Program-made: the position numbers and the translations under genes
Origin: Vibrio echinoideorum
GTDB taxonomy: Bacteria > Pseudomonadota > Gammaproteobacteria > Enterobacterales > Vibrionaceae
Direction: 5' to 3'
Assembly: GCF_024347455.1 (NCBI RefSeq)
Contig: NZ_AP025483.1
Span: 3,410,001 to 3,474,000 of the forward strand
Length of the DNA stretch: 64,000 nucleotides
Shown here: in pieces, positions 1 to 64,000 of the stretch
How the letters are laid out: each line of letters starts with the position of its first letter
Position numbering within the stretch: position 1 is the first letter of the stretch
The notes under the pieces: generated by a model
Seen by the model: only the letters and a program-made list of their open reading frames with translations
Database searches by the model: none
What the model was told of the DNA's origin: nothing

Positions 1-30
1 TTCAATAAATTCACGTTGATATGCTTTCAT
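1..30 (-). CDS. pyrE: Orotate phosphoribosyltransferase, N-terminal end only (partial)
   Basis: Only the first ten codons are in the window, read leftward from the ATG at 30 (MKAYQREFIE). This is the conserved start of gammaproteobacterial PyrE, the enzyme that joins orotate to PRPP in UMP synthesis. A good ribosome site (AGGAAG) lies just upstream on the minus strand. The neighbour rph on the same strand is the classic pyrE partner (rph-pyrE in E. coli). The identification rests on ten residues plus synteny. Confidence 0.85.
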   Translation of the reverse strand, partial: MKAYQREFIE

Positions 31-84
31 GTTCTTCCTCTACGTTTATTCAATAAAACTTAAATTAACTTAAACTTTTCTTAG

Positions 85-211
85 TATCTTCTAAGTAGTC
101 GTGTTTCCGCTAGGCAACAAGCTTGCGAAACCCGTGAGCTTACGAGTAGTAAGTGATTCGGGTGAGTAAGCGCAGTTAACAACGCGGAAGGCGCGAATAC
201 GACGAAGATAA
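85..211. repeat. ERIC-type intergenic repeat (127 bp)
   Basis: The element is 127 bp long, the canonical ERIC length, with complementary outer ends (TATCTTCT at the left, GAAGATA at the right) and inner inverted pieces TTCCGC/GCGGAA. The central part (GTAAGTGATTCGGGTGAG) matches the ERIC core I remember, GTAAGTGACTGGGGTGAG. It lies between the rph terminator and the pyrE start, so transcripts running from rph into pyrE would carry it as a long hairpin. ERICs are non-coding, non-autonomous repeats known in enterobacteria and Vibrio. Confidence 0.85.
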
Positions 212-237
212 AAAAATAGCCCCCAAATGGGAGCTAT
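209..237 (-). terminator. Rho-independent terminator of rph
   Basis: On the minus strand ATAGCTCCC, loop ATTT, GGGGGCTAT is followed by a run of seven T. It begins just after the rph stop codon and abuts the ERIC element. Confidence 0.85.
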
Positions 238-244
238 TAAATGA

Positions 245-961
245 TTAGTCGGCCAACGCAGCTTTCTGCGCTTCGACGATATCGACAATGCCCTTATTCG
301 CCAGGGCCAAAAGCTGCATCAGCTCTTCGTGGCTGAACGGTTCGCCTTCTGCGGTGCCTTGAATCTCAATCATCTTACCGTCTTCCGTCATTACAACGTT
401 CATGTCGGTATCAGCTGCTGAGTCTTCAACGTATTCAAGGTCACACAATGCTTGTGCACCAACGATGCCCACTGAAACTGCCGCTACGTGGCCTTTCATT
501 GGGTTCTTTTTCAGTTTACCGCTTGCTAGTAAGCTGTTGATAGCATCGGCCATTGCAACGCTTGCGCCTGAAATAGAAGCAGTACGTGTACCGCCGTCTG
601 CTTGGATAACATCACAATCGACAGTGATCATGATTTCACCCAGTACTTTCAGATCAACAACAGCACGTAGGCTACGAGCGATCAGACGTTGGATTTCCAT
701 CGTACGACCACCTTGCTTGCCGCTCGCCGCTTCACGACGGTTACGAGTGTGCGTTGCACGTGGAAGCATACCGTATTCAGCAGTTACCCAACCCTTTCCT
801 TGGCCTTTTAACCAACGCGGTACGTTTTCTTCTACCGTCGCATTACATAGAACTTTGGTGTTGCCGAACTCAACTAATACAGAACCTTCAGCATAAGCTG
901 TGTAGTTACGAGTAATTTTAATTGGACGAATTTGATCTACAGCGCGGTCATTTGGACGCAT
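245..961 (-). CDS. rph: Ribonuclease PH
   Basis: The 238-residue product matches the full length of RNase PH, a phosphorolytic 3'-5' exoribonuclease that trims tRNA 3' ends. The start [14 protein letters not shown], the motif [17 protein letters not shown] and the block [19 protein letters not shown] are family hallmarks; the arginine-rich segment HTRNRREA belongs to the phosphate and tRNA binding region. The gene is intact, unlike the frameshifted rph of E. coli K-12. It is divergent from yicC with a 247-bp gap, has its own terminator, and precedes pyrE, with which it may share some transcription. Confidence 0.97.
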
Positions 962-1208
962 TGGTATCTACCTTATTAACAGTCTGAAGTGATTTACTAT
1001 CGAAAGAGTGCATCACCTAAGAACGCGGTGAGACAGTTTTGATTGGGGCAAGATTATATAGCAGTTTATCTTTCAAATCTATTTACCGTTCAAATCTACT
1101 GCTCGTTACAAGCTATGATCGCGAAAAGCGACAGGCTTCGGGAGCACCCCATATCGTGATACTATTCGTGCGCGTTATTTTCAGAATGATAAAAGACAGG
1201 AAAATTCG

Positions 1209-2075
1209 ATGATTTATAGTATGACTGCGTACGCACGCAAAGAAGTAAAAGGCGATTGGGGTACAGCAGTATGGGAAATCCGTAGTGTAAACCAACGCTA
1301 CCTAGAAACTTACTTCCGTATGCCTGAACAGTTCCGTGGTTTAGAGCCAATCCTACGTGAGCGTTTCCGTAAGCGTCTAGCTCGTGGCAAGGTTGAATGT
1401 AACCTACGCTTTGAAGCAAACCCAGCAGCAAAGGGCGAACTAAGCATCAATGAAGGCTTGGCTCAGCAAGTAATCAATGCTGCTAACCAAGTAATGACGA
1501 TGACAGGTGAAGACAGCCGTTTGAACCCATTCCAAGTTATGAACTGGCCTGGCGTAATGGAAACACCTGAGCAAGACATGGATGCCATCAACAAAGATCT
1601 ACTTGAAGCATTCAACGATGCAATCGCTGAATTCATTGATGCTCGTGCTCGTGAAGGCGAAAACATGAAGGCGCTCATCGTACAGCGCTTAGATGCTATC
1701 ACTGAAGAAGTTGTTAAAGTTCGTGCTCGCATGCCTGAGATCTTAGAATGGCAACGTGAACGCCTTCTTAATAAGTTTGAAGATGCGAAAATTGAACTTG
1801 AAGGCTCTCGTGTTGAGCAAGAACTTATCCTGTTAGCACAGAAGTCAGACGTAGCTGAAGAACTTGATCGCCTAGACTCTCACGTGAAAGAAGCGAATGT
1901 AGTCTTGAAGAAAGGTGGCGCTTGTGGCCGTAAGCTTGACTTCATGATGCAAGAGTTCAACCGTGAATCAAACACGCTGGCATCTAAGTCTATCAGTACA
2001 GACATCACAGCATCAGGCGTAGAGCTTAAGGTTCTTATCGAACAGATGCGTGAGCAGATCCAAAATATTGAATAA
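1209..2075 (+). CDS. yicC: YicC family endoribonuclease
   Basis: The 288-residue product starts MIYSMTAYARKE and ends with the family signature GGACGRKLDFMMQEFNRE followed by NTLASKS. YicC proteins (YicC_N plus DUF1732) are single-strand endoribonucleases linked to sRNA turnover (for example RyhB in E. coli). Position divergent to rph is conserved in gammaproteobacteria. The start is supported by AGGAAAATTCG upstream of the ATG. A terminator follows about 80 bp downstream, so the gene is probably monocistronic. Confidence 0.95.
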   Translation: MIYSMTAYARKEVKGDWGTAVWEIRSVNQRYLETYFRMPEQFRGLEPILRERFRKRLARGKVECNLRFEANPAAKGELSINEGLAQQVINAANQVMTMTGEDSRLNPFQVMNWPGVMETPEQDMDAINKDLLEAFNDAIAEFIDARAREGENMKALIVQRLDAITEEVVKVRARMPEILEWQRERLLNKFEDAKIELEGSRVEQELILLAQKSDVAEELDRLDSHVKEANVVLKKGGACGRKLDFMMQEFNRESNTLASKSISTDITASGVELKVLIEQMREQIQNIE

Positions 2076-2153
2076 CAGTCTGTAAGTCATACGCTGTATT
2101 AGCCATTAGCTCAATCAGTGTTGATGAACTAACAGTGTTAATTAGATCAAGAT

Positions 2154-2180
2154 AAGCTCCTAATTTTAGGGGCTTTTTTT
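2154..2180 (+). terminator. Rho-independent terminator after yicC
   Basis: AAGCTCC, an A/T loop and GGGGCTT are followed by seven T on the plus strand. Confidence 0.8.
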
Positions 2181-2360
2181 ATGGATACAGTAATGCCAAG
2201 CAAGGTACATGGTTGATCAGGTAAGGAGTAGATAAAGTAGGCGCGCAGGAAACAGGGCTTAGAGCAAAATATAGATTGTAGCGATAGATAAGGATGTAAC
2301 TGAAGTAAAAAAGGTACTAGGAATATTTCAGAGGGAGATAAAAAGGTTAAGCAGTAGATA

Positions 2361-2387
2361 GAAGGTATAGAAGGTATAGAAGGTGAA
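2361..2387. repeat. 9-bp tandem repeat in yicC-csp spacer
   Basis: The unit GAAGGTATA occurs twice and then in a degenerate third copy (GAAGGTGAA). It sits in a purine-rich stretch (about 2182-2400) in which I see no gene, RNA or promoter that I can support. Confidence 0.6.
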
Positions 2388-2403
2388 GATTAAGCGGGAA
2401 AGT

Positions 2404-2431
2404 GACGCAAGTTGCTATTGCAACTTGCGTC
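2404..2431 (-). terminator. Strong hairpin downstream of the cold-shock gene
   Basis: A perfect 12-bp inverted repeat, GACGCAAGTTGC, loop AATA, GCAACTTGCGTC, begins 11 bp after the cold-shock stop codon. On the minus strand it is followed by only a short T tract (ACTTTCCC), so it may act as terminator and as mRNA 3' protector. Confidence 0.7.
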
Positions 2432-2442
2432 GACTTAAAATC

Positions 2443-2655
2443 TTATACAGCTACAACGTTTGCAGCTTGAAGACCTTTTTGGCCTTGCTCTACTTCGAAA
2501 GACACTTGTTGGCCTTCTTTAAGAGTTTTGAAACCTTCAGATGCGATAGCACGGAAGTGAACGAATACGTCAGCGCCGCCGTTGTCTTGAGTTAGGAAAC
2601 CGAAACCTTTCTCTTCGTTAAACCATTTTACTACGCCGTTTGTTTTGTTAGACAT
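2443..2655 (-). CDS. Cold-shock protein, CspA family
   Basis: The 70-residue product is a single cold-shock domain that binds single-stranded RNA/DNA and melts mRNA structure. RNP1 (KGFGFL) and RNP2 (VFVHF) are intact, as is the conserved [14 protein letters not shown] start. The ATG at 2655 (MSNKTNG) is chosen over an in-frame codon 13 residues upstream because family members start there and AAGGGACA lies just upstream. A long, structured leader and a strong 3' hairpin fit a cold-induced csp gene. It could equally be named cspA or another csp paralogue. Confidence 0.95.
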
Positions 2656-2900
2656 GATGTGTCCCTTATATAAAAATAAAAAATTAATCGCCAAAAGTGC
2701 GATGCGCTGAAAGCTTGAATTATTTAATGTATCTATGAAGCCAAGGGAAACACTGAGAATAACAATGAAGCAATACTAAGGGTTTTACTTTACAACTGGA
2801 TGTTTCATTTAATAACTCTGAAAACAGAGCGAGGCCATTCTTGGTGATCTGGGCCCCGTTGTAAAGCGTTATTTGAATAATAATGGATATTTTTCATTCA
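2656..2900 (-). promoter_or_regulatory. Long leader of the cold-shock gene
   Basis: About 200 bp without coding signal separate the csp start from any upstream gene. A 9-bp inverted repeat, CTTTACAAC at 2788-2796 and GTTGTAAAG at 2858-2866, would bring the two halves together in RNA. Long 5' UTRs that act as thermosensors are known for cspA; its extent here is an inference. The rest of the gap to 3189 (about 290 bp) shows no gene that I can support. Confidence 0.5.
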
Positions 2901-3189
2901 AACGACCTTTCTTCGCTCAAAAATGCATGACAACTGATGTCAAAATGGAAGTTAGGAGAACCTCTTCCTACCTTCACACCCTGTTGTAGAGCTAAAGTAC
3001 AAATTTGCACAGATAAAAATCTGTGACGACAAGTAACATCAAAGCTAACAAACATTTGAATGACAATCCTAAACAGACAATAAATCCCACTACGCAAAAC
3101 TCTCAATACCAGCTCATGCCACTTGGAAAATGGGTAACAGCTCCGAATGGGTTCACCTTCTTGCTATAAGGACAACCAACCAGAGAGCT

Positions 3190-3687
3190 TTAATTTTTAA
3201 AGCACACATAATTCCCTTCTTCAGCCCCTCCTTGGGTAAACAGGAACAATTGCTTGTCTCGAGTTTCAAACCTCAGCTCTACCTTAGAATCGACTAAGGT
3301 ATCAATATTACGCACGAAGATGTCGCTGTGCGTTGGCTTTAGATTCCATTCAATATTGTTAAAGGTCATCGAAAGTAGGCCTTGACGCTCTTCTAGGTAA
3401 TCCAACTCTAAATAGATTTCATACTTTTTGTCTTCACCTTGTTGTGTCGTTAGATGGCCAAATCGGTATATTTCGAGGTTTATATCAGAGATAAATTTCA
3501 ATACCGACCGGTTCTCGATCGCTTTGTATTGTTGATAGCCTTGGGTAATAAAACTCTCATCGAGTTGAGCACATGCCCATCGCGTTCCTGATAGACTTGA
3601 GCGATTAGCTAAGCCTTGATAGAGGATTAACCCGATTAAACTAGAAAGTAAAAAACCATTGAACAACATTACTTTTGTTACCCACAT
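3190..3687 (-). CDS. Small membrane-anchored periplasmic protein, possible partner of the ToxR-like regulator
   Basis: The 165-residue protein has one N-terminal hydrophobic segment (about residues 6-26, LFNGFLLSSLIGLILYQGL) and a predicted periplasmic remainder with two cysteines, C39 and C162, that could pair. I do not recognise a named family. Its start overlaps the end of the preceding gene by 10 bp, which suggests translational coupling. Size, topology and position resemble the small second members of Vibrio co-component systems (ToxS, TcpH, VtrC), which bind the periplasmic domain of a bitopic regulator. That role is inference from layout only. Confidence 0.6.
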   Translation of the reverse strand: MWVTKVMLFNGFLLSSLIGLILYQGLANRSSLSGTRWACAQLDESFITQGYQQYKAIENRSVLKFISDINLEIYRFGHLTTQQGEDKKYEIYLELDYLEERQGLLSMTFNNIEWNLKPTHSDIFVRNIDTLVDSKVELRFETRDKQLFLFTQGGAEEGNYVCFKN

Positions 3688-4148
3688 ATTGAACTCGCTT
3701 GTCTAATCGCTTCTATAATCTTTTCTGGTAACTCATCAACATCTATAGAGTGATTAATGTAGTTGGCATTCTTATTACTGTACTTAGCAAAAGCAAAAGC
3801 CTTAAGTATATATGTCCCATCTTCATAAACAGATTCTGAAATTCTTAAGTAAATATCCGCATAACAAACTGGCAAGTTCTTACTTTTTAATTCAAATTCA
3901 AGTAGACGTTTATCACTAATAAAATGACTATCATCGTGTAGATAAAAGTCCGTTTGCACAATCTTAAAATGTTGATATTGACCAGCATTCATAAAGTCGG
4001 GCTTATTAATAAACGGTTTGAATAAATAAGTGAGTAGTAAGCCGGATATCAGAAATAAACTAATTAGTATATGAAAGACTCTAGTTATCTTGGACTCTAA
4101 AGGTTTATCATTATATTGAATAGATTCATCGACAGCCTTATCAAACAC
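3678..4148 (-). CDS. Bitopic membrane protein, likely sensor half of a split ToxR-like regulator
   Basis: The 156-residue product starts at a GTG (4148). A short charged cytoplasmic part (about residues 1-23) is followed by one transmembrane helix (about 24-46, including LISLFLISGLLLTYLF) and a periplasmic domain with C95 and C155. This is what normally follows the winged-helix domain in ToxR/CadC-type proteins. Here the DNA-binding domain is encoded by the gene immediately upstream in another frame, 23 bp away, with an AAAATAG repeat at the junction. The frame is open upstream of the GTG back to the repeat, so a fused product is possible by -1 slippage. A weak ribosome site (GAAG) precedes the GTG, so separate translation is also possible. 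Confidence 0.65.
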   Translation of the reverse strand: MFDKAVDESIQYNDKPLESKITRVFHILISLFLISGLLLTYLFKPFINKPDFMNAGQYQHFKIVQTDFYLHDDSHFISDKRLLEFELKSKNLPVCYADIYLRISESVYEDGTYILKAFAFAKYSNKNANYINHSIDVDELPEKIIEAIRQASSICG

Positions 4149-4164
4149 TTTAACTTCAATTTTC

Positions 4165-4192
4165 TGATTTTCTATTTTCTATTTTCTATTTT
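4165..4192 (-). repeat. AAAATAG heptamer tandem repeat at the regulator junction
   Basis: On the minus strand there are three perfect AAAATAG units (4192-4172) and a degenerate fourth (AAAATCA, 4171-4165). The third unit supplies the TAG that ends the winged-helix gene. A 7-bp unit changes the frame when its number changes. Reading it by hand: three units stop at TAG, two units stop at a TGA a few codons on, and one unit leads in frame into the downstream membrane gene. Confidence 0.85.
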
Positions 4193-4519
4193 CTCTTTAA
4201 CAGTCGGCTTCTCGCAACGAACCTCCAATACATACCCGATCTTACTCGCAGTCTTAATCGTAACGTCAGTTTCGCCTAACAAAACAAACTCTTTCCTCAA
4301 GCCAGAAATGACATTAGTCAGCGCTTGATCGGTCACTAACGCACCTTCCCAACAGATTTCAAATAAGCGCTCTCGCGTCACATGTACACCTTGATTTTCA
4401 AGCAATAAGTTTAGAACCTCATAAGGTAGCGGCCTCAATGAAATACTCTCTCCACCATGATTTGAAAGAGTTCGGGTCGTCGAATCGAAAATTAAATTAG
4501 AAAAATAAAATCTGTACAT
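4172..4519 (-). CDS. ToxR/CadC-type winged-helix DNA-binding protein lacking its membrane part
   Basis: The 115-residue product is a complete OmpR/ToxR-type winged helix (Trans_reg_C): LRPLPYEVLNLLLENQG, the recognition region VTDQALTNVISGLRKEF, and the wing TIKTASKIGYVLEV. It ends about ten residues after the wing with KIENRK and TAG. Full-length ToxR-like proteins continue into a transmembrane helix and a sensor domain; here that continuation lies in the next gene, -1 frame. It may work as a soluble regulator, as part of a fused protein, or be a broken gene. The divergent outer-membrane protein at 4824 is the obvious candidate target. Confidence 0.8.
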   Translation of the reverse strand: MYRFYFSNLIFDSTTRTLSNHGGESISLRPLPYEVLNLLLENQGVHVTRERLFEICWEGALVTDQALTNVISGLRKEFVLLGETDVTIKTASKIGYVLEVRCEKPTVKEKIENRK

Positions 4520-4823
4520 AATTAACTATTAATATGGGTATTTATGACACTAACAAAGAGAAGGCAGATCCAGTTAAATTTCACCTGAAAATATACAACC
4601 TCCATCTGAACAACGTCGATTATCCCTTCCACAAGAGATCGAACTGCAAATAATACACGTTCTATTTATCAAACCGTTAGATAATTAACATAAAAAAAAT
4701 AAAGACAGCATTATATCAAAAAAATGGAAACATATGAATTTTATATGTATTTTACCTTTAGTTTTATATTTTATTCACCTAGATAATGCCTACTGTTTTT
4801 ACCTACATTATGAGATTGGCACA
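4520..4823. promoter_or_regulatory. AT-rich divergent intergenic region
   Basis: About 300 bp of strongly AT-rich DNA separate the winged-helix regulator from the outer-membrane protein and must hold both promoters. I see AT tracts of the kind bound by H-NS and ToxR-like proteins, but no site I can assign with confidence. An open frame extends 30 codons upstream of the outer-membrane protein start, but its translation does not look like a signal peptide. Confidence 0.4.
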
Positions 4824-5390
4824 ATGAATAAAACCGTAATTTTACTTGCTACTGTTTCTGCTTTAACAGGCACTCATGCTCTTGCCGCTAAAGATATTTC
4901 AGGCTTTTATTTAGGCGGTGGTTTTGGCACTACCACTTACAAGGATGACATCCCTAATTCAATGCTAGAAGCAGATGGCTCAAGTTTTAAGCTTATTGGT
5001 GGCTATCAATTCAACCGTATTGTTGGAGTCGAAGTACAATATACAAATTACAGCGGAATAAATTTAACTGACATTGACTCTGATATTATTAAGTCAATAT
5101 CAGTTGAACCAACGGCTATTTCTATAGCGACTAATCTAGGCTATACCTTCAATAGTGGTTGGCGTCCATTTGCGACTATTGGATTGACTCAAATGTCCTT
5201 CAACGTTCCAACTAAGGATAAAGTCGCACTTCGCTTAGGTACCGGTGTTGAGTACACACCAGCACGCTTAGAACGGCTAAACTTCCGTATCGCTTACGAA
5301 GTCGATACATTTAATGTGGAGGACCTATCGAGTGATGATATTACGGTGCAACTAGGTACTTTCTATGCAGGGGCAACTTATAAATTTTAA
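4824..5390 (+). CDS. Outer-membrane beta-barrel protein (OmpA-like, small porin-type)
   Basis: The 188-residue precursor starts at the ATG at 4824 (MNKTVILLATVSALTG), giving a signal peptide with cleavage after HALA. The mature part has alternating hydrophobic strands and Gly/aromatic residues (GFYLGGGFGTT, FKLIGGYQFN, VGVEVQYTNYSG, TNLGYTFNSGWRPFATIGL, GAGATYKF-like C-terminus ending in Phe) typical of an 8-strand OMP_b-brl barrel of about 168 residues. It is divergent from a ToxR-like regulator, as expected for a regulated surface protein. Exact function is unknown. Confidence 0.8.
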   Translation: MNKTVILLATVSALTGTHALAAKDISGFYLGGGFGTTTYKDDIPNSMLEADGSSFKLIGGYQFNRIVGVEVQYTNYSGINLTDIDSDIIKSISVEPTAISIATNLGYTFNSGWRPFATIGLTQMSFNVPTKDKVALRLGTGVEYTPARLERLNFRIAYEVDTFNVEDLSSDDITVQLGTFYAGATYKF

Positions 5391-5412
5391 GAGATGAGTA
5401 CTCAACAATATC

Positions 5413-5436
5413 AAGGGCGACTCTTGTCGCCTTTTC
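5413..5436 (+). terminator. Terminator after the outer-membrane protein gene
   Basis: GGCGAC, loop TCTT, GTCGCC and TTTTCC on the plus strand, about 25 bp after the stop codon. Confidence 0.8.
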
Positions 5437-5468
5437 CTATGCCAACATAGCGAAATCAAAATTGAAAT

Positions 5469-5894
5469 TTACTCATCCGGCTTCTTAGTTCTTAGATCGA
5501 CATATGGCCAGTAATGGTGCCCTACTCGAATTAACAGTGTGGCTGCGGCTAAGATAAATGCAGCGACAGACAACCAAACGATGAGTACTGCATCTAACTC
5601 TTTCATACCTAAGGTGATGTAACGAGCAATCGCCATCATCGCGATGTAGATCGGGTATCGCACCGGGATCTTACCGTTCATGACAAACTGTTGAACCATC
5701 GCCAACACTTCCAAGTAAATGAACATCAGAAGAATGTCGGTCAGTTGCACTCGACGTTCCGCAAAGACGTGCATGAACTCTTCCATCATGGCAAACAGTG
5801 TCGCCAGTGTGATCGCCACCAATAAAACGGCTTCAAGAATGTGGAAAACCTTAAGAAAAGGCTTACTAAAAGACTTAGGTAAGTGCGAAGGCAT
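5469..5894 (-). CDS. psiE: PsiE family inner-membrane protein
   Basis: The 141-residue protein has four hydrophobic segments (about 18-40, 53-72, 80-98, 104-125) and the PsiE family pattern KVFHILEAVLL, LTDILLMFIYLEVLAMV and IPVRYPIYIAMMAIARYI. PsiE is phosphate-starvation inducible in E. coli; its activity is unknown. The ATG at 5894 is preferred to the GTG at 5900 because the GAAGAG ribosome site is correctly spaced from the ATG. I see no clear Pho box upstream. It lies downstream of the purine permease but a terminator and a hexamer repeat separate them. Confidence 0.9.
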   Translation of the reverse strand: MPSHLPKSFSKPFLKVFHILEAVLLVAITLATLFAMMEEFMHVFAERRVQLTDILLMFIYLEVLAMVQQFVMNGKIPVRYPIYIAMMAIARYITLGMKELDAVLIVWLSVAAFILAAATLLIRVGHHYWPYVDLRTKKPDE

Positions 5895-6012
5895 AGTCAC
5901 TCTTCAAAAATAATTAATCCAATCTCTACAATAGCATGCATCAATATAAGTCGCGCACTCTCAAAGCATCGACTTTAGGATGACGCCATCAATTAACGAT
6001 TAGCTAAGCTAG

Positions 6013-6050
6013 CAGATACAGATACAGATACAGATACAGATACAGATACA
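6013..6050. repeat. CAGATA hexamer tandem repeat, six copies
   Basis: Six perfect CAGATA copies followed by CA lie in the psiE-permease spacer, outside any coding sequence. This is a candidate variable-number locus useful for strain typing. Confidence 0.95.
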
Positions 6051-6080
6051 AAAATGGCCCCACATTTACTGCAGAGCCAT
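6046..6080 (-). terminator. Terminator of the purine permease gene
   Basis: On the minus strand ATGGCTC, a 13-nt loop and GGGCCAT are followed by TTTTTG, about 40 bp after the permease stop codon. Confidence 0.75.
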
Positions 6081-6122
6081 CTATTTGTCTTTTATCTATC
6101 GACTTTTATTTACTAACGAGTC

Positions 6123-7493
6123 TTAGAGCAGAATCAAGTAAGTTAAGAACACCACACAAAGGCCGTAGATAAGTGGATGCACTTCTTTGCGCTTACCTGC
6201 CACAACCATCGTGAATGCGTAGCTGATGAAGCCCATCGCCATGCCGTTTGCTGGTGAGAAGCTTAGAACGGTGAACATGATGGTAAAGAACGCTGCAATG
6301 CGTGATTCTTTCTTTTCCCAGTTAATCTGACCCAGACGACCCACCATGTAGATACCCACCACGACCATCGCAGGTGCAACCATTGCCGCAGAGAAGATGG
6401 AGAAGATTGGGTATAGGAAAAGGGAGATTAAGAACAGACCAGCCACCATGACTGCTGCTAAGCCCGTTTTCGCACCTTGAGAAGAAGCAATACCAGACTC
6501 AGAGAAAGCGGTAATCGACGTTGTACCTAAAATCGAACCAATCACCGTGCCGCCCGCATCAGCAACCAAAGCCGATTTCGCATTTGGCATCTTACCGTCT
6601 TTATCGATGATCCCAGCATCGCGGCCAACACCGACTATGGTGCTCAAGCCATCAAAGAAATCGACAATCAGGAAGATAAGCACGATGAACAGCAAGTCGA
6701 ATATTTTCTCAGGCGTGAAAGCAGAGAAATCAAAAATAGCGCCGAAGCTACCGGCCATGCTTGGCGGCATAGCAAAGAACTGGTCTGGAATTGGTGCATT
6801 TGATGTACCCATGAATACATCAGCAAGAATGGTCAGAGCGATAGCAGAAACGAACGAGATGAACGTTGCCAGCTTTATGTCACGAACCATACAACCTAGA
6901 GCAATGAAGATACTCACGTAAGCGATAATCACTTTTGGATCTGAGATATCACCCAAGCCAACCAATACGAATGGGTTAGACACTATGATGCCCGCGTTCT
7001 TAAGACCTAAGAAGGCAATGAACAAACCAAGCGAAACCGTAATCGCTAGCTTCAGGTCTTCTGGAATCGACTCAATCATCGATTTACGAATGTTGGTCAA
7101 CGAGAACGCAAGATAAAGGATACCCGATAGAAAGATGCCAAATAGTGCCTCATTCCAAAGTACTGCCACTGAACCACTCAACAACAAACCTTTGAAGAAG
7201 CCATTCATACTCATACCCGACGCCAACATCACTGGGTAATTGCCCCAGATGCCCATAATCAGCGTTGCAATCGCAGCAGACAGGGCGGTGGCAGTAAACA
7301 CTGCACCTTTGTCCATTCCAGGAATATCACCCAAAATCGCTGGGTTAACCGCCAGAATGTAGCTCATCGCTAAGAAGGTAATAAAACCCGCGTACAGCTC
7401 AGTGCCAATCGTGGTTTTTCTTTCAGTGATTTTAAACATCGAATCAAGCGAGCCAGAGGTGTTCTGGGCTTTCAAAGTGGAATCGGTACTCAC
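6123..7493 (-). CDS. AzgA-type purine (guanine/hypoxanthine) permease, NCS2 family
   Basis: The 456-residue inner-membrane protein has 12-14 hydrophobic segments and the AzgA-branch signatures TTIGTELYAGFITFLAMSY, NGFFKGLL, FFDGLSTIVGVGRDAGI and GSILGTTSITAFSESG. Members take up purine bases by proton symport. The GTG start (7493) has AAAGG six bases upstream. A purine riboswitch with guanine-class specificity base lies 75-140 bp upstream, which fits guanine or hypoxanthine as substrate. The divergent neighbour is gmk, guanylate kinase. The exact base transported is inferred. Confidence 0.92.
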   Translation of the reverse strand: MSTDSTLKAQNTSGSLDSMFKITERKTTIGTELYAGFITFLAMSYILAVNPAILGDIPGMDKGAVFTATALSAAIATLIMGIWGNYPVMLASGMSMNGFFKGLLLSGSVAVLWNEALFGIFLSGILYLAFSLTNIRKSMIESIPEDLKLAITVSLGLFIAFLGLKNAGIIVSNPFVLVGLGDISDPKVIIAYVSIFIALGCMVRDIKLATFISFVSAIALTILADVFMGTSNAPIPDQFFAMPPSMAGSFGAIFDFSAFTPEKIFDLLFIVLIFLIVDFFDGLSTIVGVGRDAGIIDKDGKMPNAKSALVADAGGTVIGSILGTTSITAFSESGIASSQGAKTGLAAVMVAGLFLISLFLYPIFSIFSAAMVAPAMVVVGIYMVGRLGQINWEKKESRIAAFFTIMFTVLSFSPANGMAMGFISYAFTMVVAGKRKEVHPLIYGLCVVFLTYLILL

Positions 7494-7521
7494 AACAAAA
7501 CCTTTGCAATAAATTAAGAAT

Positions 7522-7640
7522 TTGGTGATTCAAATGCTGTGAGAATAGAGGGGTCTCTACACTAAAAACTGTAGTCACCAAGGTAGGCTCGGTAGTAGAA
7601 ACATCTAGTCCATATCACTAGATATATACAGCATTTAATC
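7522..7640 (-). promoter_or_regulatory. Purine riboswitch (guanine-class) controlling the purine permease
   Basis: The aptamer spans about 7631-7569 on the minus strand. P1 is CTGTA/TACAG. P2 is a 7-bp helix ATCTAGT/ACTAGAT closed by loop GATATGG, the consensus L2. J2/3 reads GTTTCTAC, exactly the conserved core. P3 is ACCGA/TTGGT. J3/1 is GACTA, with C at the specificity position (guanine type; adenine switches have T). L3 (GCCTACC) is less canonical. The 5' strand of P1 (AAATGCTGT, 7636-7628) is perfectly complementary over 9 bp to ACAGCATTT at 7540-7532, an obvious alternative helix of the expression platform. A second possible pairing links the P3 3' strand TTGGTGA with TCACCAA near 7522-7528. 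Confidence 0.88.
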
Positions 7641-7876
7641 GTTTGCGCGGATTGTAAGGATTGAGATTAAAACTTCAACAAATTTTGTCCAGATCACATA
7701 AAAAAGTGAAGATGACGAGTCATTGCAGTTATACAAAGATCCTTGAAAAGATCATTCGCTGATAAATAACGATCAAGCCAGTTGTTCTCAATCATCTAAA
7801 TATGCTACTCTTCGCCTCCATTTTTCTGACCTAATTTTCACCAATTGTCTCTATTAGTTTCACTCGTTATCTCTTT

Positions 7877-7923
7877 ATAGATGTAACCACCGGAACAATT
7901 AATAGATGCACCACCGGAACAAA
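7877..7923. repeat. Two-copy 25-bp direct repeat upstream of gmk
   Basis: ATAGATG followed by ACCACCGGAACAA occurs at 7877-7898 and again at 7902-7923, with one indel difference. It lies 80-120 bp upstream of the gmk start. It could be a duplicated operator or a recent tandem duplication. The rest of 7650-7990 should hold the gmk promoter; I cannot assign it firmly. Confidence 0.7.
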
Positions 7924-7999
7924 AATTAGGGTCAGTACTATCTTTTATAGTGTCGGTTTATCACCTTCACTCAATCCAACCAACAGTGGAAATATACAG

Positions 8000-8623
8000 A
8001 TGGGCATAGGTACTCTTTACATCGTATCTGCACCTAGTGGCGCAGGTAAATCGAGCTTGATCTCAGCAATGCTGGAAACCAATCCAACCTACGCAATGAA
8101 GGTATCTGTTTCACACACCACTCGCGGTATGCGCCCTGGTGAAGAGAATGGTGTTCACTACCACTTCGTAGAAAAACATCACTTTGAAGACCTGATTAAG
8201 AAAGGTGAGTTCCTAGAGTACGCTGAAGTATTCGGCAACTACTACGGTACTTCACGCGTGTGGATTGAAGAGAACCTAAACCGCGGTATCGATGTATTCT
8301 TAGATATCGACTGGCAAGGTGCTCGTCAGATCCGTGAAAAAATGCCTCAAGCGAAGAGTGTTTTCATTCTTCCACCATCAAATGGTGAGCTAGAGCGTCG
8401 TTTGAATGTTCGCGGTCAAGATAGCGACGAAGTTATTGCGAAACGCATGAGCGAAGCAAAATCTGAGATTTCTCACTATGCAGAATACGATTATGTGATC
8501 GTGAATGATGACTTTGATGCAGCCTTAATGGACTTCAGAGCAATCATTCGTGCGGAGCGTTTGAAAGCAGATAAGCAAGCAGCTAAATACAGCGGCATGC
8601 TTACAGCACTACTAGCGGAATAA
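8000..8623 (+). CDS. gmk: Guanylate kinase
   Basis: The 207-residue cytoplasmic enzyme phosphorylates GMP to GDP with ATP. The P-loop [11 protein letters not shown] is at residues 10-20, the GMP-binding segment [19 protein letters not shown] follows, and the lid region with RLNVRGQDS is present. Start ATG 8000 matches family length. It heads the gmk-rpoZ-spoT cluster; linkage of GMP kinase with the ppGpp enzyme is conserved in gammaproteobacteria, and Gmk is a known ppGpp target in some bacteria. Confidence 0.98.
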
Positions 8624-8649
8624 TCTAGAACTAGATTTTCCATTGAGAT

Positions 8650-8694
8650 AAGTATACGGTGAGCTAGAAAGTCTCTAGTTAAACTTGTATACTT
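8650..8694 (+). terminator. Nested hairpin between gmk and rpoZ
   Basis: Outer stem AAGTATAC/GTATACTT encloses an inner stem CTAGA/TCTAG. The downstream sequence is only weakly T-rich (TCTCGTCAT), so this may be an attenuator or processing site rather than a full terminator. Confidence 0.5.
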
Positions 8695-8739
8695 TCTCGT
8701 CATATAAAATTTATTAGTTAATTACTATTTGGAGTCCTC

Positions 8740-9012
8740 ATGGCACGCGTAACTGTTCAAGACGCTGTTGAAAAAGTTGGCAACCGTTTCGACCTAGTTC
8801 TTATTGCGGCTCGCCGCGCACGTCAAATGCAAACTGGCGGCAAAGATTCACTAGTGCCTGAAGAAAACGATAAGCCAACGGTTATCGCTCTTCGCGAAAT
8901 CGAAGAAGGTCTTATCACTAAAGACGTACTAGATGCTCGTGAGCGTCAAGAGCAACAAGAGCAAGAAGCGGCTGAACTTGCAGCAGTAAGCAGCATCGCT
9001 CACACTCGCTGA
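8740..9012 (+). CDS. rpoZ: RNA polymerase omega subunit
   Basis: The 90-residue protein starts [20 protein letters not shown] and carries the conserved ARRARQMQ and [10 protein letters not shown] blocks of omega, which helps RNA polymerase assembly and forms part of one ppGpp site. A strong ribosome site (GGAG) precedes the ATG. spoT begins 45 bp downstream, so the two are almost certainly cotranscribed, as in E. coli. Confidence 0.98.
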
Positions 9013-9057
9013 TAGAATCAACGTCATTCGAACTAATTAACCTTCCGGGCCTTTAAT

Positions 9058-11184
9058 TTGTATCTATTCGATAGCCTCAAAGACGTTGCCCAAGAATACC
9101 TAACAGAGCCTCAAATTGAGGCTCTGCGTCAATCTTATGTGGTAGCGAGAAATGCCCATGAAGGGCAAACCCGTTCAACGGGTGAACCATACATAATCCA
9201 TCCTGTTGCTGTTTCAAGAATCCTGGCAGAAATGCGTCTGGATATCGAAACTCTGCAAGCCGCCCTACTCCACGATGTAATTGAAGATACTGAAGTTACA
9301 AAAGAGGAGCTAGAAGCTCAATTTGGCAACACTGTTGCTGAGTTGGTTGATGGTGTATCTAAGCTGGATAAGCTTAAATTTCGTGATCGCAAAGAAGCGC
9401 AAGCAGAGAACTTCCGTAAGATGGTTCTCGCCATGGTGCAAGACATCCGCGTTATCTTGATCAAATTAGCTGACCGTACTCATAACATGCGCACGCTTGG
9501 GGCACTTCGTCCTGATAAAAAGCGTCGTATTGCTCGCGAAACCCTAGAAATCTATTCTCCACTTGCTCATCGCCTTGGTATTCATAACATCAAGACAGAG
9601 CTAGAAGAACTTGGTTTTGAGGCCCTTTATCCTAATCGTTATCGCGTACTAAGAAATGTGGTGAAAGCTGCTCGTGGTAACCGTAAGGAAATGATTCAAC
9701 GTATCCATAGCGAAATCGAAGGCCGTCTTGAAGAAGTCGGTTTGTCTGCTCGCGTTGTTGGTCGTGAAAAGAACCTGTTCTCCATCTATAACAAGATGAA
9801 AACCAAAGAGCAGCGTTTCCACACCATTATGGACATCTATGCTTTCCGCGTAGTGGTTGATACCCCAGATACTTGCTATCGCGCACTTGGTCAGGCTCAC
9901 AGCCTGTACAAACCGCGCCCCGGCCGCATGAAAGATTACATTGCGGTACCGAAAGCCAATGGCTACCAGTCTCTGCATACGTCAATGATCGGCCCTCATG
10001 GGGTACCCGTTGAGGTTCAGATCCGTACGGAAGACATGGAGCAAATGGCCGACAAAGGTGTCGCGGCACACTGGTCTTATAAAGGCAGTGGCTCACGCAG
10101 TAGTAATGGGACAACCGCACAGGTTAAAGCACAGCGTTGGATGCAGAGCTTGCTTGAGCTTCAACAAAGCGCAGGTAACTCATTCGAATTTATTGAAAAC
10201 GTTAAGTCTGATCTGTTCCCAGATGAGATCTTTGTGTTCACGCCGAAAGGTCGCATTGTCGAACTTCCTGCGGGCGCAACAGCGGTTGATTTTGCTTACG
10301 CGGTGCATACCGATGTCGGCAACATGTGTGTGGGTGCTCGTGTCGACATGAACCCTTACCCACTCAGTAAGTCGCTTAAGAACGGTCAAACCATTGAGAT
10401 CATCAGTGCTCCGGGCGCACGTCCAAATGCAGCATGGCTCAACTACGTAGTGACATCTCGCGCTCGTACTAAGATCCGTCAGGTTCTGAAAACGATGCGT
10501 CGTGAAGAGTCGATTACTCTAGGTCGTCGTCTACTGAACCACGCACTTGGCGAACACTCGATTGCCGATGTCGGCCAAGAGAATCTCGACCATGTTTTGT
10601 CTGATCTTCGTCTAGACAACGTTGAAGACTTACTGGCATCGATTGGTCTTGGCGAGTTGATGAGTATCGTGATTGCGCGTCGCCTACTAGGTGATGCTGA
10701 CGAACTGACAGAAGTAGAAAACAACAGCGACACACCAAGGAAGAAATTGCCTATCCGTGGTGCTGAAGGCCTACTACTGACTTTTGCTAATTGTTGTCAC
10801 CCGATCCCAGGCGATCACATCATTGCTCATGTATCTCCAGGTCGTGGCCTTGTGGTTCACCGCGAAACGTGTCCAAACGTTCGTGGTTACCAAAAAGAAC
10901 CAGACAAATACATGGCGGTGGAATGGTCTGACGATTACGATCAAGAGTTCACGGCTGAACTTCAGATCGATCTGCAGAACCACCAAGGTGCGCTGGCTGA
11001 GTTAACTAACGTTATCTCTAAAACGGGCTCAAATATTCACGGTATTTCAACTGAAGAACGTGATGGACGCCTGTACACAGTGACCATCTTGCTGACCACC
11101 AAAGATCGTGTTCATCTTGCAAGTATTATGAAAAAGCTACGTGTGATGCCACACGCGCTGAAAGTAAGACGCCGCAAAAACTAG
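9058..11184 (+). CDS. spoT: Bifunctional (p)ppGpp synthetase/hydrolase SpoT
   Basis: The 708-residue enzyme makes and hydrolyses (p)ppGpp. The HD hydrolase domain shows LLHDVIEDT and ADRTHNMRTL; the synthetase domain contains GYQSLHTSMIGP and VEVQIRTEDM; TGS (IFVFTPKGRIVELPAGATAVDFAYA), zinc-finger and C-terminal ACT domains follow. An intact HD domain separates it from RelA. The start is a TTG (MYLFDSL), the same unusual start and N-terminus as E. coli SpoT, with no strong ribosome site, which suggests low or coupled translation behind rpoZ. In E. coli trmH lies between spoT and recG; here there is only a 250-bp spacer. Confidence 0.97.
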   Translation: MYLFDSLKDVAQEYLTEPQIEALRQSYVVARNAHEGQTRSTGEPYIIHPVAVSRILAEMRLDIETLQAALLHDVIEDTEVTKEELEAQFGNTVAELVDGVSKLDKLKFRDRKEAQAENFRKMVLAMVQDIRVILIKLADRTHNMRTLGALRPDKKRRIARETLEIYSPLAHRLGIHNIKTELEELGFEALYPNRYRVLRNVVKAARGNRKEMIQRIHSEIEGRLEEVGLSARVVGREKNLFSIYNKMKTKEQRFHTIMDIYAFRVVVDTPDTCYRALGQAHSLYKPRPGRMKDYIAVPKANGYQSLHTSMIGPHGVPVEVQIRTEDMEQMADKGVAAHWSYKGSGSRSSNGTTAQVKAQRWMQSLLELQQSAGNSFEFIENVKSDLFPDEIFVFTPKGRIVELPAGATAVDFAYAVHTDVGNMCVGARVDMNPYPLSKSLKNGQTIEIISAPGARPNAAWLNYVVTSRARTKIRQVLKTMRREESITLGRRLLNHALGEHSIADVGQENLDHVLSDLRLDNVEDLLASIGLGELMSIVIARRLLGDADELTEVENNSDTPRKKLPIRGAEGLLLTFANCCHPIPGDHIIAHVSPGRGLVVHRETCPNVRGYQKEPDKYMAVEWSDDYDQEFTAELQIDLQNHQGALAELTNVISKTGSNIHGISTEERDGRLYTVTILLTTKDRVHLASIMKKLRVMPHALKVRRRKN

Positions 11185-11202
11185 ATCTAACAGCAGATAA
11201 AT

Positions 11203-11294
11203 AAAGCAGATGAGAGATACGAGTCTCGAGATGCGAAGAGCAAAAGCTTTTCACCACCTCAACTCTTCGTATTTCGAGTCTGCTTTAATTTTTT
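11203..11294 (+). terminator. Long imperfect hairpin terminator after spoT
   Basis: AAAGCAGA at 11203 pairs with TCTGCTTT ending at 11286, with a second nested pairing (GAGTCTCGAGATGCGAAGAG region against CTCTTCGTATTTCGAGTC) and then ATTTTTTG. It is likely the terminator of the gmk-rpoZ-spoT group. Confidence 0.7.
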
Positions 11295-11436
11295 GTACCG
11301 CCCTGTTCTTTTCTTAGCTCGCTTACCCAAGTCTCGAATCTGCTTTTAATCCTTATCAGCCCTTACGCTTTACCCTGTACAAAAATCCAGTAAAATGCTT
11401 GAATAGATTATCTCTCTTATGTTTATGAGCCTTGTT

Positions 11437-13515
11437 ATGCCACAGCTTTTATCTGCTATCCCTCTCAACTCTTTATCTGGAGTCGGCGCAAAAGTCGCAG
11501 AGAAACTGGAAAAGGTTGGGCTTAACAATGTACAAGACCTGCTGTTTCACCTGCCTTTGCGCTATGAAGATCGAACTCGAATCTATCCAATCGTAAAGTT
11601 GCATGCAGGACTTTGGGCTGCAGTGCAAGGCAAGGTGATGCATGTGGATACCATTTTCGGTAAACGTAAGATGTTGGCGGTAAAAATCAGTGATGGGAAC
11701 GGCACCATTACCCTACGCTTTTTCAACTTCACCGCCGGTATGAAGAATAACTTTGCCGAAGGCAAACAAGTACATGCTTATGGTGAGATCAAGCGTGGCA
11801 ACATGGGCCTTGAGATCGTCCACCCTGACTACAAATTTTTTGCACCAAGGCAACAGCCAGATGTAGAAGCTAACCTAACTCCAGTATACCCAACCACTGA
11901 AGGGTTAAGACAAGTCACGCTGCGCAACCTCACCGACCAAGCATTAGAACAGATAGACAAAGCGGCAGTTAATGAGCTTTTGCCATCAGGTTTATACGAC
12001 CACCAAATTACACTCGCACAGGCCCTACATACCATCCACAGGCCTCCTCCAGGCATTGACCTAGAACTGTTTGATGACGGTAAACACCCTGCGCAGCTAC
12101 GCTTGATTATGGAAGAGCTACTGGCTCAAAATTTATCGATGCTGTCTGTTCGAAGTAAAGGACAGCAAGACAAAGCGATGCCTTTCCCTGCGGCGGGTAA
12201 CCTTAAAGACAAGCTGTTAGCTCAGCTACCGTTTTCGCCAACCAACGCACAAGTGCGGGTAACCAAAGAGATCGAAGCTGATCTTGAAAAGCCTCACCCT
12301 ATGATGCGTTTGGTACAGGGCGATGTAGGTTCAGGTAAAACCTTAGTTGCTGCGTTAGCGGCTGTTCGTGCACTCGAACATGGCCAGCAAGTCGCATTAA
12401 TGGCCCCAACAGAGCTATTGGCAGAGCAGCACGCGATTAACTTTGCCAATTGGTTTGAAGCGATGGGTATTCAAGTCGGCTGGCTAGCAGGCAAACTCAA
12501 AGGCAAAGCTCGCGAAACAGAGCTAGCACGTATTGCCAGCGGCGAAGCTCAGATGATCGTCGGCACACATGCCTTGTTTCAAGAACATGTCGAGTTCAAC
12601 AACCTTGGTTTAGTGATCATCGATGAGCAACACCGATTTGGTGTCCACCAGCGATTAGAGCTGCGTGAGAAAGGCGCCAAGCAAGGTTATTACCCACATC
12701 AACTGGTGATGACCGCAACCCCAATTCCACGAACGCTCGCAATGACCGCCTATGCCGATCTCGAAACCTCTATTATTGATGAACTGCCACCGGGGCGAAC
12801 ACCGATTCAAACCGTGGCGATTCCTGATACCAAGCGCGATGACATTGTTGAGCGCGTGAAAAATGCGTGTCTCAATGAAGGTAAGCAGGCGTATTGGGTG
12901 TGTACGCTGATTGATGAATCGGAAGTACTGGAAGCTCAAGCTGCAGCTGACACCGCTGAAGAGCTGCAACGCAAACTGCCTGACGTAAAAATTGGTCTGG
13001 TGCACGGTCGTATGAAACCCGCCGAGAAACAAGCGGTGATGCGAGAGTTCAAAGAGAACAGGCTGCACCTGTTGGTTGCGACAACCGTGATTGAAGTTGG
13101 TGTGGATGTACCGAATTCGAGCTTAATGATCATCGAGAACCCAGAGCGTCTTGGCCTAGCGCAACTGCACCAACTGCGTGGCCGTGTCGGCCGAGGTTCG
13201 GTCGCAAGCCATTGTGTACTGCTGTATCACTCGCCACTGTCTAAAACCGCTCAGAAGCGCTTAGGTGTGCTTCGTGAAAGTAACGATGGCTTTGTGATTG
13301 CACAGCGCGACTTAGAAATCCGTGGCCCCGGTGAATTGCTCGGTACCAAACAAACTGGCTTGGCTGATTTCAAGATCGCCGATCTAATTCGTGACCAACG
13401 TTTGATCCCAGAAGTGCAACGTATCGCAAGACATATCCACGATAGCTACCCAGACAACGCCAAGGCGATCATCAACCGCTGGCTAGGCGAGCGTGATGTT
13501 TACTCTAAGGCTTAA
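11437..13515 (+). CDS. recG: ATP-dependent DNA helicase RecG
   Basis: The 692-residue helicase remodels stalled forks and branch-migrates Holliday junctions. The N-terminal wedge/OB domain (NSLSGVGAKVAEKL, FHLPLRYEDRTRIYP) is followed by helicase motifs: Walker A GDVGSGKTL, motif II DEQHRFG, motif III TATPIPRT, motif VI QLRGRVGRG. I chose the third in-frame ATG (11437, MPQLLSAIPLNSL) because it gives the E. coli length and N-terminus; two ATGs at 11419 and 11425 would add six or four residues. None has a strong ribosome site. Confidence 0.96.
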   Translation: MPQLLSAIPLNSLSGVGAKVAEKLEKVGLNNVQDLLFHLPLRYEDRTRIYPIVKLHAGLWAAVQGKVMHVDTIFGKRKMLAVKISDGNGTITLRFFNFTAGMKNNFAEGKQVHAYGEIKRGNMGLEIVHPDYKFFAPRQQPDVEANLTPVYPTTEGLRQVTLRNLTDQALEQIDKAAVNELLPSGLYDHQITLAQALHTIHRPPPGIDLELFDDGKHPAQLRLIMEELLAQNLSMLSVRSKGQQDKAMPFPAAGNLKDKLLAQLPFSPTNAQVRVTKEIEADLEKPHPMMRLVQGDVGSGKTLVAALAAVRALEHGQQVALMAPTELLAEQHAINFANWFEAMGIQVGWLAGKLKGKARETELARIASGEAQMIVGTHALFQEHVEFNNLGLVIIDEQHRFGVHQRLELREKGAKQGYYPHQLVMTATPIPRTLAMTAYADLETSIIDELPPGRTPIQTVAIPDTKRDDIVERVKNACLNEGKQAYWVCTLIDESEVLEAQAAADTAEELQRKLPDVKIGLVHGRMKPAEKQAVMREFKENRLHLLVATTVIEVGVDVPNSSLMIIENPERLGLAQLHQLRGRVGRGSVASHCVLLYHSPLSKTAQKRLGVLRESNDGFVIAQRDLEIRGPGELLGTKQTGLADFKIADLIRDQRLIPEVQRIARHIHDSYPDNAKAIINRWLGERDVYSKA

Positions 13516-13544
13516 TTAGCACAAACACTGTCATTCAAAAACGT

Positions 13545-13572
13545 AAAAGGCTTCCTCAAGGAAGCCTTTTTA
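13545..13572. terminator. Bidirectional terminator between recG and envZ
   Basis: AAAAGGCTTCCT, two-base loop, AGGAAGCCTTTTT has an A tract on one side and a T tract on the other, so it can end both convergent transcripts. Confidence 0.92.
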
Positions 13573-13590
13573 ATGCTAGTAAATTCAAAC

Positions 13591-14892
13591 CTAGGGCTTC
13601 ACAGGGAAACTGATCTGCGCTTTTAAGCCACCTTCACTGCGGTTATTAACCACCACGGCACCTTGGTGCTGGCTGACAATACGTTTCACAATCGCTAAGC
13701 CTAAACCTGTCCCTTCACTGCCTCGGGCGGTATCACCACGCGTAAACGGTTCAAACAACTTTCCGATCTGATCCTGCGGGATACCCGGGCCATTATCTTC
13801 CACCGTTACCCAAGCAAGCTTGTTATCCGCCGTCATACCAGTCGCAACCTTCACCCAACCATTGCCATAACGCAGTGCATTTACTACCAAGTTACTCACC
13901 GCACGCTTCATCGCAATTGGGTTACCAAGCGCGGGCTTCATTGATTCCGGAATATCAGTTTCAATCTGCACCTCGTATCCACCCTCAGAGCTAGAAACCT
14001 CGCGAGCAATATCATCAACAAACACCGCTTGGAATGAATCTCGGTCAACTGGCTTTAGGTAGTCCATAAACTGGCTGATGATCTCATTACACTCTTCGGT
14101 ATCACTGATGATCCCTTCCGCTAAGTAGCTGTCTTCTGGCGACATCATCTCGGTCGCTAAACGAATACGCGTTAACGGAGTACGTAAATCGTGGCTGATA
14201 CCCGCCATCAACAAGGCTCGATCTTCTTCCAATTCTTGAATGCCTTTCGACATCTGGTTAAAGGCTCGTGTTACTGAACGAATTTCTTGAGCACCTTGAA
14301 CCGGCAGTGGTGGCGGTATATCACCACGACCCACACCTTGGGCGGCTTTCTCCAGCGCTATCAAAGGCCGGTTTTGTAATCGGATAAACAACCAACCACC
14401 AGCAACAATCAACAGCGCCATGATCAAGCTGTTACGAAATAGAGGCGCAAAATCTTCTTCTTGCAGCTCTGATAACGGAATGCGAATTAGAGAGTTGGGT
14501 AACTGCGCAATGTCCATCCACAGCACATAGCTCTCTTTACCCAAGATCAGCCGCACTTCGGTCTCAGATCCCAACTCTTTAGTCATCTCCTCGCTCATCA
14601 AGTCAATCGCAACAGCATGGTAATACTCGCCCGCCGCTTCACTGTCCTTGGCGTGAACCGTCACCCCTAGCTGCTCAAGCACACGCTGACGCAGTGGCGC
14701 ATCAATCTCGATATCCATGTCAGTGCCTTGGTCCAACACAAGGTTTAACTCATGAGCCAAGATCTTATTAAACTGCTGCAAACTCGGCATTAGTGCATAG
14801 TTGAACACCGCGTAATAAGAAAAGATTTGGCTAGCGACCAACAGGGTTAAAAAGAGCACTATCGACTGAGTAAAGGAGCTACGTATGCGCAT
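13591..14892 (-). CDS. envZ: Sensor histidine kinase EnvZ
   Basis: The 433-residue inner-membrane kinase has two transmembrane segments (about 11-33 and 152-172) around a periplasmic domain, a HAMP linker, the H-box [18 protein letters not shown] (phospho-accepting His), and ATPase boxes [19 protein letters not shown] and [12 protein letters not shown]. It phosphorylates OmpR in response to osmotic and other envelope signals. Unusually, it is 328 bp downstream of ompR, with a 162-bp repeat and a terminator-like hairpin between them, whereas the two genes overlap in E. coli. Confidence 0.95.
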
Positions 14893-14946
14893 AGAAGACC
14901 TAAATTGAGGGGATGATAAAGGGATATAATGGAAACTATAACTCTA

Positions 14947-15108
14947 ATACCAATCACAGTAAGTAAATGATCATAAATAGCGCCGGAAAAAGGCTTGAGA
15001 ACAAGGCAGCAATTTTTGATACGTAGTTATTCTACAATCAAAATTTCTAACAAAGTTATCGAGCATTTTAACAAGCTAGGATGACCAGTTATTTACTACG
15101 ATTGGTAT
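14947..15108 (+). repeat. 162-bp inverted-repeat element, copy 1 (between ompR and envZ)
   Basis: The ends are ATACCAATCACAGTAAGTAA and, inverted, TTATTTACTACGATTGGTAT. Inside are AGGCTTGAGAACAAGGCAG and a hairpin TTTTGAT...GTAG TTATT CTAC...ATCAAAA. Copies of exactly the same length occur at 44366-44527 (same orientation) and 50086-50247 (inverted). No coding capacity; it looks like a non-autonomous, MITE-like element. Confidence 0.88.
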
Positions 15109-15125
15109 CTACCTTGTGCTGAATA

Positions 15126-15161
15126 CAAAACGGGCCATCGCATGTTAATGAGATGACCCGT
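15126..15161 (-). terminator. Terminator-like hairpin downstream of ompR
   Basis: On the minus strand ACGGGTCATC, a 12-nt loop, GATGGCCCGT (one mismatch) and TTTTG lie 60 bp after the ompR stop. It should lower transcription from ompR into envZ. Confidence 0.65.
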
Positions 15162-15220
15162 AAATATAGAATTCTGATTCACAGAACCGATGAAGCTGAT
15201 ATAGAGCTTATAAAGCCGGC

Positions 15221-15940
15221 TTAAACTGCTTTACCATCTGGAACGAATACATAACCCAAGCCCCACACCGTTTGGATGTAACGAGGCTTACTTGGATCTT
15301 CTTCCACTAGACGACGCAGACGTGAAATCTGAACATCGATAGAACGTTCCATTGCTGAATATTCACGGCCACGCGCCATGTTCATCAGCTTATCGCGAGA
15401 CATTGGCTCACGAGCGTTAGTCACTAGCGACTTAAGAACCGCAAATTCACCTGAAGTAAGAGGCATCGGCTCTTCACCGCGGAACATTTCACGCGTACCT
15501 AGATTTAGGCGGAATTCACCAAACTCAACCACAGATTCTTCTGTGCTTGGTGCGCCCGGCGCTTCAATCACTTGGCGACGCATTACCGCTTTGATACGAG
15601 CTAATAGCTCACGCGGGTTAAATGGTTTTGGCAGGTAATCATCCGCACCCACTTCCAAGCCCACAATGCGATCCACTTCATCACCCTTTGCCGTCAGCAT
15701 AAGGATAGGTAGCGAGTTGTTTGCGTTTCTTAGACGACGACAGATCGATAGACCATCTTCGCCAGGCAACATTAAATCCAATACCATCAAGTGAAAATTT
15801 TCACGGGTTAACAGGCGGTCCATCTGCTCACTGTTTGCCACGCTACGCACTTGAAAGCCTTGCTCTGACAGATAGCGTTCTAGCAATGCACGTAGACGAG
15901 CATCGTCATCGACCACTAAAATTTTATAGTTTTCTTGCAT
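15221..15940 (-). CDS. ompR: Response regulator OmpR
   Basis: The 239-residue regulator has a receiver domain (DDD near residue 11-13, phospho-acceptor in VLDLMLPGEDG, K in LPKPFNPREL) and a winged-helix domain (LTSGEFAVLKSLV, RSIDVQISRLRRLVEEDP, WGLGYVFVPD). It controls porin and osmotic genes in enterobacteria. ATG 15940 (MQENYKILVVDDD) matches the E. coli start. Its partner envZ lies downstream but is separated by a repeat; greB is divergent. Confidence 0.97.
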   Translation of the reverse strand: MQENYKILVVDDDARLRALLERYLSEQGFQVRSVANSEQMDRLLTRENFHLMVLDLMLPGEDGLSICRRLRNANNSLPILMLTAKGDEVDRIVGLEVGADDYLPKPFNPRELLARIKAVMRRQVIEAPGAPSTEESVVEFGEFRLNLGTREMFRGEEPMPLTSGEFAVLKSLVTNAREPMSRDKLMNMARGREYSAMERSIDVQISRLRRLVEEDPSKPRYIQTVWGLGYVFVPDGKAV

Positions 15941-16118
15941 GTAATGGTTCCACCTATTAAAGCTTAAACCTAAGGTTAAGCATTCTTGGTAAATTGTATA
16001 TTGGTATAAGACATTAAAAATGTAACATTATTGGAGAAAAAGTCGCCTAAATAATTGTTAACGTATGTTGCCTTTCTATATATTCTATCTTAGATCATCA
16101 TTTCATTAAGTCAGATTT

Positions 16119-16601
16119 ATGAAAACCAAACTTATCACCCGAGAAGGTTATAACAAGCTCAAAGCAGAACATGACCACTTATGGCACGAGAAACGTCCTG
16201 AAATTACTAAGATAGTCACTTGGGCTGCAAGCCTTGGAGATCGTTCAGAAAACGCAGATTACACCTTTAATAAGCGTTTGCTTCGTCAGATTGATCGCCG
16301 AGTCCGTTTCTTAAGAAAATTCCTACCTGATGTGACTATCGTTGATTACTCACCGCAACAAGAAGGTAAGGTCTTTTTCGGTGCTTGGGTCGAAATTGAA
16401 AATGATGATGGGGAAATTAAGAAGTTTCGTATTGTCGGCCCTGAAGAGATCTACGGTGGTGCGAAAGGTTATATCTCTATCGACTCGCCAATGGCTAGAG
16501 CTCTGCTGAAGAAGGAAGTGGATGATGAGTTTACGGTAACCACACCGGAAGGCGATAAAGAGTGGTTCATTAACTCGATTCGCTACGCAGACGACGCGTA
16601 A
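16119..16601 (+). CDS. greB: Transcription elongation factor GreB
   Basis: The 160-residue protein is a GreA/GreB coiled coil plus FKBP-like domain that enters the RNA polymerase channel and stimulates cleavage of backtracked RNA. SLGDRSENADYTF is the acidic coiled-coil tip; the N-terminal coil and RKFLPDVTIVD indicate GreB rather than GreA, as does its position next to ompR and tex. A 7-bp tandem repeat starts three bases after the stop codon. Confidence 0.96.
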   Translation: MKTKLITREGYNKLKAEHDHLWHEKRPEITKIVTWAASLGDRSENADYTFNKRLLRQIDRRVRFLRKFLPDVTIVDYSPQQEGKVFFGAWVEIENDDGEIKKFRIVGPEEIYGGAKGYISIDSPMARALLKKEVDDEFTVTTPEGDKEWFINSIRYADDA

Positions 16602-16604
16602 AGT

Positions 16605-16639
16605 TTATGCCTTATGGCTTATGGCTTATGGCTTATGGC
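16605..16639. repeat. TTATGGC heptamer tandem repeat, five copies
   Basis: One TTATGCC unit and four perfect TTATGGC units lie directly after the greB stop codon, between greB and the 3' end of the CsrB-like RNA. They are outside coding sequence. Confidence 0.92.
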
Positions 16640-16692
16640 TTAGCGTGATTAACCGGCCATCACAGGTCGAGCAGACAAACCCAAACTCCAGA

Positions 16693-17003
16693 TAAAAGAA
16701 AACCCCGCTAGGCTTGCGCCTGGCGGGGTTAAGTCTCTATCGCAGCAATCCGGCTACTGTTTATCTCTTCGAGATAAGGTGCTCCCTGCATCTGTCCTTG
16801 ATAGTGGCTAAATCCTTTAACCAATTTCCTTTTTGTTCATCGCCATCCTAGCGGTGTCCATTCTAGCCTGTCATCCTGACTGGCGAATCTCATCCAGAGA
16901 TTATCACTTCCTTGCTGACCACTCATCCTAAGTAATCAAATCTTCATCCTGAAGATACCTAGTCCATTAGGCTTTTTCCTGTTCCTGCCAACTCCCTGTC
17001 GAC
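16693..17003 (-). ncRNA. csrB: CsrB-family regulatory RNA (CsrA sponge)
   Basis: On the minus strand the RNA starts GTCGACAGGGAGT, identical to the 5' end of E. coli CsrB as I remember it, and its 3' part holds GGGAGCACC and AGTAGCCGGATTGCTGCGA, also close to E. coli. I count 16 GGA motifs, many in hairpin loops, for example CTTCAGGATGAAG, GTCAGGATGAC and CGCTAGGATGGCG. It ends in AACCCCGCCAGGC GCAA GCCTAGCGGGGTT followed by TTCTTTTA (16730-16692). A -10 (TAATAT, 17016-17011) lies 7 bp before the start and there is no good -35, as expected for an activator-dependent promoter. Such RNAs sequester CsrA and control carbon use, motility and quorum sensing in vibrios. Confidence 0.93.
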
Positions 17004-17162
17004 AAGTTAAATATTACGGTATTTGGGCGAGTTTCCTAGACAGTCCCAAAAAACATTTCAGGTGAGAAATACGCCCACAAACACACAACCAAATAAAATC
17101 AGTAACTTAGGTTTATTTTAAGACGATTTCATCGATTTAAAGTGACTTAGTCGCACACCACG

Positions 17163-17180
17163 TGTGAGAGATCTCGCACA
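17163..17180. promoter_or_regulatory. VarA/GacA-type upstream activating sequence for the CsrB RNA
   Basis: TGTGAG AGATCT CGCACA is an 18-bp near-palindrome matching the GacA/UvrY box TGTAAG-N6-CTTACA in spacing and mostly in sequence. Its centre is about 168 bp upstream of the RNA 5' end, the usual place for this site on csr RNA genes. The regulator VarA is not in this window. Confidence 0.75.
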
Positions 17181-17298
17181 AAGCGGATATCACAAACGGA
17201 AATTCGACTTCTGACAGGATAATTACACAGCCAAAGCTAGAAAAAGCGTACGCTCACCCCCATGTATTTGTCATGATATTAAATAAGAGATTCATCGG

Positions 17299-19629
17299 AT
17301 GAGCCAAGCTATCTGTCGACTGATCGCTGAAGAACTGAATGTTCGTTCAGAGCAAGTCACCGCCGCAGTCAACCTAATTGACGACGGTAACACCGTTCCC
17401 TTTATTGCCCGCTACCGTAAAGAAGTCACGGGTGGCTTAGACGATACCCAACTACGTAACCTTGATAGTCGCCTTTCATACCTTCGCGAACTTGACGATC
17501 GCCGCCAAACGATTCTTAAGTCGATTCAAGACCAAGGCAAACTCACGCCAGAATTAGAGCGTGATATCACTCAAGCCGACAGCAAGACTCGCCTAGAAGA
17601 TTTATACCTGCCATACAAACCAAAGCGTCGTACCAAAGGCCAGATCGCGATTGAAGCAGGCTTAGAGCCACTTGCCGATACACTTTGGAATGAACCACAG
17701 CACGATCCTGAAACCGAAGCCGCTAACTTCATCAGCAGCGATAAAGGCATTGCTGATACCAAAGCGGCACTGGATGGTGCACGAGCGATCATCATGGAGC
17801 GCATTGCTGAAGACGCAAACCTACTTGAAAAGATTCGCCAACACCTCACGCGCAACTCAGAACTCGTTTCACGTGTCGTGACGGGGAAAGAACAAGCAGG
17901 CGAGAAATTCAAAGATTACTTCGAACACAACGAAACACTCAACAAAGTACCTTCACACCGTGCGCTTGCGATGTTGCGAGGCCGAAATGAAGGCTTCCTA
18001 ACGCTGGCAATGAATGCTGACCCAGAGCAAGAAGAAGGTGTACGTGGTTCTTACTGCGAGAACATCATCTCTGATCATTATGGCATTACCCTGAGCAGCG
18101 CACCTGCAGATGCATGGCGTAAGCAAGTGATTAGCTGGGCGTGGCGCATCAAAGTTTCTATGCACATGGAAACCGAGTTGATGGGCGCGATGAAAGAACG
18201 CGGTGAGATCGAAGCGATTGAAGTGTTCGCAACCAACCTTAAAGATTTGTTGATGGCAGCACCTGCTGGCCCTCGCGCAACCTTGGGCTTGGATCCGGGT
18301 TTACGCACCGGTTCGAAAATCGCCGTGGTAGATTCAACGGGTAAAGTTCTGGCGACAGAAACCATTTACCCTCACCCACCTCAAAAACAATACGACAAAT
18401 CTGCGCACGTTGTTGAGCAAATGGTTCGTCAATACAATGTTGATTTGATTGCGATTGGTAACGGCACGGCTTCACGCGAAACAGACAGCTTTGTTGCTGA
18501 TGTGATTAAACGCGGCAACCTAACAGCACAAAAAATCATTGTTAGCGAAGCGGGCGCCTCGGTTTATTCCGCGTCTGAGTTAGCGGCGAAAGAATTCCCG
18601 AACATGGATGTATCGATTCGTGGCGCGGTGTCTATTGCTCGTCGTCTGCAAGATCCACTGGCAGAGCTAGTGAAGATTGACCCTAAATCAATCGGTGTGG
18701 GCCAATACCAACACGACGTGAGCCAAACTATGCTCGCTAAGCGCCTAGATGCGATTGTCGAAGACTGTGTAAACGCGGTTGGTGTTGATGTGAATACTGC
18801 TTCTGCTGCACTGTTAACTCGTGTTGCTGGCCTTTCTAACACCATCGCCCAGAACATCGTGGACTTCCGAGATGAGAATGGTCGTTTTGAAGCACGTACT
18901 ACGTTGAAGAAGGTCGCTCGTTTAGGACCAAAAGCCTTTGAACAGTGTGCTGGCTTCCTACGTATTATGGATGGTAAAAATCCACTCGACGCATCTTCGG
19001 TTCACCCAGAAGCTTACCCAGTCGTCAAAACCATCGCTGAGAAAAATAAGAAAGACATCAAATCTTTGGTTGGTAATACGGACTTCTTACGTGGTTTACA
19101 TGCTATTGATTACACCAACGAAAATTTTGGTGTACCAACCGTAAGCGACATCATCAAAGAATTGGATAAGCCGGGTCGAGATCCTCGTCCTGAATTCAAG
19201 ACTGCAACCTTCGCCGATGGCGTAAATAGCATGTCTGATTTAGAACCCGGCATGATCTTAGAAGGTGTGGTTTCAAACGTAGCTAACTTTGGCGCCTTCG
19301 TTGACATTGGTGTTCACCAGGACGGTTTAGTGCATATATCAGCGCTGACCGATCGCTTTGTCTCTGATCCTCATGAAGTCGTGAAAACGGGGGAAATCGT
19401 CAAAGTGAAGGTGATGGAAGTCGATGTTCAACGTAAACGTATTGCGCTAAGCATGCGTATGAAAGATGAACCCGGCCAAGACAACCGCGCACAACGTTCA
19501 AGTGCACCTCGCACGCAAAACCGCCCAAATCAAAATTCGCAAGGTGGACAACGTCGTCGAGAAGAACCGCAACAAAACGCTGCGATGGGTGGTGCTTTTG
19601 CCGCTGCCTTTGCTAAAGCGAAGAAATAA
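17299..19629 (+). CDS. tex: Tex family transcription accessory protein
   Basis: The 776-residue protein has the Tex layout: N-terminal helical part ([21 protein letters not shown]), YqgF/RNase H-like domain ([17 protein letters not shown]), helix-hairpin-helix ([16 protein letters not shown]), and a C-terminal S1 domain ([26 protein letters not shown]). Tex binds RNA and affects transcription; the precise role is unclear. The C-terminal tail of about 50 residues is rich in Arg, Gln, Asn and Pro and probably disordered. Linkage to greB is conserved in gammaproteobacteria. Confidence 0.95.
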
Positions 19630-19680
19630 TAGGTCAATGAAACGACGGCGTGTCGTGAAATAAATAGCCTGTAAAAACAG

Positions 19681-19718
19681 AAAACCTGCATCCCTTGGGG
19701 TATGCAGGTTTTTTTATT
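19681..19718 (+). terminator. Terminator after tex
   Basis: AACCTGCATCCC, loop, GGGGTATGCAGGTT and seven T. An A tract on the left lets it work on the minus strand too. Confidence 0.88.
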
Positions 19719-19799
19719 ATGTGTTCAAAAAAGACATCAAAACCAGCTGTATCGCTATTTGATCGGTTCACATGAATCATGTTCACAACACCAAACGGT

Positions 19800-20273
19800 T
19801 TACAATACAACTAGCATTCCTGATGGAGCATGAGGCGCAACAGCATGACCATAATGATATTTTATGACCTTACGTCGTTTCTCCATCTGTCCCTCCTGAA
19901 TCGCCGCATCTAAAACATGCTTTGGCAGGCGGAATCGCATGGTATAGCCTTTTCCTTGATCAGCACTGTATGTTCTCAGTGCCAATAAGCTGAACAGCCT
20001 ATCAAAAGGATCTTGTGGCTCTTCTTGGCTAATCGAATTGGCCTCTGACTCGTTCTCCATTTCATAACCAGGATGGTCTGAAGGATCCCAAGCCGACTGC
20101 TGCCTTCGCTTATCGTCCGGTTTTACCTTTCGCTCTGCATTGGTTTTCGCCAATGCTACGGCGGGAGCGACAGGTTCTCGAACTCTATTATCACGCGCAA
20201 CTTGCTCTGTTTGCACATTAACGGATGGGGCGATCAGTGGCACACTCACTGCAGTTGCAGGTGACACAATCAT
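19800..20273 (-). CDS. Uncharacterised protein next to bioH
   Basis: The 157-residue product has no signal peptide or membrane segment. Residues 1-75 are rich in Ala, Val, Pro and charged residues and look disordered; the part from about 88 (DPFDRLFSLLALRTY) is more ordered, with KGYTMRFRLPKHVLDAAI and a basic stretch KRRKVIKYHYGH. I do not recognise a family, though I remember proteins of this type beside bioH in other vibrios. It is on the same strand as bioH, 173 bp downstream, and could be cotranscribed. Coding is supported by an ATG start, full length and absence of a better frame. Confidence 0.7.
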   Translation of the reverse strand: MIVSPATAVSVPLIAPSVNVQTEQVARDNRVREPVAPAVALAKTNAERKVKPDDKRRQQSAWDPSDHPGYEMENESEANSISQEEPQDPFDRLFSLLALRTYSADQGKGYTMRFRLPKHVLDAAIQEGQMEKRRKVIKYHYGHAVAPHAPSGMLVVL

Positions 20274-20446
20274 CGCGAACTCCTCAAGAATCGCCCATCG
20301 TTATTGCTATAACACTGCTGTACTGAGTTACACAGCAGGCATAGCCCAAAACTTACCGCAATCAACTCTGGAGAGAGTGAGGTCTGAGTATCATGCAACG
20401 CCTTGGTTAGATCATATATCGACCAAGCCAGCGATAAATTTAGCGA

Positions 20447-21223
20447 TTATTTTCGCGCGAAGCTGACCAGTTCACTGCAAAAGGCATCCGCTTCAGTCAT
20501 AAAAGGCGCATGTGAAGACTGAGTGAAGATGTATTGTTCGGTATGAGGTAAGGCTTTGCCCAGGTCTTTTGCAACCTTGATTGGCACAAGCCCATCTAAT
20601 CGACCGTATAAGCGCAGCATAGGCACAGAGATCTGCGGTAATTGTTCACGGAGGTCAACGTCTGACAGCATCTTTAAACCAGCCAATAATGAATCGGGAT
20701 TCGGCAACGGGCGTGAAAGCACCGCTTGCTTGAGTTGTTTGACATCTTGTCTTGCAGAAGGACTGCCCATGGCTTGCAACGCCATAAAGCGTTCGATGGT
20801 GGTTTGAAAGTCTTCAACCAGTTGCTCTGTGAATGCGGTTAATACGTTTGGCTGAATGCCTCGCCATAATACGGGTTCTTTTGCAGCGGCGAATTTAGGA
20901 GAACTGGCGACCGTCACCAATTTGCTTACGTAATCTGAGTGATGGAGAGCCATGTGCGTCGCGACCAAACCACCGAGTGACCAACCCACCCAAATCGCTT
21001 GCTTGGGCGCGTCGACCAATAGTTGCTGAGCAATCTCTTCAAGATCTTGAGCGTGGCAGTGCGCGCTGTGTCCATACCCAGGAAGATCGACAACATGCAC
21101 TCGGAAGTCAGCTTCTAAAGCAGTAACCGTTTGCTGCCATACGGCACCATTCATACCCCAGCCGTGAACCAGAACTAAATCAGGTCCTTGCCCTGAAACA
21201 TGCCAATATAACGCGTCACTCAT
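20447..21223 (-). CDS. bioH: Pimeloyl-ACP methyl ester carboxylesterase BioH
   Basis: The 258-residue alpha/beta hydrolase removes the methyl group from pimeloyl-ACP methyl ester, ending the BioC/BioH route to biotin's pimeloyl chain. The nucleophile elbow GWSLGG, the oxyanion region LVHGWGMNGAVW, acid in LYGRLDGLVP and the catalytic His in SSHAPFMTE are visible. ATG 21223 (MSDALYW) is preferred to a TTG two codons upstream. The divergent partner is the comF/gntX gene, followed by nfuA, the order found in E. coli (bioH-gntX-nfuA). Confidence 0.95.
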   Translation of the reverse strand: MSDALYWHVSGQGPDLVLVHGWGMNGAVWQQTVTALEADFRVHVVDLPGYGHSAHCHAQDLEEIAQQLLVDAPKQAIWVGWSLGGLVATHMALHHSDYVSKLVTVASSPKFAAAKEPVLWRGIQPNVLTAFTEQLVEDFQTTIERFMALQAMGSPSARQDVKQLKQAVLSRPLPNPDSLLAGLKMLSDVDLREQLPQISVPMLRLYGRLDGLVPIKVAKDLGKALPHTEQYIFTQSSHAPFMTEADAFCSELVSFARK

Positions 21224-21316
21224 TCTCAATATTCCCTACTTTTTCCATCAGCAATAACCTACATTTTTCAGTATGGTGAGCAAAAGGAACACCATAACCC
21301 AAAAGCATCACAAGCT

Positions 21317-22030
21317 ATGTTATCCGATTGGCTACAAAAACACACACCACGTCTGGTCACACCTCAATGCCACTTATGCAAGCTAGATAAGTCGCACAGC
21401 GATGTTCACCCTCGATGGTGTGATTCTTGTCTTAATCTCTTTGAGTCAGTTCCTCGCTGCCAACGATGTGGCTTGAAAACACTGACGATCGTCGAACAGT
21501 GTGGTCAATGCTTGTCTCAACCTCCTCCTTGGCATCGTCTCTATTGTGTCGGCGACTACACCTTCCCAACGGCACGTTATATCCAACAGATGAAATACGC
21601 CGATAAGTTCTGGTTTGCTCGTGATCTATCAAAGTTATTGGCTTCACGTATCGAGCATCCTGCTCCGCTGATCACCAGCGTACCTCTGCATTGGCGTCGA
21701 TATATTCATCGAGGCTTTAATCAAAGTCAGCTGCTCGCTAATTACACAGCTCAAGAACTTGGCGTTAAAGATGAGGTGCTGTTCCGGCGAATTCGCTCAA
21801 CCGCTTCTCAGCAAGGGCTGACTAAACCCGCACGCTTACATAATCTAAAGAGCGCTTTTACGCTTCGAAAACAAGACTTTCAAGGAACTGTCCCTTCTCA
21901 CGTCGCGATAATTGATGATGTTGTAACCACCGGCAGTACTGTGTATCAATTATGCCAATTACTACTTGAAGTGGGCGTTAAAAGGATTGATATTTACTGC
22001 ATCTGCCGCACTCCTGAGCCCTCTGGATAA
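21317..22030 (+). CDS. comF: ComF/GntX family phosphoribosyltransferase-like protein
   Basis: The 237-residue protein has an N-terminal double zinc-ribbon-like region (CHLC, CDSC, CQRCGL, CGQCL) and a C-terminal PRTase fold with the PRPP loop [14 protein letters not shown] and the segment [10 protein letters not shown]. ComF proteins are needed for natural transformation in Haemophilus and Vibrio; the E. coli homologue is GntX. The reaction is unknown. It precedes nfuA by about 110 bp. Confidence 0.92.
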
Positions 22031-22139
22031 TTGCTGTGAATCGCTACTTGTACAGCAATCCAACAAAAAAGGGCTGAATTACAAATCTGACAGGAGTAGA
22101 ATGGCGCTAATAACCTACAAATCTACTCAGGTATTCGTC

Positions 22140-22724
22140 GTGTCAAATATTACTATTACAGAAACAGCTCAAACTCACTTTGCCAATCTGCTGTCACAGC
22201 AGCCTGAAGGTACAAACATTCGTGTGTTCGTGGTAAACCCAGGCACACAAAACGCTGAGTGTGGTGTTTCTTACTGCCCAACAGATGCTATCGAAGCGTC
22301 TGACACTAAGCTTTCTTTCGACGCTTTCTCGGCATACGTTGATGAGCTAAGCCTACCATTCCTAGACGAAGCTGAGATTGACTTCGTAACTGACAAAATG
22401 GGCTCTCAACTCACGCTAAAAGCGCCAAACGCTAAAATGCGTAAAGTATCAGACGACGCAACTCTGATAGAGCGTGTTGAGTATGCAATCCAAACACAAG
22501 TGAACCCACAGCTTGCTGGCCACGGCGGTCACGTTAGCCTAGTAGAGATCACTGAAGAAGGCGCAGCTATCGTTGCATTCGGCGGCGGTTGTAACGGTTG
22601 TTCTATGGTTGACGTAACGCTTAAAGAAGGCATCGAGAAAGAACTTCTTCAACAATTCGAAGGTGAATTGACGGCCGTTCGTGATGCAACTGAGCACGAT
22701 CGCGGTGAGCACTCTTACTACTAA
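22140..22724 (+). CDS. nfuA: Fe-S biogenesis protein NfuA
   Basis: The 194-residue protein carries 4Fe-4S clusters to client enzymes. The N-terminal degenerate A-type domain ([23 protein letters not shown]) precedes the Nfu domain with the cluster motif [20 protein letters not shown] chose the GTG at 22140 (MSNITITE) because it gives the family length. An ATG at 22101 has a stronger ribosome site (AGGAG) and would add 13 residues; both are possible. Confidence 0.95.
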
Positions 22725-22842
22725 TAATTTTACGACTAGGTACTTCATGATTAGCTACTTCACGACCAAGTACCTTACAACTAAGTGCTACTACGCTAAG
22801 CAGTCATGCAGTCTTAGCCAGTAGAAAGTTAAAGATTCAATC

Positions 22843-22875
22843 AAAAGGTTGATGCGCAAGCATCAACCTTTTTTT
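22843..22875 (+). terminator. Terminator after nfuA
   Basis: AAAGGTTGATGC, loop GCAA, GCATCAACCTTT and a T run. The 120 bp before it hold degenerate repeats of a TACTTCA/AAGTAC type and no gene. Confidence 0.92.
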
Positions 22876-23097
22876 GTGTTTAAAACAGCAGAGCGCTTTC
22901 GAACCGTCTATTTCTCGTTCAATGCCCATAATGACGGGCGCGTTACCATTTGGAGTAAGGTATTCAAGTGATCGCAATCGGTTCCTGATCCAATAATTCC
23001 AGGATATGAAAACTCGGATCTAGGAACTCAACTCTATTTCCCCTATATTAGAATGACTTTATAAGAAAGAATTCCAATGAGCTAAGGAGCGAGCGCA

Positions 23098-23649
23098 ATG
23101 ACAAAAAGGACCAAGCCAGAAATTTTGGCTCAACAAACTGTCGCTCAATCAAAACTATTCTCTATCGAGTCTCTCGATTTACGCTTTTCAAACGGTGTAG
23201 AGCGTACCTACGAACGCATGAAGCCCAGCGGCCGCAACGCAGTAATGATGGTTCCGATTACTGAACAAGGCGATATTCTGTTAGTGCGTGAATACGCAGC
23301 AGGCACAGAGCGCTATGAACTCGGCTTTCCAAAAGGGCTAATTGATCCAGGTGAGCAGCCCAATCAAGCCGCCGTTCGTGAACTAAAAGAAGAGATTGGC
23401 TTTGGTGCCAACAAGCTTACTCCTCTAAAAGAAGTGATCCTTGCACCCTCTTACTTCTCTAGCAAAATGACGCTGTTTATCGCAGAAGAACTCTACCCTG
23501 AGAAACTAGAAGGTGACGAACCAGAGCCACTAGACATTGTGCGCTGGCCACTTGCTCAAGCCGAAGAACTGTTAACGCATCTCGACTTCTGTGAGGCTCG
23601 CAGTATTACAGCCCTACTATTAGCCCTTCGTGTATTAAACAATAATTAG
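23098..23649 (+). CDS. nudE: ADP compounds hydrolase NudE
   Basis: The 183-residue Nudix hydrolase cleaves ADP-ribose, Ap3A, NADH and similar compounds. The Nudix box is GLIDPGEQPNQAAVRELKEE followed by IGF, with GFPKG before it. Strong ribosome site (AAGGAG) upstream of ATG 23098. It is 36 bp upstream of cysQ, an operon pairing also seen in E. coli relatives; both enzymes remove by-products of nucleotide metabolism. Confidence 0.94.
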   Translation: MTKRTKPEILAQQTVAQSKLFSIESLDLRFSNGVERTYERMKPSGRNAVMMVPITEQGDILLVREYAAGTERYELGFPKGLIDPGEQPNQAAVRELKEEIGFGANKLTPLKEVILAPSYFSSKMTLFIAEELYPEKLEGDEPEPLDIVRWPLAQAEELLTHLDFCEARSITALLLALRVLNNN

Positions 23650-23685
23650 AACATTTAGGCTCGCTCGAAGAGTAAGAGAATATTT

Positions 23686-24513
23686 ATGCCAATAACAAAA
23701 GATTTGTCTCACCTCCTACCCTCTATCATTGAGATTGCTCGCTCTGCAGGCCAACTCATCTTAGAGATTTACGAGAAAAAGGATTACGAAGAGTTCATCA
23801 AGAGTGATGACACTCCAGTAACCAGTGCCGATCTTGCAGCACATAAGCTGATATTAAAAAAACTCACTGAACTCACGCCTGATATTCCCGTATTATCAGA
23901 AGAAGACGCCGACATCAGCCTAGAGCAACGCTCTCAATGGGACCGCTACTGGTTGGTTGACCCATTAGATGGCACACAAGAGTTCATCGCTAGAAGTGGC
24001 GATTTCGCGACAATTATCGCCCTAATTGAACATAACAAACCGGTTATGGGTGTGGTGTATGCGCCAGTTTCGGGTGTGAGCTATTACGCTTACAGTGGTA
24101 AAGGCGCTTGGAAAATCCCTGACCTTAACGACAGCGTGAAAATCAAAACGCATCGCCACGAACTGCCAAACCAATCGATCGCAATGGCAATCAGTCGTCG
24201 ACAAGACATCAATCGAATCACTAGCCACATGAGCTCTGCTTGGAATTACGATCTAGTACCACTAGGTTCTGCAGCCCTTAAAGCCTGTTTAGTCGCAGAA
24301 GGCGCTGTGGATTGTTATCTACGCTTAGGGCCAACCGGAGAATGGGATACAGCCGCAACACAGTGCATTGTTGAAGAAGCTGGCGGACGTATCTTGAATA
24401 CACAGCTAGAGCCACTCTCTTACAATGAAAGAGAGACGCTTGAGAACCCGAATTTCATTGTATTAGGTGATGCTGACTTGCCTTGGTCAGAAATATTACA
24501 GGGTAAAGACTAA
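23686..24513 (+). CDS. cysQ: 3'(2'),5'-bisphosphate nucleotidase CysQ
   Basis: The 275-residue inositol-monophosphatase-fold enzyme hydrolyses PAP formed in sulfate assimilation. Motifs for metal binding are intact: SEEDADI, VDPLDGTQEFI and the C-terminal GEWDTAATQCIVEEAGG. Likely cotranscribed with nudE and ended by the strong terminator at 24550. Confidence 0.95.
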   Translation: MPITKDLSHLLPSIIEIARSAGQLILEIYEKKDYEEFIKSDDTPVTSADLAAHKLILKKLTELTPDIPVLSEEDADISLEQRSQWDRYWLVDPLDGTQEFIARSGDFATIIALIEHNKPVMGVVYAPVSGVSYYAYSGKGAWKIPDLNDSVKIKTHRHELPNQSIAMAISRRQDINRITSHMSSAWNYDLVPLGSAALKACLVAEGAVDCYLRLGPTGEWDTAATQCIVEEAGGRILNTQLEPLSYNERETLENPNFIVLGDADLPWSEILQGKD

Positions 24514-24547
24514 ACCGCTTGTTCTCTGTAACGACCGATATATTCAA

Positions 24548-24583
24548 ACAAAATGGGCACCTCACTGAGGTGCCCATTTTTTA
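24548..24583. terminator. Bidirectional terminator between cysQ and gspN
   Basis: AAATGGGCACCTCA and TGAGGTGCCCATTT form a near-perfect 14-bp stem with A and T tracts on either side. It serves cysQ and the whole gsp operon arriving from the right. Confidence 0.92.
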
Positions 24584-24647
24584 TATCTCATTATTTAATT
24601 GCCAGATTGGCTAACCAACAGATGCTAACTTAGAAGTAGATACCGGC

Positions 24648-25427
24648 CTAAAAACGTCCTTGGTAGGTAAATTGATACTTACCTTGGCTATCAGGGTTAC
24701 CCAACCACTTAAGTTGGCTCTGCATCGCAGGAGGGAACTCAGCACCCGGTTTAAACCACGCCGCGGATGTGTAGCGTTGATTTGGCGTTACGCTCGCCGA
24801 GAGCTCACTGTCCACTTGAACGCTCTTCTGAGCGCCTTTGGCTGCAATAGTACTGTCTTCACAAGTAATATCCGCAATCACAGGGCCAAGATCTAACGAA
24901 CCCACTGGCGAGTCGACCGCTGCACCAGACCAAGCAAGCGTACCTTCGCCCGATTGGCACCAAGGTTGAGCATGAACCGCATGTTTGATCGTCAGTTCAA
25001 CTTGTCCTGCAATAGAAACCGGTACTGGGATAGCAGGCGCATATTTCATCACGTTGCTGGCTGGCATTGATGCCACTAAGTTTTCCGCGTAAGCACCGCT
25101 CATGCTATACCCGACACGCCCTTTACCTGATAAGTTCATGTCGCTGTTACGGCCAAAGCGAACCGCAAGTTCTGCTTTGGCTTGGAATAGTTTCGAGAAC
25201 TGGAAGTCCCATTGTACAGAGCCGTAATTGACGCGCTGCCACGCAATATTGTTAGCGCGACCTTGCCAAACAGTGCCTTCAACGCCTTCGATATTTAAGC
25301 CACGCACAACTGGCGCATGCTTAAGAGCAAAAGAAGCCGGTAAGTGCAGGAGTAAACTTACCGAGAAAAAAACGATAAAGATGCTACTGAATAGCAGGCC
25401 ATATTTAAAAGATATACCGCGTTTCAC
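24648..25427 (-). CDS. gspN: Type II secretion system protein N
   Basis: The 259-residue protein has one N-terminal membrane anchor (about residues 7-28) and a periplasmic beta-rich domain with GVEGTVWQGRA, the GspN (T2SSN) signature, and two cysteines in WCQSGEG and ITCEDS. The GTG at 25427 follows GAGG and begins one base after the gspM stop, so I prefer it to the open frame further upstream. Last gene of the gspCDEFGHIJKLMN operon; GspN is present only in some T2SS and its role is unclear. Confidence 0.93.
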   Translation of the reverse strand: MKRGISFKYGLLFSSIFIVFFSVSLLLHLPASFALKHAPVVRGLNIEGVEGTVWQGRANNIAWQRVNYGSVQWDFQFSKLFQAKAELAVRFGRNSDMNLSGKGRVGYSMSGAYAENLVASMPASNVMKYAPAIPVPVSIAGQVELTIKHAVHAQPWCQSGEGTLAWSGAAVDSPVGSLDLGPVIADITCEDSTIAAKGAQKSVQVDSELSASVTPNQRYTSAAWFKPGAEFPPAMQSQLKWLGNPDSQGKYQFTYQGRF

Positions 25428-25428
25428 A

Positions 25429-25917
25429 TTAACCTCGTTTAAACTGTAGTCGGTTGACGTCAATAACCCCAGGGCTATCAGAGCGATCAATATCCATAAA
25501 TTCGACCTCAACACCCTGCTTTTCTTTCAGGTATGTCAGCCAATCAACGAACTTATTAAATGGCACAGGCTTAATCCACACTTGCAACATTTCACCACGT
25601 GGTTGTACGCGTATCAGCTCGATGTTAAAACGGCGCATAGAAGCCGGCACCGACTGGTTTAAAGGCTGACTAGCACTAATGCCACCGCTACCTCTTAGTT
25701 CAACGACTTGATTGGCTTTGTCCGTTACCCAAGCCAGAAGTTGCTTCTCACTTTGAATACGACTTTGTGCCAGTTCAGCTCGCTGACTGAGTGGCTGTAG
25801 TAACCCCCAATAAACAATACCCAACACGAGTAAAATAGAACAACCAATAACTAATCGTTGCTCCCTTTGACTTATTGAAGTCCACCACGCTTGGAGTGGT
25901 TCAATCATATTTCTCAT
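25429..25917 (-). CDS. gspM: Type II secretion system protein M
   Basis: The 162-residue bitopic protein has a short cytoplasmic start, a membrane helix (about 22-43, LVIGCSILLVLGIVYWGLL) and a periplasmic ferredoxin-like domain. The segment MLQVWIKPVPFNKFVDWLTYL is typical of GspM. It pairs with GspL in the inner-membrane platform. ATG 25917 has AGGAG seven bases upstream; a GTG one codon earlier is too close to it. Confidence 0.93.
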   Translation of the reverse strand: MRNMIEPLQAWWTSISQREQRLVIGCSILLVLGIVYWGLLQPLSQRAELAQSRIQSEKQLLAWVTDKANQVVELRGSGGISASQPLNQSVPASMRRFNIELIRVQPRGEMLQVWIKPVPFNKFVDWLTYLKEKQGVEVEFMDIDRSDSPGVIDVNRLQFKRG

Positions 25918-25937
25918 CACTGCTCTCCTTGCGTTGG

Positions 25938-27185
25938 TTACTGACGGGGTTTAAGGGTAAAACTACCAAATACGGCATCGCCATTACGATTCAATGGCCC
26001 TTGTTCCACGGCAAACTTCTCTTCGAGTTTCCCTCTGGCGGTCTCGAAATGTTGAAAGTCGGAACTTTTAGCCTGTAGTCGAACCTCAGAACGGTTACCG
26101 TCGTAGCGAATAGTTTCAACTTCAATCGATTTCACTTGCCCTAGGGTTTCTGGCAGTAATGCTAGCCATCCAAGTAAGGAATCACCCTCGCCTGAACCAC
26201 CGTATTTCTTGGCTTCATCGTTCATCTGACGCTTGAGGTAACTCACGGTCGGAATACGTTGTTTATCTGGGAGCACACTTCTAAAAATACGCTCACTTTC
26301 CATTCGATAGGCTTGGGCTTGCGCTTCATATTGCTGAACCTTCAACACTTGTTGAGTCACAATTACCGCGACCAGCAAGCAAGCAGCAACCGCCACTTTT
26401 TGCCATACACGCCAATATTTACTGAATGAAGATTTGGTTTTAAAAGTGCCAGTCAGTAAATTTACACTGCTTGTGATCGCTTGTTGGCTCAATAAAGCCA
26501 TCACCAACTCTGCAGGTTTAGCATGCCATTCCATACCACTGTTCTGCTGAACGTCATCGCTCGGCAATGAGGTATAGCTAAAAATTTTAGTTGGTTCTTC
26601 CTGCTCATCAGCGACAATCCAGTCACTTTTCAGGAACATCGGTAACCATGCTTCACTGATAGATACAGCTTGATAGTTCCCTTGACGTTGAGAGTTACCT
26701 TGACGCAATAGCCAATGTTGGTCGATCTGTAACGCACTGACGCCTTGTTCTTCCAAAGGCACGGCTAGCGTATCTGGCAATACCTTACGAAAGACAATAT
26801 TGGCTTCGCGAAACTTGTCTAAAGCTTGCTTTAACCACTCACGTTCAACACCGCACACTGTGGCATGAGTGGAATCTTTATCTAAAATGGTTAAGTGCAA
26901 GTCTTCGATATCTTGTGCCACTTCGTCTTCTAATAAAAACGGCAGCATAGAATCAAATTGGCGAGCAGCACCTTTTGGGATCTCAACACGCTTAATTAAG
27001 CATTCATTTCCCGGCAATAAAGCGATACAACTGCGCTTTTCAGCGTAAGGCGTTAACTCACTAAGCTGTTCCCAGCTAGACAGTTCACCACTTGCTATCA
27101 CTTCTTGTTGGCTTGTCGACCAAACTAACCACTGCACTGGGCTTTGTGGTTCGTTACTCAGTCGAACGGTCAGAAACTCGCTCAC
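25938..27185 (-). CDS. gspL: Type II secretion system protein L
   Basis: The 415-residue protein has an actin-like cytoplasmic domain that binds the GspE ATPase ([45 protein letters not shown]), one membrane helix (about 266-286) and a periplasmic GspL_C domain. Start GTG 27185 has GGAGG five bases upstream. It overlaps the end of gspK by 32 bp, implying coupling. Confidence 0.94.
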
Positions 27186-28203
27186 TGATTCCTCCAAAAC
27201 GACGGCGTACCACCGTCACTGTTTCTCGATTACTACTATAGAAAAGCGTCCGTATACGTACACGTGACTGCTCAACTAATACCTCTGCATCTAGCTCAAA
27301 ATAGGCGCTATCTACAGTTAAATATGCTTTCGCTTTTTTGCTGACTTCGGCACTCACACCGACAATGGCGGATTCAGCCATAAATGCGTCGACCGTATCC
27401 CAACCATCAAATGGGCGTTTGTCTATCAGCTGTTTAGCATCCGATTCACTTAAGCCCGGCGCGAACATCGCTTCCAATAAAGGCGCCTGATTTTCCGTGA
27501 GTGTATTCACATTCAACCGGAAGTCATCGGTGGGTAAAGCGCAAACCAAAGGGCGAACTTTATTCATCACCTCACCGGTAACCTGATACACCGCTCGTAG
27601 CTCCGATTCATCTGCCATTAAACCATTGGCCGCAAGATACGATGGCTTCATCGCTTCATAGGTGCTGTCTTCTACGCCAGACGAAGAGGTGGTTCGGGTA
27701 TCAGCATCAACAAACTCCCAGCTTGAATTCGCGATAACTTCAGCCTGATAAGGCTCAATGTCTTGGTTTTCCAACAAGGTTTGCCACACCGTGACTAAAT
27801 AAGGTGTTTGGTTACTTGAAGTCGTCGCAACCCCAGCTAAAGCATTGAGATTAAAACAAGCCTGTGCATCCACGATACGGCCTTTGACTTGACCATAATC
27901 CAATGGGTATACCTGTTCCTCTAACGCCCATGGTTGGCTTAGGTTTACGGTATCACTGTCTTTGTAGCTTTGCCTAATGCCGTCTTGCACGAGCGCTTCA
28001 ACACCAATGCTATACCAGTAAGCCTGTTGATAATTTAACTGGTTACCAACACGTTTGAATTGAGTAAACAAACGCTCAGACATGCTGCCTGCGATGGTTG
28101 CCATGATCGCCAGTAGCATCAGGATCACGATCAGTGCCACACCACGCTGCTTACGCCCTAAGGCAGAACTTCTCTTAGTAAGGCGATTGATTCGGTTAGC
28201 CAT
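27154..28203 (-). CDS. gspK: Type II secretion system minor pseudopilin K
   Basis: The 349-residue prepilin has the leader ending RKQRG and the hydrophobic helix [18 protein letters not shown], without Glu at position 5, as usual for GspK, the tip pseudopilin. The large soluble domain has the GspK pattern CFNLNALAG and [17 protein letters not shown] 28203 (MANRINRL) is chosen; it overlaps gspJ by 8 bp. Confidence 0.94.
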
Positions 28204-29011
28204 TATTCCCCTCACTATTTGAAGAGTCATCAGCGTCATCGGCTTGGTCTAACGTACCACTTGGCGTGAGATAAACACGTTCTATCTCACCATAATCTTT
28301 CAAGGTCAGCTTTAGTCGTACAGCTTTAGGCAATGATTTATCGGTTTGCCACTCTTTACCCCAACGACTGCCGTCATAAAACTCAAATTCCAAGCTTTCG
28401 ACATCATCAAGCAGAGGAGTAATTACGCCTTGCTGGCCTGCTGGTGTATCGGGATAGCGCCACCACACTCGCTCAAGCGTTTCTTCTTTGATGCGGTAAC
28501 CCACTTTCGTCACCTCACCTCGAGGAAACTGCTGTTGCGGGTTATGCCAACCAAGGCGAGTAAACATGATGCCAATACTATCGGAATCCAGTAAATACTC
28601 TTTCATTAAAATCAGCTTAGATGATGCTTCTTCACCATTGGTGCGAAACTGTCTCGCTGCCATCTGACGAAAATCATTATCTAAAATGACCAAACTACGT
28701 TGCAATTGATTCAAGCGTGCACTGCGTTCGATTGAGATCTCATTACTTCTCTGAACTTGGTTTACAACTTGATAGGCCGCCATACTTAACGTGGCAAAAA
28801 TAGCGATCGAGACTAAGACTTCGATTAAGGTGAAGCCTCTCCCTTTTGAAGGTAAACCTTGTTTGAATGGCATACAGTTAGAGAAAGCCTTAGTTGACGC
28901 CATACTTTTACTTAGCGATCCGTTTTTACTGAGCGGCTTGCTCTTATTTAGCGATCCATTCTTACTTAACGACATGCTTTTATTTAACGACATGCTCTTA
29001 TTTAACAACAT
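28196..29011 (-). CDS. gspJ: Type II secretion system minor pseudopilin J, with repeat-bearing leader
   Basis: The pseudopilin core is clear: cleavage site [20 protein letters not shown] and the family block [19 protein letters not shown]. What is odd is the N-terminus. From the ATG at 29011, which overlaps gspI, the frame encodes six hexapeptide repeats of the type (M/G)SLNKS and 23 further residues before the cleavage site, a 59-residue leader instead of the usual 6-15. A later ATG at 28873 ([13 protein letters not shown]) would give a normal 13-residue leader but lacks a good ribosome site. Either start gives the same mature protein. If 28873 is used, the repeats are an untranslated gspI-gspJ spacer. 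Confidence 0.88.
28904..29011 (-). repeat. 18-bp tandem repeat, six copies, at the gspI-gspJ junction
   Basis: Six consecutive 18-bp units of the form TCGTTAAATAAGAGCATG (variants AGTAAAAACGGA) span the start of gspJ. Because 18 is a multiple of three, copy-number change would lengthen or shorten the leader without a frameshift. The first unit overlaps the end of gspI, whose stop TAA lies in it. Confidence 0.9.
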
Positions 29012-29372
29012 AGCTGCGCACCGTCACTACTGGAGAAGATTTTTTACTGGTTGCCGCGCTCACATCAAATGCCTTTAACGAGTCTCCGCTGGTATCGATT
29101 GGAGTTACCTTCCAGAACCACTCTCTTCCTGCCAACTCTTGCGTGCCCTGTGCTTTTTTTAGCTTCTCAGGATGCAGCATGACTAAGGCCATTTGATTAT
29201 CAACGACCATCGCCGCGAAGGTTTTTTCTTCTAAATAGCTGAGTGTATTGATGTGCTGAGTAACAGCACGAATCACACTGATCGCCGCCGTCGCAAAAAT
29301 AGCAAGAGCAACCAATACCTCAAGCAGAGTCATACCACGAGAGCGACAAGAAGAAAGGTTATTCCTCTTCAT
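28998..29372 (-). CDS. gspI: Type II secretion system minor pseudopilin I
   Basis: The 124-residue prepilin has the leader ending CRSRG and the conserved MTLLEVLVALAIFATAAI (Met at +1 is normal for GspI), and the GspI block YLEEKTFAAMVVDNQMA. It overlaps gspH by 14 bp at its start and gspJ by 14 bp at its end. Confidence 0.95.
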   Translation of the reverse strand: MKRNNLSSCRSRGMTLLEVLVALAIFATAAISVIRAVTQHINTLSYLEEKTFAAMVVDNQMALVMLHPEKLKKAQGTQELAGREWFWKVTPIDTSGDSLKAFDVSAATSKKSSPVVTVRSYVVK

Positions 29373-29952
29373 CTTCTTCTCCTGGCTCTAACAATCGAAT
29401 CACACCATTATCCAACACTCGAATGCGCCAGCCATCTTGTATGGTGTCACCCGTATTTGGATAAAAAGAGAGGATAAATGGCGTCATTTCGGCACTCGAC
29501 ATGATGTAGATCTGCGGTGGTTTAGGCTTCTTTTCTTCTTCAAGATCAGCAAACATATCTTCATCAAACAAGCTTCCTGGATTAAACAACCTATCGTCGT
29601 CTTCCCATGCTCCACCGCCTAACGTCAATGACAGCGCGAGTTCTTCTGGTAATTCTGTTGAAGAGGGGATCTTTTCGAAATCAGTTTCTTGCCAACCATC
29701 AGACTTCAAAGTCATCAAAACGTAAGTCGATTTCTTTTCATCAATGCGAACACCAAAATCCAATCCACTCAAAATAGCTTCTTCATTGAGTAGCTGAATT
29801 CGTTGATAAAAACTTTGAGCGTATTTTTTAGCGACATCTTTACTATTGGTAGGGATGGTCGCGATCACCGCAACCGCCGTTACTGACAGTAGTACCAACA
29901 CCAACAGAATCTCAATCAAGGTGAAACCTGGCTGTTTTTGCTTAGTTTTCAC
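29359..29952 (-). CDS. gspH: Type II secretion system minor pseudopilin H
   Basis: The 197-residue prepilin has leader MKTKQKQPG and FTLIEILLVLVLLSVTAVAVIA with Glu5. Start is GTG 29952 with GGAG upstream. A strongly acidic insert (DEDMFADLEEEKKPKPP, about residues 130-150) and acidic tail EEDEEE are less usual and may be a surface loop of the mature protein. Confidence 0.93.
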   Translation of the reverse strand: MKTKQKQPGFTLIEILLVLVLLSVTAVAVIATIPTNSKDVAKKYAQSFYQRIQLLNEEAILSGLDFGVRIDEKKSTYVLMTLKSDGWQETDFEKIPSSTELPEELALSLTLGGGAWEDDDRLFNPGSLFDEDMFADLEEEKKPKPPQIYIMSSAEMTPFILSFYPNTGDTIQDGWRIRVLDNGVIRLLEPGEEDEEE

Positions 29953-30050
29953 CTTGTAGACTCCATCTGTTTACGTCCTACCATCAAATAACGACATCAA
30001 GCGGCATCAATCGACAATAACGTATCAAGTAACAACAATGCATCAAACAA

Positions 30051-30070
30051 CAATAAGCCGAGGCTTATTG
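30051..30070 (-). terminator. Palindromic hairpin over the gspG stop codon
   Basis: CAATAAGCC and GGCTTATTG form a perfect 9-bp stem with a 2-base centre that includes the gspG TAA. It is followed by a 100-bp A/C-rich spacer before gspH. It may protect or partly terminate the gspC-gspG part of the message so that the major pseudopilin is made in excess. Confidence 0.55.
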
Positions 30071-30508
30071 AAAGTCTTGCATGTTCCAGTTGCCGATATC
30101 TGCAGCAATACCTTCACCACCTTCTTGGCCATCAGCACCAAGCGTGAAGATATCGATAGTACCGTTGTCGCCAGGGCTTAGGTATTGATACTCGTTACCC
30201 CATGGGTCGTTAGGCAGACGCTTGATGTAACCACCGTCACGGTAGTTACGAGGCTCTGGGCTGCTTGGCTTAGAAACTAATCCATCAAGGCCTTGATCTG
30301 TTGTCGGATAAACGCTGTTATCCAGTTTGTACATGTCGAGCGCGTTCTCTAGCGCCACGATATCAGTGATGGCTTTTTGTTGGTCAGCTTTCTCTTTGTT
30401 ACCCAATAGGTTTGGTACAACAAAGCTCGCCAAAACGCCAAGGATAACCACAACAACCATGACTTCTAATAAGGTAAAGCCTGACTGTTTCTTCATTTTA
30501 TTTTTCAT
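30065..30508 (-). CDS. gspG: Type II secretion system major pseudopilin G
   Basis: The 147-residue prepilin has leader MKNKMKKQSG, cleavage before FTLLEVMVVVVILGVLASF and the GspG signature TTDQGLDGLV, GGYIKRLPNDPWGNEYQYL with the calcium-binding C-terminal loop. ATG 30508 has GGAG six bases upstream; the frame is open further upstream but without family similarity. It forms the main pseudopilus shaft. Confidence 0.96.
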   Translation of the reverse strand: MKNKMKKQSGFTLLEVMVVVVILGVLASFVVPNLLGNKEKADQQKAITDIVALENALDMYKLDNSVYPTTDQGLDGLVSKPSSPEPRNYRDGGYIKRLPNDPWGNEYQYLSPGDNGTIDIFTLGADGQEGGEGIAADIGNWNMQDFQ

Positions 30509-30596
30509 TATTTTCTCCAAATTACAGACAACGAGTTGAAGGTAATGATGTCCTTCGTCTCGATAATCCAAAAACTAACGTCCTATGAGCGACTGA

Positions 30597-31817
30597 TTAA
30601 CCGCTCATCAAATTATTCATTTCAAGCATCGGCATCAGCGTCGCCATCACAATGAACAGCACTAAGCCTGCCATCAAAGCGATAAGGGCTGGGGTAAAAA
30701 TGCCTAAGGCGATGTTAACGGTCGACTCAAAACTTTGGTCTTGGTTATCAGCCGCTCTTGTCAGCATCTGCTCCAACTGGCCACTCTGCTCACCACTGGC
30801 GATCATATGCAGCATCATCGGCGGGAAAAGCTTGGTTTGATCGAGCGCTTTGCGCAGGCTCGCCCCTTCTCTAACACTATCTGATGCCTGCAGTACTTGT
30901 TGTTTCACATGATGGTTCGACATGACATCAACCGCGACCTTCATCCCCTCAAGGATTGGAATCGCGCTTGAGGTACAGATCGATAATGTTCGAGCAAAAC
31001 GAGAGGTATTAATTCCTTTGGCTATCTTACCGATCAGCGGAATACTCAATAATTTGCGATCCCAACTCATACGAACGCCCGGTTTTTTCAGCGCAGTCTT
31101 AACCAGAACAATCACACCAATAGTCAACAACAGTAATTGGATGCCCCAATTCTGGATAAATTCACTCGATGCTAATAAAAATTGTGTCGATTGAGGAAGT
31201 TCTTGGCCCATCTGAATAATCGGCTCAACGATCTTAGGTACAACCGTTGCTAATAGGAAAGAGACTATCGTTACTGCAAACACCACCAGCACGATTGGGT
31301 AGATCATCGCTTGCAGTAACTTAGAGCGCATCTTTTGACGATTTTCGGCGTAGTCCGCTAAGCGCTCCAATACCGCATCTAAGTGCCCTGATTTCTCACC
31401 TGCAGCCACCATCGCTCTGAACAACTCATCGAAGATATGTGGAAAATCAGACAAGCTGTCGGCTAACGAGTAACCTTCAGTAACCTTAGAACGTACTGCC
31501 AATAACATGGTGCGAATACGTGGCTTTTCGGATTGTTCAGCCACCGCTTTCAAGCATTCTTCCAACGGCATACCAGATTGAACAAGCGTTGATATTTGAC
31601 GAGTAATCAAAGCAAGATCAGGGGTGCTGATTCCACGCTTAAAACTGGTCGAGGCTTGAGTGCCTTTCGCATGCTTCGCCTTCGCTTCGGTCATCTCAAC
31701 CGGCATTAAGCCTTGTTCTTTTAAGCGTTGGCGGGCCTGACGAGCGTTATCCGCTTCGATAGAACCCTTTTTGCTCTTACCTTTAGCATCCAGCGCTTTG
31801 TATTCAAATGCCGCCAT
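30597..31817 (-). CDS. gspF: Type II secretion system inner-membrane platform protein F
   Basis: The 406-residue polytopic protein has two T2SSF domains, each with the pattern seen in FARTLSICTSSAIPILEGM and ALITRQISTLVQSGMPLEECL, and three membrane helices. It links the GspE ATPase to pseudopilus assembly. It starts one base after the gspE stop codon. Confidence 0.96.
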   Translation of the reverse strand: MAAFEYKALDAKGKSKKGSIEADNARQARQRLKEQGLMPVEMTEAKAKHAKGTQASTSFKRGISTPDLALITRQISTLVQSGMPLEECLKAVAEQSEKPRIRTMLLAVRSKVTEGYSLADSLSDFPHIFDELFRAMVAAGEKSGHLDAVLERLADYAENRQKMRSKLLQAMIYPIVLVVFAVTIVSFLLATVVPKIVEPIIQMGQELPQSTQFLLASSEFIQNWGIQLLLLTIGVIVLVKTALKKPGVRMSWDRKLLSIPLIGKIAKGINTSRFARTLSICTSSAIPILEGMKVAVDVMSNHHVKQQVLQASDSVREGASLRKALDQTKLFPPMMLHMIASGEQSGQLEQMLTRAADNQDQSFESTVNIALGIFTPALIALMAGLVLFIVMATLMPMLEMNNLMSG

Positions 31818-31818
31818 A

Positions 31819-33321
31819 CTAGACTTCCTTGGTCACACGCATCACTTCTTCTAGGGATGTTATCCCTTTCAGAACTTTGCTTAAGCCATCATCTCGAATA
31901 CTTGGGGTTGTACTACGAATGGCCTTCTCAATAGCCTGTTCACCCGATTCGCTATGAATCAGTTCTTGTACTGAATCATCAATCATCAGCAGCTCATGAA
32001 TACCGGTACGGCCTCTGTATCCCTTATGGCCACACTCCTCACAACCTTTAGCCTGGTAAAGCGTCAGACTTTCTTTTTTCTTCAACCCGAACAGCTTTTT
32101 CTGCTCTTTGTCTGCTTCATAAGGTTCTTTACAACCGTTACACAGAGTACGAACCAAGCGCTGAGCCAAAACACCCAACAATGAAGAAGAGATCAAGAAA
32201 GGTTCAATACCCATATCGCGCAAACGCGTGATCGCGCCGATTGCAGTATTGGTGTGAAGGGTCGACATAACTAAGTGGCCGGTCAAAGAGGCTTGTACCG
32301 CAATCTCTGCGGTTTCCAAATCTCGGATCTCACCAATCATAACGACATCAGGATCTTGGCGAAGAATGGCACGCAAGCCACGCGCAAAGGTCATATCAAC
32401 CTTAGGGTTCACTTGTGTTTGGCCAATACCATCGATATCGAATTCAATTGGATCTTCAACCGTCAGGATGTTGCGTTCGTTACTGTTGAGTTCTTGCAGG
32501 CCAGCATACAAGGTCGTGGATTTACCAGAACCCGTAGGGCCGGTAACCAGGATAATGCCGTGTGGGCGCTGAATCAGCTTACGGAAGTTTTCGTGGTTCT
32601 CTGCTGTCATACCTAAACTGTGCAAGTCTAGACGAGTCGCGTTTTTGTCCAACAGACGCATTACGACACGCTCACCATGCGAAGAAGGCATGGTTGAAAC
32701 ACGAACATCAACCGCTCGGCCACCAATACGCAAAGAAATACGGCCATCTTGTGGCACGCGTTTTTCCGCGATATCCAATTTAGCCATAACCTTTACACGA
32801 GAAACCAACAGCGGAGCCAATTTACGGCTTGGCGCTAGAACATCACGCAGTACACCATCAACTCGGAAACGGATACAGAGTGACTTTTCAAAGGTTTCGA
32901 TATGTATATCCGAAGCACCCTCTTTGATCGCCTCTCCCAACATCGCATTGATTAACTTGATGATCGGGGCATCGTCTTCCGATTCGAGTAGATCTTCATC
33001 TTGGGGCAGTTCTTCTGCCAATGAGAAGAAATCATCACTGTCTGCACCGATGTCTTCCATTAACTGACGCGCTTCAGACGAATCACGCTGATAAGCATCG
33101 GTCAGTTTTTTATCAAACTCATCGAGAGTAATCGCTTGTGGCGTGAAACCATTTTTGACCACGCGGCTTACTTCAATGATCGCCGCCGATTTCAACGGAT
33201 CGACATAGTAAAGTACTGGCGCTCGTTCTGGGTGCTGATATTCCAACACCATCTTGTAGCGGTTCGCAAAGCTAAACGGCAAGCGCTGAAAAGTACGTGC
33301 CGCCCCTACCAATTCAGCCAT
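31819..33321 (-). CDS. gspE: Type II secretion system ATPase E
   Basis: The 500-residue cytoplasmic ATPase powers pseudopilus assembly. Visible are Walker [16 protein letters not shown], the Asp box [10 protein letters not shown], Walker [13 protein letters not shown], His box [12 protein letters not shown] and the tetracysteine zinc motif (CNGC and CEECG). It is very close to V. cholerae EpsE from residue 75 on, while the first 70 residues differ more. Start ATG overlaps the gspD stop by one base (TAATG type). Confidence 0.97.
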
Positions 33322-35345
33322 TATTCTGTTTCCATTTGGTCGATGAAGGCTTGGATTTCAGCCGGATGATTCATATCAGCACCAAATTTAGGCAATACAG
33401 GAATGTTATCGTCAGCCATCAGTTTCAGGCCTTGTTCAGCCTTGTACAATTGCTCAGCTCGGATGAAGTTGTATTTACGCTGAGTGATACCATCCGCCGT
33501 CATACCATCACGAATGATGGTTGGCTTGATGAATACCATTAGATTCTTTTTCTCAACTTGAGTACTGGTTGATTTAAACAGGTGCCCTAAAACCGGAATA
33601 TCACCTAAGAATGGAACCTTAGATTCACTCTCCAGTGCACGTTCATCAATCAAACCACCCAGCACTAGCATTTGACCGTCTTGAACAATCACCGATGTAT
33701 TCAGTTGACGCTTAGCAAAGCGAACATCCACCGCACCGTTGGCACCTAATACGTTAGAGACTTCTTGTTCTATTTGTAGTTGAACCGAGTCACCTTCATT
33801 GATTTGTGGCACAACCTTAAGTTTGATACCCACTTCTTTACGTTCGACAGTTTGGAATGGATTGTCGTTGCTTGAACCCGCAGTAGAACCGGTTAGAACT
33901 GGCACTTCTTCACCCACAATGAATGAAGCTTCGCCGTTATCCATCACGGTAATACTTGGAGAAGATAAGATGTTTGAGTTTGAATCGGTGGCTACCGCAC
34001 TGATTAGCGCTGTCCAATCACCCATCACCACGCTCATGGCTGCGCCATTCACGCCAGAAAGAGCAGAGGCTAAAGTTGAATAATCACCTTCTTCAGTGGT
34101 GGTTTCATTACGCAAGAATTTACCGTCTGAATCATAAACGGCGGTCGTTGTTTCACTGTCTTTGGCTTCTTCTAGGCCAACCATCACACCACCAATGGAA
34201 GCGCCAGTATTGCTGTACTGAATCATTGCACCCGTTTCAAGGTTACCCCATTGCACACCAAGGTTAACGCCGTCACCTTCTGCCATCTCGACAATCAGGG
34301 CTTCAATCAAGACTTGAGCACGACGAATATCCAGCTGTGCGATCACGTCTTGCAGCGCATTCATGATGTCCGGTTGTGCGGTAATCACCAACGAGTTGGT
34401 ATCACTGTGAGCCGAGATCATCACTTGGTTGCGTTGAGATGAGCTACCTTTAGTTGATGTTTGCTTCTCTGATTGCAGGTTGTCCGACACGCCTTTCAGC
34501 ACATCGACTAAGTCTTCTGCTTTTGCGTATTTAAGGTAAATAACTTGGTTGTTGCCTTTGGTCGCCATTTCAACATCAAGCTGTTCAATCAGCCTTCTTA
34601 AACGGCTACGTACTTTAGGGTCGCCTGAGATAAGAATCGCATTGGTACGCTCATCAGCAACTAATTTAGGTTGTAGGAAGGCAGGTGTATTTTTAGCATC
34701 AGTGGTTTTACTTAATGCATCGACAATACGCACCATTTCTGCCGCAGAAGCATTCTTTAGTTCAACGACTTCAATCTCTTTATCACCCGCTTGGTCAACA
34801 CGCTTGATGATTTCCGCTAAGCGATTTACTACCGCAGCACGGCCAGTAATCAGAATGATATTCGCAGGATCGTAATGCACAACATTACCCGCGCCTGCAT
34901 TGTCATTCAGTTGGCGAAGCAAAGGAGAAAGTTCACGTACTGAAACATTGCGAACCGTCACGACACGTGTGACAACATTGTCGCCTTTGATCGTGTCACT
35001 GTCTCCAACGACTGGAATTGCCGATGTTTTAGAATCTTTAGCCTTGATGATCTTAAGAACACCCGAGTCCATTTCGACAACCGCGTAGCCATACACTTCC
35101 AATACATTTAGGAAGAAGCTGTAATATTGCTCTTCATTGAGCACATCGTAGCTGCGTACATCGATTTTTCCGCGCACCGAAGGGTCAACGATGATCGTCT
35201 TCTCTAAGTTACGACCAACAATATTAATAAACTCTTGAATATCAGTGCCTTTAAAGCTGGCACTAAAATCACTCGCGATGGCTGCGGGTGTGCAGATTAA
35301 GCTTCCTGCCAGTAACCATGCACTTTTCTTAAACCAATGCTTCAC
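33321..35345 (-). CDS. gspD: Type II secretion system secretin D
   Basis: The 674-residue outer-membrane channel has a signal peptide (cleavage after AIAS), N0 domain ([22 protein letters not shown]), three N1-N3 repeats, the secretin core ([16 protein letters not shown]) and an S domain at the C-terminus. Low-complexity Ser/Thr/Gly loops ([10 protein letters not shown]) mark N2-N3 and gate regions. It is cotranslated with gspE. Confidence 0.97.
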
Positions 35346-35386
35346 GTATTTCTCCTACACTTTCGTCCTTCGTTGGACGCAAAGTT

Positions 35387-36310
35387 TTAAAATTCAATAA
35401 ACACTTCATGTTGTTGTCCATCTCTCTCGACGACGAGATTTAGCTCTGTCAGCTCTGAAATGGAACGGAATATGTTGCCCATTGCGGCTGGGTCTGTCAG
35501 GTCTTGCCCATTTAATTGAGTAGCAATATCTCCGTTTTGGAGCCCAACAGAGTTAAAAAGTTCTGAATCTTTGCCAGGGCTCACACGATAACCAATAACT
35601 TTATCGTCACGCTTCACCTGAGACAGTCGAACATATTGGAAGATTTGTTGCGGATCTTTCATTATCTTCGCTTTAATTTCATCAAGCTTCTCTTCTGCAG
35701 AAGCTGGGTTGTTGCCACGTACCGAAGAGGAGGCGCGAGGAGGCGCAGGCGCTGAGACAGCTAAACGCTTGTACTCAATCCCCTCAAGCATCAGTGTTTC
35801 ATCTCGCCCTGAGTTATCAATGATCACGCGATCCACAAGCACCGCTTTTAGCTTGGCACGCGTGCCTTCTATTTCTTCGTTGATCCCGTAAGTCGCTTGT
35901 GTGCCGCGATTAGCAATCACAGCCAAGCTCAGTTTTGGGTTAGAACTCGCTACCGCGCCCACCAAAACCAGATTCAATCGCGTCTTAGGCGCATCTTGGA
36001 TAACTTGTTGTTCAACAACAGGAGCCGTGGTTGGGTTATAGGCGCCAAACATATTGCTCTGCTGCAAAGAAGAGGTATCGAGGGTAGACTGAGGAGAGGA
36101 AGACGATGAAGCTGTTGCTTTCCAAGGCACGACGGTTTGCTCGGCAGGTTCAACAAACCATGCGAGCTGTCCTAAAATCCATGCGGAAGCTGCAATCAAC
36201 ACGCAACAAGTAACTAGGCTTAGTTTTTGCTGAAGTACAAATCCATTCTCTAATAAGCGGCTCAACATAGGATAATGTCCTATGCGACTTTTGAGCTCTA
36301 AAAAGTTCAC
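35387..36310 (-). CDS. gspC: Type II secretion system protein C
   Basis: The 307-residue bitopic protein has one membrane helix (about 30-52), the HR domain that contacts GspD (LNLVLVGAVASSNPKLSLAVI) and a C-terminal PDZ domain (GLQNGDIATQLNGQDL). First gene of the operon. The GTG at 36310 gives an N-terminus of the length seen in V. cholerae EpsC; its AGGGA is very close, so ATG 36268 is a possible alternative. The 287 bp upstream to hslR contain the operon promoter, which I cannot pinpoint. Confidence 0.95.
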   Translation of the reverse strand: MNFLELKSRIGHYPMLSRLLENGFVLQQKLSLVTCCVLIAASAWILGQLAWFVEPAEQTVVPWKATASSSSSPQSTLDTSSLQQSNMFGAYNPTTAPVVEQQVIQDAPKTRLNLVLVGAVASSNPKLSLAVIANRGTQATYGINEEIEGTRAKLKAVLVDRVIIDNSGRDETLMLEGIEYKRLAVSAPAPPRASSSVRGNNPASAEEKLDEIKAKIMKDPQQIFQYVRLSQVKRDDKVIGYRVSPGKDSELFNSVGLQNGDIATQLNGQDLTDPAAMGNIFRSISELTELNLVVERDGQQHEVFIEF

Positions 36311-36597
36311 TTCCCTTGTCCCTTTTCATGACGACAAACGCTGCAAATCATTAAACTTTCAGCTTTTTTATTCATTCGTGCGATACCAAGCTTATTTAAG
36401 CATAAGATCCCGAACTATATCATAGCAAATCTATAAATCGGCATTACATGGCTATTTTGTAATATGACTTGAAAAAAATGCCAACCGCCTCCACTTTAAG
36501 CTTCTACTTAATGTGATAAGCATCATCAAAAACATGTTGCGCGCTGTTCATTACAGTTAAACCGCATTCATTTCTCACTTAAAAGGCACTGCCCTAT

Positions 36598-36984
36598 ATG
36601 AAAAATGCTAATGAAGCTGTCAGACTCGATAAATGGTTGTGGGCCGCTCGTTTTTACAAAACTCGGTCTATTGCTCGCAACATGGTCGATGGTGGCAAAG
36701 TCCACTATAATGGTCAGCGCAGCAAACCAAGTAAAGTTGTCGAACTTGGAGCCGTCATTACGCTGCGCCAAGGTAATGAAGAAAAAACGGTGACTATCGA
36801 GAAAATCTCGGCCCATCGTGGCGGAGCTCCGATCGCTCAAACACTCTATGAAGAAACCACTGAAAGCTTGGCAAAAAGAGAAGAGTTTGCACAACAGCGC
36901 AAGCTTAATGCTCATAGCCCAGCACCAGAACGTCGCCCAGATAAAAAGCAACGTCGTGACATCATCAAGTTCAAGACTCAATAA
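36598..36984 (+). CDS. hslR: Ribosome-associated heat-shock protein Hsp15
   Basis: The 128-residue protein has an S4 RNA-binding domain (VRLDKWLWAARFYKTRS, GGKVHYNGQRSKPSK) and a basic tail (RRPDKKQRRDIIKFK). Hsp15 rescues stalled 50S subunits that carry peptidyl-tRNA. It precedes hslO by 18 bp; this hslR-hslO operon is conserved. Confidence 0.95.
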   Translation: MKNANEAVRLDKWLWAARFYKTRSIARNMVDGGKVHYNGQRSKPSKVVELGAVITLRQGNEEKTVTIEKISAHRGGAPIAQTLYEETTESLAKREEFAQQRKLNAHSPAPERRPDKKQRRDIIKFKTQ

Positions 36985-37002
36985 GCTAGAAGGAATAGCC
37001 AA

Positions 37003-37896
37003 ATGGCAGACCCAATGTCTACAAGTAATGTTTTAAATCGCTACCTATTTGAAGACCTATCAGTACGTGGTGAATTGGTACAAATGGACGAAGCGTACCA
37101 ACAGATTATTTCTAGCAAGGAATACCCAGCACCAGTACAGAAACTGCTGGGTGAGCTATTGGTTTCTACGACGCTTTTAACGGCGACCCTAAAATTTGAA
37201 GGCTCTATCACCATGCAACTGCAAGGTGATGGCCCTGTATCTCTAGCCGTTATCAATGGCGACCACGACCAAAAAATCCGTGGCGTTGCTCGCTTTGAAG
37301 GTGATATCGCTGATGACGCAGGCCTGCACGATCTTGTTGGTAAAGGCCACTTGGTTATCACCATTGATCCTAAGAAAGGTGAGCGTTACCAAGGTATCGT
37401 TGGTCTTGAGGGCGAAACTCTCGCTGACGTTCTTGAAGGTTACTTTGCTAACTCAGAACAGCTTAAGACTCGTCTATGGCTGCGCACGGGTGAACATGAA
37501 GGTAAAGCTCACGCAGCGGGTATGCTTTTACAGGTTATGCCTGATGGTACCGGGACACCTGATGACTTCGAACATCTAGAACAGTTAACCGATACGGTTA
37601 AGAACGAAGAGTTGTTCTCTCTAGAAGCGAATGAGTTGCTGTACCGTTTGTACAACCAAGAGAAAGTGCAGCTGTTTACACCACAGCCTGTTGAGTTCTT
37701 CTGTGGCTGTTCTCGTCAACGCAGTGGCGCCGCTATCATTACGGTTGCTCAAGAAGAGATTTACGACATCATCAGCACCGAAGGTAGCGTTGCTCTACAC
37801 TGTGATTACTGTGGCACAAACTACTCGTTCGACAAGAACGATGTGGATGCACTGTACGCAGAAGCAGCAGATAAAGGCGACAATACGGTTCATTAA
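37003..37896 (+). CDS. hslO: Redox-regulated chaperone Hsp33
   Basis: The 297-residue holdase is switched on by oxidation. The C-terminal zinc switch cysteines are intact as CGC ([10 protein letters not shown]) and CDYC ([11 protein letters not shown]). N-terminal substrate domain shows [20 protein letters not shown] precedes ATG 37003. Operon with hslR, terminator at 37931. Confidence 0.96.
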
Positions 37897-37930
37897 TTTA
37901 CAGCGTACCAAAAACACGTAATTTACCCCA

Positions 37931-37959
37931 AAAAGGTCAGCACTCAGCTGGCCTTTTTT
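37931..37959 (+). terminator. Terminator after hslO
   Basis: AAAAGGTCAGC, loop ACTCA, GCTGGCCTTTT followed by T. The remaining 270 bp to pckA hold the pckA promoter; I see no certain operator. Confidence 0.88.
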
Positions 37960-38233
37960 GTGATCAAAACAGCGCAAACTCCGTAACATCTCGTAATAAA
38001 ATCACCGCTTAATTTTAATCAATTAATAATGTTCTCGCCTCTAGCGCAAAGGTTTGCGTACAGGATAGACTAGTTAGGCCAATATGTGACGAGACGCTTA
38101 AAACCCCAAGGTTGATATGGATATTTTTTGAGCTATATCCCTGTTTCCCCCGAGTCTCGTTGCTAGCATGGTGAGCAGATAACAATAAAAAATTAATACA
38201 AAATCCCTACAAAATATCCTACAAGGAGCACCT

Positions 38234-39859
38234 ATGACCGTTATGGAACATACTAAGGCTGCACAAATTGATCTAACTAAGCACGGACTGACTGGCGTTA
38301 CCGAAGTTCTTCGTAATCCTAGCTACGAACAGTTATTCGTTGAAGAAACACTGCCAGGTCTAGAAGGCTACGAGAAAGGCGTAGTAACGGAACTAGGCGC
38401 TGTTGCGGTTGACACTGGTATCTTTACTGGCCGCTCACCAAAAGATAAGTACATTGTTAAAGATGACACAACACGCGATACCATGTGGTGGTCAGATCAA
38501 GGCAAAAATGACAACAAACCGATTACAACTGAAGTATGGAATGAGCTAAAAGAGCTTGTAACAACTCAGCTATCTGGCAAGCGCCTGTTTGTCATTGACG
38601 GTTACTGTGGTGCTAACCCAGATACGCGCTTAAGTGTACGTATTATCACGGAAGTAGCGTGGCAAGCGCACTTCGTTAAGAACATGTTCATTCGTCCAAC
38701 CGACGAAGAGCTAGCAACGTTCGAACCTGACTTCGTCGTTATGAACGGTGCTAAAACAAGCAACCCTAACTGGGAAAAACAAGGTCTAAACTCTGAGAAT
38801 TTCGTTGCTTTCAACCTAACTGAACGCGTTCAAATCATTGGCGGTACTTGGTACGGCGGTGAGATGAAAAAAGGTATGTTCGCAATGATGAACTACCTAT
38901 TGCCTCTGCAAGGTATCGCTTCAATGCACTGCAGTGCAAACGTGGGCGAGAAAGACGATGTAGCCATTTTCTTCGGCTTATCCGGCACAGGTAAAACAAC
39001 GCTATCAACCGATCCTAAACGTGAGTTAATTGGTGATGATGAGCACGGCTGGGATGACGATGGTATCTTCAACTTTGAAGGTGGTTGCTACGCGAAAACG
39101 ATCCGCCTGTCGAAAGAAGCAGAACCAGAAATTCACAATGCAATCCGTCGCGATGCACTGCTAGAAAACGTAACGGTTCGTGGTGATGGCTCTATCGATT
39201 TTGATGACGGTTCAAAAACAGAAAACACTCGTGTTTCTTACCCAATTCACCACATCGACAACATTGTTAAGCCAGTTTCAAAAGCCGGTCACGCTCAAAA
39301 AGTTATCTTCCTGACCGCAGATGCATTTGGTGTTCTACCACCAGTATCTAAACTGACACCAGAGCAAACTAAGTACCACTTCCTATCTGGCTTTACCGCT
39401 AAGTTAGCAGGTACAGAGCGTGGTATCACTGAGCCAACTCCAACGTTCTCTGCTGCGTTCGGTGCTGCATTCTTAACCCTTCACCCAACTCAGTACGCTG
39501 AAGTGCTTGTGAAGCGTATGGAAGCGGCTGGTGCAGAAGCTTACCTTGTGAACACGGGTTGGAATGGCACAGGCAAACGTATCTCGATTCAAGATACTCG
39601 CGGCATCATTGACGCTATCCTAGATGGCTCAATCGACCAAGCGGAGACTAAGGTTATTCCTATGTTTAACCTAGAAGTACCGCTAGCGTTGCACGATGTA
39701 GATCCTGCGATTCTAGACCCACGTGATACGTACACTGACCCACTACAATGGGAAAGCAAAGCGAAAGATCTAGCAGAACGCTTCATCAACAACTTTGATA
39801 AGTACACAGATAACGCTGAAGGTAAGTCACTGGTTGCTGCAGGCCCACAACTAGACTAG
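38234..39859 (+). CDS. pckA: Phosphoenolpyruvate carboxykinase (ATP)
   Basis: The 541-residue gluconeogenic enzyme converts oxaloacetate plus ATP to PEP. P-loop [12 protein letters not shown], metal/substrate motifs [27 protein letters not shown] and LIGDDEHGW are intact. ATP-type length. A good ribosome site (AAGGAG) precedes ATG 38234. Conserved neighbour of hslO in gammaproteobacteria. Confidence 0.98.
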
Positions 39860-39924
39860 TTTCACCATCTGCTCGGGGTTGAGCGAAATGCGAAGACCCT
39901 GTTTCAAAATGATATTTTTGTAGC

Positions 39925-39952
39925 AAGCCCCTCTTTTGAGGGGCTTTTTTGT
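39925..39952 (+). terminator. Terminator after pckA
   Basis: AAGCCCCTC, loop TTTT, GAGGGGCTTTTTT. Confidence 0.93.
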
Positions 39953-40015
39953 TGATGCTTACCCATTTTTGTTCCACTCTGTTTTAACACTAGTGAAATT
40001 TAAGGCTTTCAAGGA

Positions 40016-41986
40016 ATGAAAAAGGTACTCATGGTGCTTGGCATTGTGCTTTCCATCATCGTTGCACTTATCGCAACGCTGCTATTAAGCTTACAAACTC
40101 AATACCGAGCTGATGTTGCTAACTTCTTTATCAAGCATACGATTGAACAACCTGTGCTCATTGAAGATATTGAGTATCAGGTGCCTTACCACATCACTTT
40201 AATGGGCGTTACCCAAAGTCAGCCAGAACAACAAACTCCTCTTTATATCGATAAGATCGATATTTGGTTCAGCCCTCACTCTGTCACTCAAGCCAAACTC
40301 GTTTTGGATTCTGTGCTGCTCAGCGGCCTTCAATTGGAAACGAATGATCTCGGCACACTCGCATCACTACTTATACAACCAAACATTCAGCTCCACCAGC
40401 TAGCCATTAATAACCTAGATTTTTCGACACAGGACTTTAATGTGCGTGGTATCGATCTCCAGATTTCAGAACCCACTTGGGGTGACAGCAATTCACTGCT
40501 GCCTTATGGAAAAACTCAACTCACCGCCACGCAACTTTACTGGCAAGGTGAAGCATTCGATAACCTTCTGATTGATCTAGACCTAAAACCCAGTGATAGC
40601 ACTCTGTATGGCGCTTCATTCGACTGGCGTGGAGCGAAAATTTCCGGGCAAGCAGAGCAATACCAGAGTGATTGGTCGCTGGTGAATGTCACGGTCGATG
40701 GCTTACGATTAAACGAAAGACAAACCAAGACCCTATTGAGCAAAGAATGGGATGTCGCAGGTATTCAGGTCAACCACATCAACAGCCTAGACATTCTACG
40801 CAGCGATGTGCAATGGCAAGATGGCCACTTAGCTGCTTTTGATGCGTCACTCGAAAATATCCAACTGCCTTTTAGATGGTGGGAGCAACAACAAGCGACG
40901 CTCTCCCTACAAGCTGAGGGCGTCATTTTGGACGATGATAGCTTCATCGACCCAAGCGTTAAGTTAAGCCTCCAACCAAACCAGATTCTGATTGAAGATT
41001 TTTATACTCAATTCCTGCAAGGCAGTATTCAGCTGAACGGAGAGATTACCCCGAGCTCCATTGAATTAGCACAACTCGATGTTCGCGGCATAAAATGGAT
41101 AACAGAGAACCAAGATAATAATTTACCCGCGATGCGTCTCACTCCTTGGCTTAAACAGCTACAACAGGTCTCTATCAAACAACTTAACGTAGAACGCAGC
41201 CAACTCATTCAACTCGCAGAGAAGCCTTACTGGCAGGTCTCAGGACTGCATGTCGAGGGGCATCAAGTTCATCTGCTTCAAGATAGAAAGCTAGGTTTGT
41301 GGCAAGGTAAGTTGATGGCCAGTGCTAACGATGCAAGCTATCAAAGCATCCTCAGCGCTCAACCTGTTATTGAAATGAACAGCGATCAGGGGAAATGGAC
41401 ACTAACACGCCTGTTTGCGCCACTGAAGCATGGCTATATTGAAGCAAATGCAACGCTCGATTTTAACAAAATAAGCAAACCATGGAGCTTAGACATCTCT
41501 GCCGATGGGTTGCCGATATCACTAATATTGCAGCCATTAGAGTTACCACTCGATGCAACAGGTTATGGAGAGTTCGAGCTTCAAGCCGCTGGCTTATATG
41601 GCGATTCACTGATGCTCGGTTACTCAACCACGGGGCAACTCACTGGTAGCGTTCGTCAAGGCGTAATGACCTTTAACGATAAGCTCTCCAACACATCAAG
41701 CAATAACGTATTTGAAGTTCCGGAATTGAATGCAGATTTCGACCGTGGCCGTTTCACTCTTAAGCCAATGCACATTATTGGTGCATCTGCAGAAGAGCAA
41801 GGTTCACAAAGAGTTCAAACGTTAAATGGCGAGGTTTCAGGAGAACTCGATTTGCTAGAAACGACCAAGCACACGCTTTCTATCACCTTAACTGACCAAT
41901 GCCATCAAATCTCAGGAAAGCTCAACCAAGCGAAGTATTCGGAGATTAATGACTGCCAACAAAAAAGCGCCACTCCACAGGAGTAG
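40016..41986 (+). CDS. AsmA-like inner-membrane protein
   Basis: The 656-residue protein has an N-terminal membrane helix (about 4-26, VLMVLGIVLSIIVALIATLLL) and a long periplasmic beta-rich body typical of AsmA/TamB-like proteins that bridge the envelope and are linked to phospholipid transport. The C-terminal part (FELQAAGLYGDSLMLGYSTTG, LDFNKISKPWSLDISADGLP) resembles AsmA/YicH repeats. Specific function unknown. Its last nine codons form one arm of the hairpin that ends the convergent operon. Confidence 0.8.
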   Translation: MKKVLMVLGIVLSIIVALIATLLLSLQTQYRADVANFFIKHTIEQPVLIEDIEYQVPYHITLMGVTQSQPEQQTPLYIDKIDIWFSPHSVTQAKLVLDSVLLSGLQLETNDLGTLASLLIQPNIQLHQLAINNLDFSTQDFNVRGIDLQISEPTWGDSNSLLPYGKTQLTATQLYWQGEAFDNLLIDLDLKPSDSTLYGASFDWRGAKISGQAEQYQSDWSLVNVTVDGLRLNERQTKTLLSKEWDVAGIQVNHINSLDILRSDVQWQDGHLAAFDASLENIQLPFRWWEQQQATLSLQAEGVILDDDSFIDPSVKLSLQPNQILIEDFYTQFLQGSIQLNGEITPSSIELAQLDVRGIKWITENQDNNLPAMRLTPWLKQLQQVSIKQLNVERSQLIQLAEKPYWQVSGLHVEGHQVHLLQDRKLGLWQGKLMASANDASYQSILSAQPVIEMNSDQGKWTLTRLFAPLKHGYIEANATLDFNKISKPWSLDISADGLPISLILQPLELPLDATGYGEFELQAAGLYGDSLMLGYSTTGQLTGSVRQGVMTFNDKLSNTSSNNVFEVPELNADFDRGRFTLKPMHIIGASAEEQGSQRVQTLNGEVSGELDLLETTKHTLSITLTDQCHQISGKLNQAKYSEINDCQQKSATPQE

Positions 41987-41992
41987 CGCTTT
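41960..41992 (-). terminator. Terminator of the yihY-dtd-yiiD operon, inside the 3' end of the AsmA-like gene
   Basis: On the minus strand AGCGCTACTCC, loop TGT, GGAGTGGCGCT is followed by TTTTTTG. The element spans the convergent gene's last codons and stop. Confidence 0.85.
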
Positions 41993-42044
41993 CAATCAAC
42001 CGTTTCATTTGCAGTTTTTGATCCGCAGTTCAACGAGCGTTAAG

Positions 42045-42980
42045 CTATTTACTCACGTTTGACTCGGTTGATAATCTCTTTTTATAGTCGGGGATCAGCA
42101 TATAGGTTCCCGTAAACTCAACCGCTTCTACATCACCACTGTTAATGGTCACGTGAATAATGATACGTGCCTTTCTACCTGACGCGAGACGATCTAAATC
42201 ACCACTGATTCCATCCAATGAAGTCGCAGCCACTGGGTTTTGCTCAACCGGATGACGATAGCGAATATTACTGTCGGCCAATACGATATCACCAGTAAGC
42301 CCACGCTCTTTCATCAACAGCCAAGTCATTCCCCAACCCGTTAGGGTCGCTAAGGTGAAAGCTGAACCAGCAAACATGGTGTTATGAGGGTTAAGGTTGG
42401 GATTCAACTGAGCACTACACTCAAACTGATAACCCGTGTATTGGTTAATCTTGATGCCCATCTTGTCACTGATCGGGATTTGATTTTCCCAGCGCTGTTG
42501 TAGCTCATTACACCATTCAGGCTTACGCAGCACATCAGCCATAGGATCAAGGTGCTTCACCATCTGTTGGTGACGCACAGGGCCACGTTGGTCGTTAATT
42601 TCACCACGACGCTCAAAGTGATTCTTTTCGTAGAATGAGATCGCATCTTCACGTGCATTACACACCAAACGCTTCGCCCCTTCTTGACGTGCCAGTGACT
42701 CTAGCGCAACCAAGATAAGTGAGCCCATGCCTTTACTTTGGCGAGATTTCTTCACCGCCATATAGCGAATCTGCCCCTCTAGATCTGGGGTGATATAGAG
42801 ACGACCAATCGCCATCGGGCGACCACGACCATCGACAATCATGCGATGGTGACTCATGGCATCGTATTCATCGCGCTCTGAACCTACCGGCATGCGCCAA
42901 GGTTCACGGAGCATCTGCCAGCGAAAATGGTAATACTTGTTCAGTTGATTTTCGGTGGTCGGTGTTATGAGTTTAAACAT
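42045..42980 (-). CDS. YiiD/MadA-type fusion of GNAT acetyltransferase and hotdog thioesterase-like domains
   Basis: The 311-residue protein joins a GNAT domain (residues about 1-140, with IRYMAVKKSRQSKGMGSLIL as the acetyl-CoA loop) to a YiiD_C hotdog domain (about 160-300, NLNPHNTMFAGSAFTLATLTGWG). In E. coli the homologue YiiD was reported as MadA, a malonyl-ACP decarboxylase able to start fatty acid synthesis; transfer of that function here is an inference. Same strand as dtd, 16 bp downstream, as in E. coli. Confidence 0.85.
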   Translation of the reverse strand: MFKLITPTTENQLNKYYHFRWQMLREPWRMPVGSERDEYDAMSHHRMIVDGRGRPMAIGRLYITPDLEGQIRYMAVKKSRQSKGMGSLILVALESLARQEGAKRLVCNAREDAISFYEKNHFERRGEINDQRGPVRHQQMVKHLDPMADVLRKPEWCNELQQRWENQIPISDKMGIKINQYTGYQFECSAQLNPNLNPHNTMFAGSAFTLATLTGWGMTWLLMKERGLTGDIVLADSNIRYRHPVEQNPVAATSLDGISGDLDRLASGRKARIIIHVTINSGDVEAVEFTGTYMLIPDYKKRLSTESNVSK

Positions 42981-42996
42981 GCTTATTCCTTTAAGC

Positions 42997-43431
42997 CTAA
43001 ACCTGCAGCCAGAATGTTACTGGGCCATCATTAACCAAAGACACTTTCATGTCGGCTGCGAATCGGCCACGTTCCGTTGGCAAGACTGATTCACACTGGT
43101 CAGAAAAATAGTTGTAAAGACGCTCTGCATCTTCTGGGTGAGCACCACGAGAAAATCCTGCTCGTGTGCCTTTCTTAGTATCAGCTGGCAGAGTGAATTG
43201 AGAAACCACTAATACCTTACCTTCTACCTGCTTTACATTGAGATTCATTTTATCGTCTTCATCTCCAAAGACACGATAAGTGGTCACTCGTTCCATCAAG
43301 CGTTTGGCTTTGGCTTCGTCATCACCTTTTTCTACGCCTAACAGAACCAATAAGCCTTGCTCAATCTCACCCACTACTTCGCCATCAACACAGACGGCAG
43401 CTTCACTTACTCTCTGGATCAGTGCTATCAC
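42997..43431 (-). CDS. dtd: D-aminoacyl-tRNA deacylase
   Basis: The 144-residue enzyme removes D-amino acids from tRNA. The active-site motifs [15 protein letters not shown] and the cross-subunit [11 protein letters not shown] (GP motif) are intact. GTG 43431 ([11 protein letters not shown]) has AGGA seven bases upstream and gives the standard length; it overlaps the end of yihY by 29 bp, pointing to coupling. Confidence 0.96.
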
Positions 43432-44344
43432 TGTTGTTTCCTTGCTCTGTGATTTTGTCTTTATCCGACGAGTGTACCATTTCTTGAGAGTCACTCCACT
43501 GTTCCTGCTCACCAAGCGCGGCTGTCACTTCAGCACCCACTAACACGATTAACCAGCACAAATAAACCCAAACAAAAAGAATCGGAATCGCCGCTAAAGC
43601 ACCGTAAATCAACTGGTAAGACGGAAACTGAGTAATATAAGCCGCAAAACCTTTCTTGCTTAATTCAAACAGAATGGCCGCAACCAAAGAGCCTGCAGCA
43701 GCATGAGAAAAGTGTATCTTTTTGTTTGGAACGAGAAGGTATAAACCGAAGAACGCAAAGAAAGAGAGAATCAAAGGAAGCTTGCGGATCACGGTATTGA
43801 AGGCACTCGAGACGACTTCGTTTTGCAGCAAGTTCAATGACGTCACGTAAGAGGTCGCGGCAATACTGGCGCCCACTAAAATAGGCCCAAGCGTTAGCAC
43901 CATCCAATACATAGAGAAAGACAACACCGCACGTCGCTTTTCCGTTACACGCCAGATGTAGTTCAAGTTCTTATCAATATTGGAGATCAGCATCAGAGCT
44001 GCAATGAATAAGAACACACTGCCTACAGCGGTCATTTTCCCGGTATTGGCGACAAACTCAAGCAAAGCACCATGCACTGCATCCCCTGACGCAGGAACAA
44101 AGTTGGTAATGACAAAGTTTTGAATCACGAGACCGACATCAGCAAAGATTGAGAATGACGATAAAATCGATAGCAGAACCGTCAGCATCGGCACAATGGA
44201 AAGCAGAGTAATGTACGCTAAATAGCCCGCGTTCACGTTGACTCTATCGTGCGTCATCCGCGTAAGAAGATAGCGGGAAAACTGGATGCTTCCTGTGGCT
44301 GCCTTTTTTATCTTCAACTTGTAACTCCCTTGTAACTCGTTCAT
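43403..44344 (-). CDS. yihY: YihY/BrkB family inner-membrane protein
   Basis: The 313-residue protein has six membrane segments and the family motif [19 protein letters not shown], with [13 protein letters not shown]. Often annotated as virulence factor BrkB or ribonuclease BN; neither activity is shown for this family (UPF0761). Ser/Asp/Glu-rich hydrophilic tail. First gene of the yihY-dtd-yiiD operon, same order as E. coli. Confidence 0.92.
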
Positions 44345-44365
44345 AGTCCTAATTAATATTCCGTT

Positions 44366-44527
44366 GTATTAATCACAGTAAATAAATGTTCAAAAATAGC
44401 GTAGGAAAAAGGCTTGAGAACAAGGCAGCCTTTTTTGATAAGTAGTTATTCTACAATCAAAAATTCTAACGCCGTTATCAAGCATTTTAACAAGCTAGGT
44501 TGAGCAGTTATTTACTACGATTGATAT
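44366..44527 (+). repeat. 162-bp inverted-repeat element, copy 2
   Basis: Same orientation as copy 1 and the same length; ends are slightly decayed (GTATTAATCACAGTAAATAA and TTATTTACTACGATTGATAT). Internal AGGCTTGAGAACAAGGCAG is identical. It lies between the divergent yihY and DUF2959 genes, so its right end may contribute to the leader of the latter. Confidence 0.88.
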
Positions 44528-44549
44528 TATTTAACTATAGGAAACTAGG

Positions 44550-45191
44550 ATGCCTTATTTAATAGTTATAGTCCTCTCTATTTTTTCTCTAACTGGATGC
44601 CAGTCCGCTTATTACTCTGCCATGGAGCAAGTGGGTTACCACAAGCGCGACATTATGGTCGACAGAGTAGAAGACGCGAAAGAGTCGCAGCAGGATGCTC
44701 AGGAAGAGTTTACCAGCGCACTTGAAGCCTTGAGTAGCCTGACGAACTTCAGTGGCGGCGACCTTGAAGACATGTACAACCAAATCAACGATAAATACCA
44801 AGACAGCGAGAAAGCCGCACAAAATGTCAGTGATCGGATTGCTGCGATTGAAGACGTGTCAGATGCGCTGTTTGCAGAGTGGCAGGGTGAGTTAGATCTC
44901 TACACTAGCGACTCATTACGTCGTTCAAGTGAGCAAAAACTTCGTGAGACTAAATCGTCTTACCAAAAGATGCTCTCAGCTATGAAACGGGCCGAGAAAA
45001 AAATGGACCCGGTACTCAACACCCTTCGCGACAATACGCTTTATCTAAAGCATAACCTCAATGCGAGTGCTGTCGGTTCATTGCAGGGAGAATTCATGAG
45101 CTTAGAAAAAGACATTGCCTATGCAATAGAGCAGATGAATGCAGCGATAGCAGAGTCGGATAAATTCCTCGCTCAGCTCAATCAGAAGTAA
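44550..45191 (+). CDS. DUF2959 family lipoprotein
   Basis: The 213-residue protein has a lipoprotein signal (LSIFSLTGC, Cys17 lipidated) and a long alpha-helical body, probably coiled coil, with many Gln, Glu and Ser. DUF2959 proteins are unstudied; outer-membrane periplasmic-face location is expected. AGGA precedes the ATG. A small ATPase gene follows 25 bp downstream. Confidence 0.88.
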   Translation: MPYLIVIVLSIFSLTGCQSAYYSAMEQVGYHKRDIMVDRVEDAKESQQDAQEEFTSALEALSSLTNFSGGDLEDMYNQINDKYQDSEKAAQNVSDRIAAIEDVSDALFAEWQGELDLYTSDSLRRSSEQKLRETKSSYQKMLSAMKRAEKKMDPVLNTLRDNTLYLKHNLNASAVGSLQGEFMSLEKDIAYAIEQMNAAIAESDKFLAQLNQK

Positions 45192-45216
45192 TCCCTCTAA
45201 GATAAATGACCACGCA

Positions 45217-45747
45217 ATGAGTCCTATCATCATCTCTGGCGGCCCAGGAGCCGGAAAGACAACACTGATTCATGCCTTGGGTAACGCGGGTTACCCAATC
45301 TTCGCTGAATCCTCTCGCCAGTTGATAGAAGAGCAAAGCCAGCTTAAAAATGGAATTTTACCCTGGCTAGATCTGCCGGGGTTTGCTCGTTTGTGTTTAA
45401 CCGTCATGATCGAGCAAAAAGAACAAGCTAAACAGCATTCGATTACGTTTCTCGATCGCGCTATTCCAGATATCTGTGGTTACTTGAATCAAGCTAACCT
45501 TGAGATTGATGAGAGCTACCGAGAAGCAAGCCAAGGCTATCACTCTCAAGCCTTCTTCTGTCGCCCTGAGGCATTTATTTACGTACAAGATGATGTGAGG
45601 CCTTATCCGATTGAAGAGGCACTAGAAATTCACCACGCGTTAGTCAGAATCTATCAAGAGCTAGGTTATGAAGTGGTCGAGGTGCCATTTATGTCGGTGG
45701 AAGAACGAGTTCAATTCGTGATACATCACCTAAAGATAAAGAACTAG
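45217..45747 (+). CDS. Small P-loop ATPase/kinase-like protein (AAA_28 type)
   Basis: The 176-residue protein has a Walker A SGGPGAGKTT at residues 6-15 and a Walker B-like FLDRAIPDICGY. The size and the DRA/DRS pattern recall nucleotide or adenylate kinase-like proteins annotated as AAA family ATPases. Substrate unknown. Possibly cotranscribed with the DUF2959 gene; no clear ribosome site. Confidence 0.85.
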   Translation: MSPIIISGGPGAGKTTLIHALGNAGYPIFAESSRQLIEEQSQLKNGILPWLDLPGFARLCLTVMIEQKEQAKQHSITFLDRAIPDICGYLNQANLEIDESYREASQGYHSQAFFCRPEAFIYVQDDVRPYPIEEALEIHHALVRIYQELGYEVVEVPFMSVEERVQFVIHHLKIKN

Positions 45748-46070
45748 ATATCAAAAACTAGAGCTCAACTCAATCGTTCATCCCTCTTGAAGATGACGGA
45801 AGGCTCATTAACACAGACAACGTTAAGACACCGAATCATCATACCCTTTTGCAAAACACCTTCGCTAAAAGCCATTTAGGCATCAACCATTAGACCCACA
45901 GCTCTTTCGTCCCTTCCTCTTGAGGGTGACGACAAGGTACTTTAAATTAAGGTGCTTTAAATTAAACACATACGCCGTCATTCTCTACCGCGAGAGATGA
46001 GCGTGGTAGGGAATCTCTCAGCCTTACTATTTTCGATATATTACTTGTTTTCGATATACGACTAACGGCA
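45748..46070. other. Gene-free spacer with short palindromes and a tandem duplication
   Basis: I see no gene. Present are ATTCTCTACC/GGTAGGGAAT (45980-46014), a CGTCCCTTCCTCTTGAGGGTGACG hairpin region near 45908-45932 with a related copy near 45776-45796, and a 15-bp tandem duplication GGTACTTTAAATTAA/GGTGCTTTAAATTAA (45936-45965). These look like degenerate REP-type sequences. Confidence 0.5.
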
Positions 46071-46073
46071 CAA

Positions 46074-46109
46074 AAAAAGCCCCGAGCAGCTGAGCTACTC
46101 GGGGCTTTC
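46074..46109 (-). terminator. Terminator of typA
   Basis: On the minus strand AAAGCCCCGAG, an inner hairpin, CTCGGGGCTTT and TTTTG. Confidence 0.93.
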
Positions 46110-46155
46110 TTATTCGTTGTAACGTCTCGTTAGCTAGAAGCTAACCTGCCGACAA

Positions 46156-47988
46156 TTAGTCTTTAGCAGGGCGAGAAGCGCGCTTACGTTCGTTTTCAGT
46201 AAGAAGTTTCTTACGGATACGTACGTTTAGTGGCGTTACTTCTACTAGTTCATCTTCATCGATAAACTCAAGAGCTTGCTCTAGAGTGTGCTTGATCGGT
46301 GGAGAAAGAACTTGTGCTTCATCAGTACCAGATGCACGAACGTTCGTTAGTTGCTTACCTTTCAGGCAGTTTACTGTTAGGTCGTTTGAACGGTTGTGAA
46401 TACCGATTACTTGGCCTTCGTAAACTTCATCAGCGTGCTCTGTGAATAGACGACCACGAGCTTGAAGGAAGAACAGTGCGTAAGTCAGTGCTTTACCTGT
46501 TGCGTTCGAGATTAGAACACCGTTGTTACGTTGACCAATGATACCGCCTTTGTGAGGACCGTAATGATCGAACGAGTGGTAAATAAGACCAGAACCAGAC
46601 GTCATTGTAAGGAATTCAGTTTGGAAACCGATAAGACCACGAGAAGGCATCATGAAGTCCATGCGAACACGGCCTTTACCATCTGGTGCCATATCCGTTA
46701 GCTCACCCTTACGTAGACCGATGCTTTCCATGATCGCACCTTGGTGCTCTTCAACTACATCGATAGTAACCGTTTCAAACGGTTCCATTCTCTGACCATT
46801 TTCTTCTTTAATGATTACTTCTGGACGAGATACTGCAAGCTCAAAGCCTTCACGACGCATGTTTTCGATCAGGATAGAAAGGTGAAGCTCACCACGGCCT
46901 GATACGCGGAAACGGTCTGGGCTTTCAGTTTCTTCAACACGTAGTGCAACGTTATGAACCAATTCTTTTTCTAGACGCTCAAGGATGTTACGTGAAGTAA
47001 CGAACTTGCCTTCTTTACCCGCGAACGGAGAAGTGTTTACTTGGAAAGTCATTGTTACTGTTGGTTCATCAACAGACAGTGGTTCCATTGCTTCAACATT
47101 GTTTACGTCACAGATAGTGTCTGAAATTTTCAGCTCACCAAGACCCGTGATTGCAATGATGTCGCCAGCGTTAGCTTGTTCTACTTCGTGACGCTCAAGA
47201 CCTAGGTAACCAAGTACAGTACCTACTTTACCGTTACGTTTCTTGCCTTCAGCATTCACGATAGTTACTTGTTGGTTTGGCTTAACAGAACCACGAGTAA
47301 CACGAGCAACACCGATAACACCTACGTAAGAGCTGTAATCAAGTTGAGAAACTTGCATTTGTAGTGGACCTTCAAGGTCAACTGCAGGTGCTTCTACTGT
47401 ATCAACAACAGCTTGGAACAATGGTTCCATGTCTGTGCCAACTTCGCCTTCTTCCATTGTTGCCCAACCGTTTAGAGCTGAAGCGTAAACAACAGTAAAG
47501 TCTAGTTGCTCATCAGTCGCGCCTAGGTTGTCGAACAAGTCAAATACTTGGTCCATAACCCAATCAGGACGAGCACCAGGGCGGTCAATCTTGTTGATAA
47601 CAACGATTGGCTTAAGGCCGTGTGCGAATGCTTTTTGTGTTACGAAACGAGTTTGAGGCATTGGGCCATCAACTGCATCAACGATCAGAAGAACTGAATC
47701 AACCATAGACATGATACGTTCAACTTCACCACCGAAGTCCGCGTGTCCTGGGGTATCTACGATGTTGATACGGTAATCATTCCAGTCAATTGCTGTGTTC
47801 TTAGCAAGGATTGTAATGCCACGCTCTTTTTCGATGTCATTCGAATCCATGACACGCTCTTCAGCTTCACCACGAGACTCAAGAGTGCCTGACTGTTGTA
47901 GTAGTTTATCAACCAAAGTCGTTTTACCGTGGTCAACGTGCGCGATGATCGCGATATTTCTTAACTTATCAATCTGTGGAGTAGACAT
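46156..47988 (-). CDS. typA: Ribosome-associated GTPase TypA/BipA
   Basis: The 610-residue translational GTPase has G1 [10 protein letters not shown]3 [11 protein letters not shown]4 [13 protein letters not shown], then domains II, III and V and the BipA-specific C-terminal domain. It helps 50S assembly at low temperature. ATG 47988 ([11 protein letters not shown]) is preferred over an in-frame ATG five codons upstream on length. Divergent from glnA, the conserved arrangement. Confidence 0.97.
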
Positions 47989-48312
47989 GGATTCTCGATT
48001 CACTCATAAAAGGTAGCCGTCAATTATCTCAAAAGTTTGGATAATAACCGCTAGCTTGATTTAAAAAACGGTCAATAATATACCAGATTTTAGACAAAAA
48101 CCCAGAAATATGTGATCTGAACCGGGGCTTTTTTCTCTTTTAGCGATTCATATCCGCTTAACTTTGATTCAGCACAGTATAGAAACGCCCAATTCATACG
48201 ATTCTAAAGGATTGTCACAAACAAGCTTCAAATCGAATCTCTCTCAAAACGACAAAAGTGGATTGACAACTTAGGCAATTCATTGCTGAATGGTATCCGA
48301 TCATGACTCATC

Positions 48313-48370
48313 TTGGTGCACAGACAAACGATTGCACCAATTAAGTGCACGCAGAGATCATTTTGGTGCA
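48313..48370. promoter_or_regulatory. NtrC-binding enhancer region upstream of glnA
   Basis: TGCACCAATTAAGTGCA (48333-48349) fits the NtrC palindrome TGCACC-N5-GGTGCA with one weak half. Half sites TTGGTGCA occur at 48313-48320 and 48363-48370. They lie about 70-130 bp upstream of the sigma-54 promoter, the normal enhancer distance. Confidence 0.85.
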
Positions 48371-48431
48371 AAAACCAAAAATAACAAAACAGAAAAACAA
48401 GTAAATCATTGAAATTAATGGAATAATTTTT

Positions 48432-48448
48432 TTGGCACGTTTTTGGCT
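48432..48448 (+). promoter_or_regulatory. Sigma-54 promoter of glnA
   Basis: TTGGCACGTTTTTGGCT has GG and GC exactly ten bases apart, the -24/-12 arrangement of RpoN promoters. Transcription would start near 48460, giving a leader of about 90 nt. Confidence 0.88.
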
Positions 48449-48551
48449 ATACATAAATCAGCATCGATTAATGCACTTATAGACATTAATCAATGCTGGT
48501 TTCAACCGAATCGAGCTAATACCGAATTAATAACACTGGAGGTTATCCAAG

Positions 48552-49961
48552 ATGTCAGTAGAAAATGTACTATCCCTGATCCAAGAGAACGAAGTTAAAT
48601 TTATCGACTTACGTTTTACTGATACAAAAGGTAAAGAGCAGCACATCTCTATTCCTTCTCACCAAGTTGATGCTGACTTCTTCGAAGAAGGTAAAATGTT
48701 TGACGGCTCTTCAGTAGCTGGTTGGAAAGGCATTAACGAATCTGACATGGTAATGATGCCAGACGCAGCGTCTGCTGTACTGGACCCGTTCACAGAAGAC
48801 GCAACACTGAACATCCGTTGTGACATCCTTGAGCCTGCAACAATGCAAGGCTACGATCGTGACCCTCGCTCTATCGCTAAACGTTCTGAAGAATACCTAC
48901 GTTCTACAGGTATCGCAGACACAGTTCTAGTTGGTCCAGAGCCAGAATTCTTCCTATTTGATGACGTTAAGTTCTCAAACGACATGTCTGGTTCTTTCTT
49001 CAAGATTGATGACGTAGAAGCAGCTTGGAACACAGGTTCTGACATCGAAGGCGGTAACAAAGGTCACCGTCCTGGCGTTAAAGGCGGTTACTTCCCAGTA
49101 GCTCCTGTAGATTCTTCTCAAGACATCCGTTCTGCAATGTGTCTAGTAATGGAAGAGATGGGTCTAGTTGTTGAAGCTCACCACCACGAAGTAGCAACTG
49201 CGGGTCAAAACGAAATCGCAACTCGCTTCAATACGCTAACAACAAAAGCTGATGAGACTCAAATCTACAAGTACGTTGTACACAACGTTGCTCACGCATT
49301 TGGTAAAACAGCGACATTCATGCCTAAGCCACTAGTTGGTGACAACGGTTCTGGTATGCACGTTCACCAATCTCTAGCAAAAGACGGCGTTAACCTGTTT
49401 GCTGGTGATAAGTACGGCGGCCTATCTGAAATGGCGCTTTACTACATCGGTGGTGTAATCAAACACGCTCGTGCAATCAACGCATTTGCTAACCCATCAA
49501 CGAACTCGTACAAGCGTCTTGTACCTGGTTTTGAAGCTCCGGTAATGCTTGCTTACTCAGCACGTAACCGTTCTGCTTCTATCCGTATCCCAGTAGTACC
49601 AAGCCCGAAAGCACGTCGTATCGAGCTACGTTTTGGTGACCCAGCAGCTAACCCATACCTATGCTACTCAGCAATGCTGATGGCTGGCCTTGACGGTATC
49701 AAGAACAAGATCCACCCAGGCGAAGCTATGGATAAAGATCTATACGACCTTCCAGCAGAAGAAGCGGCTGAAATCCCAACAGTTGCTGAGTCTCTAGAAG
49801 TTGCACTTAAAGCTCTAGACGACGATCGTGAGTTCCTAACTGCAGGTGGCGTATTCTCAGATGATTTCATCGATTCTTACATCAAACTGAAATCTGACGA
49901 CGTACAACGCGTGAACATGGCTACACACCCACTTGAATTTGAACTGTACTACTCAGTTTAA
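48552..49961 (+). CDS. glnA: Glutamine synthetase, type I
   Basis: The 469-residue enzyme makes glutamine from glutamate, ammonia and ATP as a dodecamer. [17 protein letters not shown], metal ligands in [27 protein letters not shown] and the adenylylation loop with KDLYDLP (target Tyr) are intact. GGAG precedes the ATG. Regulated at -24/-12 by NtrC. Confidence 0.99.
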
Positions 49962-50020
49962 TCTCCTGTAGAGATAAGCCATTTCTTACTGCAACCTTGT
50001 AAGAATCGCTGACTAAATAT

Positions 50021-50050
50021 TAGGCTCGCCTCGCAGGCGGGCCTTTTTTA
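50021..50050 (+). terminator. Terminator after glnA
   Basis: AGGCTCGCCT, loop CGC, AGGCGGGCCT with T run. It separates glnA from downstream genes. Confidence 0.85.
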
Positions 50051-50085
50051 TATACTCCCTCCCTCTGCTTCCTCGTACCATACAG

Positions 50086-50247
50086 ATACCAATCGTAGTA
50101 AATAACTACTCAGCCTAGCTTGTTAAAACACTCGATAACATCGTTAGGTTTTTTGATTGTAGAATAACTACTTATCGAAAAAACCTGCCTCGTTCTCAAG
50201 CCTTTTTCCTGCGCTATTTCTGAGCATTAACTTACTGTGATTGGTAT
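50086..50247 (-). repeat. 162-bp inverted-repeat element, copy 3
   Basis: Inverted relative to copies 1 and 2: starts ATACCAATCGTAGTAAATAA and ends TTACTGTGATTGGTAT, with CTCGTTCTCAAGCCTTTTTC inside. It lies just after the glnA terminator and 97 bp before the DUF4124 gene. Confidence 0.88.
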
Positions 50248-50343
50248 TTAACAAAAGCCCTCAGAGGCTGCTGCTATAAATACAATAAAATCAAAACCAA
50301 CGCCAAACGTGAAAACACCTAACGGTGGAAAGAGGCTAACGAT

Positions 50344-50913
50344 ATGAAAAACATACTGTTCCTAATCGGGTTAACAGTCGCATTCTCGTGCTCTGCTCAA
50401 ACGGTATATACCTGGGTAGATGAAGATGGTGTTCTCCACTTTAGTGATACCCCTACCGACCAAGGTGCCAAGTCTCTTCGCCTGCCTGACGTACAAGCAT
50501 CAGCGCCAGCGCCTAAATTTGAGGCCTCAACGCCTGTTGACGCTGCAGCTTTATCTACAACTAAAACGGCAACGCCCGCTCAGGAGCAAGAAAAAACAAA
50601 AACCACGGAACGCGAGGCACCAGCTCAGCTAACACTTATTATGCTGACTCCCATTCATGATCAAACCATCCGCAACAACCGCGGCTTAATCCCCATTCAA
50701 ATCGAACTCAACCGAAAGCTAGGCATTGGCGAGCAGTTACAACTCATGCTCGATGGTCGTCGTTATGGTGCTCCGCAAACCCAGCCTAATTGGGAACTAA
50801 AAGGCATAGATCGAGGTACTCACACCATTGCAATTCAAGCACATAGAAGCGGCAAGCTTATTGCATCTACTAGTCCAGTCACTGTGTATTTACACCGAGC
50901 GACGATCAAGTAG
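50344..50913 (+). CDS. DUF4124 domain-containing secreted protein
   Basis: The 189-residue protein has a signal peptide (cleavage after SCSA) then the DUF4124 motif TVYTWVDEDGVLHFSDTP, a low-complexity Ala/Thr/Pro/Glu linker (about 55-98) and a C-terminal immunoglobulin-like part (LTPIHDQTIRNNRGLIPIQI). Probable periplasmic location; function unknown. Position between glnA and glnL is common in vibrios, and it may share nitrogen control. Confidence 0.87.
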   Translation: MKNILFLIGLTVAFSCSAQTVYTWVDEDGVLHFSDTPTDQGAKSLRLPDVQASAPAPKFEASTPVDAAALSTTKTATPAQEQEKTKTTEREAPAQLTLIMLTPIHDQTIRNNRGLIPIQIELNRKLGIGEQLQLMLDGRRYGAPQTQPNWELKGIDRGTHTIAIQAHRSGKLIASTSPVTVYLHRATIK

Positions 50914-51033
50914 GCCAATGTGTTAAAAGAGACTGAATTACTTCGATTTTTCACCTAATCTCAGCCGCTTTTAGCACCTTTAATGAATTATCTTTAGCTT
51001 CTGATTGATATGCGCCATACTTGAACTTAGCTA

Positions 51034-51050
51034 CGCACCAATTTGGTGCA
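51034..51050. promoter_or_regulatory. NtrC-type site in front of glnL
   Basis: GCACCAATTTGGTGC is a perfect palindrome of the NtrC type, ending 32 bp before the glnL start. I see no -24/-12 pair beside it. Repression of glnLG by NtrC, as in enterobacteria, would fit. Confidence 0.8.
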
Positions 51051-51081
51051 GTGAGAAAAACACCAGTTCAAGGACGAAATA

Positions 51082-52158
51082 GTGAATCGATCAGCGAAAA
51101 GCGACAGCATAGATACACATCACCTTTCCAGCGCCATTCTCGACAATATGGTGACTTCGACATTGATGCTCGATGAGCAACTGAATGTGCGATACGCCAA
51201 CCCTGCGGCTGAACAACTCTTTTCACAAAGCGCGAGACGTATCGTTGATCACCCATTGAGTCAGCTCATCCAACATGCGTCTCTCGACTTAGCACTCTTA
51301 ACTCAACCTCTACAAAGTGGCCAGAGCATTACTGATAGTGACGTTACCTTTGTGGTCGATAACCGCCCATTAATGCTTGAGGTTACGGTTAGTCCAATCT
51401 CTTGGCAGCGAGAGACCTTGCTATTGGTTGAGATGCGCAAGATAGACCAACAAAGACGGCTCAGCCAAGAGCTAAACCAACACGCCCAACAACAAGCGGC
51501 TAAGCTGCTGGTACGTGGGTTGGCGCATGAAATTAAAAACCCGTTGGGAGGTTTAAGAGGTGCGGCGCAGTTGCTTGGAAAAATGCTGCCCGATCAGTCG
51601 CTCAATGAATATACCCAGATCATTATTGAGCAAGCTGACCGCTTGAGAGCCTTAGTTGATCGCCTTCTTGGTCCACAAAAGCCAGGAACAAAGTCGGAAG
51701 AAAATCTCCACCAAATACTCGAAAAAGTAAGACAACTAGTCGAGCTCGAATCGGGTTCAACACTCGCTATCGAAAGAGATTACGACCCGAGCTTACCCGC
51801 AATTTTGATGGATTCCGCCCAAGTTGAACAAGCCATGCTCAATATCGTGAGCAATGCTGCACAGATTTTAAAGACCCAAGAATCAGGGAAAATCACCATT
51901 CGCACCAGAACGGTGCATCAAGCCAACATTCATGGCCAACGACACAAGCTCGCTGCTCGTATAGAGATCAGCGATAACGGCCCCGGCATCCCTGATGAAT
52001 TAAAAGACACGCTGTTTTACCCAATGGTCAGCGGACGAGAAGGTGGCACTGGATTAGGATTGTCGATATCTCAAAATTTGATCGATCAACACAATGGAAA
52101 AATTGATGTTGAGAGCTGGCCGGGTAACACCACATTCACGATTTATCTACCAATTTAG
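51082..52158 (+). CDS. glnL: Nitrogen regulation histidine kinase NtrB
   Basis: The 358-residue soluble kinase has an N-terminal PAS domain (LSSAILDNMVTSTLMLDEQLNVRYAN), the H-box LVRGLAHEIKNPLGGLRGAA, and the ATPase boxes NIVSNAAQIL, DNGPGIPDEL and GGTGLGLSISQNLI. It phosphorylates or dephosphorylates NtrC under PII control. It is 122 bp upstream of glnG. Confidence 0.96.
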   Translation: MNRSAKSDSIDTHHLSSAILDNMVTSTLMLDEQLNVRYANPAAEQLFSQSARRIVDHPLSQLIQHASLDLALLTQPLQSGQSITDSDVTFVVDNRPLMLEVTVSPISWQRETLLLVEMRKIDQQRRLSQELNQHAQQQAAKLLVRGLAHEIKNPLGGLRGAAQLLGKMLPDQSLNEYTQIIIEQADRLRALVDRLLGPQKPGTKSEENLHQILEKVRQLVELESGSTLAIERDYDPSLPAILMDSAQVEQAMLNIVSNAAQILKTQESGKITIRTRTVHQANIHGQRHKLAARIEISDNGPGIPDELKDTLFYPMVSGREGGTGLGLSISQNLIDQHNGKIDVESWPGNTTFTIYLPI

Positions 52159-52280
52159 GTCAACAGAACCTCGCGATTGGACAGCGAGATGAAAGGCTTA
52201 ACTCGGTAACACAAAGACTAAAGACATCATAAAAACAACAATGATTATCACAATAGATTTGGCTGCAAAGGAATTGAATT

Positions 52281-53684
52281 ATGAGTAAGGGATACGTTTG
52301 GGTCGTCGATGACGACAGCTCTATCCGCTGGGTAGTAGAAAAAACACTGTCATCGGCAGATATAAAGTGCGAAACATTTGCAGACGCAGAGAGCGTATTA
52401 CTTGCTCTTGAGCGCGAAACACCCGATGTTTTGGTATCTGATATTCGAATGCCCGGCATTGACGGGATTGAGCTCTTACATCAGGTTCATCAGCGCTCTC
52501 CCGACCTGCCAGTGATTATCATGACGGCACACTCGGACCTCGATGCTGCGGTAAATGCCTATCAAAAAGGGGCGTTTGAATATCTGCCTAAGCCGTTTGA
52601 TATTGATGAAACATTAACTCTAGTAGAGCGAGCGATTGCGCATAGCCATGAGCAGAAACGTGAACAAGCCAGCGAAGTAACCGAAGAAACCAACGCTCCG
52701 GAAATTATTGGTGAAGCGCCCGCGATGCAGGAAGTTTTCCGAGCGATTGGCCGTTTGTCTCGCTCTTCTATCTCGGTTCTTATTAACGGGGAATCGGGCA
52801 CAGGTAAAGAACTTGTCGCACATGCCTTGCACCGACACAGCCCGAGAGCTAAAAAACCCTTCATCGCTCTTAATATGGCTGCCATTCCTAAAGATTTGAT
52901 TGAATCGGAGTTATTTGGCCACGAAAAAGGTGCCTTTACGGGTGCCAACAGTGTCCGTCAAGGGCGTTTTGAACAAGCTAACGGTGGCACACTGTTTTTG
53001 GATGAAATTGGTGACATGCCACTCGACATTCAAACTCGCCTATTGCGTGTACTTTCTGATGGTCAATTTTATCGCGTAGGTGGTCACTCTGCAGTTAAGG
53101 TTGATGTTCGTATCGTAGCCGCGACCCACCAAGACCTTGAACGCTTGGTACATGAAGGCGGCTTCCGTGAAGACCTTTTCCACAGACTGAATGTAATCCG
53201 CATTCATATCCCTGCACTACGTGAACGTAAACAAGATATTGAAAAGCTGACTCACCACTTTTTAGCATCAGCTGCAGAAGAATTAGGGGTTGAAGTAAAG
53301 ACACTGCATTCAGAAACAATCTTGAAACTCAATCAACTGAATTGGCCAGGTAACGTACGTCAGCTTGAGAACATTTGTCGTTGGTTAACCGTAATGGCCA
53401 GCGGCAGTGAGATACTCCCTTCCGATCTGCCACCGGAGTTGCTAGAAGAAAAAGTCGTGACGACTTCAGGCTCTGGAGATAATTGGCAGCAGCTGCTCGC
53501 TAATTGGGCAAAGTCTGCGCTCGATTCCGGCGAAAAGGAGCTGCTGACTTATGCTCTGCCAGAGTTTGAACGTATATTGCTAGAAGCTGCACTCAACCAT
53601 ACTAATGGTCACAAACAAGATGCAGCCAAGGTTTTGGGATGGGGGAGAAACACCCTAACTCGTAAACTCAAAGAACTGTACTGA
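52281..53684 (+). CDS. glnG: Nitrogen regulation response regulator NtrC
   Basis: The 467-residue activator has a receiver (DDDSSIRWVVEKTL, phospho-Asp in VLVSDIRMPGIDG), the AAA+ domain with Walker A GESGTGKE, the sigma-54 loop GAFTGAN, Walker B GTLFLDEIGDMP, and a Fis-type HTH (NHTNGHKQDAAKVLGWGRNTL). It activates glnA through the sites upstream. Confidence 0.98.
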   Translation: MSKGYVWVVDDDSSIRWVVEKTLSSADIKCETFADAESVLLALERETPDVLVSDIRMPGIDGIELLHQVHQRSPDLPVIIMTAHSDLDAAVNAYQKGAFEYLPKPFDIDETLTLVERAIAHSHEQKREQASEVTEETNAPEIIGEAPAMQEVFRAIGRLSRSSISVLINGESGTGKELVAHALHRHSPRAKKPFIALNMAAIPKDLIESELFGHEKGAFTGANSVRQGRFEQANGGTLFLDEIGDMPLDIQTRLLRVLSDGQFYRVGGHSAVKVDVRIVAATHQDLERLVHEGGFREDLFHRLNVIRIHIPALRERKQDIEKLTHHFLASAAEELGVEVKTLHSETILKLNQLNWPGNVRQLENICRWLTVMASGSEILPSDLPPELLEEKVVTTSGSGDNWQQLLANWAKSALDSGEKELLTYALPEFERILLEAALNHTNGHKQDAAKVLGWGRNTLTRKLKELY

Positions 53685-53792
53685 CCTGATATGACTCTCG
53701 ATGCAGCTACTTTTTTAACCAAAAAAATGTCGCTTGGTTTAAATAGTGTCGGTACAATTACAGTGCACTATTCACCAAAGTTGTAGCTAAAG

Positions 53793-56411
53793 ATGTCTTT
53801 GAAAACACCGATTACCTTGAGAACTGCTGTGGTTCTGCCATTCGTGATGATTTTTCTGTTCACTATGAGCGTAATGGTTTTCACTCAAAAACAAAGCTAC
53901 AAAGAGATGGTGAGTGATATTAGTGTACGCCAACTAACATCACTCACTGATCACGTTCATCAAAGCCTGTCCAACTTTTTAGAAAAGCCATTTCACGCGA
54001 ACCTCTCGCTGAGCCATAACATAGGCTATCACCACCTTTATCAAGCGGGAAACCTTAGCAAGGTCCAAGACTACATTTTTTATACGTTTTCAGACCATTT
54101 CACTGCTATACCTCAACTCGATGTGATCGGCTTTGGTTCTGAAGATGGTAACTATGTCGGTTTTCGTAAAGAAGCTAACAACGGCTATACCTTGATGGTA
54201 CAAGACGACCGTACTAACGATCAGCTGGTCATTTACCGCGGCAGCACAATTAGCGAAGACATTCGATCGGTGATTTCAGGTTACGACCCGAGAGTCCGCC
54301 CTTGGTACACACCCGTTGCTACGCAAAAAAAGGCTGTATGGTCGCCAATTTATGCCAATGCAGATGAACGACAAGAGATCACCTTATCAGCCCTTGCGCC
54401 TATTTATGATAACAACGAATTCAAAGCCGTCGTCGTCAGCGATATTAAGATCAATACCTTCAATGCGTTTCTCAAAGAACTTAAAGATAAAACGGATGCC
54501 TCTGTTTATATCATTGATAAACAGCAACGCTTGGTCGCTCACTCGAGTGACGGCAGCGTGGTCTCTTGGGGAACAGGGAAAACCAATAAAGGCCAACGAT
54601 TACTAGCATCAGAGAGCGCTAACCCGGTAATACGTGAAAGTGCTAGCTACGTAGACCAATTTCACCTAATCGAGAATTTGGGCGTGCAGCGCTTTAGCTT
54701 TCGCCTAGACAACGAACGATACTTCAACCAGATCACCCCTTATGAAGATGAGCACGGCATCACTTGGTTTATTGGTATGTCGATCCCTGAAAGCAACCTA
54801 CTCGGTGAATTACCTGAAAACCAAAGAAACAGCTGGTTGCTCGGGCTAGCGCTGAGTTGCATTGGTGTCATTGCAGGATTAATTGCCTTCAATCGCGTCA
54901 CCCAACCCATCACCTCAACAGCGGATGCGGCAAAGCGTCTTGCTAAGGGCGATTGGAACACGAGCATGCCAAAGACAGGGCATATCTATGAAACCAGCAT
55001 GTTGGTGGAGTCATTCAATGAAATGACCAACAACTTAAAGGCTTCCTTTCAAGCATTACAGTCTCAGCTTACCTATGACTCATTAACCAAATTATATAGC
55101 CGAGAAGGCTTTATCGACGCTGCCAAGAAAAACCCTGCAAACGAAAAAGGCACACTTTATTTAGTGGGTATTGATCGCTTCCGAGACATCAATGACAGCC
55201 TTGGTCATTACAATGGTGACCAATTGCTTATCATTGCGGCCGCTCGTTTAAGAGGTACATTGCCATCCGAGTACCTATTAGCTCGCACTGGCGGTGATGA
55301 GTTCGCCATTTACGCCCCGAACGTCATCCAAAGCGAGGAAGCTCAACTACTGACTAATCGCTTGCTTCAAACCTTTGCTTCCCCATTTTCAATGGAATCA
55401 GAAAGTGTCGTCATTAAGGTATCGATGGGAGTCGTCGGCGTATCTAACGTCCACGACATTGCGCTATTGCTGCGTAGTAGTAGCATTGCTTTGAGCAACG
55501 CAAAACAAGACAAAGCCAGTGTCAGCATTTACAGCCCTGAGATGGGTAAAGCATCAAGACATCGCACTAAGATGCTAGCGCGGATGAACCGAGCGATTGA
55601 ACTTCAACAGTTCGAACCCTTCTATCAACCTATTATTGATCTAGAATCCGGATCGACCATTGGGGCTGAAGCTTTAGCACGCTGGATAGCCGATGAAGGA
55701 ATAGTCTCACCACTTGAATTCATTCCTCTCGCTGAAGAGAGCGGGCTTATTTACGATATCGGCAAGCAAATTCTACATAAGTCGTGTCGAGATACTGCAA
55801 TCGCGATTGAGTCAGGAAAATGGAGCAAGGACTTCTCTATTCACGTTAACCTTTCGGTCGATCAACTGAGTGAAAGTGGCTTTGTTGAACAAGTTAAAGG
55901 CACGCTACGTGACACCAAGCTACCAGCAAGCAACCTGACACTAGAGATCACAGAGTCACGCATCGTCGACAATGACCCTGCCATCATCGATAACATGCTG
56001 ACGCTAAAAGCATTAGGCATCTCGATTGCAATTGATGACTTTGGTACCGGCTATTCGTCACTGGCTTATTTACACAAACTGCCATTTGATTGCTTAAAGA
56101 TCGATCGCAGCTTCGTTAGCAAGCTGGAAAAAGAGAACCTAGACAGCTCGATCGTCGCGGCCATCGTTAACATCACCAAGGGTTTCAAAGTGAGCTTAGT
56201 GGCAGAAGGCGTTGAAACACAGCAACAGGCAGAACTCCTCAAGCAACTAAAATGCCCACTTGCTCAGGGGTTCTTATACGGTCGCCCGGTTCCGTTTGAC
56301 CAATGGCCTATCGATCTCAGCAATGCCCAACAGAATGCCAAGGTTAAACCGAATAACGAAGCCAAACAAAGCACCAAGGCCAAACAAAACACCAAAGAAA
56401 GCCTCAGCTAA
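53793..56411 (+). CDS. Membrane GGDEF/EAL protein with Cache sensor
   Basis: The 872-residue protein has a membrane helix (about 13-33), a periplasmic double-Cache domain (to about 340; VRPWYTPVATQKKAVWSPIY), a second helix (about 347-368), HAMP, GGDEF (intact GGDEF at about 499-503) and EAL (GAEALARW at about 624-631, DDFGTGYSSLAYL and EGVET intact). All catalytic motifs look functional, so it may make or degrade c-di-GMP. The last 30 residues are a Lys/Gln/Asn repeat-like tail. Ligand unknown. Convergent with hemN. Confidence 0.92.
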   Translation: MSLKTPITLRTAVVLPFVMIFLFTMSVMVFTQKQSYKEMVSDISVRQLTSLTDHVHQSLSNFLEKPFHANLSLSHNIGYHHLYQAGNLSKVQDYIFYTFSDHFTAIPQLDVIGFGSEDGNYVGFRKEANNGYTLMVQDDRTNDQLVIYRGSTISEDIRSVISGYDPRVRPWYTPVATQKKAVWSPIYANADERQEITLSALAPIYDNNEFKAVVVSDIKINTFNAFLKELKDKTDASVYIIDKQQRLVAHSSDGSVVSWGTGKTNKGQRLLASESANPVIRESASYVDQFHLIENLGVQRFSFRLDNERYFNQITPYEDEHGITWFIGMSIPESNLLGELPENQRNSWLLGLALSCIGVIAGLIAFNRVTQPITSTADAAKRLAKGDWNTSMPKTGHIYETSMLVESFNEMTNNLKASFQALQSQLTYDSLTKLYSREGFIDAAKKNPANEKGTLYLVGIDRFRDINDSLGHYNGDQLLIIAAARLRGTLPSEYLLARTGGDEFAIYAPNVIQSEEAQLLTNRLLQTFASPFSMESESVVIKVSMGVVGVSNVHDIALLLRSSSIALSNAKQDKASVSIYSPEMGKASRHRTKMLARMNRAIELQQFEPFYQPIIDLESGSTIGAEALARWIADEGIVSPLEFIPLAEESGLIYDIGKQILHKSCRDTAIAIESGKWSKDFSIHVNLSVDQLSESGFVEQVKGTLRDTKLPASNLTLEITESRIVDNDPAIIDNMLTLKALGISIAIDDFGTGYSSLAYLHKLPFDCLKIDRSFVSKLEKENLDSSIVAAIVNITKGFKVSLVAEGVETQQQAELLKQLKCPLAQGFLYGRPVPFDQWPIDLSNAQQNAKVKPNNEAKQSTKAKQNTKESLS

Positions 56412-56439
56412 ATCAAACAGAAATCGAATGAGTCAGATA

Positions 56440-56474
56440 CAAAAATGCCAGCATCATGCTGGCATTTTTTATGT
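56440..56474. terminator. Bidirectional terminator between the GGDEF/EAL gene and hemN
   Basis: AAAAATGCCAGCAT and ATGCTGGCATTTTTT form a near-perfect stem with A/T tracts on both sides. Confidence 0.92.
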
Positions 56475-56492
56475 TTTTTCTCGACCGAATGA

Positions 56493-57884
56493 TTAAATCA
56501 CGCGGGAGAATTGTTGTTGGCGAGCCTTAGCACGTAGGTATTTATCAAAACACATACAGATGTTACGAATCAACAGGCGGCCACGCAGAGTCACACGGAT
56601 TTCTTTGTCATCGACCTCAACCAACTCATCGTTGATGAAGGTTTGCAGCAATCCTAGGTCTTCTTTGAAGTAACGATTAAAATCGACTGAAAACTCAGAT
56701 TCGATCATCGTCTTATCCAACTTAAAGTTACAGATAAGCTGCTTAATCACTTCACGACGCAGTAGATCATCGCTATCAAGTGCGACGCCTTTCCAAAGTG
56801 CGTGGCGTAGGTCATTAACCTGAGCGTAGTATTTTTTCAGCTCTTTTTGGTTCTGAGCGTAAGCATCACCCACCATAGAGATAGCCGAAACGCCAAAGCC
56901 AATCAGGTCAGCTTCACCTTGGGTCGTGTAGCCTTGGAAGTTACGATGCAGGATACCTTCACGCTGAGCTACTGCTAGCTCGTCTTCTGGTAGAGCAAAG
57001 TGGTCCATACCAATGAACTGGTAGCCCGCGCCCGTTAAGGTCTCAATGGTATCTTGTAAGATAGCCATTTTTTCTTTTGCTTCTGGCAAGTCTTCATCTT
57101 TAATCTTGCGCTGAGCTGCGAACAGTTGCGGCATGTGTGCATAGTTAAAGACAGAGAGACGACCTGGCTTCATCTCAAGTACTTGCTTCAGTGTTTCAGC
57201 AAACAATACTTGAGTTTGTTTTGGTAATCCGTAAATCAAATCTAGGTTGGTTGAACGGAAACCCAGGTCTTTTGCACGTTGAACCATCGCAATAATGAAT
57301 TCTTCATCTTGCTCACGGTTAACTAGCTTCTGTACTTCTTTATTGAAATCTTGAACACCGATACTTAAGCGGTTAAAACCTTCGCTACGTAAGTGGTCTA
57401 ATACATCGAGTTCGATCTCGCGAGGGTCAACCTCGATACTGATTTCAGCATCCGCTGTGAAGTTAAATTCATCACGCAGAATCATCATCAAACGAGTGAT
57501 TTGTACTTTCGTTAGGAATGTCGGGGTACCGCCACCGAAGTGCAGTTGAGTTACCTCACGACCATTCAACAAAGAAGCGCGTTGACGAATTTCATGTTCA
57601 ATCACATCAAGGTACTCATCCGCTTTGTGCGAGTGACGAGTAATTACCTTGTTACAACCACAGTAGTAACAAAGCTTGTGACAGAACGGGATATGCACAT
57701 AAAGAGAGAGTGGACGCTCTGGATATTGCGTACACGCCATGTCGTAATCAGCGACGGTAAACGCTTCATGAAACTCCAACGCTGTTGGATATGAAGTGTA
57801 ACGAGGTCCCGAATAGTTGTACTTGTTTAAGATCTCTTGATCCCAAACGATTTGCTGATTCGTTGTTACTGGCTTGCTCGACAT
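56493..57884 (-). CDS. hemN: Oxygen-independent coproporphyrinogen III oxidase
   Basis: The 463-residue radical SAM enzyme makes protoporphyrinogen IX without oxygen. The cluster motif is HIPFCHKLCYYCGCNK (CxxxCxxC plus the extra Cys), and PRYTSYPTALEF and GGGTPTFL are family hallmarks. ATG 57884. An FNR-like site lies upstream (see 58036). Confidence 0.96.
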   Translation of the reverse strand: MSSKPVTTNQQIVWDQEILNKYNYSGPRYTSYPTALEFHEAFTVADYDMACTQYPERPLSLYVHIPFCHKLCYYCGCNKVITRHSHKADEYLDVIEHEIRQRASLLNGREVTQLHFGGGTPTFLTKVQITRLMMILRDEFNFTADAEISIEVDPREIELDVLDHLRSEGFNRLSIGVQDFNKEVQKLVNREQDEEFIIAMVQRAKDLGFRSTNLDLIYGLPKQTQVLFAETLKQVLEMKPGRLSVFNYAHMPQLFAAQRKIKDEDLPEAKEKMAILQDTIETLTGAGYQFIGMDHFALPEDELAVAQREGILHRNFQGYTTQGEADLIGFGVSAISMVGDAYAQNQKELKKYYAQVNDLRHALWKGVALDSDDLLRREVIKQLICNFKLDKTMIESEFSVDFNRYFKEDLGLLQTFINDELVEVDDKEIRVTLRGRLLIRNICMCFDKYLRAKARQQQFSRVI

Positions 57885-58230
57885 AGCGGTAATTCCAATT
57901 TAGATCCGCGAGAACCTAAGGTCTCTCAAATCATTTTACATACATTAAAATATAGACGGGTTATTTTGCCACACGACCAGTAAGGTCGTTCCAAGACAAA
58001 ATCAATTTTTCAGACAAAAACTCAGAACTGCTAGCTTGATCACTAACAAAGCGTCGGGATTAACGAGACGCAAAAGGTAAGAAGGCTCATTTAACATTGT
58101 CTATTAAAAGATAAGGCGACTTAAAAACAAGATGCATTTAAGATGAAAAGTCTTAAATGCATAGGTATTAAAAGCAGCGCGTCTAAAAACGGAATGTTAA
58201 ACAAGCCTCTATATTTAAAAGTCTTAGTGA
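57885..58230 (-). promoter_or_regulatory. hemN upstream region with a possible FNR box
   Basis: TTGATCACTAACAA (58036-58049) matches the FNR box TTGAT-N4-ATCAA in 9 of 10 positions. It is about 150 bp upstream of hemN, compatible with oxygen control, but the promoter is not located. The rest holds repeated AAGGTAAG/AAGTC-like AT-rich pieces and no gene I can support. Confidence 0.4.
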
Positions 58231-58719
58231 CTAGATCATCTGAATGTTGATTTGGTTATTGAGAGGCTTAACCTTCTCCTGCAACCTTTTCAAATCTTCA
58301 ATGACCGCATCATTCAAGCGAGTCTCCGCCTTATGGCGTGTGAGATTCTGCTGCATGCGCTCTTTCTTCGTCAGTTCCTGCCTTCCGTCTCCGCGAGCCA
58401 TATCTTTTACGATATGGTACAGCTCAGAAAGAGCAGGATACTCAGAATCAAAATCGACACGCTCATCACCCTGAACGTTATCCATAATGATACACACTCG
58501 GATACTGATCTCAGGTAAGTCACACTGGCCTTGAATACCCGCTAAGCACAAAGTATTTACGTTGTCGTAAATCGTCGCGTTACGTTTTTCAATGGCAAGT
58601 GCTTGATGCTGCTTTTGCAACTCCGTCTGCTTCTTCACTTGAAGTAGAAGGTAACCTGCGTAAGAGCCCAAGCCGAGAATGATAATTCCACCAGCAATTG
58701 CTAATAAGGTTACGTTCAT
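58231..58719 (-). CDS. DUF2489 family membrane-anchored protein
   Basis: The 162-residue protein has an N-terminal membrane helix (about 4-26) and a charged, helical cytoplasmic part with three Cys (CLAGIQGQCDLPEISIRVC), characteristic of DUF2489. Function unknown. It follows yihI by 6 bp, so the two form an operon. Confidence 0.88.
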   Translation of the reverse strand: MNVTLLAIAGGIIILGLGSYAGYLLLQVKKQTELQKQHQALAIEKRNATIYDNVNTLCLAGIQGQCDLPEISIRVCIIMDNVQGDERVDFDSEYPALSELYHIVKDMARGDGRQELTKKERMQQNLTRHKAETRLNDAVIEDLKRLQEKVKPLNNQINIQMI

Positions 58720-58725
58720 TGGCTA

Positions 58726-59283
58726 TTAACCTTTAAAGCTGTCTAAGTCGAAATCTTCGAATTGAGATAGCAAGTCTTCGTCAGAGCTTGCTTTCTTCTT
58801 AGATGCAACCGGTGCTTCTTCGAAGATCTCTTCTTCATCGTCTTCTGGTTCTAGCAGACCTAAGCGGCCCATTAGGTGTTCGATACGATCAAGTTTCTCA
58901 TCAACAAACTTCTGCAGACCAGCACCTAGGTTTTCACCATTTTCGATACGATCTAGCAATGTGTTCAGTTGAGCATCATTCTCAAGCATCTCTAACTCTT
59001 GTTCGTTAGATAGCTTGCGCTCTTGTTTCGTCGACTTCTTCGCTGGTTCAACAATCAGCGGGATTTTTTTCTTGCTGCCTAAACGAGGGTCGCGAGCTAG
59101 TGCAGCTTTACGCTGTTTTGCTTCGCTACCATCTGAGTGACGGCTGCCCGACTTAAGGCCTTTACGCTTTTTAACACGCTTACGTTCACGACCTTCAACA
59201 TCAGATTCACTACGGTTACGAGTAACCATAGGTTCCGGAGCGCCAAGTGCTCCCGGTTTTCTTGATTTCTTACTACGACCCAT
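58726..59283 (-). CDS. yihI: Der GTPase-activating protein YihI
   Basis: The 185-residue protein starts MGRSKKSRKPGALGAPEPM, is very basic in its first 100 residues and acidic at the C-terminus (LLEPEDDEEEIFEE). The central NEQELEMLENDAQLNTLLDRIE matches YihI, which stimulates the ribosome-assembly GTPase Der. Its ATG overlaps the stop codon of the upstream methyltransferase by one base. Confidence 0.94.
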   Translation of the reverse strand: MGRSKKSRKPGALGAPEPMVTRNRSESDVEGRERKRVKKRKGLKSGSRHSDGSEAKQRKAALARDPRLGSKKKIPLIVEPAKKSTKQERKLSNEQELEMLENDAQLNTLLDRIENGENLGAGLQKFVDEKLDRIEHLMGRLGLLEPEDDEEEIFEEAPVASKKKASSDEDLLSQFEDFDLDSFKG

Positions 59284-59921
59284 TACTGCACTTTCCTCAG
59301 TAAAATTACATCATTTCCAAAAAATTCTAGTTCGAGCTTATCCCGCTCTGCCAAAAACTGGAATGTTTGACGACTAAAGAAGACGACATGTGTCGGGTCA
59401 TTCTTGTAGTGCCAACCAGCAAACGCGTCTACGTCTATTACTAGTTTAGTCATAAGACCAATCCAGCCCTTGGGTTTAACTAAATTCAACCATTGCTGCC
59501 ACACTTTGTCTGGGTGATAAAGATGCTCTATCACCTCCGTGGCAGTCATAAAGTCATACGTTTTTTCCAACACAGAAGCTTCTGGGTGGTAATAGATATC
59601 GTACAACTCCATGGTGTGTCCGGCTTCTTCTAACATAATAGATAGCGTAGGGCCTGGGCCACAACCAAAATCCAACCCGTGTGAGTTAGATGAAATTTTG
59701 TCTGTTAGTGGATCCGCGATGCGAGATAGAAAACGGCGATAGCCTGCATCACTAGGATCGTTCTCATGGAGATCATAGTGTGCTTTCTCTTCTTTTGCTT
59801 CTAACCTTTGTTCAGGTTTAACAAATACCAGTTCACATTGCTGACATTGCAGATAGGCTCTGCGTTTGTCTTCAAAATAGTGATTCACGCCTTGGTGATG
59901 GCATAAGGGACAAGTATACAT
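59283..59921 (-). CDS. Class I SAM-dependent methyltransferase with zinc-ribbon start
   Basis: The 212-residue protein begins with four cysteines (CPLC, CQQC) likely binding zinc, then a methyltransferase fold with SAM motif LDFGCGPGPTLSIML and FMTATEVIEHLYHPDKVW. Substrate unknown. First gene of a three-gene operon with yihI and the DUF2489 gene. Confidence 0.9.
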   Translation of the reverse strand: MYTCPLCHHQGVNHYFEDKRRAYLQCQQCELVFVKPEQRLEAKEEKAHYDLHENDPSDAGYRRFLSRIADPLTDKISSNSHGLDFGCGPGPTLSIMLEEAGHTMELYDIYYHPEASVLEKTYDFMTATEVIEHLYHPDKVWQQWLNLVKPKGWIGLMTKLVIDVDAFAGWHYKNDPTHVVFFSRQTFQFLAERDKLELEFFGNDVILLRKVQ

Positions 59922-60005
59922 AGCACATCCTTAAACAGGGATGCGAAACATACCAGAAACTGAGTTTATAGTGGAGAGGTATTGGGTGTTTTTTCATCAA
60001 ATCAA

Positions 60006-60270
60006 TAAAAAAAGCGATAGGAAAACCTATCGCTCTCTAAATCTGCCTATATCGGCCAAAATTTGCATACTCAACTTGGTACACAAATCTCCATTTGTTA
60101 TTGGTGCTTTCCATGCCAAATTTGTTTGTTGTTCATCGTCCTGATGAGTTTTGGCTATCCTTTTCTAACACCTTGTTGCTGGGCTGTCCTAGCCTGATCC
60201 GTTTCTGTCTATACCGTTAGACTAGATGACCATCCGTATCTAAGTCAGCTCCTAGCTGATGGCCGTTACT
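60006..60270 (-). ncRNA. Candidate CsrB/CsrC-type sRNA
   Basis: On the minus strand about 260 nt carry eight GGA motifs and at least four hairpins that put GGA in the loop: ACAAAT-GGAG-ATTTGT (60083-60098), TCATC-AGGAC-GATGA (60133-60147), GGCT-AGGAC-AGCC (60182-60194) and CAGCT-AGG-AGCTG (60246-60258). This is the CsrA-binding layout. It ends in AGCGATAGG TTTT CCTATCGCT with seven T (60034-60007). The preceding gene has its own terminator, so the RNA needs its own promoter; the 5' end near 60270 is a guess (possible -10 TAAAGT). It lacks the CsrB-type 5' start, and I see no clear VarA box. Confidence 0.72.
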
Positions 60271-60381
60271 TTACCGTGTTACAAAAAGACTACAAGAGTT
60301 CAAGTTCACACTTTTGTACACAAATCGATCACACATTGATAAATCAGACATCAGCACAAAACATATTAATAAAACCAATAC

Positions 60382-60418
60382 AAAAGAAAACGCCCCGACC
60401 ATTACTGATCGGGGCGTC
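60382..60418 (-). terminator. Terminator of the cytochrome c4 gene
   Basis: On the minus strand ACGCCCCGA, loop, TCGGGGCGT and TTTTCTTTTG, 60 bp after the stop. Confidence 0.9.
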
Positions 60419-60478
60419 TCTTCAATCTCGCTCGAGCGTACATTTCTTTACTCTGGCTAAGAGCAAGAAACCGACATA

Positions 60479-61096
60479 TTAGTGTAAACCACCAACGTAC
60501 TTCGATAAGGTATCAATATCTGCGTCTGTTAACTTTTTAGCTACATCACGCATCATCGCATTCATGTCGTTATTACGGCTACCATCGCGGAATTTCTCAA
60601 GTTGAGCCTTGATGTAATCTGCGTGCTGGCCTGAAATCTTAGGGAAACCAGAAAGTTCGGTACCGTTACCACGTGGACCGTGACAAGCAATACACGCCGT
60701 TACGCCGCGTTCTGCGTTACCCGCGGTGTAAAGAACCTTACCTTCATCTACTACGTTCTCAGGAGTAGAGTTACTAGAGATAGGTAGCGATGCGTAGTAC
60801 GCCGCTAGGTCAGCCATATCTTCTTCAGATAAAGACATCGCCATTGCACCCATTACAGGTTCATTACGACCTTGCTTACCACCACTAGTCATACCGAGCT
60901 TAAGCTCTTTTAACTGCTTCTCTAGGTACTTCTCATGTTGACCAGCCAGCTTAGGGTACTGAGTGATCAGACTGTTGCCGTCAGCACCGTGGCAGGCAAC
61001 ACATGTTTGTGATTTGGCTTTACCAGCTTCAATACTACCTTGAGCCCATACTGAGCAGCTGGCTAAAAGACTCAAAATTAGCGCTAATTTCTTCAT
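60479..61096 (-). CDS. Cytochrome c4 (dihaem)
   Basis: The 205-residue protein has a signal peptide (cleavage after VWA), and two haem-binding motifs, CVACH and CIACH, with matching distal Met residues in two related halves. It is a periplasmic electron carrier to terminal oxidases, commonly of cbb3 type. Divergent from engB, the usual Vibrio order. Confidence 0.95.
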
Positions 61097-61244
61097 GACA
61101 TTCCATTATAATTATCAAGCTTCCAGTACCACTCTATGTTGCCACTCATGGTACAATAGGCGACCTTATGCCGAGCACGGTTATTTTACACAAATTCACA
61201 AAAAAGTAATCAATCGACTACACAAAGTCGAGATGGAGTTAACA

Positions 61245-61904
61245 GTGAGCGTAAAAATTCATTATCAAAACACGCATTTCATTACCAGTGCACCTGATAT
61301 TCGTCATTTACCAGAAGACGAAGGGATCGAAATTGCGTTTGCAGGACGCTCCAATGCTGGTAAATCTAGCGCGCTAAATCGCGTTACAAACCAAAAAGGC
61401 TTGGCGAAAACCAGTAAAACACCCGGTCGAACTCAGCTAATTAACCTATTTAAGGTAACGGACGGTTGTCATATCGTCGATTTACCAGGATATGGCTTTG
61501 CTCAAGTTCCGCTTGAGATGAAGAAAAAATGGCAGAAGTCGCTAGGCGAATACCTACAACGACGTGAAAGCCTGAAAGGTTTAGTGGTATTGATGGATAT
61601 CCGTCACCCAATGAAAGACCTTGACCAACAAATGATCTACTGGGCTATCGATAGCCGCATCCCAGTACAAGTTTTGTTAACAAAAGCAGACAAACTGAAA
61701 AGTGGTGCGCGTAAAGCACAGCTACTGAAAATCCGTAATGATGCGAAATCTTTCGGTGGTGATGTTGCGGTTGATGTATTCTCTTCAATGAAGGGTATCG
61801 GCGTTGATCAACTGCGTGCCAAGATGGATGAGTGGTTTGCCCCAGTGTTTGCTGATCAAATCATTGATGAATTAGCGAACGAAGAGCACAACGACTCAGA
61901 GTAG
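61245..61904 (+). CDS. engB: Ribosome biogenesis GTPase EngB/YsxC
   Basis: The 219-residue GTPase has G1 [10 protein letters not shown]2 region [11 protein letters not shown]3 DLPGYGFA and G4 TKADKL. It is needed for 50S assembly. GTG 61245 (MSVKIHYQ) has GGAG six bases upstream and gives family length; an ATG four codons upstream has poor spacing. Neighbour of spf and polA, as in E. coli (yihA). Confidence 0.96.
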
Positions 61905-61970
61905 TTCTTCTATCTATAGCTTTATCTATAATTAGAAGTTAAAGCACTTACAGCAAGTGATTTAGCCTTA

Positions 61971-62008
61971 TTAATACCCTTCCTTATATAGGTGGGGTAT
62001 TTTTTTGC
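61971..62008 (+). terminator. Terminator after engB
   Basis: AATACCC, a loop, GGGGTATT and seven T. Confidence 0.85.
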
Positions 62009-62134
62009 CCAAAAATTAGTGAGTTAAACCTAAGTCTTGAGAATTAAAGACAAGATTAATCAGTTAGAAACGAGAGAAGTGAACCATACTAAAAGGCACA
62101 TCTAAATAAACAGAACAATGAGAAAGGAATACTC

Positions 62135-62734
62135 ATGTGGAAAACACCGTTGGCCATCATTGCACTCATGCTGGTCTCATTGACAGGGTTCGCCTCTGAA
62201 GCAGAACAAGAACAAGCCCCACTGATCAATGTTGATATGACCTTGGACTTGGATGGTATGGAAAAATACGCTCAAGATGCGAGTGAGTCTCTTGAGGTGA
62301 TATCGCAATCTTTGCAGGCGATCGTCAACAACCCCAACCTTAGTGAAGACCAACAACAAGCTCTGAACCAAACCGTTGAAAGCATCAACAAGCTTGCGAG
62401 CTCGACCAAGACATCACTCAATCAACTCCCACAAGCCTTAGATCAATCTCGACTCGCCTTTAAAAAGACCAGTCAAATGCTGTTGGATGATATTCAGACC
62501 AAGATCATCATTGCGTTAGCAGCCGTTATCGCTGTCATTGTTATCGCTTTGACTGCTATCTACCTACTCATCCTAAAACCCATGCAGCAAACCTTGGTGA
62601 AAGCGACCAACAATATCTCTTCTATGGCACAATCCATCCAAATCACCGCCGAAGCGCTGAAATACAGTACTGAGAAACAACAAGAAATCATGGATTACAT
62701 TGAGCATTCACCCACTCAATACACTGATAAATAA
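62135..62734 (+). CDS. Uncharacterised single-pass membrane protein with periplasmic coiled coil
   Basis: The 199-residue precursor has a signal peptide (cleavage after GFAS), a mature helical region rich in Gln, Ser and Leu heptads (about 40-120), a strong membrane helix (about 126-150, KIIIALAAVIAVIVIALTAIYLLIL) and a short cytoplasmic helix. Strong ribosome site (AAAGGAA). I do not recognise a family. It lies between engB and spf, a spot empty in E. coli. Confidence 0.78.
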   Translation: MWKTPLAIIALMLVSLTGFASEAEQEQAPLINVDMTLDLDGMEKYAQDASESLEVISQSLQAIVNNPNLSEDQQQALNQTVESINKLASSTKTSLNQLPQALDQSRLAFKKTSQMLLDDIQTKIIIALAAVIAVIVIALTAIYLLILKPMQQTLVKATNNISSMAQSIQITAEALKYSTEKQQEIMDYIEHSPTQYTDK

Positions 62735-62960
62735 GGTGTGAACGATCAATCCTTTATCGGCAACTTGTAAAATAAAAGTTATTTTAAATGATAAAACAAT
62801 CAAATTAGAGACGGATTTAAATTACCAAATGCTGATTGAATTCCAGATTTAGGAAAAATTACGTAATTGAGGGGGATTTTGAACGATGTAAGAAAAGGCT
62901 CTAAAAACAAGCGGAACAATAGGAGAATTATAGGTTGGAAATATTTTTCTTTCGCACAAG

Positions 62961-63065
62961 AAAAAACGCCCCAGTCAAATACTGACTGGGGCGGCTGAAT
63001 CAGCCTAATCCAATAACGTGAAACAAAAGGTCTGAAAGATAGAACATCTTACCTCTGTACCCTAC
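62961..63065 (-). ncRNA. spf: Spot 42 RNA
   Basis: On the minus strand the RNA begins GTAGGGTACAGAGGTAAGAT, like E. coli Spot 42, continues TTCTATCTTTCAGACCTTTT and ends in the terminator GCCCCAGTCAGTATTTGACTGGGGC with TTTTTT. About 105 nt. Spot 42 pairs with mRNAs of carbon use genes via Hfq and is repressed by CRP-cAMP. The position between polA and engB is conserved. The 225 bp between the preceding gene and its 3' end show nothing else I can support. Confidence 0.97.
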
Positions 63066-63177
63066 AAGATTTAATGTACAACAATTGCTCAGAAATGAAA
63101 ACCATTTTTGTAATTTTTTTTCATGAATGTTTTATTAAAACACGCAAATAAATTTTCCGACTCAACTTTATTTTAGA

Positions 63178-63208
63178 CAAAAAAAAGCCAGTGTTTGTGC
63201 ACTGGCTC
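63178..63208 (-). terminator. Terminator of polA
   Basis: On the minus strand AGCCAGTG, loop, CACTGGCT and a run of T, about 35 bp after the stop codon. Confidence 0.92.
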
Positions 63209-63240
63209 ATACTAATTTACTCAATAAGGTCAAAAACTGA

Positions 63241-64000
63241 TTAGTGGGCTTGATCCCAGTTGTCACCGTGGCCAGCTTCCGCGACTAACGGTACAGCTAG
63301 ATCAGCCGCTGACTCCATCAATTGTTGTACTTTACTTTCAATTTCGGCTAAAGATGACTCTTGGACTTCAAATACCAATTCATCGTGTACTTGCATCAAT
63401 AACTTCACACGACCATCACCTTCAGCTCGAATCCACTCATCAACCAACAACATCGCTTTCTTGATAATGTCAGCCGCTGTACCTTGCATTGGCGCATTGA
63501 TCGCCGCACGTTCAGCTGCTTTACGACGCATGCCATTACGAGATTGAATCTCTGGTAAATGTAGACGACGACCGTAAATGGTTTCAACAAAGCCTTGCTC
63601 TGAAGCTGTGCTACGTGTGTCTTCCATATACTGCATCACGCCAGGGTAGCGTTCAAAGTAAGTGTCCATATAATGTTGTGCTTCACCACGAGGAATACCA
63701 AGCTGCTTAGCCAAGCCGAACGCACTCATGCCATAGATAAGACCAAAGTTAACCGCTTTCGCACGACGACGTTGTTCAGTAGTTACCTGATCAATATCAA
63801 CACCGATAATCTCAGCAGCAGTTGCTGCGTGAATATCTTTACCTTGTTGGAACGCTTCCAGTAACGCTTTGTCACCCGATAGGTGCGCCATGATACGCAA
63901 TTCAATTTGCGAGTAATCGACTGCGAGAATCTTCCAACCGTGTTGTGCAACGAATGCTTGGCGGATACGACGACCTTCTTCATTACGAATTGGGATGTTT
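63241..64000 (-). CDS. polA: DNA polymerase I, C-terminal part (partial)
   Basis: About 252 C-terminal residues of the polymerase domain run off the right edge. Motif A ([15 protein letters not shown]), the O helix ([21 protein letters not shown]) and motif C ([13 protein letters not shown]) are intact, ending in NWDQAH-type C-terminus. The enzyme fills gaps and removes RNA primers. The start lies beyond the window. Confidence 0.98.

What the first reader, a model, noticed from the sequence alone, without database searches (positions are those of the whole stretch)
3678..4519. A ToxR-like regulator split by an AAAATAG repeat
Seen: a complete winged-helix domain (4172-4519) ends at a TAG that is part of a 3-unit AAAATAG repeat; 23 bp later, in the -1 frame, comes a membrane-spanning sensor-like protein (3678-4148). 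By hand, a -1 slip on A-AAA just before the TAG, or loss of two repeat units, gives one open frame of about 280 codons, the size of ToxR/VtrA-type proteins. Established: ToxR-family regulators are normally one bitopic chain. Inference: the gene is either recently broken, switchable by repeat change or slippage, or truly works as two chains with a soluble regulator.
Basis: partly seen in the sequence, partly recalled or inferred. Interest (0 to 1): 0.75.

Follow-up and report, generated by a model that had tools for sequence, protein, structure and literature searches.

The report
Repeat-broken membrane regulator in Vibrio
In this Vibrio genome a 7-base tandem repeat has cut a membrane-anchored, ToxR-like gene regulator into two reading frames, whereas its closest relatives and a near-identical copy have it in one piece; this is most likely a recent, strain-level loss of a sensor and only possibly a reversible on/off switch.

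Summary
A winged-helix ORF (4172-4519, minus strand) ends inside an AAAATAG array; a membrane-sensor ORF (3678-4148) follows in the -1 frame from a GTG without a recognisable ribosome site.

In 227 Vibrio genomes the 11 closest orthologues are one chain without the array, and so is a database protein (P0039) 99% identical to both window pieces. The split is thus an allele, not the family design. The motif occurs in 11 other Vibrio genomes, there always outside ORFs of 100 aa or more.

Verdict: most likely a recent slipped-strand disruption that uncouples sensing from DNA binding. A reversible switch (precedent: tcpH of V. cholerae) is not excluded, because no within-strain length data could be obtained. 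Two working chains and programmed frameshifting are disfavoured.

The parts
4172..4519 (-). winged-helix DNA-binding half of the regulator, ending at a TAG inside the array
   Evidence: PF00486 E 5.7e-12; 114/115 identical to P0039 residues 1-115
4167..4194 (-). exact period-7 tandem array (AAAATAG on the minus strand), the point of the break; imperfect copies 4155-4198
   Evidence: the only hit to three units with up to one mismatch in the own genome
3678..4148 (-). membrane helix plus periplasmic sensor half, -1 frame, GTG without a clear ribosome site
   Evidence: 154/156 identical to P0039 residues 120-275; model: helix 18-43, then strand, helix, three strands, helix
3190..3687 (-). VtrC/ToxS-like partner: one membrane helix and an eight-stranded lipocalin-like barrel; overlaps the sensor ORF by 10 nt
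4734..5390 (+). divergent outer-membrane beta-barrel gene (start more likely 4824, where a signal-peptide-like stretch begins, judged by eye); likely target, inferred
   Evidence: PF13505 E 8.7e-21; neighbour of the regulator in 11 of 11 loci

Best explanation
The locus is a co-component signalling cassette of the VtrA/VtrC-ToxR/ToxS kind: a bitopic regulator (winged helix, membrane helix, periplasmic sensor), an overlapping lipocalin-like partner, and a divergent outer-membrane protein that is probably its target. In this strain slipped-strand mispairing in the A-rich linker between DNA-binding domain and membrane helix built an AAAATAG array that put the two halves in different frames. Shown: the split, the array, one-chain relatives, the one-chain near-identical protein, and the predicted partner fold. 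Inferred: the array caused the split by slippage, the event is recent, and the allele no longer couples the periplasmic signal to transcription because the DNA-binding half is released as a soluble, probably inactive fragment.
For: One chain in 11 of 11 closest orthologue loci and in 12 of 12 named loci, six of them the same loci. P0039, 275 aa, one chain, matches the window pieces at 114/115 and 154/156. 0 of 11 orthologues have the array. Sensor half, partner and OMP are undecayed. Partner fold VtrC/ToxS. ATG-over-Cys overlap in the window, in 11 of 11 loci and in the 12 named loci. Invariant Cys pairs in sensor (95, 155) and partner (39, 162). VtrA N-terminal half alone cytosolic and inactive in one study (PMC5693285 passages).
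Confidence: 0.7

Rival explanations
1. Contingency (phase-variable) switch: the array changes length often enough for the population to contain both joined and split regulators, so that the sensor system is turned on and off by slippage.
For: A pure non-triplet array lies in a gene, at a flexible linker; joined and split alleles both exist among near-identical sequences. A second non-triplet array in the sampled genome (L125, 8-base unit) overlaps the last 8 bases of a 233-codon ORF. Precedent in the same class of system: frameshifts in a homopolymer tract of tcpH (PMC5854121 passages; Carroll 1997 seen only as a reference-list title).
Against: 0 of 11 orthologues keep the array. In a 464-kb sample of the own genome, of 12 arrays (periods 4-11 sought) six have non-triplet units; four of these touch no ORF of 100 aa or more (the L125 case was not followed further). 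In 11 of 11 other genomes with the motif it overlaps no ORF of 100 aa or more. The array is short; no length variants were observed because none could be looked for.
Confidence: 0.17
2. The two chains work as made: a soluble winged-helix regulator and a separate membrane sensor that pairs with the VtrC-like partner.
For: Both ORFs are open; soluble stand-alone winged-helix relatives exist in this genome and six others; 23-nt spacing allows reinitiation (general knowledge). An earlier report, cited in PMC5693285, had the VtrA N-terminal region activating its target.
Against: 0 of 11 closest orthologues have this form; no ribosome site seen before the GTG; in PMC5693285 the VtrA DNA-binding half needs its membrane part or forced oligomerisation to activate (passages).
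Confidence: 0.04
3. Programmed -1 frameshifting joins the halves at the array.
For: A run of four A precedes the TAG, and the second frame is -1.
Against: No canonical X XXY YYZ heptamer by eye; no stable structure in the stretch (z +0.48, 130 of 200 shuffles fold as well); not conserved.
Confidence: 0.03
4. Sequencing or assembly error.
For: Single assembly; short tandem arrays are an error-prone context (general knowledge).
Against: Eight neighbouring genes compared with G112 show no frame break over the part covered (there spoT is covered to residue 527 of 708 and rph only to residue 15 of 238); the array is a 7-base unit, not a long homopolymer.
Confidence: 0.06

Closest known systems
VtrA/VtrC of Vibrio parahaemolyticus (bile-sensing co-component system)
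   Different: The window regulator is split; the periplasmic halves show no sequence match to solved chains; neighbour is an outer-membrane gene; ligand unknown. VtrA is described as lacking the conserved Cys pair (PMC9214523 section 9), which this family has
ToxR/ToxS
   Same: Winged helix of the same superfamily (ToxR chains at E 9e-08 with profile A1, second to CadC at 1.9e-10); partner model close to ToxS (Foldseek 1.7e-05)
   Different: The paper read names ToxR/ToxS as an exception to the gene overlap (PMC9214523 section 9); here the genes overlap
TcpP/TcpH with tcpH phase variation
   Same: Co-component system in which frameshifts in a repeat tract inactivate one member (PMC5854121 passages)
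   Different: There the tract is a homopolymer in the partner gene; here a 7-base array in the regulator gene, with no proof of reversibility

Membership tests
Co-component signalling cassette (VtrA/VtrC, ToxR/ToxS) | N-terminal OmpR/PhoB-type winged helix | tested here: met
   PF00486 E 5.7e-12
Co-component signalling cassette (VtrA/VtrC, ToxR/ToxS) | winged helix, membrane helix and periplasmic domain in one chain | tested here: not met
   Not met by the window allele; met by P0039 and by 11 of 11 closest orthologues. The locus is filed as a member, this allele as a disrupted copy
Co-component signalling cassette (VtrA/VtrC, ToxR/ToxS) | downstream membrane-tethered lipocalin-like partner | tested here: met
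   (predicted structure)
Co-component signalling cassette (VtrA/VtrC, ToxR/ToxS) | gene overlap with the partner ATG over a C-terminal Cys codon (described in PMC9214523 section 9 as a tendency, with exceptions) | tested here: met
   window and 12 of 12 named loci, 11 of 11 loci; six of the named loci are the same loci as
Co-component signalling cassette (VtrA/VtrC, ToxR/ToxS) | VtrA/ToxR-like alpha-beta periplasmic fold | tested here: inconclusive
Co-component signalling cassette (VtrA/VtrC, ToxR/ToxS) | lipid or bile ligand and signal transfer | not testable with these tools
   needs binding and reporter assays
Repeat-mediated contingency locus | non-triplet tandem array inside a coding region | tested here: met
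Repeat-mediated contingency locus | array conserved at this place in relatives | tested here: not met
   0 of 11 orthologues
Repeat-mediated contingency locus | length variants within a clone | not testable with these tools
   no reads and no other strains of the species as DNA
Programmed -1 frameshift gene | slippery heptamer with downstream stimulatory structure, conserved | tested here: not met
   z +0.48; no canonical heptamer by eye; relatives are single frames

The most novel reading that the evidence does not exclude
A 7-base contingency array sits in the linker of the regulator chain itself, so that slippage toggles a whole co-component sensor between a membrane-anchored, signal-responsive state and a released, signal-blind DNA-binding fragment that could even act as a dominant competitor at the divergent outer-membrane promoter.
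Probability: 0.15. Interest if true: 0.6.

Novelty: new member of a known kind. Interest (0 to 1): 0.32.

Why it matters
It adds a co-component cassette, found here in Vibrio and Aliivibrio species and linked to an outer-membrane gene in the 11 loci examined for it, to a class that the paper read describes from enteric pathogens. It also shows a natural disrupted allele in which DNA-binding and sensing halves are separated. If the array proved variable, it would give a directly testable case of a sensor system switched by DNA slippage. If not, it is an ordinary recent gene loss.

Full report
What is there. On the minus strand three ORFs follow each other: a 115-aa winged-helix protein (4172-4519), a 156-aa ORF with one membrane helix and a periplasmic part (3678-4148), and a 165-aa membrane protein (3190-3687); a beta-barrel outer-membrane gene runs the other way (4734 or 4824 to 5390). 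The first ORF ends at a TAG within an AAAATAG array and the second is in the -1 frame, 23 nt on. The exact period-7 run covers 4167-4194; the imperfect array covers 4155-4198. Sixty order-3 Markov simulations of the window gave no period-7 array of 21 nt or more. In the 22 nt before the GTG of the second ORF I see no ribosome site.

The family design is one chain. In 227 Vibrio genomes (one per species) the winged-helix half matches 36 places at E 1e-20 or better in 31 genomes (in genomes with many candidates only 20 were scored): 34 lie in open frames of 277-347 codons, one is the window copy, and one is a ribose-linked paralogue. The sensor half matches 33 places in 32 genomes: 31 lie in frames of 277-343 codons, one is the window copy, and one (G002, E 9.8e-4) is a weak short match. 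The 11 closest orthologues (63-75% identity in the winged helix) are each one chain of 274-282 codons from the aligned ATG, without the array; the only tandem repeats found in those genes were two-copy ones of 6 or 7 nt, in 6 of the 11. The decisive comparison is P0039, a 275-aa database protein (cluster of 11 members, longest contig 3,596 nt, no source listed). It matches the two window pieces at 114/115 and 154/156 residues and is one chain. P0090 matches the partner at 99%.

The cassette moves and evolves fast. In 7 of the 11 orthologue genomes it lies in the same chromosomal neighbourhood as in the window (genes resembling rph, yicC, csp, psiE, a permease, gmk, rpoZ, spoT; apart from psiE these names are recalled), in two forms: between psiE and csp or yicC (window and G112, G009, G103, G031, G222), and between the permease gene and psiE (G215, G234), there followed by a second, 85%-identical copy of the permease 3' end (177 and 169 nt). 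In the other four none of the window's flanking genes was found within the 12-kb stretches. Against those seven genomes the flank at 6.1-10.5 kb is 85.5-93.0% identical in DNA and the other flank 82.8-93.2%, the cassette only 65.6-68.0% where it aligns. The divergent outer-membrane gene travels with it in 11 of 11, which makes it the likely target; that is inference.

Why broken rather than two-part. The orthologues and the near-identical protein are joined, so joining is most simply ancestral. The downstream half is almost unchanged, so the break is recent or the allele is only one state of a variable tract. In one study the VtrA DNA-binding half alone is cytosolic and does not activate, and regains activity with forced oligomerisation; the same paper cites an earlier report that this region activates transcription (PMC5693285, passages). 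By analogy the window's first ORF probably does not activate. No canonical slippery heptamer or stable fold was seen.

Why a switch is possible but not favoured. Arrays in coding sequence are a known way to switch genes, and tcpH, a partner gene of this very class, is the precedent (PMC5854121 passages). Against it: the array is not kept in relatives. In 464 kb (the window plus 20 stretches of the own genome) 12 arrays with units of 6 to 9 bases were found (units of 4 to 11 were sought). Six have non-triplet units; two of these touch an ORF of 100 aa or more: the focal one, and one in L125 that overlaps the last 8 bases of a 233-codon ORF, which I did not follow further. So the sample gives no clear pattern of in-gene switching arrays, but it is about 8% of the genome. 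The AAAATAG motif, three units or more, occurs in 12 of 227 Vibrio genomes; in the 11 others it has 3 to 7 units and never overlaps an ORF of 100 aa or more. The same motif read backwards, as a control, occurs in 6 of the 227, so such AT-rich arrays are not rare in the genus. This reads as a sporadic repeat that happened to grow in a linker. What would settle it, length variants within a clone, could not be examined.

Limits. One genome per species is held, so strain-level variation is invisible. The 11 members of P0039's cluster could not be opened. All structural statements on the partner and sensor rest on predicted models. Bench proof is lacking for target, ligand and activity.

Noticed in passing
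L106-L112 (G006, G112, G005, G011, G017, G000:C2 about 592.4 kb, G018): In 7 of 7 loci checked, a short stand-alone ToxR-type winged-helix ORF without a clear membrane helix sits upstream of genes that look like rbsD and rbsA of ribose uptake (names recalled, not searched); a natural soluble relative of these regulators.
   Followed up: partly
window 16605-16642: Second 7-base array (TTATGGC, 5.4 copies), just behind ORF 16119-16601 and before 17299-19629, outside ORFs of 100 aa or more.
   Followed up: no
window 6013-6050 and 2358-2384: Pure arrays of CAGATA (6.3 copies) and ATAGAAGGT (3 copies) outside ORFs of 100 aa or more; the window holds 4 of the 12 arrays found in 464 kb.
   Followed up: no
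L125 18076-18115 (G000:C2 about 318.1 kb): An 8-base array (TTAACGAA, 40 nt) overlaps the last 8 bases of a 233-codon ORF (18108-18809, minus); whether that gene is shortened by it was not examined.
   Followed up: no
L087 and L088 (G215, G234): The cassette lies between the permease gene and psiE and is followed by a second, 85%-identical copy of the permease 3' end, as if inserted there.
   Followed up: partly
G000:C2:1929188-1929430 and G017:C2:1577258-1577500: Another winged-helix match with an in-frame TAA in the own genome and in one relative.
   Followed up: no
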